Below, piece after piece: positions 1-64,000 of a stretch of 64,000 nucleotides of DNA (position 1 is the first letter of the stretch; the number at the start of each line of letters is the position of its first letter). A model generated the notes under the pieces. The model was not told the DNA's origin and did not search any database. It saw only the letters and a list, made by a program, of their open reading frames with translations. The stretch covers positions 1,439,789 to 1,503,788 of the forward strand of contig NC_009440.1 of assembly GCF_000016605.1 (NCBI RefSeq), written 5' to 3'. The translations under genes were made by a program, and so were the position numbers. Source of the stretch: Metallosphaera sedula DSM 5348 (GTDB taxonomy: Archaea > Thermoproteota > Thermoprotei_A > Sulfolobales > Sulfolobaceae).

Positions 1-1757
1 TATACATAACAGAAACGCTCAGGCGTAAGGGGGTAGTTGGGAAGTTTGTAGAGTTCTTCGGTCCTGCCCTATCCCACTTATCTGTGCCCGACAGGGCCAC
101 CATCGGAAACATGGCTCCTGAGTACGGCGCCACCGTTGGTTACTTCCCCATAGACGAGGCGACCTTAAACTACCTGAGGGCCACGGACAGGGACGCTGAA
201 ATCGTGGGAGAATATGCTAAGGCACAAGGCATCTTCTACGGGATTGAGCCTAACTATAGTGAGATGGTTAACATTAACCTCTCTGATGTGGAGCCATCCC
301 TAGCAGGACCCAGAAACCCCGACGAAAGGGTACCCCTCAAGAAGATGGCCGAGATTAAAACCGGTAACAAGAGAGGGAAAAAGATTGCTGACGGTAGCGT
401 AGTGTTGGCCTCAATCACGAGTTGTACCAACACGTCAAATCCCACAGTGATGTTGGGTGCAGGGATACTCGCGAGGAAGGCCGTTGCCATGGGCCTTAGG
501 TCCATGAACTACGTCAAGACCAGTATGGCGCCTGGATCCCCCATTGTGGTGAAGTACTTGAACGAGGCTGGTCTAACTCCATATCTGGAGGCCTTAGGTT
601 TTCACGTGGTGGGATTTGGGTGCACCACCTGCATCGGTAACGCCGGGCCCCTACCCAGCGACGTCGAGGAGGACCTAAAACAGGGGATTGAGGGATATGC
701 AGTTATAAGCGGAAACAGGAATTTCGAGGGCAGAATAAATCCCCTACTGAAGGGAACTTATCTGGCTTCCCCGATCCTGGTGGTAGCCTATGCCCTCGCA
801 GGAAGAATAAACATTAACTTCGAGACCGAGCCTGTGGGCGTGGACCCCAACGGGAGGCCGGTTTTCCTAAGGGACATCTGGCCCACAATGAAGGAGATCT
901 CCTCTTACATTACACTGGCCTTAAACCCAAAGTTCTACAGTGAGCAAAAGGGGAGAATATTCGAGGGAGATGAGAACTGGAAATTATTACCTGTTGAGGG
1001 TGGTTTAACCTTTGCTTGGGATCCCAAGTCAACGTATATAGTTGAGCCTCCCTGGTTCAAGGAGAGCTCTGAATTCAAGGAGATAAGGAACGCAAGGATA
1101 CTAATGGTTCTGGGAGATAAGGTGACCACGGATCATATATCCCCAGCTGGTCCCATTGCCAAGGATTCAGACGCAGCGAAATACCTTGAGGAGAGGGGAA
1201 CAAAGGAACTTAACACATATGGTGCCAGGAGAGGAAACCACGAGGTTATGTTGAGGGGTGGATTCGCGAATCCTAAGGTCAAGAACCTTCTTGTAAACAA
1301 GGAGGGAGGGTTTACAGTGCATTACCCAGACGGTACTGTGGACACGGTTTACAGGGTTGCGATGAGGTACAAGAGCGAGGGAGTACCTCTGGTAATATTT
1401 GCCGGGAAGCAGTACGGGACAGGTAGTTCTAGGGATTGGGCGGCTAAGGTGACTGCACTCCTTGGAGTGAAGGCAGTGATCGCGGAAAGTTTCGAAAGGA
1501 TACACAGAAGTAATCTAGTGGCCATGGGTGTCATACCGATTGAGGCGGATTGGAAGTCCCTCAACCTTAAGGGGAACGAGGTTGTTGATGTGGAACTGGA
1601 TGAAATGAAACCGAGAACCACAGTGACCATAAAGATTAGAGGAGAGTCAGAGAGAACAATAAAGGGAATAGCTAGAATTGATACAAGGACGGAGCTGGAA
1701 TATGTAAAGCATGGGAATATACTCAACTACGTCTTCAAGAGACTTGTGCAGGACTAG
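1..1757 (+). CDS. acnA: Aconitate hydratase, C-terminal part (cut by window edge)
   Basis: The reading frame is open from base 3 to the stop at 1757, so the gene begins before the window; about 585 codons of a family usually near 850-900 residues are visible. Aconitase interconverts citrate and isocitrate in the cytosolic TCA cycle through a [4Fe-4S] cluster. The three cluster cysteines are present: one in SCTNTSNP (bases about 420-443) and two in GCTTCIGNAGP (about 619-651). The C-terminal swivel domain carries the family motifs KVTTDHISPAG, YGTGSSRDWAAKG-like and ESFERIHRSNL. The GTG at base 84 is internal and not the true start. The following gene is a small one on the opposite strand, so this is the last gene of its transcript. 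Identification is secure. Confidence 0.95.
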   Translation, partial: YITETLRRKGVVGKFVEFFGPALSHLSVPDRATIGNMAPEYGATVGYFPIDEATLNYLRATDRDAEIVGEYAKAQGIFYGIEPNYSEMVNINLSDVEPSLAGPRNPDERVPLKKMAEIKTGNKRGKKIADGSVVLASITSCTNTSNPTVMLGAGILARKAVAMGLRSMNYVKTSMAPGSPIVVKYLNEAGLTPYLEALGFHVVGFGCTTCIGNAGPLPSDVEEDLKQGIEGYAVISGNRNFEGRINPLLKGTYLASPILVVAYALAGRININFETEPVGVDPNGRPVFLRDIWPTMKEISSYITLALNPKFYSEQKGRIFEGDENWKLLPVEGGLTFAWDPKSTYIVEPPWFKESSEFKEIRNARILMVLGDKVTTDHISPAGPIAKDSDAAKYLEERGTKELNTYGARRGNHEVMLRGGFANPKVKNLLVNKEGGFTVHYPDGTVDTVYRVAMRYKSEGVPLVIFAGKQYGTGSSRDWAAKVTALLGVKAVIAESFERIHRSNLVAMGVIPIEADWKSLNLKGNEVVDVELDEMKPRTTVTIKIRGESERTIKGIARIDTRTELEYVKHGNILNYVFKRLVQD

Positions 1758-1895
1758 TTCTATCAGGAACCGCAACTATGCATTAACTAGACCGGCTCTG
1801 TCTGCATGACTCTAGGCTGTTTTTCTTCCATATATTAACCCACAAGGAGAAAAGAGAAAAAGTAAAAACGGAGTATAACTTAAATAGGTTTGACT

Positions 1896-2051
1896 TTACT
1901 GCTTCATTGGCAAAATTTTCACAGAGTTTTCATTTTCATCGAACACTACTCTAACCAGGTCTCCCTCCTTTATCTGGAACTTCTGCCTGATTCTAGCTGG
2001 TATAGTAACTTGATAGTTTCTACTAACTTTAACTATATCTTCTACTGCCAT
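1896..2051 (-). CDS. Small AbrB/SpoVT-like DNA-binding protein (orphan)
   Basis: A 51-codon frame starts at the ATG at 2051 and ends at 1896. The protein starts MAVEDIVKVSRNYQVTIPAR, continues with KFQIKEGDLVRVVFDEN and ends in KILPMKQ. This is the usual swapped-hairpin AbrB pattern: a 'qvTIPaeiR' strand followed by 'Gd.v.v'. Such proteins act as transcription regulators or as VapB-type antitoxins. No PIN-domain or other toxin gene is adjacent, since the flanking genes are aconitase and Trm10 on the other strand, so a stand-alone regulator is the better reading. A second AbrB protein in the window (57620-57859) does have its toxin. Assignment rests on motif only. Confidence 0.7.
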   Translation of the reverse strand: MAVEDIVKVSRNYQVTIPARIRQKFQIKEGDLVRVVFDENENSVKILPMKQ

Positions 2052-2271
2052 TTTTATCCATATCCATTACTTACTCAGCATTAATAATATTTTCTATATA
2101 CTTCCAACGGAGGTGGCAGGCAGTATAAAAAAATTTGGTGAAAAGTTCTATTTGAATCTTCATTAGATTTTCTTTATCTCGGTGGCTTCAAAGTTGTTTA
2201 CGGCCTGAAAATTATCCCGAAGCGTGATCACCAGAATTTTAAGGAAAACTCCTTAAATCTCATAGATATAC

Positions 2272-3180
2272 TTGATTCTTGGACGAGCCTTAGGTAAGCA
2301 ACTGCAGGAATCTGGGATAGATACTCTATACGTTAGGGGTTTGAGAAGGCCATTTCTTCAGCATACCGCTCTAAAACTGGTCCTTTACAACTGGGGAATA
2401 AGGCGCGGAATTTTTTACGGAAGAAAGATAGTTGAGGAATACGGTATCTCTTTCCTGGGGGGAAAGGGGACTGAAATTGCCACAGACACGCCCCATCCAC
2501 AGGGAGATAAGTTCACCTTCCAGTTTCCAAGCTCCCCGCTGTTTGTGATAGACTTCTCGCTTTGGGATAGGCACTCTCAAGACGAAAAGAGAAAGTTGGT
2601 GAGCCAGGTCCTTATGATAATCTCCACTCTCAGAAAGTATCTTTGGGATTACAACCTCTCCCTAAATCACACCACGCAGGAATTGGAGGAAATGCTCATG
2701 GAGGTTTCCTTCTTTAACAAGGTGAGAAGAAACGTTGAACCCTTTAACGCGGTAGTGCTAGATCCCTATGCTGAGAGGGAGGCGACCGAGGATATCCTGA
2801 GGAGTGCAGATACATTCATCTTGGGAGGAATTGTGGACGACTCTGGATGGAAATATGCTACGCGAGAGTTGACGGAGATTGCAGGATATCACCAACCTAG
2901 GGTGAAGATCGTACTCCGCGGATCCAGGGTTGGGGTTCCAGATAGGTTAAACAGGATAGTCTCCATAGTACTTAGGGTGAGGGAAGGCCAAAGTCTAGAG
3001 GAAAGCATACTGGCTGAGCAGTCGAACGCGGACAAGTTCGCTCGACTTCTGCGTGACACCACCCTAAACGGGGACTTGGAGGGAAACGCCCAGTGGCTCA
3101 GGGCTGGAGACAAGCTTAGGGAGAGAGTCAAAAAGATCATTAGTCGAACTCAGCCTGGATCTTCTTCTTCCCCTCGATAA
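2272..3180 (+). CDS. trm10: Archaeal Trm10-type tRNA position-9 methyltransferase
   Basis: 302 residues from a TTG start at 2272; there is an in-frame stop 7 nt further upstream and no ATG before residue 113, so the start is well bounded. The central block with VLDPYAEREA, TFILGGIVDDSGWK and VKIVLRGS resembles the SPOUT-fold, SAM-binding core of Trm10, which methylates N1 of purine 9 in tRNA. In Sulfolobus the characterised homologue makes m1A9; other archaeal members make m1G9 or both, so the base specificity here is not decided by the sequence. The length matches archaeal Trm10, which has an extra N-terminal domain. The last 41 nt overlap the convergent gene 3140-3457. Confidence 0.75.
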   Translation: MILGRALGKQLQESGIDTLYVRGLRRPFLQHTALKLVLYNWGIRRGIFYGRKIVEEYGISFLGGKGTEIATDTPHPQGDKFTFQFPSSPLFVIDFSLWDRHSQDEKRKLVSQVLMIISTLRKYLWDYNLSLNHTTQELEEMLMEVSFFNKVRRNVEPFNAVVLDPYAEREATEDILRSADTFILGGIVDDSGWKYATRELTEIAGYHQPRVKIVLRGSRVGVPDRLNRIVSIVLRVREGQSLEESILAEQSNADKFARLLRDTTLNGDLEGNAQWLRAGDKLRERVKKIISRTQPGSSSSPR

Positions 3181-3457
3181 GTGATCTGGGGAAGGGAAAG
3201 TTCCTTACCTCCTCGAGCGTTATTCCCTTGGATCTAAGCTCAACCACTGCCTTCTTGAGGTCGTCCCTATGTGTGGCGTACTTTACCGCATCTCTGATTG
3301 CCGTTAGATCCGGATCCTGAGGCCTGAACCTCTCAGCACTTATCACGTCCCACCTACTTCCCTGTTGTTTGATGAAAACCACGTCCTGGAAGTAGTCTGG
3401 GACTACGTGGTTTACCCCTGCAACGAAATAGTCGCGATATTTGTAAACTGAGAACAT
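3140..3457 (-). CDS. Conserved-looking hypothetical protein, 105 aa
   Basis: The protein begins MFSVYKYRDYFVAGVNHVVPD and has a mixed alpha/beta composition with a charged C-terminal half (LKKAVVELRSKGITLEEVRNF). No catalytic motif, membrane segment or metal site is visible and I do not recognise a family. The 'DYFQDVVFIKQQGSRWDVI' stretch looks like paired beta strands. Its 3' end overlaps the end of trm10 by 41 nt on the opposite strand. It is kept as a gene because its codon use and composition resemble its neighbours and because it fills the gap between two real genes. Confidence 0.6.
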   Translation of the reverse strand: MFSVYKYRDYFVAGVNHVVPDYFQDVVFIKQQGSRWDVISAERFRPQDPDLTAIRDAVKYATHRDDLKKAVVELRSKGITLEEVRNFPFPRSLIEGKKKIQAEFD

Positions 3458-3495
3458 ACAAACATCTTATAACCACGGTTAAAGAAATTTCCCCC

Positions 3496-4215
3496 ATGAA
3501 GGTAGATTATGTCATAAAGGCCATGGCTGAACTCATTGGCTATGATGAAACTGTTTACGTAGGTCTGAACTCTATTCCTGCGTTGTTAGCGGCATTTCTT
3601 GCGAGGGACATGATGAACAAGGAAATAAGAATAATTGGGGTAGCAGAGGCTGACAATCCTAAGACGATTCAGGTATCTCCATCCACAGGTGATCCCTTCT
3701 TCTTGGATGGAGCCCCTGTGATGATTACGGCAGATTCCTTTGATCTAGCGCAGAAGGGTGAACTTGACGTTATGTTCCTTGGTCCGGCCCAGATAGATCA
3801 GGAGACTAACGTGAACTTGACTGCCATAGGAGATTATAGGAGGCCTTCCGTGAAGCTTCCAGGAGGGGCAGCTACAGCCTATCTTATGCCCCTGGCCAAT
3901 AAACTGATTCTTTGGAACTTGAAGCACTCCAAAAATACCCTAGTTAGCAGGGTTGATTTCGTAACAGGAACGGCCAAGTACTCCAAAAACAAGGTGTTTC
4001 TTGTAACCAATCTCGCGGTAATGAAATTTGATAGGGAGAAAGGAAAATGGGTAGTAATAGCTGTACCGCCGTGGTCATCAGAGCAACAGATTATACAGAA
4101 TACTGGCTTTCCGGTGGAAATAGAATCCCTCAGAATAGTAACATTGTATCACGATGAAATGGAATACCTTGACATGCTAGACCCACAAAACCTAAGGTCT
4201 GCCTTGGAATTCTAA
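3496..4215 (+). CDS. Family I CoA-transferase, beta subunit-like
   Basis: 239 residues. The order of blocks (YVGLNSIPALLAAFLARDM; IRIIGVAEADNP; DLAQKGELDVMFLGPAQID; GDYRRPSVKLPGGA) follows the GctB/IpdB-type beta subunit of heterodimeric CoA-transferases, with the typical 'G..QiD..GN.N....g......lpG.gG' layout. Glu51 in VAEADNP occupies the region where the family carries its catalytic, CoA-thioester-forming glutamate; this is a position-based inference. Family I enzymes move CoA between carboxylic acids such as glutaconate or 3-oxoacids; the substrate cannot be read here. Unusually the partner subunit is not upstream in the same operon but tail-to-tail on the other strand, 4 nt away. Confidence 0.7.
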   Translation: MKVDYVIKAMAELIGYDETVYVGLNSIPALLAAFLARDMMNKEIRIIGVAEADNPKTIQVSPSTGDPFFLDGAPVMITADSFDLAQKGELDVMFLGPAQIDQETNVNLTAIGDYRRPSVKLPGGAATAYLMPLANKLILWNLKHSKNTLVSRVDFVTGTAKYSKNKVFLVTNLAVMKFDREKGKWVVIAVPPWSSEQQIIQNTGFPVEIESLRIVTLYHDEMEYLDMLDPQNLRSALEF

Positions 4216-4219
4216 TTCC

Positions 4220-4975
4220 TCAAGCCTCACCTATCAGTTTCATTATCGCCTCGTAATCGGCGTCGTAGAGGGGATACATGCTAGTTGGCTCCGCTCCCCT
4301 TGGAGTATGCACCACTGCGTCAACATAAATGGAATTTATCGTAGGTCTCCTCCCATAAAAGTAGCTTTCATCGACTATCTCTTCCGCTGTGATAATAACC
4401 TTCTTAGCTGCCTTGGCCTTGTATTCGTCCTCGTATAGTGGACCTAGTATCTCCGCGTTCCCATTCTCGTCTGCCCTGTTAACATGTATTATCGCAACGT
4501 CTGGCACAATGGCCTTTACCAGAAGAATCTCCTCTCCAGTGAAGGGATCCTTTGAAACCCTCCAAGTACCAGCTTCTTCATGGATCTTGACTAGATCACT
4601 ACCAATCACTCCCTTAACGGGCATGAAGGGAAGCCCACTAGCACCTGCCCTGATCCCGGCTATGAAGGCCCCACAAGTATCCTCAAGGAGCTCAATCTCA
4701 CCCTTTTCCACCTTCTTCCTGAAAGTTGGCAACATACCGAACCATTCGAGGGTAGACATGGCAACCCTGACCCTGTTAACTACGTTATGTTTCAACAATA
4801 CCTCTAGCGCTACCCCAGGCTCCCTATCGACGAACTCAAGTTCCTCATACTCGTATTCCACAAGGATGTTAACGAACGCCATGGGATTTCTGTGAATAGA
4901 AATTCCGCTCATGGTAATCGTATCGCCTATCCTAACAAGGGACATGGCCTTCTCTAGGGAAACCAGCTTGGACAT
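4220..4975 (-). CDS. Family I CoA-transferase, alpha subunit-like
   Basis: 251 residues beginning MSKLVSLEKAMSLVRIGDTI. The blocks 'GdtItmsG.s.hr.P', 'EGEIELLEDTCGAFIAGIRAGASGLPFMPVKG', 'GSDLVKIHEE', 'IVPDVAIIHVNRADENGNAEI' and a terminal 'TAEEIVDE' match the GctA-type alpha subunit. With the gene at 3496-4215 it would form a heterodimeric or heterotetrameric CoA-transferase in the cytosol. The two genes converge with a 4-nt gap, so they must be transcribed from separate promoters. The family is clear; the acid substrate is unknown. Confidence 0.75.
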   Translation of the reverse strand: MSKLVSLEKAMSLVRIGDTITMSGISIHRNPMAFVNILVEYEYEELEFVDREPGVALEVLLKHNVVNRVRVAMSTLEWFGMLPTFRKKVEKGEIELLEDTCGAFIAGIRAGASGLPFMPVKGVIGSDLVKIHEEAGTWRVSKDPFTGEEILLVKAIVPDVAIIHVNRADENGNAEILGPLYEDEYKAKAAKKVIITAEEIVDESYFYGRRPTINSIYVDAVVHTPRGAEPTSMYPLYDADYEAIMKLIGEA

Positions 4976-5034
4976 AACAAAAAACTAGATATTTATCGTA
5001 ATTAACTTTTCTAGAGTGAGTCGGGACTCGTGAA

Positions 5035-5661
5035 CTATCTGATCTTCTTGCTCTCCACGATCCAGAAGCCATCCCTAAGAGCAAGAGATATCACGTTAAA
5101 CTTCACGAGAAATTTAAGTGCCTCCGAAGGTTTCACGCCCCCAAAGACCTTATCCCTGAATACAAGGAAGAGCTTTCCTCCCCTTTTCACAACCCTATGG
5201 GACTCCCTTATTACATCATAGTCTAATATTTCATATACGATCACATTGTCAAAAACGCCTTCACGAAAGGGAAAGGGATAAAGGCCGTTCACTACGTTTC
5301 CAGACATAGACCCTGACAAGCAAGCAACGTGACTCTCATCACACCACCCGACTCCCAGAGTTTTTCCCCCAGGTAACAATTCTGGGAATTTCCCAGCTAT
5401 TTGATCGAATCTCACTATTCTGTCTCCATTCACAACAATGGGATAAACTGAGGATAGGAGACTGATCTCCCCCCTGAGCATATCGCGACCCACAACCAGA
5501 TCTGCATACGGGAGAGCAGAGGATCTTCCTAGACTAGCACTGACTCTTTCAACCGTACCGTCCACGGTTACTATGGATATGGACCTCCATAGGGGAGCAA
5601 TGTCATCCTTATCGTCCATGAGGATAGCTAGCTTCACACTTAAGGGATATGTTTCAACCAA
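5035..5661 (-). CDS. Methyltransferase-like hypothetical protein
   Basis: 208 residues from a TTG at 5661. The C-terminal half holds a segment resembling the second half of a class I SAM-dependent methyltransferase: FDNVIVYEILDYDVIRES, then HRVVKRGGKLFLVFRD, equivalent to the 'fD.v......l......r.LkpGG.l.l' strand 4-5 region. The N-terminal half lacks an obvious glycine-rich SAM loop; GGKTLGVGWCDESHVACLSG (residues about 98-117) may be the degenerate equivalent. It may be a methyltransferase whose substrate is unknown or a fold relative without activity. It stands alone on its strand between the CoA-transferase and CBS genes. Confidence 0.45.
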   Translation of the reverse strand: MVETYPLSVKLAILMDDKDDIAPLWRSISIVTVDGTVERVSASLGRSSALPYADLVVGRDMLRGEISLLSSVYPIVVNGDRIVRFDQIAGKFPELLPGGKTLGVGWCDESHVACLSGSMSGNVVNGLYPFPFREGVFDNVIVYEILDYDVIRESHRVVKRGGKLFLVFRDKVFGGVKPSEALKFLVKFNVISLALRDGFWIVESKKIR

Positions 5662-5738
5662 TAAATATTTTCATCTAAACTAATTAGATGGAGAGTTGAA
5701 AAACGTTAAGTTAACAACGATAGAGACAGTGGCCTGCC

Positions 5739-6125
5739 CTATTGCGCTTGCATTTCCTTTAATTCTGCCGAAAGGTCAGTAACCGAAATCATGCCGACAA
5801 TCTCACCGTTACTGTTGGTAACTGGCAAATGTCTGATTTTCTTTTCAGCCATCAGCTTCGCAGCCTGTATAATGTCAACTTCCTCGTTCACCGTAACAAG
5901 GTCATGCATTGTTGCCACGGTCCTCAATTCATCCATCGCGGAGGCACCATTGGCTATCGCCCTTACTGCATCCCTATCTGTGAATATTCCCTTTGGTTCG
6001 CCGTTATCTGTCACGATCACGGAGCCTACTCCTTTCTCCAGCATTAGTTTACAGGTCTCCTGAAGCGTTGTATTTGCCTCAACCTGAAACACTGGAGAGC
6101 TCATTATGTCCTTAACTCTCTTCAT
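5739..6125 (-). CDS. Two-CBS-domain protein
   Basis: 128 residues forming a single Bateman module. CBS1 starts MKRVKDIMSSPVFQVEANTT and closes with IVTDNGEPKGIFTDRDAVRA; CBS2 carries MHDLVTVNEEVDIIQAAKLM and ends GEIVGMISVTDLSAEL. Tandem CBS domains bind adenine nucleotides or SAM and act as energy or redox sensors. There is no fused enzymatic domain, so it probably regulates a partner in trans; none is obvious from the adjacent genes. It is about 80 nt downstream of the DsbA-like gene on the same strand. Confidence 0.85.
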   Translation of the reverse strand: MKRVKDIMSSPVFQVEANTTLQETCKLMLEKGVGSVIVTDNGEPKGIFTDRDAVRAIANGASAMDELRTVATMHDLVTVNEEVDIIQAAKLMAEKKIRHLPVTNSNGEIVGMISVTDLSAELKEMQAQ

Positions 6126-6204
6126 AGGTAATTATTAGTCCAGCATGGAAATAAGCTTTGTTGAACGGCCTATAAGCTAACTAGTTGCCACGCGTGTTGA
6201 GGGC

Positions 6205-6870
6205 TCACTGCTCCCAGTAGGCCTTCAGTTCTATCTTTTTGGGTTCTCCGTAGTGTAATACATCATCTATTACCTGCTTGAGATATTCCTCTGTTTGAAC
6301 GCCCCTAATGAGCCACTTCTCGTTGATCAGAAGGGCAGGGACTCCCTTAATCCCCATGGCCTTAGCTTCTTCCTCATCCTGTATCACGGCGAGCTTAGCC
6401 TCCTTTGACTTGAAATCCTTCTTGAACCTGTCCATGTCAAGGCCTATCTGCTCAGCTATGGAGAGCAGGACCTCGTCGTCGTTGACATTCTCCCCTTCCA
6501 TAAAGAACTTTTCTTGAGCTAAAGTGAAATATTCCCAGTGACCCTCATCTCCCCGTTGGAATTCAGCCGCCTTGCAGGCCATAAGTGGTGGCATTGACCA
6601 GATGTGGCCTATCTTGCCTTTCTCGATTACCTTCTTAGGATCATAATCGGGGAAGTACCTAGTTAGAATCGAGAACTCGTTCTTGAACAGTTCCCTCGCA
6701 TCCTCAGGAGTTGGTGCCGCAGCCAGAAGATCGTCAAGGGAGGATATTATCATGAACGCCTTATGCTTCACATGCACGTCCTTGTACTCAGAGAGGACTT
6801 TCTTTAACCTCTTGTTGGTGACGTAGCAGAAGGGGCACAACACGTCATGGAAGAACGTTATCTGCATCAA
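6205..6870 (-). CDS. DsbA/FrnE-family thioredoxin-fold oxidoreductase
   Basis: 221 residues. The N-terminus ITFFHDVLCPFCYVTNKRLKKVL has the beta strand and C-P-F-C redox pair (Cys12 and Cys15) of the FrnE-like DsbA family. The large helical insertion and a C-terminal MGIKGVPALLINEKWLIRGVQTEEYLKQVI with the cis-proline VPA are also diagnostic. There is no signal peptide, so it works in the cytosol, probably as a dithiol-disulfide isomerase or reductase. It heads a same-strand group of CBS, OsmC-like and small hypothetical genes that looks oriented toward redox or stress handling. Confidence 0.85.
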   Translation of the reverse strand: MMQITFFHDVLCPFCYVTNKRLKKVLSEYKDVHVKHKAFMIISSLDDLLAAAPTPEDARELFKNEFSILTRYFPDYDPKKVIEKGKIGHIWSMPPLMACKAAEFQRGDEGHWEYFTLAQEKFFMEGENVNDDEVLLSIAEQIGLDMDRFKKDFKSKEAKLAVIQDEEEAKAMGIKGVPALLINEKWLIRGVQTEEYLKQVIDDVLHYGEPKKIELKAYWEQ

Positions 6871-6946
6871 GTTACCTCTTTTACCCTTATTTCCCCACGC
6901 TTTTAAAACGATCGTACTAATTCAGAGAAAAAAACAAAAAATCAAT

Positions 6947-7279
6947 TTAGATCTGAAGTCCTGCCAAAGAGGCCAACTCCTTGATCTTTTGAACGTCCTG
7001 TAGGACGTCCCCTAGCTCCCCCTGTATCTCCTGTAACTGGGACATGCTGTTTATTGTCTCTTCCAACTGTTTCCAATAGTACTTCATTACTAGCTCTATC
7101 TGATACCTTTGCATGGTTATCATTCCCAGAAGGACAGCGAGCTTGGGCATTATACCCTTAGATGCAAGTAGCTTCTCATGTTTCACGGAAATGTCGTTCA
7201 GATTATCCAGCAGATCAAAAAGGTACCCCCTGATCTCCTCCAGTTGCTTCTCCCCAGGTTTCATGAGCTCTTCTGCCAT
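6947..7279 (-). CDS. Helical hypothetical protein, 110 aa
   Basis: The sequence is predicted to be almost wholly alpha-helical with heptad-like leucine and isoleucine spacing (KQLEEIRGYLFDLLDNLNDI; LEETINSMSQLQEIQGELGD), consistent with a coiled-coil bundle. There are no cysteines, no membrane segment and no recognised family. It lies 32 nt downstream of the OsmC-like gene on the same strand and may be co-transcribed with it. Function unknown. Confidence 0.6.
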   Translation of the reverse strand: MAEELMKPGEKQLEEIRGYLFDLLDNLNDISVKHEKLLASKGIMPKLAVLLGMITMQRYQIELVMKYYWKQLEETINSMSQLQEIQGELGDVLQDVQKIKELASLAGLQI

Positions 7280-7311
7280 TATTTATCGAAAAAAGTTAAA
7301 TAAATGAGGCT

Positions 7312-7725
7312 TTAAGTCTTTCTGATTTTCCAGGTAACGTCGACGTCAACGCTTCTCATGAGAGTGTCCTTCAAGGGACACCTCCTCATAGACAGTTCCA
7401 TGACCTTGCCTATCCTTTCATCATCTGAGAAGACTGTGAGGTCATACTTAACTTGAAGGAGACCTGGAGGTACATTCGGGTCACCCTGAAAGCCCTTGGG
7501 ATCCAGGTTTCCCTCAATGTAACCCTCCACTCCCTGAAGCTTGACCCCCATTTCCCTTGAAATATAATAAATCGTGAGTATCATGCAGGATAACGCTGCC
7601 CCGAGCATTAACTCCTCTGGAGTTGGGTTCTCCGATCCAATGAGACCGATCTTCAGTTCCAAGTCCTTAACGCTAACCACCGCAGTCTCTCCTTCTAGCT
7701 TGGCCTCAGCTGTGAAAGTTATCAT
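7312..7725 (-). CDS. OsmC/Ohr-family protein
   Basis: 137 residues with the family core: a beta-rich N-terminus (MITFTAEAKLEGETAVVSV), NPTPEELMLGAALSCMILTIYYISRE (the 'P.elLl.AlasCf..t' helix) and a C-terminal RCPLKDTLMRSVDV-like 'hC.v...l' helix. OsmC/Ohr proteins reduce organic hydroperoxides through a Cys pair located in the central helix and the 'rCpv' segment; here Cys47 and the Cys of RRCPL are the candidates. It is 8 nt downstream of 7734-8282, so the two are likely one transcript. Activity against peroxides is inferred from family only. Confidence 0.8.
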   Translation of the reverse strand: MITFTAEAKLEGETAVVSVKDLELKIGLIGSENPTPEELMLGAALSCMILTIYYISREMGVKLQGVEGYIEGNLDPKGFQGDPNVPPGLLQVKYDLTVFSDDERIGKVMELSMRRCPLKDTLMRSVDVDVTWKIRKT

Positions 7726-7733
7726 TTAACCAC

Positions 7734-8282
7734 CTAATTGATCAGGCCAAGATCCCTGAATATTGCAGCTTCCGTTGCAAACCTCACGTAAAGTCTAGTC
7801 CTTTCCTGCTCCGATAAGGGTCTTCCCAGTTGCCTCTCTATATCATCTATCTGCTTACTTATTACAACGCTGATGTTCGTCTCAATTGACGGCTTATTGA
7901 CCTTGAACATGACGTAAATATCCATGAGAAACTTGTACATTTCCTCATCCATATTGAGCAAATACTGGCCCACTGCTGGGATTTGCTGGCCATTGAAATC
8001 GACCATCTTCCCCTTAAAATATGGTCTCCACGTAAGCATATTTGACTTGACGAACTCCCAAGAGGGAGGAAATCCCCTGTATTCGTCAGCTGATGGGACG
8101 TTAACTACCTTATACTCATTGCCATCTATCTCCACAATCGCCTCGACTTCCAGTTCAAGGTTTCCTACTTTCTCAATCAAAATTTCACTCGAGAGAGAGT
8201 AGACTTTCTCCCGTAAAGGTTTTTTCCTTTTGTCTGAAAATGATATCGGTGGAAAATATGCAAGCTCAGGTTTCAGACCCAT
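7734..8282 (-). CDS. Hypothetical protein, 182 aa
   Basis: A soluble protein without signal peptide or membrane segment, starting MGLKPELAYFPPISFSDKRK. The N-terminal two thirds look beta-rich (LEVEAIVEIDGNEYKVVNVP), and the last 50 residues form a helix including DIERQLGRPLSEQERTRLYV. No family recognised. It precedes the OsmC-like gene by 8 nt. Its first 43 nt overlap, on the other strand, a short frame (8240-8380) encoding a twin-CxxxC peptide, so either start could be later than given. Confidence 0.6.
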   Translation of the reverse strand: MGLKPELAYFPPISFSDKRKKPLREKVYSLSSEILIEKVGNLELEVEAIVEIDGNEYKVVNVPSADEYRGFPPSWEFVKSNMLTWRPYFKGKMVDFNGQQIPAVGQYLLNMDEEMYKFLMDIYVMFKVNKPSIETNISVVISKQIDDIERQLGRPLSEQERTRLYVRFATEAAIFRDLGLIN

Positions 8283-8380
8283 GTGTAGAGGAGTGCTTCA
8301 AGCCAAAGGGAGAATGGAAGTTCACGGATATCTCAGAATGTCTTTCCAGGTGTTCCTCAGTCAAGGTAACAAAGCCGTGA
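8240..8380 (+). CDS. Twin CX3C miniprotein, 46 aa
   Basis: A short frame from ATG 8240 (alternative ATG 8258) to TGA 8380, 4 nt before the ATG of the four-CBS gene. The peptide contains DPCVEECFKPKGEW and SECLSRCSS, that is C-x3-C, 14 residues, C-x3-C. Four regularly spaced cysteines in so short a frame suggest a zinc-knuckle or disulfide hairpin protein. Its tight spacing to 8385 argues for co-translation. Against it: short length, and the first 43 nt overlap the divergent gene at 7734-8282. No homologue recognised. Confidence 0.45.
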   Translation: MISVENMQAQVSDPCVEECFKPKGEWKFTDISECLSRCSSVKVTKP

Positions 8381-8384
8381 TTCC

Positions 8385-9101
8385 ATGAAGATAAGCGACG
8401 TAATGACGAGGAACCTGGTTAGAGTAGACCCTAGGAGCTCCGTGAAGGAAGCCCTGACGCTGATGCTCGAGAGGAATATAAGGAGACTCATTGTCGGAGA
8501 TGCGCAAGGGATAGTGACTATGAGAGATTTAGTGTATGGATGGGATAACGGTAACAAGCAAGTGGAGGAAGTAATGAACAGGGACCTCCTCATGATCTCC
8601 CCTGAGGCTGACGCGAAACAGGCCAGCAAAATAATGACAAAGAAGGGGGTGGGCTCACTGCTAGTAGCTAGAGATGAAGAGGTAGTTGGAATAGTCACAG
8701 AGAGGGACCTCCTTCGGGTCCTCATTGTGAGTGAAGGGGTTAATGTTGGTGACGTAATGAAGGTAGACCCTCTCATCTCTGCCCCCGAGACCACAGTATT
8801 AGAGATCATCAAGGCCATGAAGGACAATTGGGAAAGACACGCCATAGTGGTGGAGGATAATCTGCCTTCCGGGATTGTGTCAATCCGCGATGTGGGTAGG
8901 GCCATCCTTGAGGGTAAAGTGAACTCCCCGGTCTCAGGAATAATGAAGAGGCCCGTTTTCAGGACTACTCCTGACTCCTCCCTAGAGATCGCTAGAAAGA
9001 TAATGGTACAGGAAAACGTTGGTTTCTTGCCTGTGGTCGATTCCAGAACTCTCTTGGGTAGCGTTGAGGAAAGGGAAATATTAGCTGTGATTTCAATCTA
9101 G
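8385..9101 (+). CDS. Four-CBS-domain protein
   Basis: 238 residues made of two Bateman modules and nothing else. The repeats begin at MKISDVMTRNLVRVDPRSSV, VEEVMNRDLLMISPEADA, VGDVMKVDPLISAPETTV and VSGIMKRPVFRTTPDSSL, each followed by a 'G.v..rDl' turn (GIVTMRDLV, GIVTERDLL, GIVSIRDVG, GSVEEREIL). Such proteins sense adenine nucleotides and regulate partner enzymes or transporters, which here are not identifiable. It is preceded at 4 nt by the twin-CX3C frame and converges on the lipoate ligase gene. Confidence 0.85.
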   Translation: MKISDVMTRNLVRVDPRSSVKEALTLMLERNIRRLIVGDAQGIVTMRDLVYGWDNGNKQVEEVMNRDLLMISPEADAKQASKIMTKKGVGSLLVARDEEVVGIVTERDLLRVLIVSEGVNVGDVMKVDPLISAPETTVLEIIKAMKDNWERHAIVVEDNLPSGIVSIRDVGRAILEGKVNSPVSGIMKRPVFRTTPDSSLEIARKIMVQENVGFLPVVDSRTLLGSVEEREILAVISI

Positions 9102-9108
9102 TTTTTCC

Positions 9109-10203
9109 TTATGTGACCTCTTGAACCTCTGGCTTATTCAGTATCTCTTCGAACGCCTTCTTTAGGTCGTCCGCGTTAAATCCAAAGATTACCGGCTTCA
9201 ACTCAGAGAACGCTTTATCAATCACTTGCGATATCTCATCAGGCGAGGTCCCGCTAAGCCTGTCCTCAAGCTTCTCTATAAAGTCCCTGGGCGACATTAC
9301 GAAGAAATCACCTGAAATGGAGACCTCCTGTAATCTCTTCTCCACGAACTTCGCGGTTATCCTGACCAGTTTTCTGGCCTTATAATCCAGGTGACATATG
9401 GCTACGGCGGAGGAGATCTTAACGCACCTATCGGTCCTTAAATCGGGATGCCTCCTGTCCTTATAGTAAATCCACTCCTCGTTCCTCTTTTCACTCGCCA
9501 ACTGTTCCCATCTTTCAATCTCCTCTGGGGTTAACATGGAATCTTCAAACTTAATTCCCAGATGAGCCTCGAAACTTTGCTTCAGTTTCTTGTCTAGTTC
9601 CTCCCTAGGTGGAACATATCCGAGCTCTCGTTCCAGAGAGGTTATCCATTCCGACATATCCTTCGCCATTTTATCCCTGAACTTCTCGGAGGGGACCTTG
9701 ATGCACTTGCTCATCAGTTGTGTGTCAGCCCTCATGAGAATATTTCCAGCAATAACCACAGCCTTACCGTGAGTCATGGCTCCATTCCCGCTAATCTTTC
9801 TCCCATTGACCACTATGTCCTGGTCCCTTAGAGAAGCGTTTAAACCGTAGTCCCTGAGCACGTTAACTACGGGTGTAAGAAATTTCTCGTAAAGAGCCTT
9901 AGGATCCGAGGGAGCCTCCTCTTGCCTCAACACGATAAAATAGTCGTGCTCCCCCTGAGTTATGACCACAGTACCTCCGCCCAAGTCTCTTCTCACTACT
10001 GGTATCTTGTTCTTCAAGGTGTAATCTAGATCTACCTCCAGCCAAACCTCCTGATGAACTCCAACGTTAACGAATGGTTCCTTAACAGAAAAAACTAGAA
10101 ATGTGTTTTTTCCTCCCCTTGTAACGTACTCAGCAACTGACACGAAGGAAGTTACCATGTGATAGCCGTCCTGTGGAGGGAGGGAAACAAACCTCCACGA
10201 CAT
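9109..10203 (-). CDS. lplA: Lipoate-protein ligase with fused C-terminal accessory domain
   Basis: 364 residues from the ATG at 10203, chosen because an upstream in-frame start at 10239 would run into the GcvH-like gene and the conserved domain starts here. The catalytic domain carries RRDLGGGTVV (residues 71-80) and NGRKISGNGAM with Lys136, the family's ATP/lipoyl-AMP lysine. The C-terminal ~90 residues include VRITAKFVEKRLQEVSISGD and FEEI-type helices, matching the accessory domain that is a separate LplB protein in Thermoplasma and in the second system of this window (30426-30647). The enzyme attaches lipoate to carrier lysines; its carrier is probably the adjacent GcvH-like protein, whose stop lies 1 nt upstream. 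Confidence 0.88.
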   Translation of the reverse strand: MSWRFVSLPPQDGYHMVTSFVSVAEYVTRGGKNTFLVFSVKEPFVNVGVHQEVWLEVDLDYTLKNKIPVVRRDLGGGTVVITQGEHDYFIVLRQEEAPSDPKALYEKFLTPVVNVLRDYGLNASLRDQDIVVNGRKISGNGAMTHGKAVVIAGNILMRADTQLMSKCIKVPSEKFRDKMAKDMSEWITSLERELGYVPPREELDKKLKQSFEAHLGIKFEDSMLTPEEIERWEQLASEKRNEEWIYYKDRRHPDLRTDRCVKISSAVAICHLDYKARKLVRITAKFVEKRLQEVSISGDFFVMSPRDFIEKLEDRLSGTSPDEISQVIDKAFSELKPVIFGFNADDLKKAFEEILNKPEVQEVT

Positions 10204-10204
10204 T

Positions 10205-10651
10205 TCACAGCCTCTTGCAGGATATTTTCTCCGCTGCAACGAGCTCCTTTAGTTTTTGAACTGCTTGTGTCCCAGTGTAGAGCTGTTTCAACTCCTCTGG
10301 GTTAGCCACCTTCATCCTAACAAGCCAACCGTTTCCGTAGGGGTCTCTGTTCACTAGGACTGGGCTCTTCTCCACTTCCCCGTTGACATCAACAATTTCA
10401 CCTGAAACAGGAGCTGGAACTGGACCTGCCCACTTACCGCTCTCCATGGTAGCGACTGGCTTTCCCTTCTCGACCTTAGTACCCTTTTTCTTTATTCTGA
10501 CCTTTACTACCTTACCGGCCATGGTTTGGGCTATGTCAGTTATCCCGACAAGAATGGTATCAGCAGATTCCTGCTTAGCCCACACGGTGTTTTTCCCATC
10601 GATGTAATATAGAAGGTTTTCCGGAATCTCACAATTCGATTCCACGACCAT
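10205..10651 (-). CDS. gcvH: GcvH-like lipoyl carrier protein
   Basis: 148 residues with the lipoyl-domain fold: VWAKQESADTILVGITDIAQ, then VATMESGKWAGPVPAPVSG, where Lys73 is the expected lipoylation site, and ends NRDPYGNGWLVRMKV. This is the H-protein signature ('GitdyaQ', 'ESvKa...v.sPvsG'). H protein shuttles the aminomethyl group in glycine cleavage; in sulfur-oxidising archaea relatives also act as carriers in Hdr-like sulfur oxidation. The direct coupling to a lipoate ligase gene 1 nt downstream suggests this is its substrate. No other glycine cleavage gene is nearby, so the metabolic role stays open. Confidence 0.88.
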   Translation of the reverse strand: MVVESNCEIPENLLYYIDGKNTVWAKQESADTILVGITDIAQTMAGKVVKVRIKKKGTKVEKGKPVATMESGKWAGPVPAPVSGEIVDVNGEVEKSPVLVNRDPYGNGWLVRMKVANPEELKQLYTGTQAVQKLKELVAAEKISCKRL

Positions 10652-10718
10652 TTTATCACTGGTTTCCTAATAAGAGTATACTAAACTAAAAATCTTTCCA
10701 ATAGAATAGATGAAATAA

Positions 10719-11081
10719 ATGAAATGGAACAGGAAGGGATACGCAATTCTCTTCGATTGTGAAAATGGGGAAGTAAGGACTTCGGGGAGGGTATTCAGTA
10801 TTACGAGGGGGACTTACGCCTACGTTGGATCTTGCGGGGTCAACTGCGGGAAAAGAGTTGGAAGACATCTTAGCGATAGCCTAGCAAAGAGGAGATGGCA
10901 CGTAGACTACCTTAAGGACTTATGTAAACCCCTTGGGGCACTGGTTCTCCCGCTAACAGAGGAAGATATTGCCAATATCCTCACTGACCCAGTGAAGGGG
11001 TTCGGGTCGTCAGACTGCAGGAAACATAAGGGCGACCTATTCAGGGTTGAGATTAAAACCTTACTTTCGCGTCTGGCATAA
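10719..11081 (+). CDS. GIY-YIG (DUF123) domain protein
   Basis: 120 residues. The segment ITRGTYAYVGSCGVNCGKRV followed by GRHLSDSLAKRRWHVDYL matches the DUF123 subfamily of GIY-YIG nucleases, which occurs alone or fused to endonuclease III-type enzymes in archaea. The Tyr-Val-Gly pair and Arg of GRHL are the expected catalytic-region residues. Also present is the family's C-terminal FGSSDCRKHKGDLF with Ser-Asp-Cys and His. Role in DNA repair is inferred from the family. The last 21 nt overlap the convergent sfsA gene. Confidence 0.75.
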   Translation: MKWNRKGYAILFDCENGEVRTSGRVFSITRGTYAYVGSCGVNCGKRVGRHLSDSLAKRRWHVDYLKDLCKPLGALVLPLTEEDIANILTDPVKGFGSSDCRKHKGDLFRVEIKTLLSRLA

Positions 11082-11708
11082 TCCCAGGTCTGAAACGTAA
11101 ACTATGTCCCTACCCTCAAGCTTGAACGACTTGACCACAAGGTTAACTCCACTATCCATAGCCTCCCAGAAGGCCTCAGAAAATCTAGGATCGGTTTCCT
11201 CGTTGGGAAGGAAACATGTTGCAGGCCTCATGACTAGGACCATGAGCATTGAGCCATGACCCTCCTGCCTCAACCTAATCAGCTCTCTGAGATGTTTCTC
11301 CCCTCTTTTAGTGGGTGCGTCAGGAAATAGGGCGATCCCATTCCGAACTAGGGAACATCCCTTCACCTCAACCCAGATGCCATCGAAGTGGAAGTCGAGC
11401 CTACTCTCACCAGCCCTAACTTCGCCCTTCGCGTCTGGCGGAAGAAATCTTCTGGCAATGACTGGATGAAATCTGCTATCAATTATCACCCACTCACTAT
11501 CCCAGCCAGCGAGGACCGAGCACGACGTCTTTGCTCCCCTAGTCTCCCTTACTAGTACTCTGTTGCCAGGGTACATCAGCTCCTTGAGTCTACCTGGATC
11601 GTGAAGGTGACATGTGTTGCCAGACTCCATCCTTACCATGAACCTATTTGGCCTGGACTCAACCCTCTCCTCCCAGATTCTCCCATCCACAGTGAATACA
11701 GTGAACAT
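11061..11708 (-). CDS. sfsA: SfsA-family DNA-binding protein/nuclease-like
   Basis: The frame continues upstream to 11813, but the conserved domain begins at MFTVFTVDGRIWEERVESRP, so the ATG at 11708 is preferred (215 residues, near the family's 230); the longer start would overlap the preceding peptidase gene. Diagnostic segments are NRFMVRMESGNTCHLHDPGRL, the PD-(D/E)XK-like SRLDFHFDGIWVEVKGCSLV, and LFPDAPTKRGEKHLRELIRL. SfsA was named for a maltose-metabolism phenotype in E. coli; the archaeal role is not known and nucleic-acid binding is inferred from the fold. It is likely co-transcribed with the M20 peptidase upstream. Confidence 0.85.
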   Translation of the reverse strand: MFTVFTVDGRIWEERVESRPNRFMVRMESGNTCHLHDPGRLKELMYPGNRVLVRETRGAKTSCSVLAGWDSEWVIIDSRFHPVIARRFLPPDAKGEVRAGESRLDFHFDGIWVEVKGCSLVRNGIALFPDAPTKRGEKHLRELIRLRQEGHGSMLMVLVMRPATCFLPNEETDPRFSEAFWEAMDSGVNLVVKSFKLEGRDIVYVSDLGLCQTRK

Positions 11709-11773
11709 TTTACCCCGAGCACCATCCTGATAATGATGATGAATTTGCCGAGTAAGGAGTGATGACCTAAAAA

Positions 11774-13030
11774 CTAAGGCTGAGCTAAGTGCCTCACGAA
11801 ACTCTTCATCCACTCCTTAGCCTTCATATAATCATCTACGTATATGTTCTCGTTAAAGGAATGAATATTTGAGCCCGGATGCTCCACTCCAACTCCATCG
11901 GCTATTTGATTATTCTGCAAAATCCTTGCGAAGGACTCCATGGGCCCAGTACCGTAACTGTTGGGTATGACCTCAGGATCAACACCATATACCTTCTTGG
12001 CGGAATCCATCAGCGATTTAGCAATCTTACTATTGATTGAGGTCCTATAGGGCCTTACCTTACCCCAGACCTTGATATCCACTCCCTTTAGATGGTCCTG
12101 AAGTATCTTCAGGATTTCGTCAGGGTCCTGGTCTGGTACAAGTCTAAAGTCCAGTTTTGCCATGGCATAGGATGGAATCACCGTCTTAGATCCCTCACCT
12201 GTGTATCCCGAGTATAGTCCCGCAATGTTACACGTAGGTTCCTCCACTAGTCTCCTCTGAAAATCGTCTGGGAGTTCCTGTCCCAGTGCGTCCTCCATGG
12301 ACCTCTTATTTCCCTTAAGATATCTCCTTTCCTCTTCCGTGAGCCATTTGACCTTGTCATAGAAACCAGGAAGGTTAACCCTACCACCACTCTTTAGGGA
12401 AGACAGCAAGTAAACTAACTCCCAGGCCGGGTTCTTGGCCACAGGGGCATACATGGAGTGAAGGTCCTTTTGTGTTCTTACCGAGATTTCAACGTATAGT
12501 AGGCCCTTTACTCCAAGGACTATGGTGGGTGCGCCACTGGATCCCCTTCCTGCACCTTCCCAGAGAACGTAATCTGAGGCTAGTAATTCCCTGTGCTCTG
12601 CTAGAAATAAGTCTATGTTGGGACTACCTATCTCCTCTTCCCCCTCATAAATGAACTTAATATTCATCGGAGGCTTCCCCATCTCGATCAACGCTTGCAG
12701 TCTAGCCATGAGCGAGCCCTTATCATCTCCAACCCCTCTTCCCACTAGCTTACCGTCCTTAATCACGGGATCGAAGGGATCGCTGTTCCACTTATCGAGT
12801 GGCTCAGCCGGCTGTACATCGTAATGGTTATAGATTAGCAATGTCTTAGTGGCCCCAACGTTGATCTCCCCATAGACATAGGGATTCTTAGATCTGTGCC
12901 TGATTATCCTTGCCTCGATTCCGTGCTCCTGCATGTAATCTCTTATGAACTTCGCGCCCTCCTCTCCTTTCCCCTTGGCCGAGGTCGTGTCTATCCTGGC
13001 AAACTCGATGAGGTCTTGAATAGAGTTCAT
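11774..13030 (-). CDS. M20-family metallopeptidase/deacylase
   Basis: 418 residues. Metal-binding motifs of the M20/ArgE-DapE family are present in order: LLIYNHYDVQPAEPL (His and Asp), GRGVGDDKGSLMA (Asp), FIYEGEEEIGSPNI (Glu pair), WEGAGRG (in place of the next Asp/Glu), and the C-terminal GVEHPGSNIHSFNENI (His). The dimerisation lid lies between. Such enzymes hydrolyse dipeptides or N-acyl amino acids; substrate unknown. Cytosolic, no signal peptide. It begins 32 nt from the divergent gene at 13063. Confidence 0.88.
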   Translation of the reverse strand: MNSIQDLIEFARIDTTSAKGKGEEGAKFIRDYMQEHGIEARIIRHRSKNPYVYGEINVGATKTLLIYNHYDVQPAEPLDKWNSDPFDPVIKDGKLVGRGVGDDKGSLMARLQALIEMGKPPMNIKFIYEGEEEIGSPNIDLFLAEHRELLASDYVLWEGAGRGSSGAPTIVLGVKGLLYVEISVRTQKDLHSMYAPVAKNPAWELVYLLSSLKSGGRVNLPGFYDKVKWLTEEERRYLKGNKRSMEDALGQELPDDFQRRLVEEPTCNIAGLYSGYTGEGSKTVIPSYAMAKLDFRLVPDQDPDEILKILQDHLKGVDIKVWGKVRPYRTSINSKIAKSLMDSAKKVYGVDPEVIPNSYGTGPMESFARILQNNQIADGVGVEHPGSNIHSFNENIYVDDYMKAKEWMKSFVRHLAQP

Positions 13031-13062
13031 GTTTTTTAAATGACAGTTCCATTAAATAAGCC

Positions 13063-13377
13063 ATGATAAAGTACGCCGAGTATACCAGGCACTCCATGAC
13101 TGAACCTCTCCTCTTAGTTTACGTATACAAGAAGGTAGAGGACGGGAAAGTGATCTCAACTTTCAGGGTAAACGTGTACAAGAATATGGCAGTCGCAATT
13201 TACGAAGACGACAAATTACAGGGAGGTGAAGTGGTCGATGTCTTCCCTGGAACCACTGAACATGTGCTCAGGGTAGTTGAGAGGTACTATCAGAAGGAGG
13301 TTGATGACCTAGTGGTTTTCGGGGAAAAGAGCTACGTGGACAGTTTCCTGGAAAAGGCAGAGGAGAGACTAGGTTAG
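13063..13377 (+). CDS. Hypothetical protein, 104 aa
   Basis: A small soluble alpha/beta protein (TEPLLLVYVYKKVEDGKVIS; FPGTTEHVLRVVERYYQKEV) with no recognised domain, cysteine or membrane segment. The 'DLVVFGEKSYVDSFLEKAEE' end looks like a strand-helix of a small nucleotide- or protein-binding fold, but this is only an impression. It is divergent from the M20 peptidase and convergent with the small membrane protein that starts at 13583, whose stop it meets at 13374. Confidence 0.55.
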   Translation: MIKYAEYTRHSMTEPLLLVYVYKKVEDGKVISTFRVNVYKNMAVAIYEDDKLQGGEVVDVFPGTTEHVLRVVERYYQKEVDDLVVFGEKSYVDSFLEKAEERLG

Positions 13378-13583
13378 AGAGCCATTCTCCCAAACTTGGT
13401 TCTCAGAAAGATCCCCACAAGTAGGAAGAAGACCCCAAAACCCAATATCACGGGGACCACAGACCTCCACGGACCGAACTGGTTGATGTACGCAGACAGG
13501 ATTAAGGTCATGATGAAAAAGCCCACCAGTGGGGTCACAACGGCAAACCAGGTAAATGTATCCCATCTCTTTTCTGATGTCAT
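13374..13583 (-). CDS. Small two-TM membrane protein, 69 aa
   Basis: Two strongly hydrophobic segments, FTWFAVVTPLVGFFIMTLIL (residues about 10-29) and VVPVILGFGVFFLLVGIFLR (about 42-61), separated by a short polar loop, with a basic C-terminus (RTKFGRMAL). No family recognised; proteins of this type in Sulfolobales are often small accessory subunits. The alternative overlapping frame has no such regular structure, so this one is preferred. A 38-nt gap separates it from the upstream same-strand gene. Confidence 0.55.
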   Translation of the reverse strand: MTSEKRWDTFTWFAVVTPLVGFFIMTLILSAYINQFGPWRSVVPVILGFGVFFLLVGIFLRTKFGRMAL

Positions 13584-13621
13584 ATCTCTATTTTTAGATA
13601 GTACGTTATAAAGTTTTAATA

Positions 13622-14077
13622 CTATTTTCTTTCTAAAACAGTCTTAATTGCCTGATAGAGTTCGCGATCCTTCAACTCAAGGGACTTCAGGGAGGGAGGC
13701 ATTAATCCCTTACTCTTGACTCCCCTAACCACGGATCTAATCCAGGTCTCATATATCTTCCCTCCGCTCTTGTAATAGAATTCCTTCAATTTCTCGACAG
13801 CCTCATCCTCTGGAAGTTTCTTGACGTTAACAAGATATCTGGAGCCCACGTAAAGGATAAACCTCTTCCTGCAGTCGGCTAGACCTCTCTCGAGCACCTT
13901 TTCGATCCAGTCCATGGAAGTCGTTCTTGGCCTGGGCGGGAAAATCCCATCTACCTCAAAGAGGAACTTTCCAGTCTCATCGTAAACCCTGGAGATGCCT
14001 TCCTCGTACTCTGACTTGCCTGCAGGACTTCCATCGGGATAATGTAGCAGGATCGTGAACTTAGTTTCCCTTGACAA
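13622..14077 (-). CDS. Hypothetical protein, 151 aa
   Basis: A soluble protein starting [20 protein letters not shown]. The N-terminal half includes a beta hairpin region with [20 protein letters not shown], the C-terminal half is helical and basic ([20 protein letters not shown]). No known domain. Its first 17 nt overlap the end of the ncsA-like gene on the same strand, so the two are probably co-transcribed and translationally coupled, which would suggest a role linked to tRNA thiolation or simply shared expression. Confidence 0.6.
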
Positions 14078-15017
14078 TTTGACTCTCTCCCCCAGTCATT
14101 TTGATCTTGACCGCACAGAAGGAGCAAATTTCCCTATCACTGTTAGTGGGTCTACCGCAGATCTTACACTTACCCAAGTTAAACTTGGGAAGATCCTCGA
14201 AGAAGGGCCTTATCTTGGTCTCAAAGTTCTCGACTAACCTTAACATGAAGCCAGGTATCTCATCCTCGGCGTTCTCTATTATCCGCCTTAGTTTATCTGA
14301 GGTAGGGCCTCCAACCCTTGGATTATTGGGGCAGGAGTCCATGATGAAGGGGATACCGTTGATCAAGGCATAAGTGGTGGTCTCCTTTTCTGATACCAGG
14401 AAAAGTGGTTTTATCTTTCTGATGTACCCATTCTCAGCAGGTGAAACCGCCCTCAGCCTAGCCAGATTACTTAAATCTCCTGAGTGATAGCCTGATAGAA
14501 CGAATACGGCCATATCATTCAAGTTATGCCCAGTGGCCAGAACATCTGCTCCCAGCTCTTGGGCCGCTTCCTCTAGGACGTATCTCTTCACAAGCCCACA
14601 AGTGCTACACACCGGTCTCTTGATCTTTACCTTGGCTTCATCGATAGTGAATCCGTGTTTTTCCTTAAGAGAGACTACCTTGTACTCGACCCCTAGTTTC
14701 TCAAAGTTCTTGACTGCAAACTCTGTGCTCAGTGAAGAGTATTTGGTGCCCCTGTCTATCCCGAGGTCTATGTTTATCCCCACAACCTCGAAACCCATCT
14801 TCCCAGATAGCTTCGCAAGGACATGGAGCAACGTTGTACTATCTTTACCCCCTGAGACTGCCACTGCTACTCTCTCCCCGCCACGAATCATGCCGTAATC
14901 CCTAATGGTCCTTTCAACCCTGCCCTCTAACCACTCCGTGAAGTGGGAGGAACAGAGGGTAAGATTAGCTGAGGTTATCTTAATTATGGCCTTGGAACCG
15001 CACTTCTTGCAGTACAC
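14061..15017 (-). CDS. ncsA: tRNA 2-thiolation enzyme NcsA/TtuA-type
   Basis: 318 residues from a GTG at 15017. N-terminal zinc site C3, C6, C22, H25; PP-loop SGGKDS at residues 55-60; CSTC at 137-140 and a third Cys at 229 (DSCPNN), which in TtuA hold the catalytic [4Fe-4S] cluster; and a C-terminal zinc finger formed by [18 protein letters not shown]. This layout defines the TtcA/Ctu1/TtuA group that adenylates and thiolates U34 or U54 of tRNA. Whether the target is position 34 (Ncs6-like) or 54 (TtuA-like) is not settled by these motifs. It heads a same-strand pair with 13622-14077. Confidence 0.88.
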
Positions 15018-15059
15018 ACGTATAAATGTTTTTAAAGAGATTATTAAATAGAGCGCGGA

Positions 15060-15734
15060 ATGGAGATCTTAGCAGAACTGCATCCCAAGCGAAAGATAGA
15101 CAAACTAAAGAGGGAGATATCTTCCTTGGACAGTTTTGACGGTTTTGATATTCCAGATGCTCCCCTAGGAGACCCCTCTGTGATTCCAGTGGCGGTGGGA
15201 GTGCTGGCTAGGGAAGCGAGCGAGGGTAAGAGGATTATAATTAACCAGAGGCTAGCTGACGTCAATGAACTGTTCGTCAGATCATTATCCATAACCGCCA
15301 AGGCATTCAACTTCGATATTGCCTTCACACGTGGAGATAGGCCAAGATTTGGAAGGGAAGTAGACCAAGTTTCAACAGATAGGGCCATTGAGATTTCAAG
15401 GAGCTATGGGGTCAAGGCTGGCGGGATGTTGAGTTTAAGGAAGACCAAGGAGGAGATATTTTCTAGGTTAGACTTGCCCGCGGACTTCTTTCTAGGGCTC
15501 TATTTTGGGGGAATTAGCTCCTTGGAAGGACTACCCCTAGAGAGGATCATCCCCTACATCATAGTGAGAACTGAGAAGAACAAGGAGATACTGAAGACGT
15601 TAACTCAACCAACCTTTGATGCCGAGGGGGTTAACGTGGTGATAGAGGAGCTAAAGGGAATAGGGGCAAAAAGTGTTCTCTTATCCTCCCCTGGAGATCC
15701 GGACTTTTTACAAAAAATAACAAAGAAGATCTAG
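15060..15734 (+). CDS. Methylenetetrahydrofolate reductase-like TIM-barrel protein
   Basis: 224 residues. The run [20 protein letters not shown], then [20 protein letters not shown] and a following [14 protein letters not shown] parallels MetF: 'v.vtD.p.g....s.......i......piv..l.crd.n........a...gi.nil.l.GD'. It is shorter than bacterial MetF (about 290), as is common in archaea. If a true MetF relative it would act on C1 carriers, perhaps tetrahydromethanopterin-type or folate; catalytic residues cannot be assigned confidently. It stands alone between divergent ncsA and a convergent zinc-ribbon gene. Confidence 0.5.
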
Positions 15735-15735
15735 T

Positions 15736-16344
15736 TTAGAATAGCTGAGTTCCACAGCTCATACAATATCTAGCCGTGCCAGGATTGGGCGTTCCGCAAG
15801 ATGGACAGTACTTCTGTTGAGGTTGATACGACGGCTGGTTAGGAGGCTGAGCTTGATATGGGTAGGGTTGAGGATACTGTGAAGGCTGATTCTGTTGCGG
15901 ATATTGATATGGGTTTGGCTGAGAATAGGGCTGATACATGGGACTCCCAGATCCCTGGGACATGGAATATGCCAAATTCTCAACCTCCTTTATGATATCC
16001 TTCTCCAGCTTTAGGTCGTACAGCTCCTCTATTCCCTCCACTACTGCGAGCGGAGTGAATACAAGTGCAGCTATAACATCCTCCGTCACATCCGCCGCCT
16101 TTAACCAGTCAGCTAATCCCACGTCCACATTGAGAAAACCTTGACCGCCCATTAGCCTCACAGTGAAGGCCCTATCCGCGCCGAATATCGTTCTCAGAAA
16201 ACCAACTTTCTTGGCCTGAACCACGTAGCTTGCGCCCATCCCTAGAACCTGAGTCTGATAGTGTTTCTTGGACCTAAACCAGTTCTCTAACTGATAGGCA
16301 ATTTGCTGAGGGTTTACATATACTCCCTGGATTGTCTTCTGCAT
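15736..16344 (-). CDS. Zinc-ribbon protein with Gln/Pro/Tyr-rich linker
   Basis: 202 residues in three parts: an N-terminal globular domain (1-130, MQKTIQGVYVNPQQIAYQLE onward) of unknown family; a low-complexity linker (about 131-178) built from repeated Y-P-Q, Q-P and N-Q-P steps; and a C-terminal zinc ribbon with CPSC and CMSC. It is divergent from the FHA protein ArnA, 144 nt away, which also has a CxxC zinc ribbon joined by a Gln/Pro-rich linker, but with the ribbon at the N-terminus. The shared architecture and shared promoter region suggest a functional link. Confidence 0.65.
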   Translation of the reverse strand: MQKTIQGVYVNPQQIAYQLENWFRSKKHYQTQVLGMGASYVVQAKKVGFLRTIFGADRAFTVRLMGGQGFLNVDVGLADWLKAADVTEDVIAALVFTPLAVVEGIEELYDLKLEKDIIKEVENLAYSMSQGSGSPMYQPYSQPNPYQYPQQNQPSQYPQPYPYQAQPPNQPSYQPQQKYCPSCGTPNPGTARYCMSCGTQLF

Positions 16345-16488
16345 TACATATGAGAAATTTAGTCAAACTAAAAACTTTTTGATGATATTTCTTGGTGAAG
16401 ACAAGATATTTCCACGGAGAAGTCAAAAACGTTAGAACTTCTCCATTAGCGAAAATACTTAATAGGTTTCTTGATCTACAATATTACC

Positions 16489-17145
16489 ATGACATGGAAA
16501 TGCACGGGATGCGGAACAGAGAATCCTGACGATGCAATGTATTGCACCACCTGTGGGTTAAAGAGACCTGACGAGCCAGTAGGAGCACAATCTAGTTCAC
16601 AAGAACAGCCAGCTGAACAACAGGTACAAGAGCAACAACAAGCGGTTCCTCCTGCCGAAACACAGGTCCAGACTCAGGAGCCACCAGTCCAACAACCAGT
16701 GCAATCAGCAGAAGCGCAGTTAGTACAGAGTTCAGCACCCGCTAGTCCAACTCCTCAAGAGCAGGCAAGTACAACCCCACAACCTCAAGTTACGCAACCA
16801 CAACCCAGTAGCCAAGAGGGCAAATACTATATTCAGTTCATTGCAACTCCAGTCTCAGCCTTGAACAAGACGAAGGTTCCGCTAGATTTTGACGTATTCG
16901 AAAATATTTCCTTAGGAAGGAGTCCTGAAAACGTATTGATGATCCCAGATAGCGAGATTTCAAGGAGGCATGCGATCCTATCTAAGGAAGGAGACACGCT
17001 TTACATAGAAGACCTAAACAGCACCAACGGTACGTACATCTATGACGGAAAGGTCTTTCAGACGGTAAAGGGGAAGGTCCAGCTTCCTAAAAATGCGGTA
17101 GTGAAGCTTGGCAATAACACCATTATCAAGATTGTGAGAGAATGA
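16489..17145 (+). CDS. arnA: ArnA-like zinc-ribbon/FHA protein
   Basis: 218 residues from the ATG at 16489; an upstream TTG at 16471 only adds six residues. N-terminal zinc ribbon (C5, C8, C19, C22), then an 80-residue Gln/Pro-rich linker, then an FHA domain with GR (143-144), SRRH (158-161) and NSTNGT (177-182), the residues that bind phosphothreonine peptides. This is the architecture of Sulfolobus ArnA, which with the vWA protein ArnB represses archaellum expression under control of Ser/Thr phosphorylation. The next gene, a PPP phosphatase, overlaps by 4 nt and a vWA gene follows by another 4-nt overlap, so all three form one operon. Confidence 0.82.
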   Translation: MTWKCTGCGTENPDDAMYCTTCGLKRPDEPVGAQSSSQEQPAEQQVQEQQQAVPPAETQVQTQEPPVQQPVQSAEAQLVQSSAPASPTPQEQASTTPQPQVTQPQPSSQEGKYYIQFIATPVSALNKTKVPLDFDVFENISLGRSPENVLMIPDSEISRRHAILSKEGDTLYIEDLNSTNGTYIYDGKVFQTVKGKVQLPKNAVVKLGNNTIIKIVRE

Positions 17146-17978
17146 GTTCATGGCCTCAAGAGAGGAGGGACAGTCTCCTCGAGCTGGTCAGAAAATCTAG
17201 AGAGATATTCTCGTCGATGAAACCTCTCTTGAGGGTTGGGGATAGACCTAGGGCAGTTTTTGTTGGAGACACCCACGGAGCTTTCATGGTTACGAAATAT
17301 GTTTTCGAAAATTTCTCGGATTATGACGCCATAGTCTTCCTGGGAGATTACGTAGACCGCGAACCTTATGGGCTCGAGAACTTAGAAATAATTCTCTCTC
17401 ATTTCGTGGAAAATAAGGATAAAGTGATTGTTCTAAGGGGCAATCATGAGAGTCCCCTTACAAACGAATATTATGGATTTAGGGCAGAAGTAAGGGAGAA
17501 ACTAGGAGATGAAAACTACAAAGAATTTGTGGATCTGTTCTCGGAAATGCCCTACGCAGCCATTGTAAATAACTACCTCTGCGTCCATGGAGGTATTGCT
17601 AGAAACTTAAAAAATGTACAACAGATTGAGGAACTTAAGAAACCTGACATAATACCAGAGGACGAGATAGCATTTGAGATGTTATGGAATGATCCTAGAG
17701 AGGAACTGGACGGCTTCGTTCCCAATATAAGGGGTGAGGGAACCTTCTTCTACGGAAAGGACGTAACGCTTGAGTTTCTTAAAGAGAACTCACTCAAGGG
17801 AATAATCAGGGGACATGAGGTAGCTGACGGTTTCAGATCCGAGATAGATGAAAGGGTTATTACAGTGTTTTCCAGTAGATACCACAAGATGAGGGCTGGA
17901 ATCTTACTTCAAGATGGAGAAAAGTTCAACATGGTTTACTTGGACGAGGAATTCCTTCTGAAAGGTGATAAATCATGA
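17142..17978 (+). CDS. PPP-family (PP1/PP2A-type) Ser/Thr protein phosphatase
   Basis: 278 residues with the full set of metal and phosphate motifs: GDTHG (42-46), GDYVDR (68-73), RGNHE (99-103), HGG (149-151) and a later IRGHE. These coordinate the two catalytic metals in PPP phosphatases, which remove phosphate from Ser/Thr. The length is that of the bare catalytic core. It lies between arnA-like and arnB-like genes with ATGA overlaps on both sides, so it most likely dephosphorylates those proteins or their kinases; that partner assignment is inference from context. Confidence 0.9.
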   Translation: MSSWPQERRDSLLELVRKSREIFSSMKPLLRVGDRPRAVFVGDTHGAFMVTKYVFENFSDYDAIVFLGDYVDREPYGLENLEIILSHFVENKDKVIVLRGNHESPLTNEYYGFRAEVREKLGDENYKEFVDLFSEMPYAAIVNNYLCVHGGIARNLKNVQQIEELKKPDIIPEDEIAFEMLWNDPREELDGFVPNIRGEGTFFYGKDVTLEFLKENSLKGIIRGHEVADGFRSEIDERVITVFSSRYHKMRAGILLQDGEKFNMVYLDEEFLLKGDKS

Positions 17979-19126
17979 CACTTTCCATGAAGGTAGAGGT
18001 AAGCCACAAGTACTCTTTCAACAGCGACCTAAAGATGGCTTTTAAAATTCTCCTAGTCCCAGAGAAGATATCTACAGCCACAGGATTTCACTATATTGTT
18101 CTCCTGGACACCAGTGGATCCATGGACGGTCTTAAGATTGAAAGTGCTAAGAAGGGGGCAATAGAGCTACTTAAAAGGATACCACAGGGCAATAAGGTGT
18201 CATTCGTCACCTTTTCCAGTAGGGTTAACATCGTGAGAGAGTTCGTGGATCCGGAGGATCTTACGGCAGAGATTTCGAGCCTATCCGCTGGCGGTCAAAC
18301 AGCCTTCTTTACCGCTCTTCTCACCGCGTTCAATCTTCACAACAAGCACGGAATTCCAAGTTATGTGATCTTATTAACGGACGGAAATCCCACTGATGAT
18401 ACAAACGTTGAGACATACAAGAGGATAGCCATACCCAATGGCGTTCAGACCATATCCTTTGGACTCGGTGATGATTATAACGAAACCATACTCAAGTCTC
18501 TAGCTGACAGATCAGGTGGAGTCTTCTATCACGTAAATGATGCCATGGAAATTCCAGAGAAACTTCCCAAAGCTGCAAAAACCAAGATAGCTGCTAAGAA
18601 CGTTACAGTGGATATAGTCGCTGAGTCCAATGTGAAACTGCTAAACTATTCTGGTCCTCCAGTACAATTGAACGCGGTTGAGGGAGTAGTCAAGATACTT
18701 GGCGAAGCTGTGGTTCCTCCCAACTATAGTGGAAACTTTATGACAGTTAAGGCAAACTATGAGGAGCCAGTAGACGGGAGAAAGCAAGCACTTCTGAGCG
18801 TAGTTAACATAAAACCGGCAGATAGTCAGGCTACCTTCGTGAGTGGAGTGAACAAGGATGTTCTCCTAGAGTACGAGTACTTCAACAACCTTCAGAAGAT
18901 ATCCAGCGAAGTACAGGCTGGTAACCTGGTGGAGGCAACCAGGACACTTAAGAGGATGGAGGAAATAGCTGGCCAAACAAGAAAGATTGAACTCATGGAG
19001 ACCACGCGAAGGTTATCAGATAGCTTAGAGACCACAAAGAGGTCAGGAAATGCCACGGAGCAAACCAGAAAGCTGTCGAAGGAAGTCTCGAGCGAAGTCA
19101 CAAGAAAGCTCAGGGGAGAGAGTTAG
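17975..19126 (+). CDS. arnB: ArnB-like von Willebrand A domain protein
   Basis: 383 residues. The vWA domain shows its metal-ion adhesion motif D45-T-S47-G-S49, the later Thr in SAGGQTAFFTAL, and ILLTDGNPTDD. After a beta-sandwich segment (about 200-290) comes a charged C-terminal tail with five T-R-x-[L/I] elements at T322, T335, T344, T364 and T376. In Sulfolobus, ArnB binds ArnA and is phosphorylated on Ser/Thr, and together they repress archaellum genes. The start overlaps the phosphatase stop by 4 nt. The alternative start Met5 would cost only four residues. Confidence 0.82.
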   Translation: MTLSMKVEVSHKYSFNSDLKMAFKILLVPEKISTATGFHYIVLLDTSGSMDGLKIESAKKGAIELLKRIPQGNKVSFVTFSSRVNIVREFVDPEDLTAEISSLSAGGQTAFFTALLTAFNLHNKHGIPSYVILLTDGNPTDDTNVETYKRIAIPNGVQTISFGLGDDYNETILKSLADRSGGVFYHVNDAMEIPEKLPKAAKTKIAAKNVTVDIVAESNVKLLNYSGPPVQLNAVEGVVKILGEAVVPPNYSGNFMTVKANYEEPVDGRKQALLSVVNIKPADSQATFVSGVNKDVLLEYEYFNNLQKISSEVQAGNLVEATRTLKRMEEIAGQTRKIELMETTRRLSDSLETTKRSGNATEQTRKLSKEVSSEVTRKLRGES

Positions 19127-19649
19127 CGGTTAGAAAGTCTATGTCAATAACTTTAGCCTTGACCTTTTCGAAGGTCCTCATGTTCCTCACTATTGTTGGC
19201 AATTTCCTGGTGTGAATTCCCCACTCTTCCAGGAATTTCTGTAGTTGCGCTATTACCTCTTTCCCTGAGTTACCCAGTGCGGGTATGTCGTGAAAAATCA
19301 AGATTCTTTCAGGATTAGTCTTTCTTCCAAGTACAAGTAGCTCTCCCCTAAACCATTTATCTCCCTTTAGAACCCTAGGTACCAGAGTGAGTGTGAACAT
19401 CCCAGATAAGCTTGCGAGCCCTCCATCACTTGAAGACGAGACCTCAAGTTTATACCCAGACTGAATCCTTCTTCCTGGAAGCATAGGTTCCCTGAGTAGG
19501 ATAAGCTCCCTCAGTACCCGACCATCCACGTCTAGGGCAAATATCTTTGGTCTCTCCTCTCCGTATTCTGGAATGAATTGCTTCATGGTGGCCAAGTATT
19601 TCGTCTGAGGAGATAGTAAAGAATCAACCTTTACTCCGAAAAGTCTCAT
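19110..19649 (-). CDS. Hypothetical protein, 179 aa
   Basis: A beta-rich soluble protein (IPEYGEERPKIFALDVDGRV; YKLEVSSSSDGGLASLSGMF; GELLVLGRKTNPERILIFHD) with a helical C-terminus. No signal peptide, membrane segment or known motif. It converges on the arnB-like gene with a 17-nt overlap. The 298 bases upstream (19650-19947) are AT-rich with no gene. Function unknown. Confidence 0.6.
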   Translation of the reverse strand: MRLFGVKVDSLLSPQTKYLATMKQFIPEYGEERPKIFALDVDGRVLRELILLREPMLPGRRIQSGYKLEVSSSSDGGLASLSGMFTLTLVPRVLKGDKWFRGELLVLGRKTNPERILIFHDIPALGNSGKEVIAQLQKFLEEWGIHTRKLPTIVRNMRTFEKVKAKVIDIDFLTANSLP

Positions 19650-19947
19650 GTGTATAAGTTATACAAAGTAGTTAATTTGTTAGTTATTAAATTTCACTTA
19701 AATCTGTCTAAAATATCAAATGAGAAATTCAAATGCTTAAACATGTCCGTGAAATAGATTCAAAATAAGATTAACGAAGTATAGCATAACGTATCATGAG
19801 TTTTACATTAACGAAAACTATAATTATCTTTCTACCTTCAGGTCTAAAAACTTTTTAAGGTTACGTCAACCTAGAATTCTTCTAAAAGATTTAGAACGTT
19901 TAGATTTTTCAAGTGAATTTATTAACTCAGAAATTTACCTTCGCCTC
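19650..19947. other. AT-rich intergenic region, divergent promoters
   Basis: No frame longer than a few dozen codons and no tRNA or hairpin of note. It lies between two divergent genes and must hold the promoter of each; the A/T-rich stretch around 19912-19925 (aattta, ttatta) sits about 26-30 nt upstream of the helicase ATG at 19948, where a TATA box would be expected. Confidence 0.4.
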
Positions 19948-20994
19948 ATGTTTGATCAGTTAAGCGATCAACTCAAAAGGGCACTGGCTGACATAAATTA
20001 CCAGCGTCCTACTAAGGTACAAGAGATAGCCATCCCCGTCTTCATGAATGGGGAGAGCGTAATAGTACAGGCAAAAACAGGATCAGGAAAGACTGCGTCT
20101 TACCTGATACCAGTCCTGGAGAGATACCACAACGCACTCATTCTAGTTCCCACGAGGGAGCTGGCTGAGCAAGTTGCATATGAGGCTAAAAGACTTGGAA
20201 AATACAAGAGGACCTCTATTGGGGTAATCATAGGTGGAGTAGGTTATGACAGACAGGAGCGAGAGTCCGATAGTGACATCATAGTCGGAACTCCTGGAAG
20301 AATCCTTGATTTGTGGGGCAGGGGTACTCTTGACCTCTCCAGGTTTAAGCTGGCCATCGTGGACGAGGTTGATAGAATGCTCGATATGGGGTTCATTGAC
20401 GACGTGAGAATGATACTCTCCAAGACCAGTGCTGAGAATTTCGGCTTCTTCTCTGCAACAGTACCTCCAGAGGTCAAGGAGTTAGCTGAGGAGTTCTCAC
20501 CCAATGCTAGATTTCTCAAGGTTGATGAATATAAACCGGTTGAAATAGATCACGAATTTTATCCGGTCCGCGATAACTGGCACGAGAAAGTAACCAAACT
20601 GCTCAAGGATGTAAATGGAAAGGCCATAGTGTTCACCAACACAAAGGCTAGAGCAGAGGCATTGTACGACAATATCTCAGATAGGGTAAGCACATCACTA
20701 CTTCATGGCGATATGTCTCAGGGCTCAAGGAGGAGAAACCTGATGAGCTTTAAGAGAGGCGACAGTGACATCCTAATATCCACAGACCTAGCAGCTAGGG
20801 GGATAGATGTGATAGATGTGGAGCAGGTAGTTAACTTTGACTTACCTAGGGATGTTGAAACATATATCCATAGGGTAGGAAGAACTGGGAGGATGGGAAG
20901 GAAAGGGAGGGCAGTATCATACTACACGAGGAGAGAAGAGGAAATGGTCCAGAGGATTAGAAGCATTATCAAATCAACTATCATCTCTCAATGA
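19948..20994 (+). CDS. DEAD-box RNA helicase (core only)
   Basis: 348 residues containing every helicase motif in order: [10 protein letters not shown] (Q), AKTGSGKT (I), PTRELAEQ (Ia), GTPGR (Ib), DEVD (II), SAT (III), [10 protein letters not shown] (IV), [10 protein letters not shown] (V), [13 protein letters not shown] (VI). Motif II reads DEVD rather than DEAD. There is no N- or C-terminal extension, so it is a minimal two-RecA-domain helicase. Likely roles are ribosome assembly, mRNA unwinding or cold response; none is fixed by context. Single-gene transcript. Confidence 0.95.
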
Positions 20995-21197
20995 GAGAAA
21001 TAAGAGCCTTAATTGACTTATATTTCTACCATTTAATAGATCGGATGTTTTTATAGTTAAAGTATTCTCGACAAAGAATAAATATGTCTTCTATAATAAG
21101 AGATATAGTTTGTTTTGCAATAAGATTGACAATGATAGTTTCCGCTTAAATTATAAAATTTATAAGGGCGATTATGATGTAGTATATGAGATAACGT

Positions 21198-21398
21198 ATG
21201 AACAAATATTATTTGGCAATGGGTATTGCGTTCTTGATTGATATAATTATATATTCATTATATCCAGTTTTTAATAACACCATACCATCAATAGGAGGTT
21301 TAACCACTTTCTACTCATATCAAATAATTCTACTTATAGTTTCGACTATTCTATTCGCAGGAGTAGTGCTTGCAGTAAAGGAGAACGGAGGTAGGTGA
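21198..21398 (+). CDS. Small DUF3311-like membrane protein
   Basis: 66 residues with two membrane segments (about 5-24 and 40-60) separated by a short loop with [12 protein letters not shown]. Small two-TM proteins of the DUF3311 type are commonly encoded immediately before SSS-family symporters, as here, where the next start overlaps by 4 nt (GTGA). They are thought to be partners of the transporter, though their role is undefined. A TATA-like tttataagg at 21159-21167 lies about 35 nt upstream of the ATG. Confidence 0.7.
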
Positions 21399-22987
21399 GA
21401 GAGTTGGCATTCGGGAATATAGACGGAGTTACCCTTGGTGTTTTCGTGGTTTTATTTGCAATTTTTGCCTTTTTGGGTTTTTGGGCATCTAGATGGAGGA
21501 GAGGAGATCTCTCCAAAATTGACGAATGGGGGCTTGGAGGAAGAAGACTAGGCTGGCTGTTAGTGTGGTTCTTGATGGGGGCAGATCTGTTCACTGCCTA
21601 CACCTTCATAGCCGTACCCTCAAGTATGCTGGCTGTAGGTTCGTTATACTTCTTCGCTGTGCCTTACGTGGCATGGGGGTTCGGAGTTGCCCTTTTAACC
21701 ATGCCTAGATTATGGACAGTTTCTAGAAACAAGGGATATGTGACGGCCTCCGACTTCGTTAAGGACAGATTCGACAGCAGATGGCTCGCCATTGCGGTTG
21801 CACTAACTGGAATAGTTGCTGAGCTGCCATACATTGCACTACAGATAGTGGGTATGCAGGCAGTGCTTGCAGCTATGCTTGCTGGCTTAACTGGAGTAGT
21901 TTCTAAGACAGTGTCTGACATTGCCCTGATAATTGCGTTCGCCATCTTGGCCTCGTTTACCTTTACCAGCGGTCTAAGAGGGGCAGCAATTACTGGAGTC
22001 TTTAAGGATATACTTATCTGGATTACAGTGCTTGCTGTGATCATTATAGTCCCGCTAAGTTACGGAGGATTCGCAAGTGCATTTCATAATGCAGCTATCC
22101 AATCTGCAACGGTAAATCAAGCTCTGAATCACGCTAAGGGTCCCATAAATTACGGCGCACTATCTCCTAAACTCATCCCTGCGTACTTCTCACTATCCCT
22201 TGGATCAGCACTTGCACTTTACCTATACCCGCATGCCATAAATGGTTCACTTAGCTCAGAGGACAAGGGGAAACTGAAGCTAGGTACTTCACTATTACCA
22301 ATTTATGGTATTGGTTTGGCTTTACTAGCACTCTTCGGGATCTTGGTATATGCAGTTCCAAATGCCCTTAGTGCAGTAATTAAGTTAGGTGCTGGCACTT
22401 TCGTGGTTCCTTCACTCATTGCATATACGATGCCCGACTGGTTTGTGGGGCTGGCTTACCTAGCAATTTTCATAGGAGGACTCGTCCCAGCAGCAATCAT
22501 GGCCATAGGAGTAGCTAACCTTCTTGTAAGGAACGTGATCAAGGAGTTCAAGTCCCTAGAGCCTAAGACTGAGGCTACACTAGCTAAGGTTATCTCCACA
22601 GTCTTCAAGTTCGTGGCCTTGGGGTTCGTGTTTGCGGTCCCCGCTACCTACGCAATCCAGCTCCAGTTACTAGGCGGAATCCTGATAACGCAAACTTTAC
22701 CCTCGGTGTTCCTAGGACTCTACACCAGGAATCTTAATGGAAAGGCTACCCTTGTAGGGTGGGCAGCTGGAATTCTGTCAGCCTTAGCCCTCGTTATTGA
22801 GGCTAACGCAAAGTTCGGAGTAATAAAGACTAGCCTTTACACCACGCCCCTAGGTCCACTCTATATAGCGATCCTTGCACTACTGATCAACCTAGCGGTG
22901 ACGTTGATAGGATCAGGAATAGCATATGGAATGGGATGGAGACCTTCACAGAAGATAAAGGAAGAGGAGATCACTAAGGAGATGTAA
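21395..22987 (+). CDS. Sodium:solute symporter (SSS) family transporter
   Basis: 530 residues from a GTG at 21395, with about 13 predicted membrane segments. Recognisable family features include an N-terminal [20 protein letters not shown] and [11 protein letters not shown], the 'GAYPTYVA'-like ...[10 protein letters not shown], and [19 protein letters not shown], equivalent to the SSS 'GG..av..tD..q' signature. Family members carry sugars, amino acids, carboxylates or urea using Na+ or H+; in an acidophile H+ coupling is plausible. Substrate unknown. It forms an operon with the preceding small membrane protein. Confidence 0.88.
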
Positions 22988-22988
22988 C

Positions 22989-23222
22989 TTAAAGAGAATC
23001 ATCTATTTTTCTTGCTTCAAGAATTCCTTTTTCTGTAAGGGTGTAAAAGGTCTCCTTCTTTAGGACACCCTTTAACTTTTTGGAGATAAGACCTTCCAGC
23101 TCCATGGGTCTTAATACGCTGAGTAGATCGTCCTCATCTACTCTGAATTCTTTCATCAACCTTCCTAGCCTGGCCTCTCCATGGAAATATAGGTAGAGGA
23201 GAATCTGATCCCTAAAGCTCAT
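22989..23222 (-). CDS. Winged-helix DNA-binding protein, 77 aa
   Basis: A small winged-helix fold: helix 1 (FRDQILLYLYFHG), helix 2 (RLGRLMKEF), recognition helix (EDDLLSVLRPMELEGLISKK) and wing (LKKETFYTLTEKGILEARKI). The closing 'yyLTekG' strand is characteristic of MarR/PadR-like archaeal regulators. It ends 1 nt after the symporter on the opposite strand. A target cannot be read from the sequence; the neighbours on both sides are candidates. Confidence 0.75.
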   Translation of the reverse strand: MSFRDQILLYLYFHGEARLGRLMKEFRVDEDDLLSVLRPMELEGLISKKLKGVLKKETFYTLTEKGILEARKIDDSL

Positions 23223-23344
23223 ACTCTGATTCTTATGATCGGGGTTAAATATTTACAACAATTCTCTGACAGATAGGGACTCCCAACATAACCCTAAAAT
23301 GCCTTAATCGTAACCAAATAAACTAGTTTTGCAACAATATCTAT

Positions 23345-23944
23345 GTGGAACTTAAAGTAGAGATTCCTGAGGACGTACTTTTCCCACCACTTCCTGAGCT
23401 TTCCTACGTATGTTCCGGGAGAATCACAGACTCTAAATGCTCTGGGCCCTCCATATTTCGCGACCAGGATTTCATTACTGCCACCGCATCTGATCTCATC
23501 GCATCCATGAGCATTTCAGGATTAATTAGGACGAGGCTCAGGGGGAGAAAGAGGGAAAGATGGCTCAACTACATGGCAAAATATGGAATTGAAATTGAAC
23601 CCAGGGAGTTCACTGCAGTCCTGAAGACGGGGTCGTTGGTTACAATTTATGCAGATGGACTTGACTTCGAAGACGTTGCTGGAAACACAGTGTTCAAGGA
23701 GTTCAGAGTTACTGGAATGGGGAACATGTACAACGTGATTGAGAAGTTGGCAGAAATTGAGCCAAGACTGATGATAGCAGAAACTAGGGGAAACCTTTGG
23801 TTTCTGGTAAGCGCGTTCAAGATAATTGGAATGGATCAGGGTATTAGGAAGGTGCTGGAGAAGCTAGTTAATGTCACTAAGACTGAATGTGATGAGATAA
23901 CCCAGATCAAGAGTGGGAGGATTTGCCTAAAAAGAACTAGTTAG
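23345..23944 (+). CDS. Hypothetical protein, 199 aa
   Basis: Starts at GTG 23345. Soluble, with cysteines at CSGRITDSKCSG near the N-terminus and TECDEI...GRICLK near the C-terminus. A basic central helix (IRTRLRGRKRERWLNYMAKY) could bind nucleic acid. No known family recognised. It is divergent from the small winged-helix gene and followed by the DUF929 gene after 79 nt. Confidence 0.55.
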   Translation: MELKVEIPEDVLFPPLPELSYVCSGRITDSKCSGPSIFRDQDFITATASDLIASMSISGLIRTRLRGRKRERWLNYMAKYGIEIEPREFTAVLKTGSLVTIYADGLDFEDVAGNTVFKEFRVTGMGNMYNVIEKLAEIEPRLMIAETRGNLWFLVSAFKIIGMDQGIRKVLEKLVNVTKTECDEITQIKSGRICLKRTS

Positions 23945-24023
23945 CCTGTTAAATTCTAGACCGTATCTTTAAAAGGTATTGTAAGAATTTTGAAAAAAGT
24001 TTAAATGCAGACCTGGTTAAATC

Positions 24024-24833
24024 ATGGCAATGGCTAAGGGAAAAAAGAAGAACGAAAAGGAGAGCAGGCTTATTTACATACCGTTCATCGCCCTGCTGTT
24101 AGTTATAGCTCTTTTCATAGGGCTAAGCTTTAGGACCAGCGTCTCTACCTCTGCCCAAAGTGCCTTCACTAACCTGGTTAAGGTTTCGTCCACAGATTAT
24201 GCTCCAAATGGGACGACGCAGGTATATTTCATTAGTTGGTACGGTTGTCCATACGGTGCCACGTTGTCGTGGCCTTTGTACGTAGCCTTGAGCAACTACG
24301 GAAATCTCACGGTGATTCCTCACTACTCCGTGGCGGAACCAGACTTAGCAAATGGTGCACCAATTCCAGGCCTGCTGTTCCAGCGATTCACTCCAAGTTC
24401 TAATGTACAATTCCACTTCTATTACATTTACAATCAATATCTGAATGCTACTCCCTCAGGACAACCCGTTAACAACGCTGATAGGGTTCAGGTAGGGCTG
24501 AATGAGTTGGAGAACATGACACCTAGCTGGGTAGTTAATCTAGTGGAACAATATCAGTTAAGCGAGACTCAGGTGGTTTACAATGGGAATCAGGTTCCTA
24601 TAGCCATGGGAAGCAGTGAACCTCACCTAGTTACAACCCTAATAATATCGGGACCTGGGGGAACATGGATAATGTTGGGCTACCCCAAGTCGTTACCTCC
24701 AAGCGAGGTGGTAAGCATAAACGGCAACTCGACCCAGCTTCTTAACGAAATAGAAAGCGGTCACGTTCCCTCTCCAATAGAGTCTACAGCACAACAGATC
24801 TTGCAGATCATACAGCAGGCCTCAGGATCTTAA
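24024..24833 (+). CDS. DUF929-family membrane-anchored protein
   Basis: 269 residues: a lysine-rich cytosolic start (KGKKKNEKES), one transmembrane anchor (about 16-38), and an extracytoplasmic domain. The domain starts like a thioredoxin fold with QVYFISWYGCPYGATLSW, where a single Cys replaces the usual CxxC, and later contains a cis-Pro-like region (HLVTTLIISGP). DUF929 is common in Sulfolobales and of unknown function; an envelope role is likely from topology. The 3' end overlaps the convergent gene 24808-25839 by 26 nt. Confidence 0.75.
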   Translation: MAMAKGKKKNEKESRLIYIPFIALLLVIALFIGLSFRTSVSTSAQSAFTNLVKVSSTDYAPNGTTQVYFISWYGCPYGATLSWPLYVALSNYGNLTVIPHYSVAEPDLANGAPIPGLLFQRFTPSSNVQFHFYYIYNQYLNATPSGQPVNNADRVQVGLNELENMTPSWVVNLVEQYQLSETQVVYNGNQVPIAMGSSEPHLVTTLIISGPGGTWIMLGYPKSLPPSEVVSINGNSTQLLNEIESGHVPSPIESTAQQILQIIQQASGS

Positions 24834-25839
24834 CGAAGTCTGTCTCTTTCTCCACCTTAAATCTCTTTACCCATGTCAAGTAGTCCAGTCTTTCCAGGGA
24901 CGGAGTTTTCTGGTCCGTCAAGATTATCAACTTTTCCGCGTTAAAGGTATACCTTTCGACCAGAGCATTTATGGTCTCCGCATTGTAAAGAATTGGGCCT
25001 ACCTCGATCTCATGATACTGAGCTTGCCTTAAGAGCTGAGAAAAGGCTTCATTACTGTTCCAAGCTTCCATAATGGAAATATTGCCCACAATCTTGCTCT
25101 TGGGATAGACGAAGAGTGGCAATATCACAACATCCGCACTCGGAGAGTTAGTTACCTTGGAGTTTATCATGGACTTTATGACTGAGAAGAGCCTAGTCAT
25201 GTATGTTCTTCCCAGGTCTGCGTCATATTCTTTGTCCTTATCGTACTTCTCATGGAAGTTCTTGTTTAACCAAATGAAGGCATCCACTATCTCGCTTTCC
25301 CTTGATGACACGAAATCAAGAATCTGAACAGATGAGGCCTTCGCCAATGCGGAGTTTGTGTTCACTGATTGGCCTGCAAGTGCGGGGGTAAGAAGTAAAA
25401 CTCTTTTCCCTGAGATCTCCTCCACAACTTCCCCAATCCTGAACGCGTCCTGCTCCAGCGATGCTAGAGGGTTAGCTGCAATCCCTACCCTCATTCCCCC
25501 CTCCTTTGTCATGGAATAAAACGTGAACCTGAAGTGATCTATCTCCTCTGCAGTTGGATACCAGGCCTTGTAAGTCTTCATCCCTTCATCCTTTATCGCG
25601 TTGACCTCTTCTAGAATTCTCTCAAACGCCTCGTGTGTATCCTTAAACTCATCGTCGAGTCTGCCATATGGAACAAAGATTGGTTCTCCAATCCTGGGGA
25701 ATAGATATCTAAAGCCATAAAGCCTCGCCACCTCAGGAATTCCGGAATCTACGAGTGTCTTTATGGCCTTTTTCATGACAGGATTAAGATGGTCAATATG
25801 AAGAATATTCTTCTCCTCTCTCTTCCTGAAAATTGACAT
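24808..25839 (-). CDS. Hypothetical protein, 343 aa
   Basis: A soluble alpha/beta protein without signal peptide. Segments such as GKRVLLLTPALAGQSVNTNS, SADVVILPLFVYPKSKIVGN and EKLIILTDQKTPSLERLDYL look like successive strand-loop-helix units of a Rossmann-like fold. No nucleotide-binding or catalytic motif stands out and I do not recognise the family. It is divergent (43 nt) from the cation antiporter gene at 25883. Confidence 0.6.
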   Translation of the reverse strand: MSIFRKREEKNILHIDHLNPVMKKAIKTLVDSGIPEVARLYGFRYLFPRIGEPIFVPYGRLDDEFKDTHEAFERILEEVNAIKDEGMKTYKAWYPTAEEIDHFRFTFYSMTKEGGMRVGIAANPLASLEQDAFRIGEVVEEISGKRVLLLTPALAGQSVNTNSALAKASSVQILDFVSSRESEIVDAFIWLNKNFHEKYDKDKEYDADLGRTYMTRLFSVIKSMINSKVTNSPSADVVILPLFVYPKSKIVGNISIMEAWNSNEAFSQLLRQAQYHEIEVGPILYNAETINALVERYTFNAEKLIILTDQKTPSLERLDYLTWVKRFKVEKETDFVKILRPAV

Positions 25840-25882
25840 AAACTAGATTAATGTTCATAGCTATAAAAGTCAATGGCTTGGC

Positions 25883-27076
25883 ATGAATTCTGATCAAGTG
25901 TACTTGGCACTGCTGGAGATATTCATTCTAGTGACAGTTGCCCAAGCACTGAAGGTGGGCTCCAGCAAGGCGAGGATACCTCCCTTGATCATGGAACTGT
26001 TAACGGGACTCATTCTTAGCCCCTTCGCGCTAGGTTCGTTTCTGAATGCAGTGACCGGTTATCAGATATTCACCATAAATACCTATCTTATCCTGTTCTC
26101 CGAATTCTCAGTAATCTTGCTTATATTCGCCTCTGGATTGGAGCATGGATTCAAGTCGCTAAGAACCTCAGGGACTCTTGCATCCCTAGCTGCCACGTTC
26201 GGTGCCGTTCTACCCTTCATGGGTGTTTTCCTGTACATGTCTAGGTTTGTTTCATTCAATGTGGCGATCTTAATGGGTGCCGCAAGCGCTGCTACAAGTC
26301 TTGCAGCTGTGGCCTCAATCATAGAGGGTGAAAAGCTGGAAAATGAGCGATACGTAAAGATAACGCTGTCGGCTGCTGCCATAGATGACGTTGTGGCCTT
26401 CATTATTCTATCGGTTTCCTTGGCCATAATAGCTTCTGGTGGACTGTCGTTCTTTGATGTGCTCAAGATAACCTTAACCGTAGTTATATCGTGGATCATC
26501 ATCTTCTTGGCTTCAGTCTTCATCATTCCTAGAATAATTTCCGTTGTGTCGGATTCGCTAGTTGTTGACGTTTCACTCCTAGTTCTATTCGTCCTCGTGA
26601 CCATAATGATTACTCTGGGTTTCTCACCAATTATAGCCGCGTTCATAGCAGGGGTAGCCATAGCTGAGAGTAGGAAGGCAGAGAGGATAAGGGGTATGGT
26701 CAAGACGATGATAGGAATATTTGGCTCGCTCTTCTTCATCAGCATTGGGGCTCAAACTGACGTTTTCACGTTTATTTCCCCTGGTGTTCTAGTTCAAGGG
26801 ACCATTATTACGCTAATTGCGATGGCATTGAAGTTTACTGGTATATTTCCCTTTGCCTACCTTTACAATAAGGATGGGAAAAAAGCCCTTGCGTCATCGC
26901 TTGGAATGATACCTAGAGGAGAAATGGGTTTAGTGATCTCCTCCATCGCGTTCTCAAGTGGAATATTTGACCAAGCAGATCTTTCAGAGGTGATCTTCAT
27001 GAGCCTCATCACGACTGTGGTAGGGGCAATAGCCTTTGAGAGAAGTGCCAGGAGTATAATGAGAACTGAAGCCTGA
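25883..27076 (+). CDS. CPA2-type cation:proton antiporter
   Basis: 397 residues with about 12 membrane segments. The 'LLTGLILSPFALG' N-terminal signature, FASGLEHGFKSLRTS, the SAAAIDDVVAFIILS helix with the Asp-Asp ion-binding pair, PIIAAFIAGVAIAES, and SLGMIPRGEMGLVISS are all hallmarks of Na+(K+)/H+ antiporters of the KefB/NapA group. There is no C-terminal TrkA-N domain. It likely contributes to pH and Na+ homeostasis. It meets the convergent membrane gene at 27080 with 3 nt between them. Confidence 0.92.
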   Translation: MNSDQVYLALLEIFILVTVAQALKVGSSKARIPPLIMELLTGLILSPFALGSFLNAVTGYQIFTINTYLILFSEFSVILLIFASGLEHGFKSLRTSGTLASLAATFGAVLPFMGVFLYMSRFVSFNVAILMGAASAATSLAAVASIIEGEKLENERYVKITLSAAAIDDVVAFIILSVSLAIIASGGLSFFDVLKITLTVVISWIIIFLASVFIIPRIISVVSDSLVVDVSLLVLFVLVTIMITLGFSPIIAAFIAGVAIAESRKAERIRGMVKTMIGIFGSLFFISIGAQTDVFTFISPGVLVQGTIITLIAMALKFTGIFPFAYLYNKDGKKALASSLGMIPRGEMGLVISSIAFSSGIFDQADLSEVIFMSLITTVVGAIAFERSARSIMRTEA

Positions 27077-27079
27077 ACC

Positions 27080-27634
27080 TCAGATGTTGAAGGTAGATCT
27101 CAATAGCCTGAATAGGACCACCACAAACACGGTGGTCATAATACCAAACATTGTTAGACCTGTCACTATTTCCTGGCCTACCGAGTATGGGGAAAACGGG
27201 TAAACTTGGTTAGAATAAGGTGGCCAACCCACTATGAGAATAACGGAAAGGACACTATCAGCTCCCATCCAGCCCACGAAAAGAAGAAGTTTCATGGGAA
27301 AGGAAAGGGAACTTGATGAACCTCCAGCTAGAATACCTGCAAGCAGAAGACTGAGATCATTGATTATTCGATAAATCGCAGATCCTCCCGCTAACGCATA
27401 GAAATACGGCACGTGCCAGAAAACCACTAGGAATATTGCAGGTACAACCAGAAGGCGAGAGTACTTCCTCCCCATAGTAAGTAGGAACCCACCTATGAAC
27501 AATGCGTAATGAGATGCCATGAAAAGTGGTTCAAGCTTAAACTCCTCAAGTTCTGTAAGAGGGTTAAGGGCAAATACGAGCAATAATATTCCAGCGACGT
27601 CTCTAGGTGATAACAGATTAGAAGAAAATCTCAT
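27080..27634 (-). CDS. Multi-pass membrane protein of unknown function
   Basis: 184 residues with five or six predicted membrane segments (for example YALFIGGFLLTMG, LLVVPAIFLVVFWHVPYFYA, LLLLFVGWMGADSVL-like, VTGLTMFGIMTTVFVVVLFR). No transporter signature recognised. It lies 31 nt downstream of the amino-acid permease on the same strand, so it may be co-transcribed with it. Confidence 0.6.
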   Translation of the reverse strand: MRFSSNLLSPRDVAGILLLVFALNPLTELEEFKLEPLFMASHYALFIGGFLLTMGRKYSRLLVVPAIFLVVFWHVPYFYALAGGSAIYRIINDLSLLLAGILAGGSSSSLSFPMKLLLFVGWMGADSVLSVILIVGWPPYSNQVYPFSPYSVGQEIVTGLTMFGIMTTVFVVVLFRLLRSTFNI

Positions 27635-27665
27635 GAATAACTTATTTTTAAAAAAACTTATAAAT

Positions 27666-29231
27666 CTACTCTGGAGGAATTTCCTTGAACACTAGAGAAA
27701 TATCTATTCCCTTCTTCTTGTTTCTGTAGTTAGATACCAGGTAAACCAGGAAGCCAACTACGAGTACCCCTACCACGAATATCAATGTGGTCAAGTTGAC
27801 CGAGCCTGTTGATGTGGTAAAGCCAAACAGTGGGTTAGTGGCAGCCTCATATGTAAGGAAGGCAAAGTAGAGGGCCGAGATTACACCAGCCACGGATATC
27901 GCCTTGGCCCTGTTTCTTAGACCATAAATTGCACCTGCTGTGCTGGCCACTAGGAAATAGATTGAGCCAAGGATAGTTGCTCCATAAAGCGAGAGGGCAG
28001 CATTGAGTGAGAACACTGGAACCAGGAGGAATAGTAGGGTTATGGTTAAATCGAGGGCATGGGCGTAAACGGGTGAACCGAACCTGTTTACCTCCGCGAA
28101 CTTCTCCGGAAGAATCCTGTCAAAGGAGAGCGCGAACACGTACCTGGAGAACACTATTATACCATACGCTAAAACGAAGAAGTTCCAGGCTATGGCACCT
28201 ATGCCAATGAGCCATTGAAGGGCTGGATTTCCTGCCAGTGCAATGGCAACAGTCCAGAAATTGTAAATGAAATAGGGATAGGCAACAAAGTTGAAGGGAT
28301 ATCCCGCAACCAGATCCATCTCCAGGAAGCCTCCCGTAACAAGAATAGCTGTGAGAAGAAGGGCAAACACTAGGTTGAACTTGGCGACCCTATCACTTTG
28401 CTTAAACTCAGCCGATACCGCAGGTCCAGCTTGCATCCACGGGTATGTGTATAGGGCGAAAAGCGGTAATAGTAGCACCGTTGAAACTATGCTAAAGTTC
28501 GTGGGGAAGGCCGTGTGTGGTGAGGATTGATAAACGTTAACTAAGCTTGAATTGATAGAGTTAAGGAACGGGGTTATGGCTGTTCCAAATCTCCCAGCCG
28601 AGGCTCCTATCACGATCATCGCTATGACAAGGGTTGAAAGCGATACTATACCGAAACCTGTCACAATGGAGTAACCCCATCTGGATCTGAAAATGTTCAG
28701 CAGGATGACGATCACGAAGAACGCCGCAGCTATTCCGTAGAATAGGGCCTTCTGCTCAAAGGTGAGACCGCCGTTATAGGGGTTAACAAACACGTTGTTT
28801 GAGAGGGACACTAAGCTTGGGGAGTTGTCCACACTGCCAATGGTATATAACACTGCGTTAATGCTGGACGCCGAGAAGAAGGCCACTAATGCAAAGTAGG
28901 CAACCGACTCAAGCATGAGCGCTATCGCCATCGTGGATCCAATAGCCCCATTCAAGTTCCTGCTTATCCAGACATAATCACCGCCAGTCCTTCCCATCTT
29001 TCGTGTCATGTAGGTATAAACCAGGAGCTGTGGAAACGCAAAAACCAGGCCTATTATTGACGCGAGCCATAGGACTCCACCAGGGTAGTTGTTTATGTAA
29101 GGGGAGATCGACTCAAATAGCGTGACGCCAGCTGACATATTACCAATGTTGAGCATCACAGCGTCAAGAAGATTGACCTGCTTAAGGAGACCAGAACTTT
29201 CCCTTATAAAGACGTTTCTTTTACTGCTCAC
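27666..29231 (-). CDS. APC-superfamily amino acid permease
   Basis: 521 residues with about 12 membrane helices. The N-terminus [20 protein letters not shown] and [20 protein letters not shown]...[12 protein letters not shown] correspond to the APC helix 1 'G.gIG' unwound region and the 'sGG.Y.y..r..g' motif. Helix 6-8 features ([14 protein letters not shown]) are also seen. Substrate is probably an amino acid or polyamine. The following gene 27080-27634 is 31 nt away. Confidence 0.88.
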
Positions 29232-29295
29232 GGCTCTTTATGGACAGCTCAGTTTAAATTTTTTACTCAGTCAAGTATAAGCAAGTACATCACAC

Positions 29296-29796
29296 TTAGC
29301 TAAAATTTACATGACCAAGTAAATGAAGCGGAATGGGAGAGTGAAGTTGCGATTGAAGAGCGAGGTATAGAAACATTGCTCCCGTCAAGATTGCCAATCC
29401 ATTCACAAAGATATTATCGTAGGAGAAGTGGGCGAGGGCGAACCTGGTCCACCTCCTTCCCTGCCTCACGTAGATCCCCCTCTCTGTGAATACGTCAAGG
29501 AGAAGGTGAGATGGTCCCGCCAGGACACCCAGGACTAGGAGAATTGGGTAACCCTCGAAGAGGGCGAGCGGGATAGCTGGTATCAAGCCCCAGGGGATGC
29601 TCCTGAAGAGAGTGTGGGTCCTGGGAGTCCTGCGTATGTACCCTCCCCTGATTTCGTGACCCAGTCTGTCTATGAGGGTGTTCGAGACCCACGAGATAAG
29701 GAAGGAAAGGACAAGGGAGGTATAGAAGCTTAGAAATGGAGAGGAGATTAGGGTTAGTAGACCGGCTGTGAACACGTAATGAGAGACTAACTTCAT
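29296..29796 (-). CDS. DUF1286-like membrane protein
   Basis: 166 residues, four or so membrane segments, with His-containing loops: SHYVF near the N-terminus, DRLGHEIRGGYIRRTPRTHT, GPSHLLLDVFTERG and FSYDNIFVNG. This arrangement (YdjM-like 'D.lGH', 'H..lD' pairs) is typical of the DUF1286/membrane-bound metal-dependent hydrolase group found in Sulfolobales. The conserved His/Asp residues could bind a metal, but no activity is known. Single-gene transcript; 29797-29992 upstream has no gene. Confidence 0.65.
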   Translation of the reverse strand: MKLVSHYVFTAGLLTLISSPFLSFYTSLVLSFLISWVSNTLIDRLGHEIRGGYIRRTPRTHTLFRSIPWGLIPAIPLALFEGYPILLVLGVLAGPSHLLLDVFTERGIYVRQGRRWTRFALAHFSYDNIFVNGLAILTGAMFLYLALQSQLHSPIPLHLLGHVNFS

Positions 29797-29992
29797 CTAG
29801 CTAAACAAGGTGAGGGAATATTTATGCATAACACCATGAAATTATGATTTTTAAGTTGTTTGTATAGCTACCAATTTTGGGTATGATTATCTGAAATATT
29901 ATCCCCTGCTTGCTATAAACCAAGTTAAAACGAGTGTATTTGTAGACCAACTGTAAGGAAAGACTTTTTAGGTCATTGTTATAAAAACGATT

Positions 29993-30439
29993 ATGACCTT
30001 TTGGCTAGTACCGATACAAGAAGATATGTGGGATAATATTCAGTATGACGGCGTGTATGGATATAAAACGAACCTAAGTAAATATATTAAGAAAGGCGAT
30101 AACATCATTTTCTACGTGAGCAAGTATTATGCCACAAGGTATGGCGGAAAGATAGTGGGCATTGGTAGAGTTATTTCAGATTGGTATTATGACGAGACTC
30201 CACTGTATCCTGAGGAGAAGGTGAGAAACAGAGCAATCTTTCCCCATAGGGTAAAGGTGGAGGTATGGATAACTGGGGCATGTGACGTAAAGAGCCTAAT
30301 CGGAAAGGTCAAGTTCGTGGAGGATGTGGTCCAGCTACCCAAGTACCTCAGGAACGCACCGGCCAATCTGGGGAGACCAATTCTAGACTCGGATGCGAAA
30401 GTAATGGAGGAATGCCTTAGACAGACTATGTACGACTGA
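29993..30439 (+). CDS. EVE/PUA-like domain protein
   Basis: 148 residues. MTFWLVPIQEDMWDNIQYDG, YIKKGDNIIFYVSKYYATRY, GKIVGIGRVISDWYYDETPL and a following YPEEKVRNRAIFPHRVKVEV form the EVE fold ('yWl.....d.w........g.......l..ikkGD.v.fY.s......i.gig.v....y.D.tp....'). EVE domains bind modified bases in DNA or RNA and often accompany defence or RNA-modification functions. It stands alone and its end overlaps the convergent lplB-like gene by 14 nt. Confidence 0.75.
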   Translation: MTFWLVPIQEDMWDNIQYDGVYGYKTNLSKYIKKGDNIIFYVSKYYATRYGGKIVGIGRVISDWYYDETPLYPEEKVRNRAIFPHRVKVEVWITGACDVKSLIGKVKFVEDVVQLPKYLRNAPANLGRPILDSDAKVMEECLRQTMYD

Positions 30440-30647
30440 AACACTCCTTTACCTTCTCTAGCAGTTCGTCGTTATCCACTCCTAGAATTCTGGCATCGCT
30501 AGACCTCAAATTGGAAAGATCCCTCTCCAACTTCTCTAGGTCCTCCTCTGACCCGAAGAAGTCTCCCGTGATCTCTACCCTGCCTTCTGTAACCCTGAGC
30601 ACAATGGTTTTCCCTGCCCTAGACCTGAATATCTTTTCGCAGATCAT
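30426..30647 (-). CDS. lplB: Lipoate-protein ligase accessory subunit (LplB-like)
   Basis: 73 residues. The segment GKTIVLRVTEGRVEITGDFF followed by SEEDLEKLERDL is the accessory domain of split lipoate ligases; the same 'v.isGDFF.....i..le..L' pattern occurs in the C-terminus of the fused ligase at 9109-10203, which supports the call. It is 1 nt downstream of the catalytic subunit gene, completing the operon LipS-LipS-LplA-LplB. In Thermoplasma both subunits are needed for lipoate adenylation. Confidence 0.78.
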   Translation of the reverse strand: MICEKIFRSRAGKTIVLRVTEGRVEITGDFFGSEEDLEKLERDLSNLRSSDARILGVDNDELLEKVKECFSRT

Positions 30648-30648
30648 A

Positions 30649-31371
30649 CTACCTCACGAAGGTCCACTTATCATTGGTGTACTTGTAGCTGAGCTGTTTC
30701 GAGAGTTCGATTTCCAGGGGTGTCAGTTCCCCCTTCTCCGCCTCGAAGACTGAGAGGAAACCGGAGAGCAGTGCGTTGAGCGCCTCTTCCCTAGAAACTT
30801 TCCTATTAAGTAGGAGAGAAAGGTTTGAGACCCTAGATGATGGGGTTCCCCTCACCAACTCCTTGGGTTTGGGAACCTTGATGACTGACATTAGCGAAAG
30901 ATCGGTGGCAAACATAAATGTTCCGTGGACCAGAACAGCGTTACCCTTCTGTGCACCCGCCATTCCAACCACTTTCTTGTCCTTCACCACTACGTCATTT
31001 ATGGGAACGAACTCCCCAGTTAAGCCCAACTGCTTCAGGGCCATCACGATAGCCTCACCTATTCTCCTGTAAACTGCCATCATTTCATGCGACCTAACTG
31101 CGACGCTCCAAGTAATCTCCCCAAGCTCGTCATGAAGGGCGGGACCACCTCCCGTGAACCGCCTTATTAGGGGTATTTTCTTCTGCTGAAGAAGGTCCAT
31201 GTTAACCCAGTCGTGAACGGATAGGAACCTACCTATAGACAGCGTGGTGGGAGAGAAATTCCAGAACCTGATCATCTCGTCTACCACCCCCTGGTTCAGG
31301 AGCAACAGCGTGGCCTCGTCTAGGGCCATCTGCCTCTCTCCAGGGGCACCGCCCTCCACAACTAACCTCAT
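30649..31371 (-). CDS. lplA: Lipoate-protein ligase catalytic subunit (split type)
   Basis: 240 residues, lacking the accessory domain. It shows FWNFSPTTLSIGRFLSV, RRFTGGGPALHDEL (residues 70-83) and VVVKDKKVVGMAGAQKGNAV with Lys133 as the adenylate-binding lysine. It starts with a 4-nt overlap to the upstream radical SAM gene. In the LipS1/LipS2 pathway the split-type ligase first loads octanoate (or octanoyl-type substrate) onto carrier lysines and the radical SAM pair then inserts sulfur. The window's other ligase, at 9109, has a different domain layout and carrier neighbour. Confidence 0.85.
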   Translation of the reverse strand: MRLVVEGGAPGERQMALDEATLLLLNQGVVDEMIRFWNFSPTTLSIGRFLSVHDWVNMDLLQQKKIPLIRRFTGGGPALHDELGEITWSVAVRSHEMMAVYRRIGEAIVMALKQLGLTGEFVPINDVVVKDKKVVGMAGAQKGNAVLVHGTFMFATDLSLMSVIKVPKPKELVRGTPSSRVSNLSLLLNRKVSREEALNALLSGFLSVFEAEKGELTPLEIELSKQLSYKYTNDKWTFVR

Positions 31372-32210
31372 GTCCTGAACTCCTCCAGGTATTTTTCAGG
31401 CAGACTACAACAAGCATCGTAAATTGGGAGATTAAATTCTCTAATTACCCTGTGATGGGGATTAGCAATTCTCTGAACTAGGCCCTTAGACAACACTGCC
31501 CTGTCTAGCTCTTCCTTTATGGCGTATGGCCTCATGCAACCCATGCTGGTCCTTCCTGCCATTAACCGGGAACCGTACTCTATGAGCGAGATAACCTTGT
31601 TCAGGTCCACCTTCAAGGCTCGAGAGGGTGTACCAGGGGTAGGAATCACGACCAGAAAGTTCATGAGATAGGGCTTGAAAGTGGAGACCAGTTCCATCTC
31701 CTGTCTCAGGTCCTCCTCCGAGTCCCTGGGGAGACCCAGCATCAGATGTGGGACAATGTATTCTGGACCACGGTCAATGAGGTCCTCCAGGGTTTTCACG
31801 TAAGCCTCCCTCTCGGCCCGAATTCCCTTGGCGTGATAGGAGCCAGGGGAGTAGGCAAACTCGAAGTCCACTATGTCTACCACATCCCTCATCTCCTCAA
31901 TGGTTTCCCTATCCTGTAATCCTGGGTGAAGGTTGAAAACCAGGTTGAGTTCCCTCTTGAGCTTTCGCATGACTGGAAGAAAAGGAGCTACGGGGAGCTT
32001 TCCATCACGATCAAATCCTCCACTCACCAGGAAGCCCTTGACACCACGGGAATGAAGTCTTCTCACCGTCTTCTCAAAAATTTCCGGGGACATTGCCCCT
32101 TCCATTGAGGAAATATACTTGGTTCCACAATAGAAACAGTTAAGTGAACACTGTCCCCCAGTGATACTGATCGTTGTGAACTTCGACTTAGAGATAAAAC
32201 CTGCCATCAT
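31368..32210 (-). CDS. Radical SAM protein, LipS1/LipS2-type lipoyl synthase component
   Basis: 280 residues with the radical SAM cluster motif CSLNCFYC (Cys21, 25, 28), a SAM-binding GGFDRDGKLP glycine stretch, and auxiliary-cluster candidates GCMRP and the C-terminal DACCS (Cys267/268). It is linked by 4-nt overlaps to a second radical SAM gene upstream and to lplA downstream. This four-gene set is how the LipS1/LipS2-sLplAB lipoate route is organised in archaea and several bacteria, where two radical SAM enzymes jointly replace LipA. Which of the two is LipS1 is not assigned here. Confidence 0.78.
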   Translation of the reverse strand: MMAGFISKSKFTTISITGGQCSLNCFYCGTKYISSMEGAMSPEIFEKTVRRLHSRGVKGFLVSGGFDRDGKLPVAPFLPVMRKLKRELNLVFNLHPGLQDRETIEEMRDVVDIVDFEFAYSPGSYHAKGIRAEREAYVKTLEDLIDRGPEYIVPHLMLGLPRDSEEDLRQEMELVSTFKPYLMNFLVVIPTPGTPSRALKVDLNKVISLIEYGSRLMAGRTSMGCMRPYAIKEELDRAVLSKGLVQRIANPHHRVIREFNLPIYDACCSLPEKYLEEFRT

Positions 32211-33007
32211 TCCCTTTTCACCATGATGGGTATGTTGTATAGTTTTCCCCTTGGGTCCTCATTATAGAAGGGCCTGTCACAGGATGGGCATCCTGAGGTA
32301 AGGTAGGATAGATCTCCTCCATCGAAACCGTGGGATAGTGAGAACCTGATTCTCTGTATCCTCCTGTAGTCCTCCAACCTAGGTGGAGGTCTAGACTCCA
32401 TGGGGGTCCCCTTGACAGGGGTGAAGGCAAATAGTGCCACCTCAGCTCCTAGGGAGTAGAGATGTTTCATTAGTTCCACGAACTCATCCTCTCTTTCCCC
32501 CAGACCATAGACTAGGTGAACGTAAACCTTCCCTTTTCCAAATACCTGGATGGCGCGCTTAACAAAGTCCAGATAATCGCTAAACTTCCCTGGTTTCGCC
32601 ACGTTCTCCCAATTTCCCTCCGTTGTGTCCATTCCAACGCCCAAGTAGTCCACTCCCCTCTCCTTTAGTAACTTCAGGTACTCCGTAGATATGGGCACAG
32701 TCGTGACTGATTTTCTAGTTTGGACCTCGCTTACTATCTTGACCACCTCATCCTCGAAGCCTGGCTTAACCACAGTCTGTAAACAAAACCTCTTGAACGT
32801 GGATAACTTTTCCTTAACAGCCTCAAGCGAGACGCTGTACCACTTTACCCTAGATAGGTAGCTCTTATCGGCGTTGTTGGATAGGGACTGGGAACAGAAC
32901 TTGCATTGATTAACGCATCCACCCTTCATCAAGGCATAGGCAGTTTCACTGTAGTAGGTCCCTTTGGTTATTGCATAATATGTGCCTGCAGAGAGCAGAA
33001 CTTCCAC
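32207..33007 (-). CDS. Radical SAM protein, LipS1/LipS2-type, biotin synthase-like
   Basis: 266 residues. Radical SAM motif CVNQCKFC (Cys31, 35, 38), a SAM-site 'GVDYLGVGMDTTEGNW' loop, and a C-terminal SGCPSCDRPFYNE (Cys240, 243) that could bind an auxiliary iron-sulfur cluster as the sulfur donor. The sequence resembles biotin synthase-like enzymes, but there are no biotin genes around. It opens the four-gene lipoate operon and overlaps the next gene by 4 nt. The function is assigned from operon context and family, not from catalytic proof. Confidence 0.78.
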   Translation of the reverse strand: MEVLLSAGTYYAITKGTYYSETAYALMKGGCVNQCKFCSQSLSNNADKSYLSRVKWYSVSLEAVKEKLSTFKRFCLQTVVKPGFEDEVVKIVSEVQTRKSVTTVPISTEYLKLLKERGVDYLGVGMDTTEGNWENVAKPGKFSDYLDFVKRAIQVFGKGKVYVHLVYGLGEREDEFVELMKHLYSLGAEVALFAFTPVKGTPMESRPPPRLEDYRRIQRIRFSLSHGFDGGDLSYLTSGCPSCDRPFYNEDPRGKLYNIPIMVKRE

Positions 33008-33187
33008 AAGTCTGTGTGAATGGCCTAGGTAATAAGTTTCAGCTCGTGTCTTTTTACTCGAGAGCTTGCGTTGAGGTGGATGGCTCCATCAAGATATTAT
33101 GATGATAAAAATCACAATCTTAAAACAGTTATTAATATACCGCAGAAACGGTTTAAATCATGGTGTATAAGGTATGGCTTGGTAATA

Positions 33188-34171
33188 ATGAAAGTAGTTG
33201 TACTTGGAGGAGGATTCGCAGGCTTATCTGCACTTAACTTTTACAGGGATGCCATAGTCATTGATTCTAAGGAATACTTTCTCCTTACACATAGACTTGT
33301 GGATGTAATTGAAACAGGCAACCCTTCACTCGCTACGATTCCTTACCCCAAGGGTATTGTGAAGGCTAACGTCATGAGTGTTGATTTCAAGAACAAGGTA
33401 GTTAGGACATCCGATGGTGACTTCAGCTATGACAAGTTAATAATTTCCTTAGGATACGAGCAGGACACAACAAGGGTTAAGGGAAATGTCCAGAAGCTCG
33501 AAAACCTAGAGGATGCGTTGGCCATAAGAACGAAGTTGCCCCAAGTTAAGAGCGTGGCAGTTCTTGGAGGAGGAAATTTGGGAGTGGAATTGGCAGGAAT
33601 TTTAAGGGAAATGGGTAAGGAAGTTCACCTCATTGAGTTACAGGATAGACTCCTCTCCTTCATGAGTAAAGAGTCTTCAAGGTTCGCAGAGAGTAGATTG
33701 AAGGAGATGGGAGTGGACGTCCTACTAGGGACGAAGGTAGAGGAGGTGACCCCAGAGGGAGTGAGGACAAACAAGGATCTGGTAAAGGTTGATATGGCCA
33801 TTATGGCTGCAGGTCTTAGAGGGCCAAAACTTATTGAGAACTTGGGACTGAGCAACAAGAATGGCAGAATGCTCGTTAATGACTATTTAGAATCGATGGA
33901 TTATGAGGACGTTTTCGGTGCTGGAGACTGTATGACCACCAAGTCCTTTGTCCCCATGTCTGCACAGGTGGCTGTACAATCGGGAAGGACAGCCATGGAA
34001 AACGCCCTTGGGGGAAATGTTAAGTTCGCTTATAAGCAGGCTGGAATAGTCTTGAGGATAGGGTCAGAGTACTTCGGTGACCTGATGGGGAGGTTTGTCA
34101 GGGGATCCATGGCGGAACTGGCCAAGAGGGTTGGAATTTATAGGGCAATAAAAATGGTTGAGTCTCTCTAG
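33188..34171 (+). CDS. FAD-dependent NDH-2/sulfide:quinone reductase-like oxidoreductase
   Basis: 327 residues from the ATG at 33188; the frame is open upstream to 33071 but the FAD-binding MKVVVLGGGFAGLSAL motif starts here. A second Rossmann site VAVLGGGNLGVELAGIL binds NAD(P)H, and VFGAGDCMTTKSF is the FAD-ribityl motif. It lacks an obvious redox CxxC pair and membrane-anchoring C-terminal helix, so it looks like a short type II NADH dehydrogenase or related quinone reductase. It meets the TusA-like gene tail-to-tail with a 4-nt overlap, hinting at sulfur metabolism. Confidence 0.82.
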   Translation: MKVVVLGGGFAGLSALNFYRDAIVIDSKEYFLLTHRLVDVIETGNPSLATIPYPKGIVKANVMSVDFKNKVVRTSDGDFSYDKLIISLGYEQDTTRVKGNVQKLENLEDALAIRTKLPQVKSVAVLGGGNLGVELAGILREMGKEVHLIELQDRLLSFMSKESSRFAESRLKEMGVDVLLGTKVEEVTPEGVRTNKDLVKVDMAIMAAGLRGPKLIENLGLSNKNGRMLVNDYLESMDYEDVFGAGDCMTTKSFVPMSAQVAVQSGRTAMENALGGNVKFAYKQAGIVLRIGSEYFGDLMGRFVRGSMAELAKRVGIYRAIKMVESL

Positions 34172-34386
34172 TATCTCTTGAAGGCAGTCACCACGAAGTT
34201 ATCTTGGTCCTGTTTAACCGAGTAATCCATGTCGTTAGTTGACAGGAGAGGAATTATATCCCTCTCGAGGACAACTTTGTCGTCAGTAATTATCCTTATC
34301 TCCATTCCAGGTTTCAGCTTTTTTAGGGCCGAGTAAAGGGTTAGTTGAGGCACGGCGCAACATAGCCCGGTCAAATCTAGTTCCAT
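34168..34386 (-). CDS. TusA-like sulfurtransferase (CCAxP variant)
   Basis: 72 residues from the ATG at 34386 (an upstream in-frame start at 34407 adds seven hydrophobic residues). MELDLTGLCCAVPQLTLYSA and LKKLKPGMEIRIITDDKVV match TusA/SirA: strand, 'G..CP.P.l....al..l..G..l.v.tDd'. The catalytic Cys (Cys10) is kept, but the usual CPxP reads CAVP, and an extra Cys precedes it. TusA proteins carry thiol-bound sulfane sulfur in tRNA thiolation and in Hdr-linked sulfur oxidation. It is followed by the HAD gene on the opposite side; the upstream HAD start lies 25 nt away. Confidence 0.68.
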   Translation of the reverse strand: MELDLTGLCCAVPQLTLYSALKKLKPGMEIRIITDDKVVLERDIIPLLSTNDMDYSVKQDQDNFVVTAFKRY

Positions 34387-34410
34387 AAATAACATGAGAA
34401 GTACCAATTA

Positions 34411-35079
34411 TTAAACAAGGAGTTTTTGCTTATCGAGATAGGTCATCGCTTCGTATAAGTTCCTCACCTTGTTTACCTTTACGTCCTCGTAGAATCCAAA
34501 CCTGTCAAGGAGTAGGGATTCGAGACCAGCCCTTTTAGCACCAATGTAATCCAGTTCGTATATATCACCTATGTGTATGGCTGGTTGTGCAACGTAGTTA
34601 AGCGCGTATCGGAAAATCCTGGGATGAGGCTTCACTACACCAACGTCGCATGAGGCGATGACTGCCTTAACGTACTTTTTGATTCCCAAGGAATCTATTA
34701 CGTCATGCATTCTTCTAGTTGCATTTGTAATTAGAACCACATCTACACCCTTCGAGTTTAGGTACTCGAGGAACTCCTTGGCATCCTCATATAGAAAATA
34801 ATCCTGACTCGGGGTATAGTCTCCACCCAATTGACCAAGTATTTGGCTCGATGGATATATCCCAAGCTCATATAGAAGTTCTCCCACGTCCACTGGATTT
34901 AACCCTACCTGATTTGGAAAATTACTTTTTCCCATTACCTTAGTAACTGCCCTGAATACTTGCTTGGCAGTCACCGGGTAACCAGCCTTTCTTAACCTGA
35001 CCACTAGCTTTTCGAAGGACATAGGTCTAAATCCTACCAATGTCTCCCCTACATCAAGGAAAACCGATCTGAATTCCAT
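34411..35079 (-). CDS. HAD-superfamily hydrolase
   Basis: 222 residues with HAD motifs: SVFLDVGETLVGF (motif I, Asp with 'DxGxT'-type spacing), VVLITNATRRMHDVI (II, Thr), VGVVKPHPRIFRYAL (III, Lys) and HIGDIYELDYIGAKRAGLES (IV, Asp pair). Motif I has D-V-G-E-T; its second Asp of canonical DxD is Gly, as in some dehalogenase-type members. It is probably a phosphatase or dehalogenase-like enzyme; substrate unknown. Co-directional with the TusA-like gene downstream. Confidence 0.85.
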   Translation of the reverse strand: MEFRSVFLDVGETLVGFRPMSFEKLVVRLRKAGYPVTAKQVFRAVTKVMGKSNFPNQVGLNPVDVGELLYELGIYPSSQILGQLGGDYTPSQDYFLYEDAKEFLEYLNSKGVDVVLITNATRRMHDVIDSLGIKKYVKAVIASCDVGVVKPHPRIFRYALNYVAQPAIHIGDIYELDYIGAKRAGLESLLLDRFGFYEDVKVNKVRNLYEAMTYLDKQKLLV

Positions 35080-35142
35080 AAAATATATAAAAAGAAGAAA
35101 CTTTTAAAAATAACCTCTTTAAACTATATAGCTTATATATCT

Positions 35143-36546
35143 TTATTTAGTTTCCTGAGATTGCTCAAGTACAACGGAGTCCTGGGAAACCTCCTCAAGA
35201 CTCTTGAGTTTAGGTTCCTTAACGGCTATCAAGGTGAGAACTGCACCCACGACGCTTATCACTGCAAGCATTTCCAATATGCCCTTTATTCCTAGTGAGG
35301 ATAGTAGTGTAGGGAAGTAGAAGGTGGTTATGGCAGCACCAGTCTTCCCAGCTGCTGCTGAAATACCGTGTCCAGTTGTCCTATAACTGGTTGGATATAC
35401 CTCAGACGGAATAACGAAGGTTGTAGTGTTGGGACCAAAGTCAATGAAGAAGTACGAAAGGGCATATAGAGCAAACGCTTGCGTAGAAGGAATCAAGAAT
35501 CCTTCCAATTTAGCCCCCTTAGCTACAGCCAGCAACGCTACCACTCCATAAAGCACTGCCATCATTACGAAACCTAAGGTCTGTATGGGTTTTCTACCTA
35601 GCTTATCCATTAGTGCAACTGCAGTAAAGTAACCAAAGAAACCCACCATGAATGGAATGCCTGCGTACACTATTTCCTGCCCCACTGATGCCGGCTTCCC
35701 AAGTACCGAGGAAACTATGGGACCGGAGTAAATACCTGTTCCATAGAAGGCTATATCCAGGATAAACCAAGTTCCTGCTGTTCCAAGCAAGAGTAACCAG
35801 TACTTCGAGAAGAACTCAGATACGCTCTTTCTCTGTATTCTAACCCTTCTCACTTCGGTCTTGGGTGTATCCTTAGCCACAAACTCAACAGATTTCTCCA
35901 CATTGTTTGTATCTCCCTTGAGTGCTGAGTATCTAGGCGTTTCTGGGACCTTTCTTCTCAGATAAATGACTGTAGCTGCCGGTATAGCCCCAACGAAGGC
36001 CATTACCCTCCAGGCAAGATCTGGAGGCAAGGTAAATGCTGAAATGGCACCTACTGCTACCGCAACTAGGCTCCCAATTCCTTGGTTTGCAAAGACCAAG
36101 GCCACAAGTTTACCCCTATCCTTTACGTTTGCGTACTCACTCATTATGGTAGCTGAGATGGGATAATCACCTCCAATACCAATTCCCATTATAGATCTGA
36201 AAATTATGAGCCAAAGTACATTAGGTGCGAAAGCAGATAAAGCCGCACCAGCAGTCAGTAAAGAGGCTTCCACACCATAAACAGTCTTTCTGCCAATAAG
36301 GTCCCCTAGTACACCAAAGACCAACTGCCCAATTATTGCAGTGAAGATTGCTGAAGATGCTAAGAGACCTTCATACAAAGGTGTTAAGGTAAAGCCAGGC
36401 AAGTGATAGGCGTTGAATATGTCAAGGATCGCACCTATAATAAAAAGATCATAGGCATCTGTGAAGAAACCCATCCCAGATGTGTACCAGATCTTGATGT
36501 GATTGAAGTTAAGCTTCACACTATCCAAAGACTTGAAAGGTTCCAT
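35143..36546 (-). CDS. MFS transporter, sugar/phosphate-type
   Basis: 467 residues with 12 membrane segments and a long central loop. The inter-helix motif GVLGDLIGRKTVYG (loop 2-3) and its repeat MDKLGRKPIQTLG (loop 8-9), PISATIMSEYANVKDRGKLV, VPETPRYSAL and IPSEVYPTSYRTTGHG are features of the major facilitator sugar/phosphate group. Substrate not decidable. A TATA-like tttatataa (minus strand, about 36575-36583) lies about 30 nt upstream. The TnpB element has inserted about 100 nt further upstream. Confidence 0.88.
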   Translation of the reverse strand: MEPFKSLDSVKLNFNHIKIWYTSGMGFFTDAYDLFIIGAILDIFNAYHLPGFTLTPLYEGLLASSAIFTAIIGQLVFGVLGDLIGRKTVYGVEASLLTAGAALSAFAPNVLWLIIFRSIMGIGIGGDYPISATIMSEYANVKDRGKLVALVFANQGIGSLVAVAVGAISAFTLPPDLAWRVMAFVGAIPAATVIYLRRKVPETPRYSALKGDTNNVEKSVEFVAKDTPKTEVRRVRIQRKSVSEFFSKYWLLLLGTAGTWFILDIAFYGTGIYSGPIVSSVLGKPASVGQEIVYAGIPFMVGFFGYFTAVALMDKLGRKPIQTLGFVMMAVLYGVVALLAVAKGAKLEGFLIPSTQAFALYALSYFFIDFGPNTTTFVIPSEVYPTSYRTTGHGISAAAGKTGAAITTFYFPTLLSSLGIKGILEMLAVISVVGAVLTLIAVKEPKLKSLEEVSQDSVVLEQSQETK

Positions 36547-36741
36547 GTCTTTTCTGTGCTACTCTACCCTGAGATACCTTATATAAATGACCCATATATA
36601 TTATGTAATCTATGGAGATCTATATATTCTACATAGTTGAGGTTTAACCTTGGGGGATTGGGGGGCGGAAGTCCCTATCCGCGTGGGGATGGATAGCCCT
36701 TATAGAAAAGATTTTGTACCAAGAGAAACTTCTATACAGCG

Positions 36742-37959
36742 TTGAAATCAAAAGGCAACAAGGTAACCCTCTCATTCAAGTACAGGGCATACCCAACACC
36801 AGAGGTAGAGAGAAAACTCATCAACACAATGGAAATAGAGGCGAAAGTGTACAATAAACTACTGAACTACATCGCAGAGAGAAGAAAACAAGGGATTAAG
36901 GTAACACAGCTGGACACTCAAAAGCTACTCAAGGACATGGACGAAAAACACGAGGTGTACTCTAAAGCCCTACAAATGGTCAACAACGTCCTGTGGTACA
37001 ACATCAACGCGTTAGCTAAACTGAAGAGAAATGGAAAGAAAATCGGAAAACTTAGACACAAGAAGGCATTCAAGATAGTCTGGTACAACCAATCTGGGTT
37101 CAAACTACAAGGGGATAAACTCCATCTATCCAAGATAGGGGAGATCAAACTCCTTCTACATAGGCCAATACAAGGAGAAGTGAAAGGGGTCATCCTGAAG
37201 AGAAGCAAGACAAACAAGTGGTACGCTATCTTTCAAGTTGAGCAGGAGAAACAACCCCTAGAGAGGACCGGTAGAGTCGTGGGGATTGATCTAGGCGTGG
37301 AGAAATTTGTTACAACGAGTGATGGTGACGTAATTGAGAACCCGAAACTCCTAGATAGGAGGGAAGAGAGGATCAAATTGTTACAGAGGAGACTATCGAG
37401 AAAAAGAAGGGGTTCAAGGAATTACGAAAAGGCCAGGGCAAAGCTCGCTATGGCTTACGAAAGGCTTGAGAACACTCTGAATGATTACATACACAAGATA
37501 ACAACGTGGTTAGTCAAGGATCATGACGTAATAGTTGTTGAGAAACTGAACACACGAGAAATGGTACAGGACTCCCTCGGCAGGTTGAGGAAGCACATCC
37601 TTTACTCCAGTTTCTCCACCTTCCTCCATCACCTCTCCTACAAGGCTGAAAGAGCTGGTAGGAGGGTGGTCGAGGTGGATCCGGCATATACATCGCAGAC
37701 CTGTTCCAGGTGTGGGTACAGGGTAAAACTTAGCCTATCTGATAGGGTGTTTCGATGCCCTAGCTGTGGCCTTGTAATTGATCGCGATTACAACGCGTCC
37801 CTAAACATCCTGAAACGCGGGGTTGGGACTGCCCCTCTGCCTGTGGAGGGGGAACCTCTACTGTTCACCTTTCATGAGGTGGTGTACAGCAAGTTCCCTC
37901 AGAGAAGCAGGAAATCCTCACCGCGAGGTGGGGATGCTCCGTCCGTAAGGGCGGAGTAG
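36742..37959 (+). CDS. tnpB: TnpB RNA-guided nuclease (OrfB of IS605 type)
   Basis: 405 residues from TTG 36742. RuvC-like catalytic residues are intact: Asp183 in GIDLGVEKF, Glu267 in VVEKLN, and Asp349 in DRDYNAS; the inserted zinc finger is C321-C324 and C339-C342. An N-terminal helix-turn-helix region (KYRAYPTPEVERKLINTMEI) is also typical. TnpB cleaves DNA next to a TAM using a guide RNA made from the element's right end. The stop codon lies within the terminal hairpin region, as expected when the guide RNA scaffold overlaps the gene's end. The protein appears complete and potentially active. Confidence 0.93.
   Translation: MKSKGNKVTLSFKYRAYPTPEVERKLINTMEIEAKVYNKLLNYIAERRKQGIKVTQLDTQKLLKDMDEKHEVYSKALQMVNNVLWYNINALAKLKRNGKKIGKLRHKKAFKIVWYNQSGFKLQGDKLHLSKIGEIKLLLHRPIQGEVKGVILKRSKTNKWYAIFQVEQEKQPLERTGRVVGIDLGVEKFVTTSDGDVIENPKLLDRREERIKLLQRRLSRKRRGSRNYEKARAKLAMAYERLENTLNDYIHKITTWLVKDHDVIVVEKLNTREMVQDSLGRLRKHILYSSFSTFLHHLSYKAERAGRRVVEVDPAYTSQTCSRCGYRVKLSLSDRVFRCPSCGLVIDRDYNASLNILKRGVGTAPLPVEGEPLLFTFHEVVYSKFPQRSRKSSPRGGDAPSVRAE
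37937..37956 (+). ncRNA. Terminal hairpin of the predicted TnpB guide (omega) RNA
   Basis: An 8-bp stem, ctccgtcc paired with gggcggag (one G-T pair), closes a GTAA tetraloop of GNRA type. It spans the last codons of tnpB and is followed by TTCAC. In TnpB systems the right-end RNA scaffold ends in such structures and continues into flanking DNA as guide; here the guide would begin at about 37965. Only this hairpin is read directly; the full extent of the RNA is inferred to start several dozen bases earlier. Confidence 0.5.
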
Positions 37960-37995
37960 TTCACCTCAGTTACATTTTAATTTGATTGTGGAGAC

Positions 37996-38625
37996 GTGAA
38001 GTCTATGGACATTGGAGTATTCTTAGCTGCATTGGCCATGGGAACCCTGGAGCTATCTGAGGCAGGGGCAGTTTCGGCTATATACGCTGGGGCGTACAAA
38101 TCGTGGATTCCATACCTTTATGGGGCATTGGGTGTCTCAGTAGTTCTACTACCCACATTCACACTAGGAAAGTTCATCGAGTTACTTCCAATTCAATACG
38201 TTCTAGTAGTTGGTGCCGTAATACTGGCATATTTCGGTTATAGGCTAATAAGAAGTGCTAGGAGATCGTTCAAGGGTATACGTAAGCATCACGAGGAGAA
38301 GGAAGGAATGGGCGTGGTTCTGGTAGTGGCAATAACTGAGGCATTAGAGGACGCGTTAGTTGCCTTAGCACTAATACCACAGAGCTATTCCTCAACCCTG
38401 TTGGGAACAGGAATATCCGCTATCCTAGTTCTAGGGTTAACTGCCCTACTCAAGAACCAAATCGCGAGAATTAGGCTTCCGCACCTTAAGTTCGTTCTGT
38501 CGTCATTACTATTCTCACTTGCGTCGTTGTGGATACTCGAAGTAGCCTTGGATGTTACGGAATTGGTTATACTCCCTCTGTTCCTGCTTTATTTGGGAGT
38601 AAACTACTTGATTATAAAGATCTGA
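37996..38625 (+). CDS. Two-repeat membrane protein, GDT1/COG4280-like
   Basis: 209 residues with six or seven membrane helices arranged as two similar halves: [20 protein letters not shown] near the start and [20 protein letters not shown] in the middle, each with an acidic helix motif (E-L-S-E, E-A-L-E-D). This inverted-repeat layout recalls GDT1/UPF0016 and TerC-like cation transporters, which have E-x-G-D motifs; here the motif is degenerate. A charged loop with RKHHEEKE separates the halves. Function uncertain, possibly divalent cation transport. Confidence 0.45.
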
Positions 38626-38680
38626 AGCCTCTGCATCATGAACCTCTAGTTTTTAATTTATGTGAAACAGGACTCAATAA

Positions 38681-39502
38681 ATGAAACTAAGCAGGGCTTT
38701 CTACGACCTTGTTGGGGCCTCGGTACTTTGGGGGACCATTGGAATAGCTGTACAGGAAGCCTACAGATTTGGGGCCAATTCCCTGGGAATAGTCCTATTT
38801 AGAACGCTTTTCTCGTGCCTTATACTATTTTACCAAGGAAATAGGAAAATCTTACTCAGATGGGAGTCCATAGCTATGGGACTCATAGCTGGCACATTTT
38901 ACGAGATATATGCATTCACCATCATTCTAGATGGTGCACCCCTATCATCTTTCCTGCTATATACCGCTCCACTCTTCGTGATATTGTTCTCATACGCACT
39001 GTTCAAGGAGGAGTTAAATCTACGTAAGGTTATAGGGTCCTTCATAGTTATTGTTGCACTCTATCTGGATTATCTGGGCACGCCCACGCCCGTGGAGCTG
39101 ATTTGGGGAATTTTATCTGGAGTTTCATACGCTGGATTAATATCATTCTCAAAATTTCTTCAGTTAAGGAGATTTTCTGGCTGGGACGTCCTGAGCGCGC
39201 AGTCTGTATGGTCACTCCCCCTCTCCCTTGTAGTGAGTCTTCCCTTTTCGAGATCCATATCCGTTGGTTCAGTGGCAGGAGGGCTCTACATGGCAATTCT
39301 TGGGACTATAATTCCCTATTACCTCTTCTATAGGGGAATCAAGCTCATGGATTCAGCGATAGCTACCGTTATATCGGCGCTGGAACCGGTGGTCACGACA
39401 TTGCTAGCGTATCCCCTTCTCGGGCAAACCCTTACACCGCTACAGATATTGAGCGCTTCCATGATTTTAGGAAGTTCCATTTGGCTTAGCCTATCTAGGT
39501 AG
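38681..39502 (+). CDS. EamA/DMT-family permease
   Basis: 273 residues with ten short membrane helices in two EamA repeats. The first starts YDLVGASVLWGTIGIAVQEA and contains LLYTAPLFVILFSYALFKEE; the second includes SGVSYAGLISFSKFLQ and VISALEPVVTTLLAYPLLGQ, the family's 'l..lePv.a.l.....lge'. These permeases export or import small metabolites; substrate unknown. A second, distinct EamA protein is at 54315-55118. Confidence 0.85.
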   Translation: MKLSRAFYDLVGASVLWGTIGIAVQEAYRFGANSLGIVLFRTLFSCLILFYQGNRKILLRWESIAMGLIAGTFYEIYAFTIILDGAPLSSFLLYTAPLFVILFSYALFKEELNLRKVIGSFIVIVALYLDYLGTPTPVELIWGILSGVSYAGLISFSKFLQLRRFSGWDVLSAQSVWSLPLSLVVSLPFSRSISVGSVAGGLYMAILGTIIPYYLFYRGIKLMDSAIATVISALEPVVTTLLAYPLLGQTLTPLQILSASMILGSSIWLSLSR

Positions 39503-39553
39503 ACCTTAATATTTAGGCCTTGGTTTTTAACTATGCTAGAATAGTCTCTCCTA

Positions 39554-40528
39554 ATGAGGAATGTCATAGAGCCCTGGGGAGTCTACGTTCCCTTCATTTA
39601 CAGCGCGGTAGCTTATTGGAGCTTAGGAGCGATGCAGATTCTCCTAAGGGGAGGCCTTCATCCTATCTTCATGATGGATGGCGCCTATCTCTTCTACGTG
39701 GGAATGATGTTCAGGCTTTTCGCACCTGCTAGGAAGTACGTGTTTGGACATCTTGTGAGCTTGATCCTGCTTCTTTCCTTAACGCCACAAGTCATAGGAG
39801 TTGGTATGGGAGTGGCCTTCCTAGTGATGATGTGGGCCGTAAGGGATGTCAGAAAGTACGGGTCGAAATTTCCCATTAATTACCTTGTCCTAATCTCCCC
39901 ATTAGCTGGGGCCGTATCGTGGCTGACGTTTAATCTTTTTCATGATTTCTACACGCTTGAAGTCCCGCTACTGCTCTACGTCTTGGGAGTTAACGTTGGC
40001 GTTTTCTCTGCAACCTTGGGTGGTAGGGCACTTTTGGGCAAGAAGCAGGTTCCGTTAATCGTGACTATCCTAGCCAGTTACTTCTTCCCTCCACTAGTTA
40101 ACCTCGTCTCGATTGTGTATCCCTTCCTCCTTCTTAGGAGAAAGAGTTTTATCGCCAAGTTGAATCGCAATGCTATCTCTGCGTTAGTGAACGTTAGCGC
40201 CGTGATCTTTTCAGGAACTTTTGGGCTCCTGATGGGAGGGCTATATCTACTCCATTCTTTCACGGTAGGCATAATGACGGTTCTCCTCATGAGTTGCTCC
40301 ACATATTCTCTAGCTAGGTATAATTACGGATGGGAATGGATCGTCCCTATACTCCTTTTAATCGACATGGTAACCTTTTCAGGAATTCCGTGGGCATTAG
40401 CCCTAGCGATATACCTTTACTTGATCAGGAATGCACTGGGTCCTTTTTCCCTGAAAAACGGGGTATCCTCAAGGTTCATAAGCCCAGGATACTCTTCAGA
40501 ACGCCAAAGGCAGCAAGAGACGAAATAA
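39554..40528 (+). CDS. Polytopic membrane protein of unknown function
   Basis: 324 residues, about ten membrane segments, ending in a polar tail (SSRFISPGYSSERQRQQETK). No transporter or enzyme motif recognised. It follows the EamA gene by 51 nt on the same strand and may be co-transcribed. The C-terminal tail is unusual in being glutamine- and serine-rich. Confidence 0.55.
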   Translation: MRNVIEPWGVYVPFIYSAVAYWSLGAMQILLRGGLHPIFMMDGAYLFYVGMMFRLFAPARKYVFGHLVSLILLLSLTPQVIGVGMGVAFLVMMWAVRDVRKYGSKFPINYLVLISPLAGAVSWLTFNLFHDFYTLEVPLLLYVLGVNVGVFSATLGGRALLGKKQVPLIVTILASYFFPPLVNLVSIVYPFLLLRRKSFIAKLNRNAISALVNVSAVIFSGTFGLLMGGLYLLHSFTVGIMTVLLMSCSTYSLARYNYGWEWIVPILLLIDMVTFSGIPWALALAIYLYLIRNALGPFSLKNGVSSRFISPGYSSERQRQQETK

Positions 40529-40581
40529 TTGCTATCACCGGAGATGTTAGCCATCCCTTGGTAACCTGTTTCAGTTGGGTT

Positions 40582-41435
40582 TTAACGTCCGGACCATAAC
40601 TTCTGAAACTGAGCCCTAGTATTCCCCCCCATTACAGTTTGGGTTATGGAGATAGGAACCCCAAACAACGTGAAAATCTCGGATATTATATCGCTTCCTA
40701 GCAAGGCGGAGGTGGCACTCAAGTATCCCATTCTAGTCAATCTAAATCCCACCACTAATGATGCCTTCCTGGAGCTAAAGTAGATCCCCAAGGACGCAGC
40801 AAGAGCGTAGAGCGGAAACACCACATAGGCCGGCTCCGACAGTAGTCCCTCGGAAGTTATTATTCCAATTGCGTTAGCACCTGTAACAAATGACGTAAAC
40901 ACGGCAGACGAGATTATCAAGAACTTATATATTTTCATTTCTCTTATAATTTTTTTCTCTTTAGTTGTTATCCTTACCAAAACGTAATAGAGCACAAGTG
41001 AAGAAACTATCGCCAACAAGGGTGTGAAGGCCCATGAAATAACGGTGAACCAGAATTTTCCCCAGTCAAAGGAGAGCTCCTTGGACAGGATCACCAAAAT
41101 CGCTAACGATGGGTAAATCATCTGGCTTAACGAAGACGGAATACCGGCTCGATTGAGATAATAAAAGGATACCACAGAGGCCAGGAACACGGAAAGCACT
41201 GCTATACTTAGATAGGGCTGTAACCCAGTGACTGCTCCCCTAATACTACCTTGAAGTGAAATTGCACCACAGAAACGCCAAGAAACATGCTTACAGCGCT
41301 AATTAAATAGGAATATTTTCTTCTCATCGAGTTCGTGGATATAAGTATTCCTAGGGAAGTGGCGGAATTATTTCCTCCAACAACAAAAGACGAAATTAAG
41401 CCAACTAGAAATAAACCTAAACTTAATAAATTCAT
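40582..41435 (-). pseudogene. PiT-family phosphate transporter, frameshifted
   Basis: Two adjacent frames together give one PiT-type permease. The upstream part (41208-41435) holds FVVGGNNSATSLGILISTNS, the first PiT signature; the downstream part (40582-41199) holds GIPSSLSQMIY and VTGANAIGIITSEG, the second. The total of 854 nt is one short of a multiple of three. Adding one base in the G4 run (C4 on the + strand at 41237-41240) gives HFKVVLGGAVTGLQPYLSIA and an uninterrupted 284-residue protein. It may be a recent inactivation, a phase-variable switch, programmed slippage or a sequencing error. Its upstream RHH gene overlaps it by 4 nt. Confidence 0.72.
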
Positions 41436-41686
41436 TTAAATTCAGTTCCACTTCTACTCCTGAGCTTTTGAAGTTTAAAGTCTAAGGCATGCCTTATAAA
41501 ATCACTTCTGGATACGAAGGGATTGTTCAATGAACGGTTTAATCGGTTAATTACTTCATCTATTCTCTGAAGAAGTGGCACGTCGAGCTTGAAAGTGATA
41601 GTCTTTGTCTCCTTTTTCTCTATTTCTATAATAAATCCATCATTTTCTCCCTGTTCCCCTTTAGACAAATTCATAACCATGGCCAT
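41432..41686 (-). CDS. Ribbon-helix-helix (CopG-like) regulator
   Basis: 84 residues. TKTITFKLDVPLLQRIDEVI followed by SRSDFIRHALDFKLQKL is the ribbon-helix-helix pattern ('..i.v.l...l...id......g..SRSefiR.Al...l'). The N-terminal 25 residues are acidic and probably disordered; several in-frame Met codons make the start uncertain. Its stop overlaps the start of the PiT gene (ATGA-type, 4 nt), so it probably regulates phosphate transport or its own operon. Confidence 0.75.
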   Translation of the reverse strand: MAMVMNLSKGEQGENDGFIIEIEKKETKTITFKLDVPLLQRIDEVINRLNRSLNNPFVSRSDFIRHALDFKLQKLRSRSGTEFK

Positions 41687-42254
41687 AATTCTGTATTAGC
41701 ATTGATAGATAAACCTTTCTAGGCCATTGCCTTTTGAATTGTTTAAATAGTTTAAGCCCAAGATCATTAAACAGTGAACATAAAATACCTAAAAGAATTG
41801 TACAGTATAAATACAGTATAGGGACAGATGCTACATAAAATAGCAAAAAGGCTAACTTTACTTCTAAGTTTTTACAATCGCGAGTTCAGCGGTCTTTAGG
41901 CTGTTTTGGTGGGAATGGACTAATTCAGCTCGGACGTAAAACTTCCTGTTTTCAGTGAAAACTTTTATCTGCATGTATCAACTGGTTATTTTAGGCCTCA
42001 TATGCAGGGCTTTAGAAGAGTTAGATCCTGGACGCTTCTGTTGATCCTTGACACAAGATCCACGTTTATCTATCGAATATACGCTTAGTATGTTAGATTT
42101 TAGCGTCCTTTCTTGCAGAGTTTGCCCCTTTACATTTCTTGACGTTCTAGTTCTCGGCCTCAAACTGCTATTTTCCGGTTCTTTAACCAAGAGGATTCTC
42201 TGTGATTGGAAGAACATTTTTAGAACTTTGTTTCTTTAAACTCTCGTCTCTAAT
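41687..42254. other. Intergenic region without supported gene
   Basis: 568 bases, A/T-rich at the left (41700-41870) and less so at the right. Two frames overlap here on opposite strands (about 41978-42239), but neither gives a protein-like composition and they exclude each other. I see no tRNA, no convincing box C/D pair and no long inverted repeat. It probably holds the promoter of the RHH-PiT operon near its left end. Confidence 0.35.
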
Positions 42255-42536
42255 TTATTTGTAATAAATTGAGATAATATTACTGGGATATCCTTCATCA
42301 AAGAGGCACATTGTATAGGCGTTTGGCCTAACTCTCTGAACTGTGTTCTTCACCTGATCACAGGAACCAGTATCTGGATTTAGTACAGCTATCACGCCAA
42401 CTACCGATTTGGGTAGTGCGGTATTAATAACGGCGTCCATATTGGACACCATCTTAATTGGCAACGTGACTTTACGGTCGAATCCGTGGGTATTTAGCAT
42501 CTCCCTAACGTGAGGCGCTATTTGTATCGTTGCCAT
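42255..42536 (-). CDS. Hypothetical protein, 93 aa
   Basis: The ATG at 42536 is preferred over an in-frame start at 42572 because the hydrophobic, ordered part (MATIQIAPHVREMLNTHGFD) begins there. The protein has an alpha/beta look (NTALPKSVVGVIAVLNPDTG; RPNAYTMCLFDEGYPSNIIS). No family recognised. It is flanked by gene-poor DNA on both sides and divergent from the RHH-type gene at 42733. Confidence 0.45.
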   Translation of the reverse strand: MATIQIAPHVREMLNTHGFDRKVTLPIKMVSNMDAVINTALPKSVVGVIAVLNPDTGSCDQVKNTVQRVRPNAYTMCLFDEGYPSNIISIYYK

Positions 42537-42732
42537 AGTAACACCATGTATCCAATATCCCCAATTACGCATTTAAGCTTTTCTTACTTACTAGATAAAA
42601 ATTCTAGAAGATTAAGGATAGATTTTCTATCATCTATAACAACTTCATTTCTATATAAGTCTTCATGAAGATAATCTGAGAAATTCAAAGACCCTCGAAA
42701 AGTTTTTATGCTTTCATGTATAACTAGAAATC

Positions 42733-43227
42733 ATGTCAGACTCCTCAAACACAGATAACAAGGAAAATAGAACGGTAACCATTAGGGGAGTTGATTCAAA
42801 ACTCTACGAAAGACTGGTTAACTTGGCCCGGGAGACAGGGAAAACTGTTGGAGAAATAACCAATCAGGCGATTGGAAACTTCCTGAGCGCAATATCGGAG
42901 GCCGAAATGATCACGTACAACGTTAAGGATAGCATAAAAAGTACAGGTAAGGCCTTTATAGACGGATTCAATGAGACCAAGAGAAACGTTTTCGTTGTAT
43001 CCAACATTGGTGAAATAACAGTGTTTAAGTCAGAAATAGTCAGTGCAGGTAAGCCAGTCTCGTTCAGGAATATAGGAAAATTAATACTGCCAGACATTGA
43101 CCAGGATACCTTAGACAAATACGTGGACTCCATTATATCTGTGGACGAACTCATTATTCCACCGTCGATCAATAAATTAGTGTTGATACGTAAGGCAAAA
43201 TTTGTTAAAAGGATAATTCAACAATGA
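42733..43227 (+). CDS. RHH-like N-terminal protein with C-terminal domain
   Basis: 164 residues. The N-terminal part, ENRTVTIRGVDSKLYERLVN then ARETGKTVGEITNQAIGNFL, reads as a ribbon-helix-helix DNA-binding unit. The rest (about 60-164) is a beta-rich domain with NVFVVSNIGEITVFKSEIVS and ISVDELIIPPSINKLVLIRK, which I do not recognise and which could be a ligand-binding or dimerisation domain. It converges on the DUF47/PhoU-like gene 44 nt away; a role in phosphate regulation is possible but unproven. Confidence 0.6.
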   Translation: MSDSSNTDNKENRTVTIRGVDSKLYERLVNLARETGKTVGEITNQAIGNFLSAISEAEMITYNVKDSIKSTGKAFIDGFNETKRNVFVVSNIGEITVFKSEIVSAGKPVSFRNIGKLILPDIDQDTLDKYVDSIISVDELIIPPSINKLVLIRKAKFVKRIIQQ

Positions 43228-43271
43228 CGTGTGAAATACTCAAACACTAATTTCTCTATTTTAGCCTCTTT

Positions 43272-43931
43272 TTAGGCCTTCAAGGTGGCGTATAGGGTTT
43301 CTATACTTAATGTTGCCTCCTCCATGTAATCTAGAATATCATCCATGAAGATAATTACGTCCTTGAACTGAAGTACGCTAATGACGTCAGCAATCCCCTC
43401 AGAGTCGTATAGCTTCTGTATGAGAACGTCCTTAATGTCGTCTCCATTCCTTTCTAGCAACTGAATCTCCTTCCCGATCCTGATCGCCTCTTTCATGTCT
43501 GTTTTCATGTAAGAGATCATCTCTGTGAGCTTCTCTCCTCCCTCAATTACCGTGGAAAGATAGGTTAAGAGGCCGTCACTTAAGGCCTTCAGTAATCCTT
43601 CATTGGGCTTCCTAGAAGAGATTGCCCTCCCCGAGTCCTTGATGGCCTTCATAGTGTTATAAAGTGCTTGATTTAACATCATCATGGACTCCTTGAAATC
43701 TGGGAGGAAAGCCTCACCGTAAAGCATGGAAACTATCTCCTCTCTGACCATGGCCACTCTCTCATAAATTGCCTTGATTCTGATGACCTCCGACATCACG
43801 CCTTCCCTGTCTCCCCTTATTACCTTCCTAACAAGCTCGTTTAACCTCATAATGGCTTCGTTGATGTTCTTAGTCATTTCAAGGGTTTTTGAAAACAGTA
43901 TCTCCTCTTTGTTAATGGTGAACTTTATCAT
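43272..43931 (-). CDS. DUF47/PhoU-like protein
   Basis: 219 residues, almost entirely helical, with paired long helices including EIVSMLYGEAFLPDFKESMM and KEIQLLERNGDDIKDVLIQK, ending VLQFKDVIIFMDDILDYMEE. The acidic 'E....D.i......d' helices resemble the metal-binding helices of DUF47/PhoU proteins, which usually accompany PiT transporters. Here the only PiT gene, 1.8 kb away, is frameshifted. It is 34 nt downstream of the citrate synthase gene on the same strand. Confidence 0.7.
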   Translation of the reverse strand: MIKFTINKEEILFSKTLEMTKNINEAIMRLNELVRKVIRGDREGVMSEVIRIKAIYERVAMVREEIVSMLYGEAFLPDFKESMMMLNQALYNTMKAIKDSGRAISSRKPNEGLLKALSDGLLTYLSTVIEGGEKLTEMISYMKTDMKEAIRIGKEIQLLERNGDDIKDVLIQKLYDSEGIADVISVLQFKDVIIFMDDILDYMEEATLSIETLYATLKA

Positions 43932-43965
43932 GGCGATATTTAATCCCCCTTCAATATTAAAACTA

Positions 43966-45078
43966 TTACCTTTCTTCTATGGGAACATACCTTTTTCCTA
44001 GATCCCCCACGTATATGGCCTTGGGCCTTATGAGCTTGTTGTCCTTCAGGTATTCATCCACGTGGGCTGTCCATCCTATGACCCTGGCAGATGCAAATAT
44101 CGTAGGGAACAGGTCAGGGTCAAAACCCATGGCGTAAAACACGAGTCCAGAGTAGAAGTCCACGTTGGGATAGATTCCCCTCTTACCCAGTATTTTTATA
44201 CCAATTTCCTCAACCCTATTCGCGATCTCAAATAACCTCTTGATTTCCTCGTTCTTGGAGAGCTGATTCGCGTACTCCTTGAGTATCTTGGCCCTTGGAT
44301 CCATGGTCTTGTAAATCCTGTGTCCAAATCCCATCAACCTCTGCCCAGAACTGAGCTTGTTCATCACGTATTTCTCCACGTTGTCTGGGGTTTCTATCTC
44401 CATGAACTGCTTCAAGGCCTCCGAGTTGGCTCCACCGTGAAGGGGGCCCTTTAACGCAGAAATTCCAGCAACGACTGAGGAGTAGATATCGGAAAGGGTA
44501 GAGGCTACAACCAGGCATGCCATTGTTGAGGCGTTCATTTCATGGTCCATATGTAGCATCAAGGAAACGTCCAACACCCTGGTGTCTGAGGGGGATGGCC
44601 TCTCTCCCCTAATCATGTAAAGGAAATTTTCGGAGTGGGAAAGAGAGGGATCAGGCTCAACGAACTCCTGGTTCCTTCTAGTCCTCTGGATGAGAGATAT
44701 TATGGTTGGGATCTTAGCAGTCATCTTTATTGCCTTTCCTATGAGGTCTCCCTCACTCCTATCCTCTAGACCCATCATGCTAACGGTAGTTCTAAGTATA
44801 TCCATGGGGTTGCCAAACTTTGCGGTTCTTTTAACGAAGGTAGAGATGTCCTCAGAGATGGATCTCTCCTCAGCCAACCTTGACTTGAAATCGTCCAACT
44901 CGTGTCTAGTGGGTAATTTACCATACCACAGGAGATATGCGACTTCCTCGAAATTCGAGAAGCTGGCCAGATCAAAGATGGAGTAACCCCTGTAGTAAAG
45001 TCTGCCAAGTTCACCGTCAATATAGGTTATTGAAGTCTCCTTTATTGCAATGTCTTCAAGTCCCTTCCTTAACTCCAA
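43966..45078 (-). CDS. gltA: Citrate synthase
   Basis: 370 residues from TTG 45078. Short archaeal-type enzyme with GLEDIAIKETSITYIDGELG and LYYRGYSIFDLA at the N-terminus, catalytic His of GPLHGGANSEAL, second His of LMGFGHRIYKTMDPRAK, and Asp in NVDFYSGLVFY. It condenses acetyl-CoA with oxaloacetate in the TCA cycle; some homologues prefer propionyl-CoA (methylcitrate synthase), which the motifs do not distinguish. Its start lies inside the end of the DUF763 gene (23-nt overlap). Confidence 0.94.
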   Translation of the reverse strand: MELRKGLEDIAIKETSITYIDGELGRLYYRGYSIFDLASFSNFEEVAYLLWYGKLPTRHELDDFKSRLAEERSISEDISTFVKRTAKFGNPMDILRTTVSMMGLEDRSEGDLIGKAIKMTAKIPTIISLIQRTRRNQEFVEPDPSLSHSENFLYMIRGERPSPSDTRVLDVSLMLHMDHEMNASTMACLVVASTLSDIYSSVVAGISALKGPLHGGANSEALKQFMEIETPDNVEKYVMNKLSSGQRLMGFGHRIYKTMDPRAKILKEYANQLSKNEEIKRLFEIANRVEEIGIKILGKRGIYPNVDFYSGLVFYAMGFDPDLFPTIFASARVIGWTAHVDEYLKDNKLIRPKAIYVGDLGKRYVPIEER

Positions 45079-46198
45079 GTTTCATTTCCCTCAGCTTATT
45101 TAATGCAACGGCTTTATCTTTTTTCTCTAGCTTGGCTTTCATAGCAAACTCTTCAAGGGTATGAATGACCTCAAAGGCGATCTCCTTGTGCACAGGGAAG
45201 GGGATTCCATCCTTCCCACCTATCGCGAAGGCGTACTTGAAGGGATCGTAGGGCACGTTTACGGGATCCTGGTATGAGGGAGGTTCGTTATAAATGAGGT
45301 CAGATATCAAGCTTAACGCCCTCATGGTTGAGGGACCTATACCTAGAAGGAGAGCTTCCTCTAAACTGGTAGGTGACTTCTCCCTTACTTCCGAGAGTGT
45401 CTTCACCACTCTCCTCACATCCACGGGCTTCATGTAGACCATCTTTGCCTCAGACGAAATGGCACCCACGGTTCCAAGACTGATCCAAGAGTCCAGAGAG
45501 GTGCCCCTGATCAAGGCCATTGACCTGAGGTATTGTTTCTCTATCTTGGAAGGATCCTCTCTTAGCAGATCCATTATCACCCTCTTGGCGTTCACAGACT
45601 CGTGGACGTTAAGGACCGCCTTCTCCTTTCGTCCAGCTAATCCCGCACGTTTCTCATTTACCGGGTCTTTAATGGAGCTCCAGTGATATCTCCTAGCAAA
45701 CCTCGTGGTGGGATTCATCCCCTGCTGAATTATTGCCCACTTACCGGACTCTGAAACCAGGAGGGAGTGATGATATAGTTCGTGGCCGTCTTGAAGAAGG
45801 GTGGTATCAGTCTTAGCCACAAGCTTACTAATCCTGGATAGTCGCTTAGCGTCAACGTTGAAATTGGATGGAAGAGCCTCCAGTTCCTTGGGTACATTCA
45901 GCGAGTTCTTTCCCTTTCCGCCAGTCACGGCTAATCCGTCTTGTACTGGGTTTATCACCTCCTTCAAGATACCTAGCGTTACAGTTGTTGAACCTGAGGA
46001 GTCCCAGTCCATCCCTATAACGTTGTTAAAACCCTGAAACCAGAGAGGATTAGATAACCTCTCTATCACCTTATCTGGACCCCACTCTAGAAGCATCACG
46101 TCCACTATGGCTCTCGACAACCTCTTCATGATAGGGATAAGCCATTGCGGAACTCTGCCATAGTGAAGCGGTAGGTCGCTGATGCCCGTGATCTCCAT
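45056..46198 (-). CDS. DUF763-family protein
   Basis: 380 residues from ATG 46198 (the open frame runs to 46261 but the conserved MEITGISDLPLHYGRVPQWL starts here). Family segments present include WFQGFNNVIGMDWDSSGSTT, the TGGKGKNSLNVPKEL glycine/lysine region, KTDTTLLQDGHELYHHSLLV and ARRYHWSS. DUF763 is widespread in hyperthermophiles and thought to be nucleic-acid related, but no function is established. It overlaps citrate synthase by 23 nt downstream and is divergent from a metallophosphoesterase. Confidence 0.82.
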   Translation of the reverse strand: MEITGISDLPLHYGRVPQWLIPIMKRLSRAIVDVMLLEWGPDKVIERLSNPLWFQGFNNVIGMDWDSSGSTTVTLGILKEVINPVQDGLAVTGGKGKNSLNVPKELEALPSNFNVDAKRLSRISKLVAKTDTTLLQDGHELYHHSLLVSESGKWAIIQQGMNPTTRFARRYHWSSIKDPVNEKRAGLAGRKEKAVLNVHESVNAKRVIMDLLREDPSKIEKQYLRSMALIRGTSLDSWISLGTVGAISSEAKMVYMKPVDVRRVVKTLSEVREKSPTSLEEALLLGIGPSTMRALSLISDLIYNEPPSYQDPVNVPYDPFKYAFAIGGKDGIPFPVHKEIAFEVIHTLEEFAMKAKLEKKDKAVALNKLREMKLGVKEGT

Positions 46199-46231
46199 GA
46201 AATATTTATTGGTTACAGTGATTAAAAACCC

Positions 46232-46897
46232 ATGATACTTGGAGCGATCTCTGACATTCACTCCCCCAGATATCTAAACGATTTCTTCATGGCCTTCAGG
46301 ACTGCACCACTATACGACCTTTACATTCTAGCGGGAGATCTAGTGGACAAGGGAAAGGTTCTGCACTTCGATCCGATCTATAGACTCCTCTCATCTAGAA
46401 AGGTCGTCGCGGTATTTGGCAATGACGACTTCAGGGAACTTCGGGACGAGTATAGGAGACTCTACCCCAGCATAACCTGGCTTGAGGAGGAGGCCACTTC
46501 GCTGAAGGTGGGGAATTCCACGATCTACTTAGTGGGAAGCGAAGGCGTGATTGAGAGACCCACGAAGTGGCAATTCGAGAGGGGTATTAACAGGGAGTTC
46601 TACATGAAGAGAAAAGAGAGACTCGAGGATCTTCTTTGCAGAAAGGAAGGCGACTTAACAGTTTTGATCACCCATTACTCCCCTGCATATGAGACCTTGA
46701 AAGGAGAGAAGACCTGGGCTTATCCAGAACTAGGTTATCCACTCGTTAAGGAGTTGAAATGCAAGCCTGACATCGCGATACATGGACATGCCCACAAGTC
46801 CACTATCACTCACGCAGTTGTAGATGGAGTGGAAGTTTACAACGTTGCTTTACCAGCAACTAGAGGATTCACAACCATAAGGCTTGAAAAAAGTTAG
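46232..46897 (+). CDS. Calcineurin-like metallophosphoesterase
   Basis: 221 residues with the dinuclear metal motifs: AISDIHSPRY (Asp-x-His), LAGDLVDKG (Gly-Asp), VFGNDDFREL (Gly-Asn-Asp in place of Gly-Asn-His), LITHYSPAYE (His) and IHGHAHKS (Gly-His-x-His). Substrate unknown; the Asp replacing the usual His in GNH occurs in some branches and may tune activity. Cytosolic. Its stop overlaps that of the peroxiredoxin by 4 nt. Confidence 0.85.
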   Translation: MILGAISDIHSPRYLNDFFMAFRTAPLYDLYILAGDLVDKGKVLHFDPIYRLLSSRKVVAVFGNDDFRELRDEYRRLYPSITWLEEEATSLKVGNSTIYLVGSEGVIERPTKWQFERGINREFYMKRKERLEDLLCRKEGDLTVLITHYSPAYETLKGEKTWAYPELGYPLVKELKCKPDIAIHGHAHKSTITHAVVDGVEVYNVALPATRGFTTIRLEKS

Positions 46898-47541
46898 ACT
46901 CTTTGATCTGGGGGTAGCTCATCATACTTCTTGAACATTAGATACCAAGCCTTCGCGTTGGGTAACTTCATCCTCATTTCGGCTTCCATGAGAGTGGTTG
47001 GGGCCCCAACTACTACTTCCTTCCCTGGCTCCCAGTTCACTGGAGTGGAGACCTTGGCCTTATACGAAACTATTAGGGCCTTGGTTATTCTGATCAGCTC
47101 TTGTATATTTCTTCCAGCTTCTATGGGATATTGGGCCATGAACCTTATTGTGCCCTGAGGATCCACAATGAAGACTCCCCTCACGGTTAACCCAGAGTTC
47201 TCCTCAACTAGATCCAGTAACCTCGCTAGTTTCTTCTCAGGATCCGCTATCACGGGGAAGGGGATCTTTAGACCATATCTCTGCTCTATATCAGTAAGCC
47301 AGGCAATGTGCGAGTAGATACTATCAACGCTCAGACCCACCAACTGTACCCCTAACTTCTCAAATTCCGAATAGTTCCTTGCAAACTCAGCAAACTCGGT
47401 GGTGCAGACTGGAGTGAAATCCGCTGGATGAGCGAATAGGAACAACCACTTCCCCTTTCCAAACACATCCTTGTAAAAGTCTATTGGGCCAGCCGTTGTC
47501 ATAACTTGAACGTCCGGGAATTTCTGATATGTTTTGACCAT
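46894..47541 (-). CDS. Prx6-type peroxiredoxin
   Basis: 215 residues. Peroxidatic Cys46 lies in HPADFTPVCTTEFAEF, with the supporting Arg and Thr of the active site (ADFTPVCTTE). The C-terminal dimerisation domain of Prx6 follows (GKEVVVGAPTTLMEAEMRMK). No second cysteine is present in the C-terminal arm, so it should act as a 1-Cys enzyme that needs an external thiol donor. It reduces hydrogen peroxide and alkyl hydroperoxides. Single gene. Confidence 0.93.
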   Translation of the reverse strand: MVKTYQKFPDVQVMTTAGPIDFYKDVFGKGKWLFLFAHPADFTPVCTTEFAEFARNYSEFEKLGVQLVGLSVDSIYSHIAWLTDIEQRYGLKIPFPVIADPEKKLARLLDLVEENSGLTVRGVFIVDPQGTIRFMAQYPIEAGRNIQELIRITKALIVSYKAKVSTPVNWEPGKEVVVGAPTTLMEAEMRMKLPNAKAWYLMFKKYDELPPDQRV

Positions 47542-47712
47542 TTTAACACCTGAGATAAATGACGCTGAGAAGATTAAATCGTTGTCGCTATTAACTAGAA
47601 GTTACTTTTTATAGAGACTCTGTCCTGATCTTCACCACATAGAGACGAACGTTCTGCCAATTCCTATATTTTACGGTAGCAAAAACGACCTAGTTGGATT
47701 GGCAATCATGGT

Positions 47713-48684
47713 CTAATGGGCTGGTTTTCTCTCGTACTTAACTAGCCCCTCCTTCCTTATTACGTCAATTACTACTCTTGAGACCCAATCGATCACAGGC
47801 CCTCTAACGCCTATCCATCTTAAAAACCTATAGAGCAGGGGAATTCTAAGGGATGCTCCTGCGGCAAGAGGATGTCCTCCGCCACCTAGTCCAGCTGCAA
47901 ACCTCCTCACATCTATCGTATTGCTCCTGAACGAAACTGCCTTCCCATTAGCTGAAACGAATATGTCTGCCCCTGTTCTCGTCATAAGGAACTGAGAGGC
48001 ATAGCTTATGTCAGGCGGACCCTTCCACCTTATCGCAACCACTACCTTAGCACCTTCAACGTCCAACACCTTCACATATTTCCAGATCCTTTGATATCCT
48101 TTCAATTCCTCGTTAATTCTAGTCTCCAAGATTTTTTGGAACTCGTCGTTCCAAAGGGTTCCACCATAAAAGGTCTCAAGCAATTTCTTCTTCCATTCAA
48201 ACCTTCTGTCATTCTCCACAATCCTTCTCAATTTTTCACCAAGTGGATCGTCATGAAGCCATATATCCACGGAGCAGTCCGCAGAGGCTAATCTCCTGGA
48301 TACCTCGTCATTGGGGTTCATGACCTTGTTTACCACGCCTGCACCGCAGGTAGTAACATCGTGGTAGACTTCTACCCCTACCTCCTTGAGCTTCGATTTC
48401 CACTCCTCCTTCCAAACATGATGATCAAACCATTGTATTGTGGCACCTTCACTTCTAAGACGTTTCACAGCCTCAACTATCGAAGGAAAGGTGGACTCAT
48501 TGATACCTAGGTCTGCTATCATCACGCTGGAGACTCCCCTCAACTCTAACTTGGCTAAAACCTCGTGAAGTTTAGTTGGCTCAGTGAACCAGATGTTTCT
48601 CGGGAGGGAATTGACAGCTCTCGCGTAAACGCTGGCCGAGGCAGTCCCATCAAAGTCGTTATGCACTATGGCGTAGTAATCCAT
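47713..48684 (-). CDS. DHH-family phosphoesterase
   Basis: 323 residues. The N-terminal metal-binding motifs are IVHNDFDGTASASVYARAV, IADLGINE and WFDHHVWKEEW (the DHH motif). The C-terminal DHHA1-type substrate domain ends GLGGGGHPLAAGASLRIP. Relatives hydrolyse short oligonucleotides, cyclic di-nucleotides or pyrophosphate; archaeal NrnA-like and GAN-type proteins are the nearest alternatives. It is followed 24 nt later, on the same strand, by no gene downstream but preceded by the nicotinamidase-like gene. Confidence 0.85.
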   Translation of the reverse strand: MDYYAIVHNDFDGTASASVYARAVNSLPRNIWFTEPTKLHEVLAKLELRGVSSVMIADLGINESTFPSIVEAVKRLRSEGATIQWFDHHVWKEEWKSKLKEVGVEVYHDVTTCGAGVVNKVMNPNDEVSRRLASADCSVDIWLHDDPLGEKLRRIVENDRRFEWKKKLLETFYGGTLWNDEFQKILETRINEELKGYQRIWKYVKVLDVEGAKVVVAIRWKGPPDISYASQFLMTRTGADIFVSANGKAVSFRSNTIDVRRFAAGLGGGGHPLAAGASLRIPLLYRFLRWIGVRGPVIDWVSRVVIDVIRKEGLVKYERKPAH

Positions 48685-48708
48685 TTTCTCAGGTTCCAGT
48701 AGTGGTTG

Positions 48709-49308
48709 TTACTTAAAAGTAATTCCTTGAGTTGTTGTTATCTTCCCTCTATAGAGGAAGTCGACTTGCCTTAGGGTAGCGTAATAATCGAATTCCGTTA
48801 TGGCCGATATCCCGTCAGTAGGTACAACGATGTTGTACCACCGCAATGCGGCGCTCCCAGCTGTGTGAAGAACGCAGATATTGGCCACCGTTCCAGTGAT
48901 CACAAGCGTATCTATTCCCTTGACCCGGAGGTAGTAATCCAGGGAGGTCCCAAAGAACGCATCATATCTCAATTTTTTGACGACATAATCATGTTTTTCC
49001 GGCTTCAGTTCGTCTACTATTTCTGCTCCCCAGGAGCCGGCAACGGCGTGCTCGCCCCAAATCTTAAACTCAGGATCGTCCTTAAGGTGCCAATCTTGAG
49101 TGTATATAACGTGGGCACCCGAATCCCTTGCCTTAGATATCAACTGCCTTATGGGAGAGATGGTGGACTCGGCGTCAGGAACGTAAAGTTTCCCCTCTTT
49201 TCTGACGAAATCATTTTGCATATCCACGACTACCACTGCACTTTTTGATGGATTTATGGACAGCTTATCAAGGACAGGAATTTCAGGAGTGAGAAGTTCT
49301 TTTCTCAC
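48709..49308 (-). CDS. Isochorismatase-family hydrolase, nicotinamidase-like
   Basis: 199 residues. Catalytic triad candidates: Asp29 (VVVDMQNDF), Lys111/112 (YVVKKLRYDAF) and Cys145 (NICVLHT). Metal-binding residues of nicotinamidases are also present: Asp72 and His74 (QDWHLKDD) and His87 (GEHAV). This supports PncA-type hydrolysis of nicotinamide to nicotinate in NAD salvage rather than isochorismatase activity. It is 24 nt upstream of the DHH gene, so the two may be one transcript. Confidence 0.85.
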   Translation of the reverse strand: MRKELLTPEIPVLDKLSINPSKSAVVVVDMQNDFVRKEGKLYVPDAESTISPIRQLISKARDSGAHVIYTQDWHLKDDPEFKIWGEHAVAGSWGAEIVDELKPEKHDYVVKKLRYDAFFGTSLDYYLRVKGIDTLVITGTVANICVLHTAGSAALRWYNIVVPTDGISAITEFDYYATLRQVDFLYRGKITTTQGITFK

Positions 49309-49346
49309 AAGTAAAACAGTGAATGGCCTTTAAAAAAGATCTAGCT

Positions 49347-50576
49347 CTACACTTCATATCTTAATGCCACAGCTGGTTCGATTCTGGACGCCCTATATGC
49401 AGGGATGATTCCTGCGAAGAGACTGAAAATGACTGTTATAAGTATCACTTCCGCAATGAATGTTGGTTCAAATACTGGAGTAATATGTGCGCTGATTCCG
49501 AGGCCACCGGACGCTGCAGCGCTTCCTCTTCCAGCCCCAGGTCCTCCAGAATTGGTAAGTGTGGTAAGAAGGTATCCCATCCCAACCCCTGCACCCACTC
49601 CAGCTGTGCCTCCAAGTAGGCCCATCAATATGGCCTCAGTCACGAATATCACCATTATACCTCTCCTGGTGAAGCCTATTGCCCTCAGAACTCCTATTTC
49701 CCTTGTTCGCTCCACCACTGTGGTAAACATAGTACTCAATATTCCCACGAAGGCCACAATGAAGGACGATGCGCCTGCTACGAAAAGAAGACCATTAACC
49801 GCAGATAGGGAGTTATTGATGAGAGTGATGAACTGCTCCACGGATGTAACACTTACTGATCTTCCGAGCTCGTTATGTATGGAATTTACAACATTGTTTA
49901 CCTGTGACACACTACTTGCCTCCACTATTAAACCACTGTATTGATCCCCATAGTACTGTGAGCCCACTATATTCTGCACAACTAAGGCCTTATCTATATC
50001 CGCGAAGGCACTACTAAACTCGTTAAAACTACCAGTGACCAGGAACGTCTTGGTAATTTTCCCGTTTGGGGTATTCATCACCACGGTTATAGTTTGACCT
50101 ACCTGATAAGTGGGCTGACCTGGATACTGTGGATGTGCAATGTAATAACCAACTACTGCTCCATATGAGGAGTAGGGTGAGGGATATTGACCTTGCTGCA
50201 AGGTTAGTCCAGGAAACACCTCAGAAGCTTGGCTAGTGCTAATAGAGAGAATTTCTGTAGCCATAGGACCACTAGGCGTTTCAATTGTACCAGAGATAAG
50301 ATAAAACGGAACTACTGCCTTAACTCCTGGTATGTGTGATATCTCCTGTATGGTATAGGGGGTAATTGTGCTTGTACCCGGAGTCACAAAGATGTCGGTA
50401 GGAGATAGACTGGAGAAGAGCTGATGAGTTAGAACCGAGGAAAATCCTAGGGTTAGACCCGTTAATCCCACAACTATAGCTGGCCCAATAAGTATTCCTA
50501 AGATTGTTAAGCTCGTTCTTAGCTTCTTCGAGGTTAAGGCTTTAAAGGAAAAGTTCACAACATCTGAAAGTTTCAT
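49347..50576 (-). CDS. MacB/FtsX-type ABC transporter permease
   Basis: 409 residues: one N-terminal helix (about 17-45), a large extracytoplasmic domain (about 50-265), and three C-terminal helices with VVERTREIGVLRAIGFTRRG, the cytosolic coupling helix typical of FtsX/MacB permeases, ending PAYRASRIEPAVALRYEV. A Gly/Ala/Pro-rich loop (TNSGGPGAGRGSAAASGGLG) lies between the last helices. These permeases transmit mechanical work across the membrane rather than forming a classical channel. It is co-directional with, and 22 nt after, the giant exported protein; the matching ATPase is divergent at 53466. Confidence 0.9.
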   Translation of the reverse strand: MKLSDVVNFSFKALTSKKLRTSLTILGILIGPAIVVGLTGLTLGFSSVLTHQLFSSLSPTDIFVTPGTSTITPYTIQEISHIPGVKAVVPFYLISGTIETPSGPMATEILSISTSQASEVFPGLTLQQGQYPSPYSSYGAVVGYYIAHPQYPGQPTYQVGQTITVVMNTPNGKITKTFLVTGSFNEFSSAFADIDKALVVQNIVGSQYYGDQYSGLIVEASSVSQVNNVVNSIHNELGRSVSVTSVEQFITLINNSLSAVNGLLFVAGASSFIVAFVGILSTMFTTVVERTREIGVLRAIGFTRRGIMVIFVTEAILMGLLGGTAGVGAGVGMGYLLTTLTNSGGPGAGRGSAAASGGLGISAHITPVFEPTFIAEVILITVIFSLFAGIIPAYRASRIEPAVALRYEV

Positions 50577-50598
50577 CTCGAAACCCTCCTTGCTATTC

Positions 50599-53199
50599 TC
50601 ACTTTTTCCCCTTCCTAAGGACTAAGAGGATAGCCAGAACTATAACTATTACAAGGAGGATAGCTATCACGATTTCTGGTAGAAGGGAATTGCTACTTCT
50701 GAAGTGCCTGAAATTGGTGAACGTGGTATTAAAATGGGTCGCAGATGGTGAGAAGCTTAGAACGTAAGTCAAGTTATGGGTTTGATATATGGAGTCCTCG
50801 TAGGACACAACTATCTTAACTTGGTGAGGTTTCGCTGTAGAGGTATTTCCACCCGCGAAGGGTATAACTAACGTTGTCGAGAAGGGTGTAGGGCTATTGG
50901 GCGGTACGCTTCCTATGTAAGTGGAATTGCCATCCACATATACTGTAACGAAGTTAGCTGACGCTGTGCCGAAATTATTTAGAACTCCGGTAACTGTAAG
51001 CGTGCCGTTTGAGAACGATATTGTGGGTTGCTGTAGAACCAGATCCACTAGTCCGGTGGCTATCAACGAGAAGTTATAACTCTGCGTAATGACGCCACTT
51101 CCGGGTAAGAGATACTGTACCTCTACAGAAAGGGGCAGTGGTGTAGTTGAGGAAACAGTTGGTAACAGGTTCAAGGTTACGGTATAACTCTTACCTGGAG
51201 AGAGGGTCCCAATATCCACCGTGTTCTGGGATAGAGAAAATTCAGAGGATGGTCCAAACAACTTTAGTACGACATTATTAAGCGGAGTTTGAGCCGTGTC
51301 GATTAGCCTTACGGTAACATTATTGATCGTACCATAGTAAACCTCAGTTGGAGTAATGGAGACGTCCACTATATTTTGAGCTGGAAGCACGTTAATTGGA
51401 ATCGTATAGGTTACGGTCTTGGTAACGCCCTCGTAATTATACACGAGGGTCAATGTAGCTGGATAGCTCCCTGCACCGACTCCCTGAGCGGAAATGGTGA
51501 AAACTACTGTTGCGTTAGAATTGGGACCCATGTTAAAAGTCTGATTTGAGAACCCCACAACGCTAAGACCTGTAAGCCTCAACTCTGCAGAAACTGAAGA
51601 TACTGGTACGGGATCATAATTCACCAAGACAATGGGTAATTCAGCCTGAGTTCCCTGATAAACTGTGACGTTACTAACTAAGGCAAGAAGCTGGCTCTGC
51701 GGGTAAACATAAACGGGTATCTGGGATCTCACTTTATGAAAACCGTAGCTACTGAAGTAGCTTACCACGAAAGGTATCTCATGATACCCAGGTGTTACGT
51801 TCTGTGCTAAGGTTATGGTGAAGGGCACTTGGGCATAGTTTATGCCCTGTCCTGAGGCTGAGAGCGTGGGAACGACGTATGAGATATAGGTTGAACTCAT
51901 TCCCGCTGGTGGAAGAATTGTTACATTAACGTCTGAAATGGGATAAGGAAGTGGATTGGTAAGCAGAAACGTTAGCGTAACCCCCGCAGTCCCAGGAGAA
52001 GCTAGCGTGGACCAGGTAGGATCAGATAGGGTAGGCATTGCGTTGTAATAGTTAACCTGTACGAAGGTGGTTACGGCGGTTTCTTGCTGTTGTCCGAAGA
52101 TCTCATACGTGATTGTGAAGGTTATGGGATAAGCTCCTGGCGCTAGCGTTTGCGGGACTTCAAATGTGTAGTTGAAGTTGGCAGTTCCCTGAAATGTCGT
52201 GGGCGTGAAGTTAGAACTGAGAAGGGTTAAACTAGTCTGTGGAGTTACGGATTCTATGAATGCGTTGTATGACGAGTTGGCCCGTAAAGTAATAGAGACA
52301 AGCGAGGAGGGAGTAGCTGAGGTAGAGGTTACGTAGAAGGTTATTGGCGTTTTCGGATAGATAGTAAGGGTTAAGGGTATGTTAACCAGAGTTACGTTGG
52401 CGTTGCCTGAAGTTATATTGGAGTTAGTTGCGTAATACCTGTATCCGAGGTAGTTGGTAAATGTTACTGAATAGTTGAGAGAATAGGTACCAGGGATAGC
52501 ATTTTGCGTAACGTTAACTAACTGAGTGGATTGAATGGTCTCCTGAGGAGGGATTGAGGGAATCGTAAATATAAGGAACTTCTTTCCCGTCTCGCTCATC
52601 AAACCTGAAGGGAGCGTCAGGTTAACCAGAACGTTGTCCACTATGTTGTTGGAGGGATTTGAGACCGAGATGGTTAAGGGCGAGGCTCCCTCTCCTGTAA
52701 CCAAGGGTTGCGAAACCCCACTTGTTCCTCCCTGAATTCCCACAGGTATTGGAAAGTCGACAGCTGACACTGGAATCTGAATATTGAACGTTTTACTTTC
52801 AACGCAAACCTGGTCTGCTATGGGAACGCTATAGTCCACTGTGACCTTTGCAGAGTAATAACCGGGGGTTACTGAGCTAGGAATGGTTAAGTAGAAGATG
52901 GCGAGGTAATATCCGCTTCCTTGGATAACGCCTGCTTGATTCCCTCCCACTGTAATAAACGGAGATCCTGAAGGGAAGGAAATGGATGCGCTGAGTGGAG
53001 TCGCAGAACCAACTGCACCTATTTCCACATAGAATGGGAAGTCAGTATATCCTGGATAGGCGCTCGTGGGCGAACTGGGACTACCCCAACCATATCCCAA
53101 GACAGAAACTGTTGGAGAGGCAGGAGTAGCAGTAGCCAAAAGAAAAGAGAGCGGTGATAAGAATATCATTATAAGTAGTAAAACTATGAAATTTTTCAT
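50599..53199 (-). CDS. Large exported COG1361-like beta-sandwich protein
   Basis: 866 residues: a signal peptide (about 1-25, FIVLLLIMIFLSPLSFLLA), a long Ser/Thr/Asn-rich ectodomain, and a C-terminal anchor (LPEIVIAILLVIVIVLAILL) followed by RKGKK. The ectodomain repeats Ig-like units with 'isvsNpsnn.v.nv.v.l.lPsG', 'v..v..p.....p...vplt' and 'PGtY.l.y.v' steps, as in COG1361/CARDB S-layer-associated proteins, and has many N-x-S/T sequons. It is encoded upstream of the FtsX-type permease and opposite the ATPase, so it is probably the extracellular partner of this ABC system. Confidence 0.82.
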   Translation of the reverse strand: MKNFIVLLLIMIFLSPLSFLLATATPASPTVSVLGYGWGSPSSPTSAYPGYTDFPFYVEIGAVGSATPLSASISFPSGSPFITVGGNQAGVIQGSGYYLAIFYLTIPSSVTPGYYSAKVTVDYSVPIADQVCVESKTFNIQIPVSAVDFPIPVGIQGGTSGVSQPLVTGEGASPLTISVSNPSNNIVDNVLVNLTLPSGLMSETGKKFLIFTIPSIPPQETIQSTQLVNVTQNAIPGTYSLNYSVTFTNYLGYRYYATNSNITSGNANVTLVNIPLTLTIYPKTPITFYVTSTSATPSSLVSITLRANSSYNAFIESVTPQTSLTLLSSNFTPTTFQGTANFNYTFEVPQTLAPGAYPITFTITYEIFGQQQETAVTTFVQVNYYNAMPTLSDPTWSTLASPGTAGVTLTFLLTNPLPYPISDVNVTILPPAGMSSTYISYVVPTLSASGQGINYAQVPFTITLAQNVTPGYHEIPFVVSYFSSYGFHKVRSQIPVYVYPQSQLLALVSNVTVYQGTQAELPIVLVNYDPVPVSSVSAELRLTGLSVVGFSNQTFNMGPNSNATVVFTISAQGVGAGSYPATLTLVYNYEGVTKTVTYTIPINVLPAQNIVDVSITPTEVYYGTINNVTVRLIDTAQTPLNNVVLKLFGPSSEFSLSQNTVDIGTLSPGKSYTVTLNLLPTVSSTTPLPLSVEVQYLLPGSGVITQSYNFSLIATGLVDLVLQQPTISFSNGTLTVTGVLNNFGTASANFVTVYVDGNSTYIGSVPPNSPTPFSTTLVIPFAGGNTSTAKPHQVKIVVSYEDSIYQTHNLTYVLSFSPSATHFNTTFTNFRHFRSSNSLLPEIVIAILLVIVIVLAILLVLRKGKK

Positions 53200-53207
53200 A
53201 CTCGGTT

Positions 53208-53257
53208 ATTCGATATGTCTTTTATAAGACTTTTCCATATAATGTTTAATATCGAAT
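53208..53257. repeat. Inverted repeat in divergent ABC-operon promoter
   Basis: attcgatat (53208-53216) and atatcgaat (53249-53257) are perfect 9-bp inverted copies, 32 nt apart, between two TATA-like tttataag elements (53221-53228 and 53261-53268). The arrangement resembles an operator pair for a dimeric regulator acting on the divergent exported-protein and ATPase units. Read directly; the regulatory role is inference. Confidence 0.5.
53219..53231 (-). promoter_or_regulatory. TATA box of the exported-protein/permease operon
   Basis: On the minus strand the sequence reads cttataaaag, centred about 26 nt upstream of the ATG at 53199, the spacing expected for an archaeal leaderless promoter. 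The inverted-repeat half at 53208-53216 lies between it and the start codon, where a bound protein would block initiation. Confidence 0.55.
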
Positions 53258-53434
53258 ATCTTTATAAGCCCTGACTATCTAGCATGTGGTACATAAAAAA
53301 CTTCAACATTAGCAAGTGAGTGTGGAGAGCTTAATAAACCTATAGATTAAGTTCAGGATTCCAGCTTAAGTAGCACACGAGAGCTATACGGTTTCATGGG
53401 AACATTTATACTAGCTAAGCAATCTCAGGAATAT

Positions 53435-53444
53435 CTTTTTAAAG
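53435..53444 (+). promoter_or_regulatory. TATA box of the ABC ATPase gene
   Basis: ctttttaaag is centred about 26 nt upstream of the ATG at 53466, giving a leaderless transcript. The more distal TATA-like tttataag at 53261-53268 points in the same direction but lies nearly 200 nt away from the gene. Confidence 0.5.
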
Positions 53445-53465
53445 ATAGAGCTAGACCCATGCTTT

Positions 53466-54140
53466 ATGGAAGTTATAAAGCTTGAGAACGTGAGCAAAAT
53501 TTATGGAACCAAGGTTAAGGTTACAGCACTCAAGGACATTAACCTTAGCATAGAAGAAGGTGAGTTTGTAGCAATAGTTGGGCCTTCTGGAAGTGGGAAA
53601 ACTACCATGCTTACGATTATGGGCACCTTAGCTAGACCAACTACAGGTAAAGTCTATATTTATGGTCATGACACGACATCACTAAACGATGACGAACTTT
53701 CAAAGATAAGGAACACATACATTGGGTTTGTATTTCAGAATTATAACTTAATTGATAGGATGACTGCTCTGGAGAACGTTGAGTTGCCCCTGGTAGCCCG
53801 TAATTTACCGAAAAAAGAGAGGAGAGAGATAGCACTAGACATACTTTCCAAGCTAGGTCTAGGGGAACTGGCTTACAAGAAACCCACAGAACTTTCTGGT
53901 GGACAACAACAGAGAGTATCCATAGCTAGGGCCTTGGCGCAAAGCCCAAAGATAATTCTTGCCGACGAACCAACAGCGAACCTCGATAGTAAGAGCGGTG
54001 AGGCGGTGTTAAAGACCTTTCAGCAGGCAAATAGGGAGTTCAAGACCACTGTTGTTATCATCACACATGATCCAGACGTGGCTGCCATAGCAGGGAGAAA
54101 GGTACACATTAGAGATGGTCAAATAGAGAAGATAGAGTGA
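53466..54140 (+). CDS. ABC transporter ATPase, LolD/MacB type
   Basis: 224 residues with Walker A GPSGSGKTT, Q-loop VFQNYNLIDRMTALENVELP, signature ELSGGQQQRVSIARAL, Walker B IILADEPTANLD with the catalytic Glu, and switch His in VVIITHDP. The sequence is of the LolD/MacB/FtsE class that partners FtsX-type permeases. Its permease is most likely the gene at 49347-50576, transcribed divergently. Cytosolic. Complete. Confidence 0.94.
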   Translation: MEVIKLENVSKIYGTKVKVTALKDINLSIEEGEFVAIVGPSGSGKTTMLTIMGTLARPTTGKVYIYGHDTTSLNDDELSKIRNTYIGFVFQNYNLIDRMTALENVELPLVARNLPKKERREIALDILSKLGLGELAYKKPTELSGGQQQRVSIARALAQSPKIILADEPTANLDSKSGEAVLKTFQQANREFKTTVVIITHDPDVAAIAGRKVHIRDGQIEKIE

Positions 54141-54314
54141 ACACTAAAAACTAATCGGGTTAGAGGAGCCGTTTTCACGGACCTTGAGTACCTTTTTCAG
54201 ATACAATTTCACATTTACAAGCACATGATGAAAACTGAAAGACCTTAAACTAACCTCTACGTGTGGGTCTAAAGGAAAACCGCTATTAACACGTGAATCT
54301 CCTTTACACTGAAG

Positions 54315-55118
54315 TTGAACAAGTACTACTTTATCCTTATCTTGGGCGGAATAACCTTCGGTACTGCTGCAATATTCATAAAACTTTCAGGAATGTCGCC
54401 GGGAATGATTGCCTTCACCAGATTCTTCATTGCCGGTCTCATATTATCAAGGGGGAGGCTACACCTTAGGAGGATCCTTTCGCAATGGAAGGTCGGCCTC
54501 CTCCTATCAGCTCACATGATACTTTTCATTTTTAGCGTCTATTACACTACAATCATCGATTCCACGGTCTTGGTTTCAACGTCTCCTCTTTTCTCGTTAG
54601 CCCTTGCTCCATTGGTTGGGATACCCACTACCAAGAAGGAAATCATAACGGGGGCTGTGGCATTCATGGGGGTTATTCTGATGAATTTCCCAGTAAATCA
54701 GGGTTATCTACTGGGAAATGTGATGGCAATAATCTCCGCCCTAACCATTGCTCTTTACACTATTCTACTATCTAAAACCAAGAACGAGGATCCGCTACTC
54801 CTAACCTCCTACATTTACCTTATGTCGAGCGTGTTCAGCTTTCCAATAGCCCTAGTTGAGGGACCAGGAAGGGTGGACCTGGTTTCAATTCTTTCACTTC
54901 TAGGGCTCATAGCCTTACCAACGCTTGTGGGACATACCTCAGTGATATACGCCTCAGGACACGTTAAACCTCAGCATATCGAGGTAATTGGACTTCTGGA
55001 GCCGGTCGTTGCGACACTTCTGGCATTGCCAATATTTAATCAAGTCCCCACTCCTCTTGAGATAGTGGGGGGAGGGATGATCGTACTCTCTGTCTCCATC
55101 CTGACTTGGAGGAGATAG
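54315..55118 (+). CDS. EamA/DMT-family permease
   Basis: 267 residues from TTG 54315. Two EamA repeats; the first begins YFILILGGITFGTAAIFIKL, with SPGMIAFTRFFIAGLIL, and the second contains GNVMAIISALTIALYTILLS and GHVKPQHIEVIGLLEPVVAT. Ten membrane helices. Drug/metabolite transporter superfamily, substrate unknown. It precedes the TPR gene by 41 nt on the same strand. Confidence 0.85.
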   Translation: MNKYYFILILGGITFGTAAIFIKLSGMSPGMIAFTRFFIAGLILSRGRLHLRRILSQWKVGLLLSAHMILFIFSVYYTTIIDSTVLVSTSPLFSLALAPLVGIPTTKKEIITGAVAFMGVILMNFPVNQGYLLGNVMAIISALTIALYTILLSKTKNEDPLLLTSYIYLMSSVFSFPIALVEGPGRVDLVSILSLLGLIALPTLVGHTSVIYASGHVKPQHIEVIGLLEPVVATLLALPIFNQVPTPLEIVGGGMIVLSVSILTWRR

Positions 55119-55159
55119 CTAGTCCACGTTTATAAGAAAGCTGGACAAATTAATCTTCA

Positions 55160-55900
55160 ATGGATATATCAAATCTGTTACAGTCGGGTAACCTGAATCT
55201 GGCCCTGTTAAAACTAAGAGAAATGGTAGAACAAAATCCCTCCAAGGAGAACTATCAACTCCTTGGTAGAGTCCTCCTCGAACTAGGAAGAGACGAGGAG
55301 GCAATTGATGCCTTCATTAAGGGAGAAGACTACGTTAGCGCTTCCAGATTGTTAGCGCTCAAGGATCCAGATACAACCCTGGACCTTCTAAGGGATAAGC
55401 AGAGTAAGGAAGCTAAGATAATTCGTGCCATGTTACTTCTCAGGAAGGAAAGATACGACGAGGCTCTTAGGGAGATAGAAAACGTAGAGGACAAGGATGC
55501 CCTTCTCCTAAAGGTGAAGGGAATTTCCGAGTACTTTACCGGAAGATTTTATGAGGCACTAAGGGACCTTAGTAGAGCCATCTCGTATTATCCCTTGGAT
55601 GCGGATCTATTCTATTTCAGAGCCCTCACCAGGATATCGCTAGGGGATGAACAAAACGCTGAGAAGGATCTGGACATTGCCATAAACCTTAATCCCTATT
55701 ACGCTGAGGCCTACTTAAACAAGGGAATCCTCACGGAGAAGAAGGGAGACATTCAAGGGGCCATCAAGCTCTATACCAAGAGCATAGACCTAAAGCCAAA
55801 CTACAAGGAGGCCTACATTAGAAGATCCAAGGCCTATCACCAACTTGGGAGGGAGGAGGAGGCAAAATCCGATCTCGCGAAATCGGAGAAGCTAGACTAG
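55160..55900 (+). CDS. Tetratricopeptide repeat protein
   Basis: 246 residues made of helical repeats. Clear TPR units: NYQLLGRVLLELGRDEEAID (about 31-60), ALRDLSRAISYYPLDADLFY (about 133-160), FRALTRISLGDEQNAEKDLD, AEAYLNKGILTEKKGDIQGA and KEAYIRRSKAYHQLGREEEA in the C-terminal half. The N-terminal half has more degenerate repeats. No enzymatic domain or signal peptide; it probably acts as a cytosolic scaffold. Its last 4 nt overlap the convergent pilin gene. Confidence 0.85.
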   Translation: MDISNLLQSGNLNLALLKLREMVEQNPSKENYQLLGRVLLELGRDEEAIDAFIKGEDYVSASRLLALKDPDTTLDLLRDKQSKEAKIIRAMLLLRKERYDEALREIENVEDKDALLLKVKGISEYFTGRFYEALRDLSRAISYYPLDADLFYFRALTRISLGDEQNAEKDLDIAINLNPYYAEAYLNKGILTEKKGDIQGAIKLYTKSIDLKPNYKEAYIRRSKAYHQLGREEEAKSDLAKSEKLD

Positions 55901-56317
55901 CCCTGAACCTGTGCATAGGTATAAATAACCGGTTCCAGTTGAGAAGATGTGGTTATCGTCACCTTAACTAGTGTCGAGTTAAGGACTGACGTCCCTTGGC
56001 CTTGGAACTCCACGTGTAATGCGGTAGTGGAACCAGCCGGTAACACGAAAGTCGTCGTGTTCACTAGGTTACCCACACTTATACTTTCCACTCTTATTGT
56101 AGTAGTTCCCATGCTCTCAAGGGTCAGATTTAGTACAAGTACTCCGCCGTTTTCAGATAGAGTTGGGACTCCCTTAACATACACATAGCTCTGAGACCCA
56201 TAGGACTTGAACAGTGTAAAGCCAAGAAGGGAAACTGTCAAAGTCAGTGTAACTGCTACCACAACTAAGATTAACACCACTATTGAATCTGAGAGACCGC
56301 GCTTAACTTTTTTTCAT
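55897..56317 (-). CDS. Pilin/archaellin-like protein with class III signal peptide; start out of frame
   Basis: The frame open to 56280 (GTG) encodes a hydrophobic helix (VVLILVVVAVTLTLTVSLLG) and an Ig-like beta domain, as in type IV pilins. The ten codons just upstream read KVKRGLSDSI, an ideal class III signal with cleavage after KRG, but contain no start codon. The ATG at 56317 has the right context (TATA about 26 nt upstream) yet is followed by seven A's that put it out of frame; with six A's it would give MKKVKRGLSDSIVVL and a 139-residue prepilin. The coordinates span that proposed gene. This may be a slippage switch, a decayed gene or a base-calling error. Confidence 0.6.
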
Positions 56318-56339
56318 ACAGAAAAATAGGTAATATTTT

Positions 56340-56459
56340 CTATATAAAATTTTCGATCATTCTTAGGCTTATCTTCATGTTCACGAACTCCGATGAGAAG
56401 TTTACTCTCTCGCGAACTAGATCCTCTAAGGACCTCTTGAGTGGTATGGCCAACTCCAA
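56340..56459 (-). pseudogene. Possible RHH antitoxin-like remnant
   Basis: A 39-codon frame from TTG 56459 to TAG 56340, reading LELAIPLKRSLEDLVRERVN then FSSEFVNMKISLRMIENFI. The pattern 'l.i...lk..le.l...v..S.ef....i..ri.e' resembles the ribbon-helix-helix part of VapB-type antitoxins. It ends inside the promoter of the pilin gene, has no clear full-length partner, and is bounded upstream by an in-frame stop. Low confidence; it may be a chance frame. Confidence 0.25.
56341..56350 (-). promoter_or_regulatory. TATA box of the pilin-like gene
   Basis: On the minus strand ttttatataga is centred about 28 nt upstream of the ATG at 56317, the leaderless spacing used by other genes in this window. 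This supports ATG 56317, not GTG 56280, as the ancestral start. Confidence 0.5.
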
Positions 56460-57252
56460 TTCGTGTACGCCAAGTCACGAGCTCTGAATGAGAAAAGGAA
56501 ATTACCTAGTGATAATTCCTTGTACTTACCAGGACGATGAGGAGTAATAGAGTGGCATTGTGCTTGACCTAAAATAATATCTCCTGGCAACTTGCGATGT
56601 GCCAAGTTAAGGCAAGGAGGGAGGTAAAACATTTACGTCTAGATAAGCATCAGGGCAGGTATAACAACACGGAGATACATTGACCTTCTACAAGTAATGA
56701 TGTTGCACTGAGGAGGGGTAGTGATGATCTCGTTTCCAACATCACCATCACCCCTTGGTCATTTAACGTGGCGCCGTTTAGACATGATAAGAGGCCAAGA
56801 GAGTGAACCTGAATCGTGTTGAACTATCGTCCTCTCACTCTGCCCTTTTTATTAACATCTCTGCATCATGTCTTCCCTTGAAATTATCTGTTGCCGATCT
56901 AAAACACCTTTTTGCTCTTTACTCTATGCTAAGCCCGATATACCAATCAATGTACCGGTCAATCCACTTATCTCCTCCATCATCTCGTTCCATTAATAAA
57001 TTGAGCTAGATATTAACAATAAAATGCTATCACTTTCTGGGGATAGCCCAAACAAACAATCTCTAGGGGTAATACTAATGAAGCGTAATATCCTGGTATA
57101 GCCTCTAGTTAACAGATTGATGAAATATGATGAATAAAAGTATTTTACAGACTAATATATTCTAATAGCAATATAAATCTACTTGATTTCAGATCATAAC
57201 CAGTTGAGGTTAAATATGGAGAACTTGTATTCATCGGCCCTGAACCTACTCC
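56460..57252. other. Gene-poor region of the accessory island
   Basis: Nearly 800 bases with only short, mutually exclusive frames and no protein-like sequence. Base composition drops toward A/T on the right (57100-57180). I see no tRNA, terminal repeats or long inverted repeats. The region separates the pilin from the VapBC pair and is best read as eroded DNA. Confidence 0.35.
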
Positions 57253-57639
57253 CTAGGAAAGAGGTACAAAGTCTACCTTATAGTCTCCTGATACCCTTTC
57301 GGCTACCTCGTGATCTGACGTTACAATAATCCCACCCATCTTGTGGGCTGTGGCCACAAGGAAGGAATCCCCTAAGGACAGGTTGTACCTCACCCTTGCC
57401 TTATATGCTATTTCAGCCAACTCGCGATCCACGTTCACCGGTTTAACAAATGTTAAGAGATAATTTAACCTGACACCCGACGCCTTTATCCCGAATTTCC
57501 TTGAGTAGTGATAAGCGAACTCTGAGAGGTTAACTAGATTTATGACCTTCTCGTCTGAGCTAAGGAAGTACTTCCTGACCGATGGGGAACCTGAAAAGAA
57601 CTGAAAAATGATGTTAGCGTCAAGAATGTACCTTTGCAC
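57253..57639 (-). CDS. vapC: VapC-type PIN-domain toxin
   Basis: 128 residues with the PIN acidic residues Asp7 (YILDANII), Glu40 (NLSEFAYH), Asp90 (LSLGDSFLVATA) and Asp108 (VTSDHE). PIN toxins are Mg2+-dependent RNases that cleave tRNA or rRNA. Its start overlaps the antitoxin's end by 20 nt. All four catalytic positions are present, so the toxin is probably functional. Confidence 0.9.
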   Translation of the reverse strand: MQRYILDANIIFQFFSGSPSVRKYFLSSDEKVINLVNLSEFAYHYSRKFGIKASGVRLNYLLTFVKPVNVDRELAEIAYKARVRYNLSLGDSFLVATAHKMGGIIVTSDHEVAERVSGDYKVDFVPLS

Positions 57640-57859
57640 GTTCCTCTTCCCTTTCCTTAATTTGCTCCTTAGCTAGCTCCTCCAAACCCAGTCCCTTGTC
57701 CATTCCAAAGAGCTCCTCAGGAGTTTTCTTGGGAAGGATATGCACGCCGAATTCGTCACTGTAGATCATAACCTCGTCACCTTCCCTTATGTTGTGGAGT
57801 TCCCTCATTTCCTTGGGAATCACCACTATCCCCTTCTTATGGACTTTCGTGAGTACCAT
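57620..57859 (-). CDS. vapB: VapB antitoxin, AbrB type
   Basis: 79 residues. The N-terminal TKVHKKGIVVIPKEMRELHN and IREGDEVMIYSDEFGVHILP form the swapped-hairpin AbrB DNA-binding fold; the acidic, helical C-terminus (LEELAKEQIKEREEERAKVH) would wrap around the toxin. It precedes vapC with a 20-nt overlap, the standard order. Confidence 0.88.
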   Translation of the reverse strand: MVLTKVHKKGIVVIPKEMRELHNIREGDEVMIYSDEFGVHILPKKTPEELFGMDKGLGLEELAKEQIKEREEERAKVHS

Positions 57860-57938
57860 ATGAGAAGTTTAACTCGTAGGCTAATAAGGTTTAACTTAAT
57901 TCACTGAGAGTTCCTTCTTAGAGCGTCAATAACGTAAC

Positions 57939-58184
57939 TCATGTGAAAAGCGAGTAGTCATCGGCAATGATAACCTTGTCCTTAAGGGCCTCCCTCCATC
58001 CAATCTTGTTCCTCATTTTCGAAAATTCCTGAGGAGTGTATGGCTTCACCTCAAATCCTTCCCTCGCCTTGAACAGCTCATATCTATCTAGAAAACGTAT
58101 CCCATCAAACCTTTCCGAGACCAGGAGAACGTCCACGTCGCTCCAGAGATTGAAATCTCCCCTAGCGTAACTACCATAAAGCAC
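57939..58184 (-). CDS. MNT-type nucleotidyltransferase (antitoxin-like), start-damaged
   Basis: The usable start is GTG 58184, giving 81 residues: LYGSYARGDFNLWSDVDVLL carries the complete GSx(10)DxD minimal nucleotidyltransferase motif. The same frame is open for 37 more codons upstream and encodes family-like sequence (ERLERILEERRKQREE; VLNQVREFAEELRRNLGKVT), but it contains no start codon. A GTG at 58299-58297 would be in frame if one A at 58296 were removed, so the N-terminus is probably lost to a one-base insertion. MNT proteins neutralise HEPN toxins by adding AMP; the HEPN gene upstream is broken. Confidence 0.65.
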   Translation of the reverse strand: MLYGSYARGDFNLWSDVDVLLVSERFDGIRFLDRYELFKAREGFEVKPYTPQEFSKMRNKIGWREALKDKVIIADDYSLFT

Positions 58185-58230
58185 GACTGTAACCTTACCT
58201 AGATTTCTTCTCAGTTCTTCGGCAAATTCC

Positions 58231-58661
58231 CTAACCTGATTGAGAACTTCCTCCCTCTGTTTTCTCCTTTCCTCTAAGATCCTCTCCAGCCTCTCTCACC
58301 AGATTTATTATTTTGGATGCACAGTCAATAGCTTTTTGCTTATCCCCCTCACTGTAGGACTCCTGAGGAAGGGCTTCATCAGGGAGAGCATCAGGATACC
58401 TAGATGGAACGTAAACACGGGCTAGGAACTGAGCGCACTCAAGAATCGAAGTTGGAACTGGGAGTTCCGATCTTTTGAGAAGGGAAGGTAAGTCGTGCCC
58501 GAAGTACTGTTTGCCACTAAGATAAGGTAAGCCTTAACAGAAAGTTGCGCAGCCTACTCTGCCTTGAAGCACGCCCAGTTATAGTCGTTATCTTTCTCTG
58601 CACTCTTCAAGGTGCTAAGTGACGCCCTCATCCAACGCTCGTACTCGCTCCAATCTAACAT
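58231..58661 (-). pseudogene. HEPN-domain toxin, disrupted by a nonsense codon and a frameshift
   Basis: From ATG 58661 the frame reads MLDWSEYERWMRASLSTLKS, AEKDNDYNWACFKAE, then TAG at 58556-58554 where Gln is expected, then AAQLSVKAYLIL. A one-base loss near 58517-58521 moves to the frame that continues SGKQYFGHDLPSLLKRSELP and CAQFLARVYVPSRYPDALPD. The helix pattern, the 'A.qa...vKA.l...G....GHdl..L' core and the adjoining MNT gene identify a HEPN domain. With one base restored it would be 143 residues. Both lesions inactivate it. Confidence 0.72.
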
Positions 58662-58900
58662 GTTATTCAGGTAGCCTAACGCTCTTAAATCTCTTCATTG
58701 ATCCCAGGACGTTTCCACTCCACTTAGTTAGCTCCTCTTTTAGTTCGTAAATAAAGAATGAACGTGTTTTTCTTCCATTCGTGTTTTTAACTCAACAATG
58801 GAGTTGCTCTCTGGATATAGCTCCTCTGAGCACTGTGAAGGGAGTAACACCCATTAACGTAATACTTTCAATTTTACATTTGAATCAGAATACCAAGGCT

Positions 58901-59428
58901 TCATGTGGAGATCACGATAAATCCAGGGCTTGCCTTGACCCCAGTAATATTTGGTATAGTTAACTCGAGATTAACTTGACAGTGGAAGGGGTTAAATAGC
59001 AGTGTGGTAAAGTGAGGGGGTAACCGGAAAGCACGTCGGTTAAGGAGATTTTTCGCGAGGGAGCTATTTCCTATGGACAACGTAAAAAGAGTGAGAGAAG
59101 AGAGATTTATTGATTTATACTCCAGCTGCGAACTACAACGATATAAAACTTGAATGCATCCGGATTTAACATATTTCACAGCACTCATCACGAGATAAAC
59201 TCCCTCCATTTCTAGAGTGAAAAGTCTAGAGACCGTGCTGATCCGTTCCTGTTCAGCGACTAAAAGGAAATATTTTATCGATTCTAAAATAATGACATCA
59301 AAATCAGACAACTTAGAAACTCCCGGAACTACGTATCTAGGAAGTAGCCTAAATTTTAGCCTTGATTCAAACTGGTTTATTGAGTCTCCCGGAGATCCCT
59401 TCCCGTTGGTTGAATAAAAAGTGGTCAA
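58901..59428 (-). CDS. Doubtful ORF, 175 aa
   Basis: A frame from TTG 59428 to 58901. The first 90 residues (SINQFESRLKFRLLPRYVVP; LSDFDVIILESIKYFLLVAE; RLFTLEMEGVYLVMSAVKYV) have a protein-like mix of strands and helices, but the last 60 are repetitive in Leu/Ser/Phe and unlike a folded domain. No family recognised, and there is no clear ribosome site or leaderless promoter at the right distance. It may be an eroded gene or a chance frame. Confidence 0.25.
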   Translation of the reverse strand: MTTFYSTNGKGSPGDSINQFESRLKFRLLPRYVVPGVSKLSDFDVIILESIKYFLLVAEQERISTVSRLFTLEMEGVYLVMSAVKYVKSGCIQVLYRCSSQLEYKSINLSSLTLFTLSIGNSSLAKNLLNRRAFRLPPHFTTLLFNPFHCQVNLELTIPNITGVKASPGFIVIST

Positions 59429-59518
59429 ATATAATGATAGATAACAGGGAAATAAGATGTCTATTTTTTAATTATCTATTCTTATGATTGATCGTTTTTA
59501 ACGCAGAAAACCATCAAA

Positions 59519-59527
59519 CTTATATGA
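59519..59527 (+). promoter_or_regulatory. TATA box of the ammonium transporter gene
   Basis: cttatatga is centred 26 nt upstream of the ATG at 59549, giving a leaderless transcript as in other genes of this window. Confidence 0.6.
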
Positions 59528-59548
59528 TAAATCTAGAGTTTAAGCTTT

Positions 59549-60916
59549 ATGGCGTTGGGAAACCTAGCGACGTATCCCCCAGCGGCGGTACCCCAATGGT
59601 TGAGTTTGGGGTCTAACTCATGGATACTAACTGCTACAACTCTAGTCATGATACAATCGGTTCCAGCGTTAGCCCTGTTCTACGCTGGCATGACCAGAAG
59701 AAGATTTTCCATGAACACGGTGATGATGGTTCTGTACTCCTTTGCCTCCACTTTCCTTGTGTGGACCATTCTGGGTTACTCGCTCAGTTTCTACTCGTCC
59801 TCCATACACGTGGGCGGACTAAATTTCCTGGGGTTGCCTCTCCCAATCTGGAATTTGCCCATGTTTGGGGAAACGGTATACGGGCCTGCAGGGACTCAGC
59901 TCAACATTCCCTTCCTCACATTCGTTATGTTTCAGTTTGCCTTCGCTGCCATAACCCCTGGACTTATGGTAGGGGCGATTGTGGAGAGAACTAACTTCAA
60001 GGCGTGGATGCTGTTCTCTCCCATCTGGATTATCCTGGTGTATGCGCCCGTTGCCTACTGGCTTTTTGCCGGTGGTTGGTTAAATCAGCTGGGAGCAGTG
60101 GACTACTCTGGCGGGTACGTGATCCACATGACAGCAGGTTACTCTGCTTTAGCCTTAGCCATGGCAATAGGGCAAAGGCTACCGCACGAAAGAAAGATCG
60201 AAGCTCACAACCTTCTCTTGACTGCCCTAGGTTTCGGACTTGACTGGATGGGGTGGAACGGGTTTAACGGTGGAGACGCCGGAGGGGCTACCATAGATGC
60301 GGCCATAGCAGTGTTCAACACCAACTTAGCTGCAGCTGCCGCAGCGATAACCTGGATGGCAATAGATATGAAGGTGTTTGGGAAATCATCCTTCACCGGT
60401 CTAGCCAATGGGGCCTTCGCAGGTTTAGTGGCAATAACTCCCATGGCAGGAATGGTCAATCCCAGCGAGGCATTGGTAACTGGGGTAGTCACGGCACCAG
60501 TGGTCTGGTTGGGCCTGTACAAGTTACTGCCTAGGCTCAGGGTAGATGATGCGTTAGGTGTGTTTCCTGTTCACGGTATTGGTGGGACTGTAGGAGGTTT
60601 GCTAACTGGTCTCATGATAGATCCTGCGGTATCTCAGTACTTCCTTCCTGGATACAGGGGTGCCCTATTTGGAGACTGGCATCAGTTTCTGGTTCAGGCA
60701 TTGGCGGTTGTGGTGGTTGGGATTTACTCCTTCATGGTGAGCTTTGGCCTAGCTAAATTGGTAGGAAGGATAACTCAGTTGAGGTTGAGCAGAGACGAGA
60801 TATTGCAAGGAGATTACGCTGTTCATGGAGAGACTGCCTATCCCGAGCTCGTGAAAGAAAAAGTGCAGATGAGGAAAGTCGAGAAAACCAACCAGAAGAT
60901 CACAGAAGAGAAATGA
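59549..60916 (+). CDS. amt: Ammonium transporter
   Basis: 455 residues, eleven membrane helices. Family features: ALFYAGMTRRRFSMNTVMMV in helices 1-2, FQFAFAAITPGLMVGAIVER, the pore His of GGYVIHMTAGYSALALA, DWMGWNGFNGGDAGG, and the second pore His of FPVHGIGGTVGGLLTGLMID. Amt proteins take up ammonium/ammonia. The C-terminal 60 residues are cytosolic and charged, including RDEILQGDYAVHGETAYPEL, the region that in other Amt proteins contacts neighbouring subunits. No glnK/PII gene is adjacent, which is unusual for Amt and leaves its regulation open. Confidence 0.95.
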   Translation: MALGNLATYPPAAVPQWLSLGSNSWILTATTLVMIQSVPALALFYAGMTRRRFSMNTVMMVLYSFASTFLVWTILGYSLSFYSSSIHVGGLNFLGLPLPIWNLPMFGETVYGPAGTQLNIPFLTFVMFQFAFAAITPGLMVGAIVERTNFKAWMLFSPIWIILVYAPVAYWLFAGGWLNQLGAVDYSGGYVIHMTAGYSALALAMAIGQRLPHERKIEAHNLLLTALGFGLDWMGWNGFNGGDAGGATIDAAIAVFNTNLAAAAAAITWMAIDMKVFGKSSFTGLANGAFAGLVAITPMAGMVNPSEALVTGVVTAPVVWLGLYKLLPRLRVDDALGVFPVHGIGGTVGGLLTGLMIDPAVSQYFLPGYRGALFGDWHQFLVQALAVVVVGIYSFMVSFGLAKLVGRITQLRLSRDEILQGDYAVHGETAYPELVKEKVQMRKVEKTNQKITEEK

Positions 60917-60983
60917 TCTCCAACAATCTAATTTTCATCACCGGTATCCAGGCTTTCTGTTACTGGCGAATTACTAGAAAAGG

Positions 60984-61901
60984 CTAAATCGAGGAAAATT
61001 GAAAGATGAAAGCTACGTACAACATTGCAAAATATATAACCGACAACAATAACCCCTCGGTGAAGGTCAATTTCCCGTCCTTCACTATTGCTATTCCGAT
61101 CAGGTTTGAGATCAGGGCTAACAGTAGAAACGGTCCCCTCACGTTAACAAAATCTAATCCAACTAGTCCCAGGAGAAGAGTAGCGTTCTGTATTTTGCTA
61201 CCAAAGTAACTTACCACGGCTGTGGAACCGCCAGCAGGATACTTTAGAGCCAACCTTATGGAGGAAATTCCCTCTTCCAGCTCAGCCACTATTGGGGTGA
61301 GTGCGAGGGATATCCAGGCTTGAGAGATCCCGCTGTAGAGAGCAAGCTCTGAGATAATGTTAACGAAATAGGGTGAGAGTACCACCACAATGGATCCTCC
61401 AACTATTACCTGAATCATGCTCTTGATGTTGATCTTTCCCCTTGATCCCTTCCTTATCCTTGAAATGACATAGTAGGCATAAATGGAAAAAAGTGCCACT
61501 GAAATCAGGGGATTTAGGTTACCCAGTAGTAGGGGTATAACCAAGACAGCGGAGGTAATGCCCATGATCGTGAGTTCGTGTCCATAATCGCCCTTCATGG
61601 TTAATGGCCTACCCCACTTCCATTGATAGAGCATGGCAACCAGGCCAACGCCTAACGTAAATAGAACTACGTTACCGCCAACGGCTGATCCAAGGGCCAC
61701 TTCACCCTTATTTTCCAATACCGCCGTTATGACAATCAGGGTTTCAGGAAGCGCCGTAAGGGTTCCCAGTACCACTCCACCTGCAAGGCCTTGACCCATT
61801 ACTTCTTCTAGTTCCTCCACACCCTTTGCTAGGAGTTCAGCTGATAGGGACATTAGAGCTAGAACTATTACGAGGTCTACTATCAAAGTGGATAGTAACA
61901 T
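60984..61901 (-). CDS. CaCA-family sodium/calcium exchanger-like protein
   Basis: 305 residues with about ten membrane helices in two halves. The alpha repeats show GLAGGVVLGTLTALPETLIV (with the Pro-Glu of 'GTS.PE') and, in the second half, ISLALTPIVAELEEGISSIR. The consensus alpha motif is 'G.s.pE'; here it is TALPET and VAELEE. Such proteins exchange Ca2+ for Na+ or H+. It is 149 nt downstream of the DUF202 gene on the same strand. Confidence 0.85.
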   Translation of the reverse strand: MLLSTLIVDLVIVLALMSLSAELLAKGVEELEEVMGQGLAGGVVLGTLTALPETLIVITAVLENKGEVALGSAVGGNVVLFTLGVGLVAMLYQWKWGRPLTMKGDYGHELTIMGITSAVLVIPLLLGNLNPLISVALFSIYAYYVISRIRKGSRGKINIKSMIQVIVGGSIVVVLSPYFVNIISELALYSGISQAWISLALTPIVAELEEGISSIRLALKYPAGGSTAVVSYFGSKIQNATLLLGLVGLDFVNVRGPFLLLALISNLIGIAIVKDGKLTFTEGLLLSVIYFAMLYVAFIFQFSSI

Positions 61902-62050
61902 TACCCCAAATTGAAATCGTGTATGTAATAAGCCATTGCAGAGGAGTGGTTGAGTGCACTACCACTGCGGATGTTAATCTACATCCTGTCTACATGGTAA
62001 ATGTACTGATCAGTACACCAGTGCACCACAAAATAGTAAGTCCAAGAAGT

Positions 62051-62383
62051 CTATATCACAAGAAGTGCTAGGCTTACTGCGACTATGAGTACCACTGCCG
62101 CGAAGACTGAGTTGAGAACGTGCCTCGATCTGTACGTGTTGTTTTCCAAGTCCCTTTCCGTGAGATGATATATTAGTAGTCCATACACTATTACTGCCGC
62201 TCCGAGAACAATCATTACTTCTCCGAACAACACCGACTGCCCCACTCCCTTTACGCCTTTCAGAATCTGGAGGAAGAGAGCGAATTTGGCTATCACAAAC
62301 CCGAATCCTATAAGAGCAATTCCCGTTCTTACCCAGGCCAAAAACGTTCTCTCGTTTGCCATATGATCCGATGGAGAAACCAT
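62051..62383 (-). CDS. DUF202-family membrane protein
   Basis: 110 residues: ANERTFLAWVRTGIALIGFG is the diagnostic DUF202/YidH N-terminal motif, followed by three membrane helices (about 20-42, 57-77, 90-109) and a HLTERDLENNTYRSR loop. Function unknown. It is 29 nt downstream of the HdrB gene on the same strand, so it may be the last gene of that transcript. Confidence 0.85.
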   Translation of the reverse strand: MVSPSDHMANERTFLAWVRTGIALIGFGFVIAKFALFLQILKGVKGVGQSVLFGEVMIVLGAAVIVYGLLIYHLTERDLENNTYRSRHVLNSVFAAVVLIVAVSLALLVI

Positions 62384-62412
62384 GAGAAAAAGTATGAGGG
62401 AAAGAAAAAAGC

Positions 62413-63333
62413 TTAGAGATATCTCTTAAGGACAGACATGGGGTTCGAGAGATTAGCAGTTAGTAAGGCCTCGTCTGGGCTATGGCCGAAGGCGAAGGCT
62501 AACAACTGGGTGAAGTAAACCAGTGGCATTCTCAAGTCCTCACCGTACTTCTCAGCTATTTTGTTCATGTTGGTCTCTATGGCCACGTGTCCCAACGGGC
62601 AATCGGTTATTAGGAGTTCTGCGCCATTCCTCTTAGCATCCTTCAGTATTCTGGCCTCGAGATGCAGTGAAGTGGTAACGTCGGAGTAAACGTGGGGTCC
62701 TCCGCAACACATTGTCTTGGACTCGAATGGAACTACCTCAGCGCCGAGAGCCCTAAGCAACTCATCCATGAAGACTGGTCTCTCCGGATCATCCTTCATC
62801 TTCATATATCCAGTGAGAGTGTAGGCCTTTGGCCTCGAATATAGACAGCCGTAGTATGGAGCTACCTTGAGTCCTTGCAATGGTCTCTTAACTCTAGCCT
62901 TCACACCTTCTGGTCCCACGGTGTTGTAAATGAACTCCACTGCGTGGATCATGAGCAATTGCATGTCGTACTGCTTCTCACCCATCTTCTCTAGATAGGA
63001 GTTGACCTTCTCCCTGAGCTTAGGATACCTGGTCATGAAATACTGGGTCCTTGATAGGGAGTAGTGACATCCTGGGCAGGCTGACATGACAGCGTTGGCT
63101 CCCATCTGCCTTGCTAGGGATAGATTTCTGGCAGGAAGTAATAGTCCTGCCATGGTATTTACGTTCTTAACCTCTAGAGCTCCACAGCAGTTGTAGTCCT
63201 CAATCTTCTCATAGTTAATTCCAAGATCCCTCGCTACCAGCTGTAGTGATACGTCGTAAGACTTTCCTAACCCGTCAAGGGCACAGCCTGGATACAGTGC
63301 TACTTTACCGTAAGGGTTAGCTATCTCGGTCAT
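62413..63333 (-). CDS. hdrB: Heterodisulfide reductase subunit B-like protein
   Basis: 306 residues with two CCG domains. First: Cys17, Cys49-Cys50, Cys86 and Cys89 ([21 protein letters not shown]), the five-cysteine pattern that holds a noncubane cluster. Second: Cys163, Cys209-Cys210 and Cys245 ([19 protein letters not shown]), where the last Cys of CPxC is Gly248. The start overlaps the end of hdrC by 4 nt. In methanogens HdrBC reduces CoM-CoB disulfide; in sulfur-oxidising Sulfolobales Hdr-like complexes are linked to sulfane-sulfur oxidation with TusA and lipoyl carriers. Confidence 0.9.
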
Positions 63334-63920
63334 TCTGGGGTCACCTCCTCCTTCATGGCCTCCTCAAGGACAGGCTTTATCCTGTCCCACTCCTTAACCC
63401 TACTGGGCTTCATGAGGTCCTTTATTAACCCTGATTTAAGCAGTGGTCCCATCATGGTGAGCAAATCCCTTAGGCTCATGGTAACAAACCCAGCCTTGGC
63501 TGAGGCCCCTCCTAGCAGAAGTTCGCTTATCCTCCCTCCGTTCTTCATTACTGTATCCAAGAAGAGTTCATCGAAAATGGTGCCTGGATCTGTCTTCACG
63601 AGTCCATGCTTCAGCAAGTAGTTGTGAATACTGTGTACAACTTCCTCCACTAACACTCCCTTGGGGCATCTATGGGTGCATTTCTGACAAGACACACATC
63701 TCCAGATACTGTCCTGTAACTCTATTAATGACTGCTTATCTCCCTTCCTGGCTAAGTCGATAAATCTTCTAGGGCTGTAGTTTGGATCGTACTCCCTCAT
63801 GGTACAACCGGAGGTACAGGTTCCACATTGCCAGCAGAGGCTTATTGTGGCGCCCTCAACTGTGTTGGCAATCTCGTCCCACACAGACTGATCGTAGCCA
63901 GTCTGGGTTCTCTCTATCAT
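63330..63920 (-). CDS. hdrC: Heterodisulfide reductase subunit C-like protein (possibly partial)
   Basis: From ATG 63920: 196 residues with two 4Fe-4S motifs, [11 protein letters not shown] (C29, C32, C35, C39) and [11 protein letters not shown] (C75, C78, C81, C85), each CxxCxxCxxxC. It transfers electrons to HdrB. The frame stays open upstream to the window edge and reads as coding ([15 protein letters not shown] just before the Met), with no stop before base 64000; the true start may therefore lie outside the window. It overlaps hdrB by 4 nt. Confidence 0.88.
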
Positions 63921-64000
63921 GAAGGCATTCCATGTGCCGTCTAACTCTACTCCATCTACTATTACCTTATCTTTTTGAATTAAACCCTTTATAATGGGTT

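Follow-up and report, generated by a model that had tools for sequence, protein, structure and literature searches.

The window analysed here, a whole stretch of 64,000 nucleotides from the 2,191,517-bp genome of a Metallosphaera, contains the M. sedula operon arnA, PPP phosphatase, arnB, whose genes all lie on the plus strand and overlap by 4 nt at each junction. The first gene, arnA (16489..17145, +), encodes a zinc-ribbon and FHA protein of 218 aa counted from its ATG; the FHA domain scores 58 bits in Pfam, the top PDB matches, 5a8i and 8s05_C, are both ArnA, and this is the sole FHA domain detected in its own genome. The start of arnA is most likely the ATG at 16489 (MTWKC, as in relatives), the TTG at 16471 being the start of the mechanical ORF only; an AT-rich, TATA-like stretch lies about 30 nt upstream of this ATG, which suggests a leaderless arnA transcript. 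The second gene (17142..17978, +) encodes a PPP-type Ser/Thr phosphatase of 278 aa (Pfam Metallophos, 103 bits), an orthologue of PP2A and the single homologue of its kind in the genome. The third gene, arnB (17975..19126, +), encodes a beta-sandwich/vWA protein of 383 aa with a C-terminal ArnB_C helical bundle, and its Pfam matches to VWA (72 bits) and ArnB_C (PF18677; 94 bits, residues 294-381) are both over the cut-off.

On sequence grounds, the product of 17975-19126 is ArnB, a vWA protein that partners with ArnA, the FHA protein. This identification follows from the Pfam ArnB_C match, the phmmer match to 8s05_A (453 bits across residues 2-381), the presence of arnA upstream and the placement of the protein in the tree, where the ArnE rows are split off by a 100/100 branch and the window protein nests with Metallosphaera ArnB. 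We take PDB 8s05 to be the Sulfolobus acidocaldarius ArnAB complex of PMC12852372 because its partner chain is ArnA. The domain order is the same as in S. acidocaldarius ArnB (Saci_1211, PDB 8s05, PF18677), with which all six threonine sites described below align. ArnE, or vWA2 (PDB 5a8j), has the same three-domain fold as ArnB and conserves sites 1, 2, 3 and 6, but it is without the helical extension bearing sites 4 and 5 and is usually encoded divergently beside arnA. The hallmark that separates ArnB from ArnE, an extended last helix pair with sites 4 and 5, is present in the window protein and absent in 22 ArnE, and the window gene is linked to an FHA/zinc-ribbon arnA gene, as in ArnB. Whereas most of the family has ArnE encoded beside arnA, none is found there in Metallosphaera. 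The same genome holds two further ArnB_C paralogues unlinked to FHA (G000:C1:1360230-1360463, L032, and G000:C1:292913-293131, L031), and the L032 type, which is without sites 3-5, branches as the sister group of ArnB from Metallosphaera and its near relatives.

A tightly spaced arnA-PPP-arnB arrangement is frequent in the family, occurring in Metallosphaera and several other genera; in Sulfolobus-like and some other genera, only arnA and arnB are adjacent and the PPP gene lies elsewhere. Thus, arnA stands just upstream of arnB in S. acidocaldarius-like genomes, as here, but the PP2A gene, which is located between the two in the window, is unlinked in those genomes, where the one PPP homologue (56% identical) lies away from arnAB (G012 and G020, so labelled because the numbering of their FHA residues agrees with the published one). 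Another genome has two PPP homologues, G014:C1:662141-662968 and 1317612-1318430 (56% and 48% identical), neither of them near arnAB. At the genome level, an FHA domain was detected in 36/36 genomes with ArnB_C and in 45/161 genomes without it, a co-occurrence that is inflated by shared family-level ancestry.

A repeated threonine motif occupies the tail of ArnB. The preliminary description had reported a five-fold array of TRx[LI] motifs, and TRTL322, TRKI335, TRRL344, TRKL364 and TRKL376 are present exactly at T322, T335, T344, T364 and T376; however, five is not the full count, as relatives show six register-conserved sites. Site 1 (T322-R-T-L; 18938..18949, +) lies in the second helix of the bundle, with Thr in 31/31 ArnB, and the Thr of site 2 (T335-R-K-I; 18977..18988, +) is found in 31/31 ArnB and 22/22 ArnE. 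Site 3 is a doublet (T343-T344-R-R-L; 19001..19015, +), as is site 4 (T353-T354-K-R-S; 19031..19045, +), the one that had been missed. Site 5 (T364-R-K-L; 19064..19075, +) has Thr in 31/31 ArnB and is absent in ArnE, and site 6 (T376-R-K-L; 19100..19111, +) has Thr in 31/31 ArnB and 22/22 ArnE. The five threonines first noted correspond to T322, T335, T344, T363 and T375 of S. acidocaldarius, with a one-residue offset after 359; at site 4, TTKRS here stands against TTRRI in S. acidocaldarius ArnB, and the following turn is one residue longer here.

Chance occurrence in a tail rich in Thr, Arg and Leu was ruled out by shuffling and by a genome sample. Shuffles of the 65-residue tail gave a mean of 0.17 motifs, with 0 of 200,000 reaching five, and among 841 ORF products (246,289 aa, taken without overlap from the window and ~0.8 Mb of stretches of the same genome) no protein besides ArnB had more than two TRx[LI] motifs in a 65-aa segment. 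Even the looser pattern T[RK]x[LIVM] occurred at most three times per 65 aa elsewhere, and the closest cases include ArnB's own two paralogues. A DNA repeat array as the source of the motifs was likewise rejected, no direct or tandem repeat being found in the arnB tail. Because the Thr codons and their flanks vary between sites and the DNA repeat is lacking, the repetition is kept at the protein level and does not stem from recent tandem duplication. A gene on the opposite strand was also discarded, as the minus-strand frame examined is full of stops; the mechanical ORF list does contain a 69-aa minus-strand ORF at 18892-19101.

The array is not borne on an otherwise charged helix, as had been supposed, but on the ArnB_C domain (residues 294-381; 18854..19117, +), a helical bundle in the published structure (PMC12852372). 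AlphaFold2 predicts four tail helices (294-314, 318-335, 338-356 and 360-379) from a three-row alignment; in this model of ArnB, with a mean pLDDT of 40 and tail block means mostly ~62-82, only the tail helices are usable. When a helical wheel was drawn with the Thr and +3 residues omitted, residues 325, 347 and 379 (the +3 positions of sites 1, 3 and 6) fell on the hydrophobic face, within ~40 degrees, and residues 338, 357 and 367 fell off it. Hydrophobic residues also recur at -4/-3 and +7 of the array threonines.

The alignment comprised 31 FHA-linked ArnB, 22 divergent ArnE, ~15 unlinked paralogues and five proteins of another family of the order, and in it the motif was aligned in all close relatives. 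The six array Thr columns of the 31 ArnB contain 185 Thr, 0 Ser and 1 other residue, compared with 393 Thr, 39 Ser and 64 other residues in the remaining Thr-majority columns of the same proteins; these are related sequences, and the comparison is not an independent-sample test. The absence of Ser is what would be expected if a phosphothreonine-specific FHA reader were selecting at these columns. Within the doublets, T343 and T353 are less conserved (28/31 and 26/31) than T344 and T354 (31/31 and 30/31). Nearly every FHA-linked ArnB has sites 4 and 5, which are absent from 22/22 ArnE and most unlinked paralogues. In the 22 ArnE, Thr is retained at sites 1, 2, 3 and 6 with hardly an exception. 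Since the ArnE of S. acidocaldarius is reported as a non-binder of ArnA (PMC12852372), ArnA binding does not suffice to explain conservation at these sites.

Conservation of the +3 residue is less uniform. It is hydrophobic at sites 1, 3, 5 and 6 throughout ArnB and at site 2 with one exception, but not at every site: at site 4, L, I or V is found in 24/31 ArnB (24/25 outside Metallosphaera), while all six Metallosphaera have S or A and read TKRS or TKRA where nearly all other relatives have T[RK]R[LIV]. The strictly kept unit is thus T-[RK]-[RK], which Metallosphaera site 4 retains as TKR. In ArnE, site 2 likewise keeps Thr and two basic residues, and its +3 residue is E, P, S or K in most sequences, mainly E or P.

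These observations bear on the proposal that a hydrophobic residue at pT+3 constitutes a code read by the FHA domain, which we regard as unproven. In Metallosphaera, the +3 residue of the FHA-relevant pair T353/T354 is R for the first threonine and S or A for the second; in ArnE, Thr is retained next to a +3 position occupied by E or P; and three sites have their +3 residue on the hydrophobic face of the helix. The +3 hydrophobicity seen at most sites is therefore confounded, as it partly reflects helix packing. We consider it about an even chance that the +3 hydrophobic residues serve helix packing and that T-[RK]-[RK] is what the kinase recognizes, with the FHA domain reading phosphate, possibly double, with little +3 selectivity. 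In addition to the helical-wheel estimate for 325, 347 and 379, the hydrophobic residues at -4/-3 and +7 and the changes of the +3 residue under constant Thr and basic residues (Metallosphaera site 4, most ArnE site 2) are in line with this reading. T-x-R at the array may be a kinase preference, since Arg at +2 of phosphothreonine is enriched 4.6-fold in the S. islandicus phosphoproteome (PMC7744417). However, the +3 residue of site 4 (357), near the hairpin tip, is off the hydrophobic face, yet it is L, I or V in 24/25 non-Metallosphaera ArnB and in 5/5 proteins of the distant family, which packing would not obviously demand.

The properties of the reader are also informative. Like ArnA of S. 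acidocaldarius (Saci_1210, PDB 5a8i), Rad53 FHA1 and GarA, the window ArnA keeps the FHA phosphate-binding residues, and counterparts of R132, S146, R147 and T167 are present in it and in nearly all relatives. Compared with other pThr-reading FHA proteins, ArnA has Arg in the recognition loop where Asn is usual, and this second Arg is typical of double-phosphate readers (PMC6509490). This extra Arg is kept in the window ArnA; its conservation favours adjacent or paired phosphothreonines as ligands and agrees with phosphate reading of low +3 selectivity. A measured pT+3 preference of the ArnA FHA domain was not found in the literature searched.

Much of the remaining evidence comes from S. acidocaldarius. 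All phosphosites mapped in 2019 fall inside the C-terminal bundle of ArnB, and cutting ArnB after residue 316 strongly reduced ArnA binding in vivo (PMC6509490). In vitro, ArnC needed no more than 5 min to phosphorylate T353, T363 and T375 and acted on T322 and T335 later (PMC12852372); T363 phosphorylation was also found in vivo (PMC6509490), and a T343/T344 phosphopeptide was detected both in vivo and in vitro (PMC6509490, PMC5300886). Equivalents of all five threonines first noted in the window are thus reported as phosphorylated, in vitro or in vivo, and mass-spectrometric assignment within the TT doublets may be ambiguous. Phosphorylation loosens the ArnB bundle, in which T371 and T375 are buried against the vWA domain, and FHA R132 and R147 are HDX-protected on binding; ArnA also binds unphosphorylated ArnB weakly via its zinc finger, so ArnA binding is not wholly phospho-dependent, and the authors' model is a loose-to-tight ArnA-ArnB switch with redundant sites (PMC12852372). 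PP2A binds ArnA and ArnB and dissociates their complex (PMC7472852). The published Thr-to-Ala pairs left motility unchanged, and in vivo no phosphosite was found whose decrease matched the loss of ArnA-ArnB binding, peptide III rising during starvation (PMC6509490). We found no experiment on the ArnA-ArnB pair of Metallosphaera in the literature searched.

The sites might divide the work between them. It is possible, though we would give it only about one chance in three, that only the T343/T344 and T353/T354 doublets together with single T364 dock the FHA domain and that sites 1, 2 and 6 mainly destabilize the bundle, so that the tail would be a two-part device rather than a uniform ladder. 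The distribution of sites 4 and 5 among FHA-linked ArnB, ArnE and unlinked paralogues fits such a division, as do the possession of sites 1 and 2 by the reported non-binder ArnE and the burial of T371 and T375, whose phosphorylation loosens the bundle (PMC12852372). The T353A/T354A and T359A/T363A pairs lose early ArnA binding, after short phosphorylation, and regain it after long phosphorylation (PMC12852372). However, even an octuple Thr-to-Ala mutant of alpha8-alpha9 binds ArnA after prolonged phosphorylation (PMC12852372), which means that other ArnB sites can dock; this speaks against a strict division, and it is compatible with an FHA domain that reads phosphate with little regard to +3. 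Moreover, in S. islandicus, ArnE (SisArnE) does bind ArnA.

The preliminary description had favored a docking ladder with a repeated pT+3 code and a graded or switch-like response. A uniform ladder of this kind, hexavalent in general and pentavalent here, with a pT+3 [L/I] code and a graded or ultrasensitive output, appears improbable to us. The repeats are regular and conserved, near-identical T[RK]R[LIM] units recur in a distant family, and the redundancy of sites and the higher-order ArnA/B oligomers formed upon phosphorylation (PMC7472852, PMC12852372) would suit such a ladder; nevertheless, phosphorylation is ordered and the sites are not equivalent (PMC12852372), conservation of the +3 residue breaks down at a key site in Metallosphaera itself, and each ArnA has a single FHA domain, so that avidity would need several ArnA per ArnB.

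Thus, we suggest, with a probability of roughly 0.88, that the locus encodes a multisite phosphothreonine ArnB_C tail, one FHA reader (ArnA) and a co-encoded phosphatase as eraser, acting in the archaellum and stress regulatory network of Sulfolobaceae. Hanks-type kinases, several of which are encoded in the genome, would phosphorylate the array threonines one after another, aided by the basic residues at +1 and +2 of the T-[RK]-[RK]-(hydrophobic) motif, which recurs at six register-conserved sites and is degenerate at +3 in one of them here. Phosphorylation would loosen the four-helix bundle, and the exposed phosphothreonines, probably beginning with sites 4 and 5, would be bound by the cell's one FHA domain, so that the ArnA-ArnB complex, at first held loosely through the zinc finger, would become tight until the co-encoded phosphatase reverses the modification. 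The +3 hydrophobic residue would serve helix packing at several sites and contact the FHA domain at some sites at most. Phosphorylation, FHA-dependent tightening, loosening seen by HDX and reversal by phosphatase are demonstrated in S. acidocaldarius (PMC6509490, PMC7472852, PMC12852372), and by analogy we infer that Metallosphaera ArnB behaves likewise; what the present comparison establishes is orthology, the six-site register, the conservation of Thr and not Ser, the FHA phosphate-binding residues and the gene linkage.

The earlier interpretation is, on the whole, partly supported. Its main point, multisite docking of the ArnA FHA domain on a phosphothreonine tail and its resetting by the phosphatase, holds, but was already known for the S. 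acidocaldarius orthologue from work published in 2019, 2020 and 2026 (PMC6509490, PMC7472852, PMC12852372); the phosphatase gene does lie between arnA and arnB, and its PP2A orthologue acts on ArnA/ArnB (PMC7472852). None of the outcomes that the preliminary description had named as refuting it occurred, since the motif aligns in close relatives, the equivalent threonines are phosphorylated in S. acidocaldarius and ArnA binding there depends strongly on the tail. The additions that comparison makes to the published picture of ArnB are modest, namely the six-site register, the loss of the site 4 hydrophobic residue in all six Metallosphaera and the Thr-not-Ser pattern. ArnA-ArnB is the best-studied archaeal FHA/phosphothreonine switch and is tied to motility and the DNA-damage response, and the comparison narrows the promiscuous phosphosites listed from in vitro work down to six register-conserved threonines, a small set with a ranking. 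Metallosphaera, being without the tip-site +3 hydrophobic residue, offers a natural experiment that sets an FHA pT+3 code against helix packing.

In a second family of the order (L096-L100, five genomes), T[RK]R[LIM] repeats of nearly identical form occur, and FHA and PPP genes lie within a few kilobases of them, for which reason the T[RK]R[LIM]/FHA/PPP module may predate Sulfolobaceae. In the five distant proteins, site 5 was misplaced by automatic alignment, and the sites were therefore counted on ungapped sequences. T343 and T353 are replaced there by A, V, Q, K, E or S, and T354, unlike T353, is kept across the two families. It would be tempting to see in this an ancestral, order-wide module of a six-site T-[RK]-R-[L/I] array, an FHA reader and a PPP eraser, in which the second Thr of each doublet (T344, T354), and not the T353 stressed in the literature, were the original FHA-reading position and which Metallosphaera re-tuned by dropping the tip-site +3 residue; as a whole, we consider this extended scenario rather unlikely. 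In four of the five genomes of the second family, arnB and the FHA gene are divergently oriented.

Several minor features were noted in and beyond the operon. A divergent gene at 15736-16344 (-) adjoins it, the product of which combines a zinc ribbon at the C terminus with a linker rich in Pro, Gln and Tyr, and a convergent ORF of 179 aa without a Pfam match (19110-19649, -) has a 17-nt overlap with the end of arnB. Elsewhere in the genome, G000:C1:951840-952361 (L105) matches Hanks-type kinases in part, is interrupted by an internal TAA and is possibly a decayed kinase gene.

Follow-up and report, generated by a model that had tools for sequence, protein, structure and literature searches.

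The start codon of a conserved type IV pilin gene is displaced by one A in the reference genome of Metallosphaera sedula

When the start codon of an otherwise conserved gene is separated from its reading frame by one surplus base in a homopolymer, is the surplus base a regulatory device, a mutation, or an error in the reference? This question is raised by a locus on the minus strand of the window, as we call the whole stretch of 64,000 nucleotides from M. sedula DSM 5348 that was analysed. Here an ATG in a leaderless-type position (56317-56315) is directly followed by exactly seven A's (56314-56308). The ATG frame continues as AAA AAA AGT TAA and encodes MKKS*, four codons closed by the TAA at 56303-56305, and downstream of the tract the sequence reads GTTAAGCGCGGTCTCTCAGATTC. 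Another frame, one base off, runs from a TGA overlapping the ATG (56316-56314) to a TAG at 55897. It contains an open stretch of 138 codons plus TAG (55897-56313), and its translation begins KKVKRGLSDSIVVL. An earlier sequence-only reading had described this arrangement as a class III prepilin gene in which a single A shifts the real start out of frame, and had suggested slippage or a phase-variable switch. Its description of the site (ATG at 56317, seven A's, an early stop) is correct when the sequence is read directly, and the displaced start is borne out both by the pilin frame and by the relatives discussed below. The locus looks less like a switch that evolved to turn the gene on and off than like the outcome of an ordinary, recent mutation or of an error in the reference.

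The displaced frame displays the features of a type IV pilin. A basic stretch is followed by a long hydrophobic helix (KKVKRG|LSDSIVVLILVVVAV), as in class III prepilin signals. Cleavage is predicted before the L at 56295 (KKVKRG|LSDSIVVL), and the mature protein would then begin with LSDSIVVLILVVVAVTL. The best match among PDB sequences is 8q30, the AAP filament of S. acidocaldarius, with an E-value of 2e-5, or 1.9e-7 when a two-sequence profile is used, and the match starts at residue 1 of that chain, the leucine following KRG. An AlphaFold model made from two sequences (pLDDT 75.6, pTM 0.55) shows a 31-residue helix (H9-39) and then eight strands forming a beta domain, which is the helix-plus-beta layout of a pilin, and the top five matches of the model in a Foldseek search against the PDB were all crenarchaeal type IV pili. 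The AAP pilin and the pili of S. islandicus LAL14/1 (6nav) and S. solfataricus (6w8x) likewise combine a class III signal, an N-terminal helix and a beta domain. The window gene differs from them in that its start codon is out of frame, and the identity is low, 20-26%. Searches of the pilin frame against Pfam and NCBIfam gave no curated match, and when the whole genome was searched for the Pilin_N family the locus was not among the six hits obtained up to E 1. These missing family matches count against an easy classification, but they are outweighed by the structural and sequence matches, and by descent the gene is a crenarchaeal type IV pilin gene, perhaps not a working one. Other pilins are present in the genome, as two tandem Pilin_N-type genes are found at G000:C1:1166176-1166947; the second of these (MVKARKGLSSVMGSLFL...) has an uninterrupted T7 run within its signal helix.

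The position of the ATG relative to the promoter is as expected for a leaderless gene. From the last A of a putative TATA box, TTTATATA (56341-56348, minus strand), to the A of the ATG the distance is 24 nt, while the corresponding spacing in the five orthologues is 23-26 nt (all boxes were picked by eye). The leaderless distance claimed by the earlier reading consequently stands. The combination of a TATA box, 18-26 nt and ATGA7G occurs once in the genome (control 0). ATG followed by exactly A7 is also found once, as is its reversed-pattern control, against 23 cases of ATG followed by exactly six A's. Counting ATG, GTG and TTG, the earliest start codon of the pilin frame is a GTG at 56278-56280, 34 bases past the start of the tract. 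As had been proposed, initiation there would delete the signal peptide; the mature helix would also lose its first residues. Every orthologue begins further upstream, and this GTG was rejected as the true start. Near-cognate start codons between the TGA and the GTG were also considered, but the relatives give them no support. The pilin frame is open upstream of the ATG as well, as a 54-codon ORF (56314-56478, minus strand) that crosses the promoter and is closed by the TGA that overlaps the start codon (ATGA). In Metallosphaera javensis, too, the frame of the pilin stays open before the start. The upstream ORF is probably there by chance.

The displacement of the start is most strongly supported by the relatives, since the orthologues, five in all and one per other genome of the genus, without exception open with an ATG that is in frame. 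A protein search over 31 genomes of the family gave 24 loci in 14 genomes, and when all 24 start regions were read, the window gene proved to be the only one in which no in-frame ATG precedes the class III site. Loss of the gene in related species, which would have undermined the case, is not what is seen: each of the five sister genomes searched has it intact. It also keeps its neighbour. A convergent gene for a TPR-repeat protein, 'TPR' being read from the sequence alone (55160-55900, plus strand in the window), adjoins the pilin gene in six of six genomes, this one included. In the window the stop codons of the two genes overlap at 55897-55900, where CTAG provides TAG on both strands.

The nearest orthologue is that of M. 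javensis AS-7 (AP024487.1). It reads ATG AAC AAA GTT AAG CGT where M. sedula has ATG AAA AAA AGT TAA, so that the seven A's, one above the in-frame count, correspond to AACAAA. Over the region that reaches from the TATA box as far as TATTACC the two sequences are identical, and aligning them ahead of the ATG additionally needs a one-base deletion. The earlier reading had pointed to tract length in relatives as a check; A7 is present in none of the five orthologues, and the A runs that follow their ATGs are not comparable, with four A's at most (genome G007). The TPR gene of M. javensis is, unlike its orthologues, split by a one-base frame break at a AAAAAAGGGG run (L026, about 6574-6584). This break may be an assembly error, AP024487.1 being titled a MAG. 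Given the break, the homopolymers of M. javensis are open to doubt, but the other four orthologues still agree on an in-frame pilin.

On balance we lean towards a recent frameshift allele of a conserved pilin gene, in which one A has been added to a mutation-prone tract and which is largely off, perhaps slightly leaky. Judged from M. javensis, the one close relative on which this two-step path is based, AAC may have changed to AAA in the M. sedula lineage, giving a run of six A's, and replication slippage would then have added the seventh. The leaderless-type mRNA would be translated as MKKS followed by a stop, and little or no prepilin would be made. Slippage on the run, by RNA polymerase or by the ribosome, might still yield a few copies, as might loss of the surplus A in rare cells. 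The pyrE gene of genome G022, which we take to be S. acidocaldarius, has an A7 tract at nt 545-551. That tract is in frame in the wild type and near the 3' end, while the window tract is out of frame at the start. Both are tracts in Sulfolobales genes that yield frameshift mutants (PMC3139894, PMC7785828), and the frameshifts at the A7 at nt 545 are described as left out of the mutation spectra for being 'phenotypically leaky' (PMC3139894). For wild-type pyrE of S. acidocaldarius, 106 of 163 mutations are reported to lie in mononucleotide runs, gains in A-runs accounting for 22 of the 163 (PMC7785828). On this basis replication slippage from six to seven A's is an ordinary event in the order.

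The age of the break can be judged from the rest of the gene. Compared with M. javensis the pilin has a dN/dS of 0.105 at a dS of 1.33, which is near saturation (Nei-Gojobori), and the initial 37 aligned residues are identical. When the 25 differing residues were placed by means of outgroups, the M. sedula and M. javensis branches received 10 changes each, while 5 were unassigned. Neither dN/dS nor the branch counts give any sign of relaxed selection or decay in the pilin frame. A long-standing break should have been followed by decay of the gene, and the undecayed remainder therefore argues for a young break. Full intactness would also fit an error, or a gene in which function was not abolished.

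The main rival to a recent frameshift allele is a reference error, the organism having six A's and a normal gene, and the seventh A stemming from sequencing or assembly. We regard this as unlikely, though a serious candidate. A base error is possible since the tract has been read in one assembly only. Homopolymers are common sites of sequencing errors, and the wholly undecayed pilin frame fits an error well. The 2007 genome project, however, reportedly delivered a finished genome, and homopolymer errors do not look frequent in it. The genome, a single contig of 2,191,517 bases (2.19 Mb), contains 121 exact A7 tracts when both strands are counted. Reading covered 99 of them, 17 being chosen by eye from a frame-score table and examined closely and the remaining 82 by the table alone; 52 of the 99 sit inside ORFs of at least 100 aa. 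Only the pilin required a skipped base among the 17 candidate frame changes or ORF edges, the other 16 being ordinary gene ends, overlaps or uninterrupted ORFs. The pilin is thus the sole break recognised among the 99 tracts, by a heuristic that would miss breaks followed by no recognisable downstream frame. Homopolymer breaks accordingly look rare in this assembly, but the heuristic cannot separate a real mutation from a single error. What adds some weight to the possibility of an error is that the earlier M. sedula reference has been removed from NCBI with its source material unverifiable, and that a new sequence, CP139956, has been reported (PMC10927655). Should the seventh A prove erroneous, the annotation of one pilin has to be corrected.

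A use of the tract for expression is improbable. RNA polymerase would then slip on the A run, at about +4 to +10 of a leaderless transcript, or the ribosome would shift by +1 (or -2), to give a low level of functional full-length product. The pilin frame is indeed reachable by a +1 or -2 shift, or if the transcript had lost one A or gained two, and the conservation of the gene and its core promoter, both undecayed, is in line with such expression. There is also a precedent in the same order. The fucA1 gene for an alpha-L-fucosidase in Saccharolobus solfataricus is likewise interrupted at a run of A's, in which its full-length, in-frame homologues have one A fewer, and about 10% frameshifting in vitro is reported for fucA1 (PMC8211752). 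The leaky A7 alleles of pyrE can be cited as well, but that A7 is near the gene end, which may explain the leak (PMC3139894). However, fucA1 uses a -1 shift, as does, according to the same source, the only programmed ribosomal frameshift described from a cellular gene of an archaeon (PMC8211752), while the pilin needs +1 or -2 and a -1 shift here would yield an unrelated short frame. The fucA1 site is described as internal to the gene and accompanied by tandem rare codons and a putative stem-loop, and fucA1 expression is shown (PMC8211752), whereas the window tract lies at the start codon. In bacteria, selection against slippage-prone A/T runs is reported to be typical at a length of nine (PMC1088944), which further weakens the case for a run of seven. 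RNA folding over the first 100 nt of the mRNA is not unusual compared with shuffled sequences (z 0.07), and no Rfam families were found in 55800-57300. With the run absent from all five orthologues, neither the conserved slippery site nor the stimulating structure of a programmed frameshift was found, and a conserved recoding site was ruled out.

A related suggestion is that the pilin is made only through initial-transcription slippage on the A run, which would lie no further than ten bases into a leaderless transcript, or equivalently that a mixture of A6 and A7 acts as a stochastic on/off switch. This is quite doubtful; if it were true, the amount of an archaeal surface filament would be set by initial-transcription slippage. 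Literature searches gave no tract-length or expression data for this pilin gene and nothing relevant on M. sedula RNA-seq with the pilin, and PMC7325606 gave no match to the pilus or pseudogene terms tried.

An evolved phase-variable switch, with a run that changes length often and reversibly and turns the filament on and off across a population, is very improbable and, like slippage used for expression, unsupported. The idea comes readily to mind for a surface protein with a homopolymer at its start codon, in an order where frameshifts in runs are reported to dominate spontaneous mutation (PMC7785828). But the tract is found in none of the five orthologues and is therefore not a conserved contingency site, and an A7 is unexceptional in a genome with 121 of them. 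The rate also argues against a switch. Gains in A-runs, 22 of 163 at a total of 2.9e-7, amount by a rough estimate to about 4e-8 per division for the A-runs of pyrE other than A7 (PMC7785828), and frameshifts in short A-runs of a related member of the Sulfolobales would roughly occur at 1e-8 to 1e-7 per division. This is far below about 1e-5, the rate near which, according to PMC11868660, changes are detectable without selection (detection reaching down to about 1 in 1e5) and for which the term phase variation is usually reserved, with reversibility shown. The same source treats the 7C tract of the meningococcal capsule gene siaD, a short homopolymer where indels switch off a surface trait, as 'accidental' and not as evolved phase variation (PMC11868660). 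The window case differs from siaD in being an A run in an archaeal pilin gene, known here from its DNA sequence only.

If the frameshift allele is real, this M. sedula genome has no working version of one pilin retained by its sister species, and such a loss matters to studies of attachment and biofilm formation in bioleaching. The A7 tract beside a leaderless start would in addition be a ready-made natural construct with which slippage and the reversion of frameshifts could be measured in Sulfolobales. Two overlapping small ORFs on the minus strand at 57253-57859 of the window resemble, as judged by reading their sequences, a VapB/VapC toxin-antitoxin pair.
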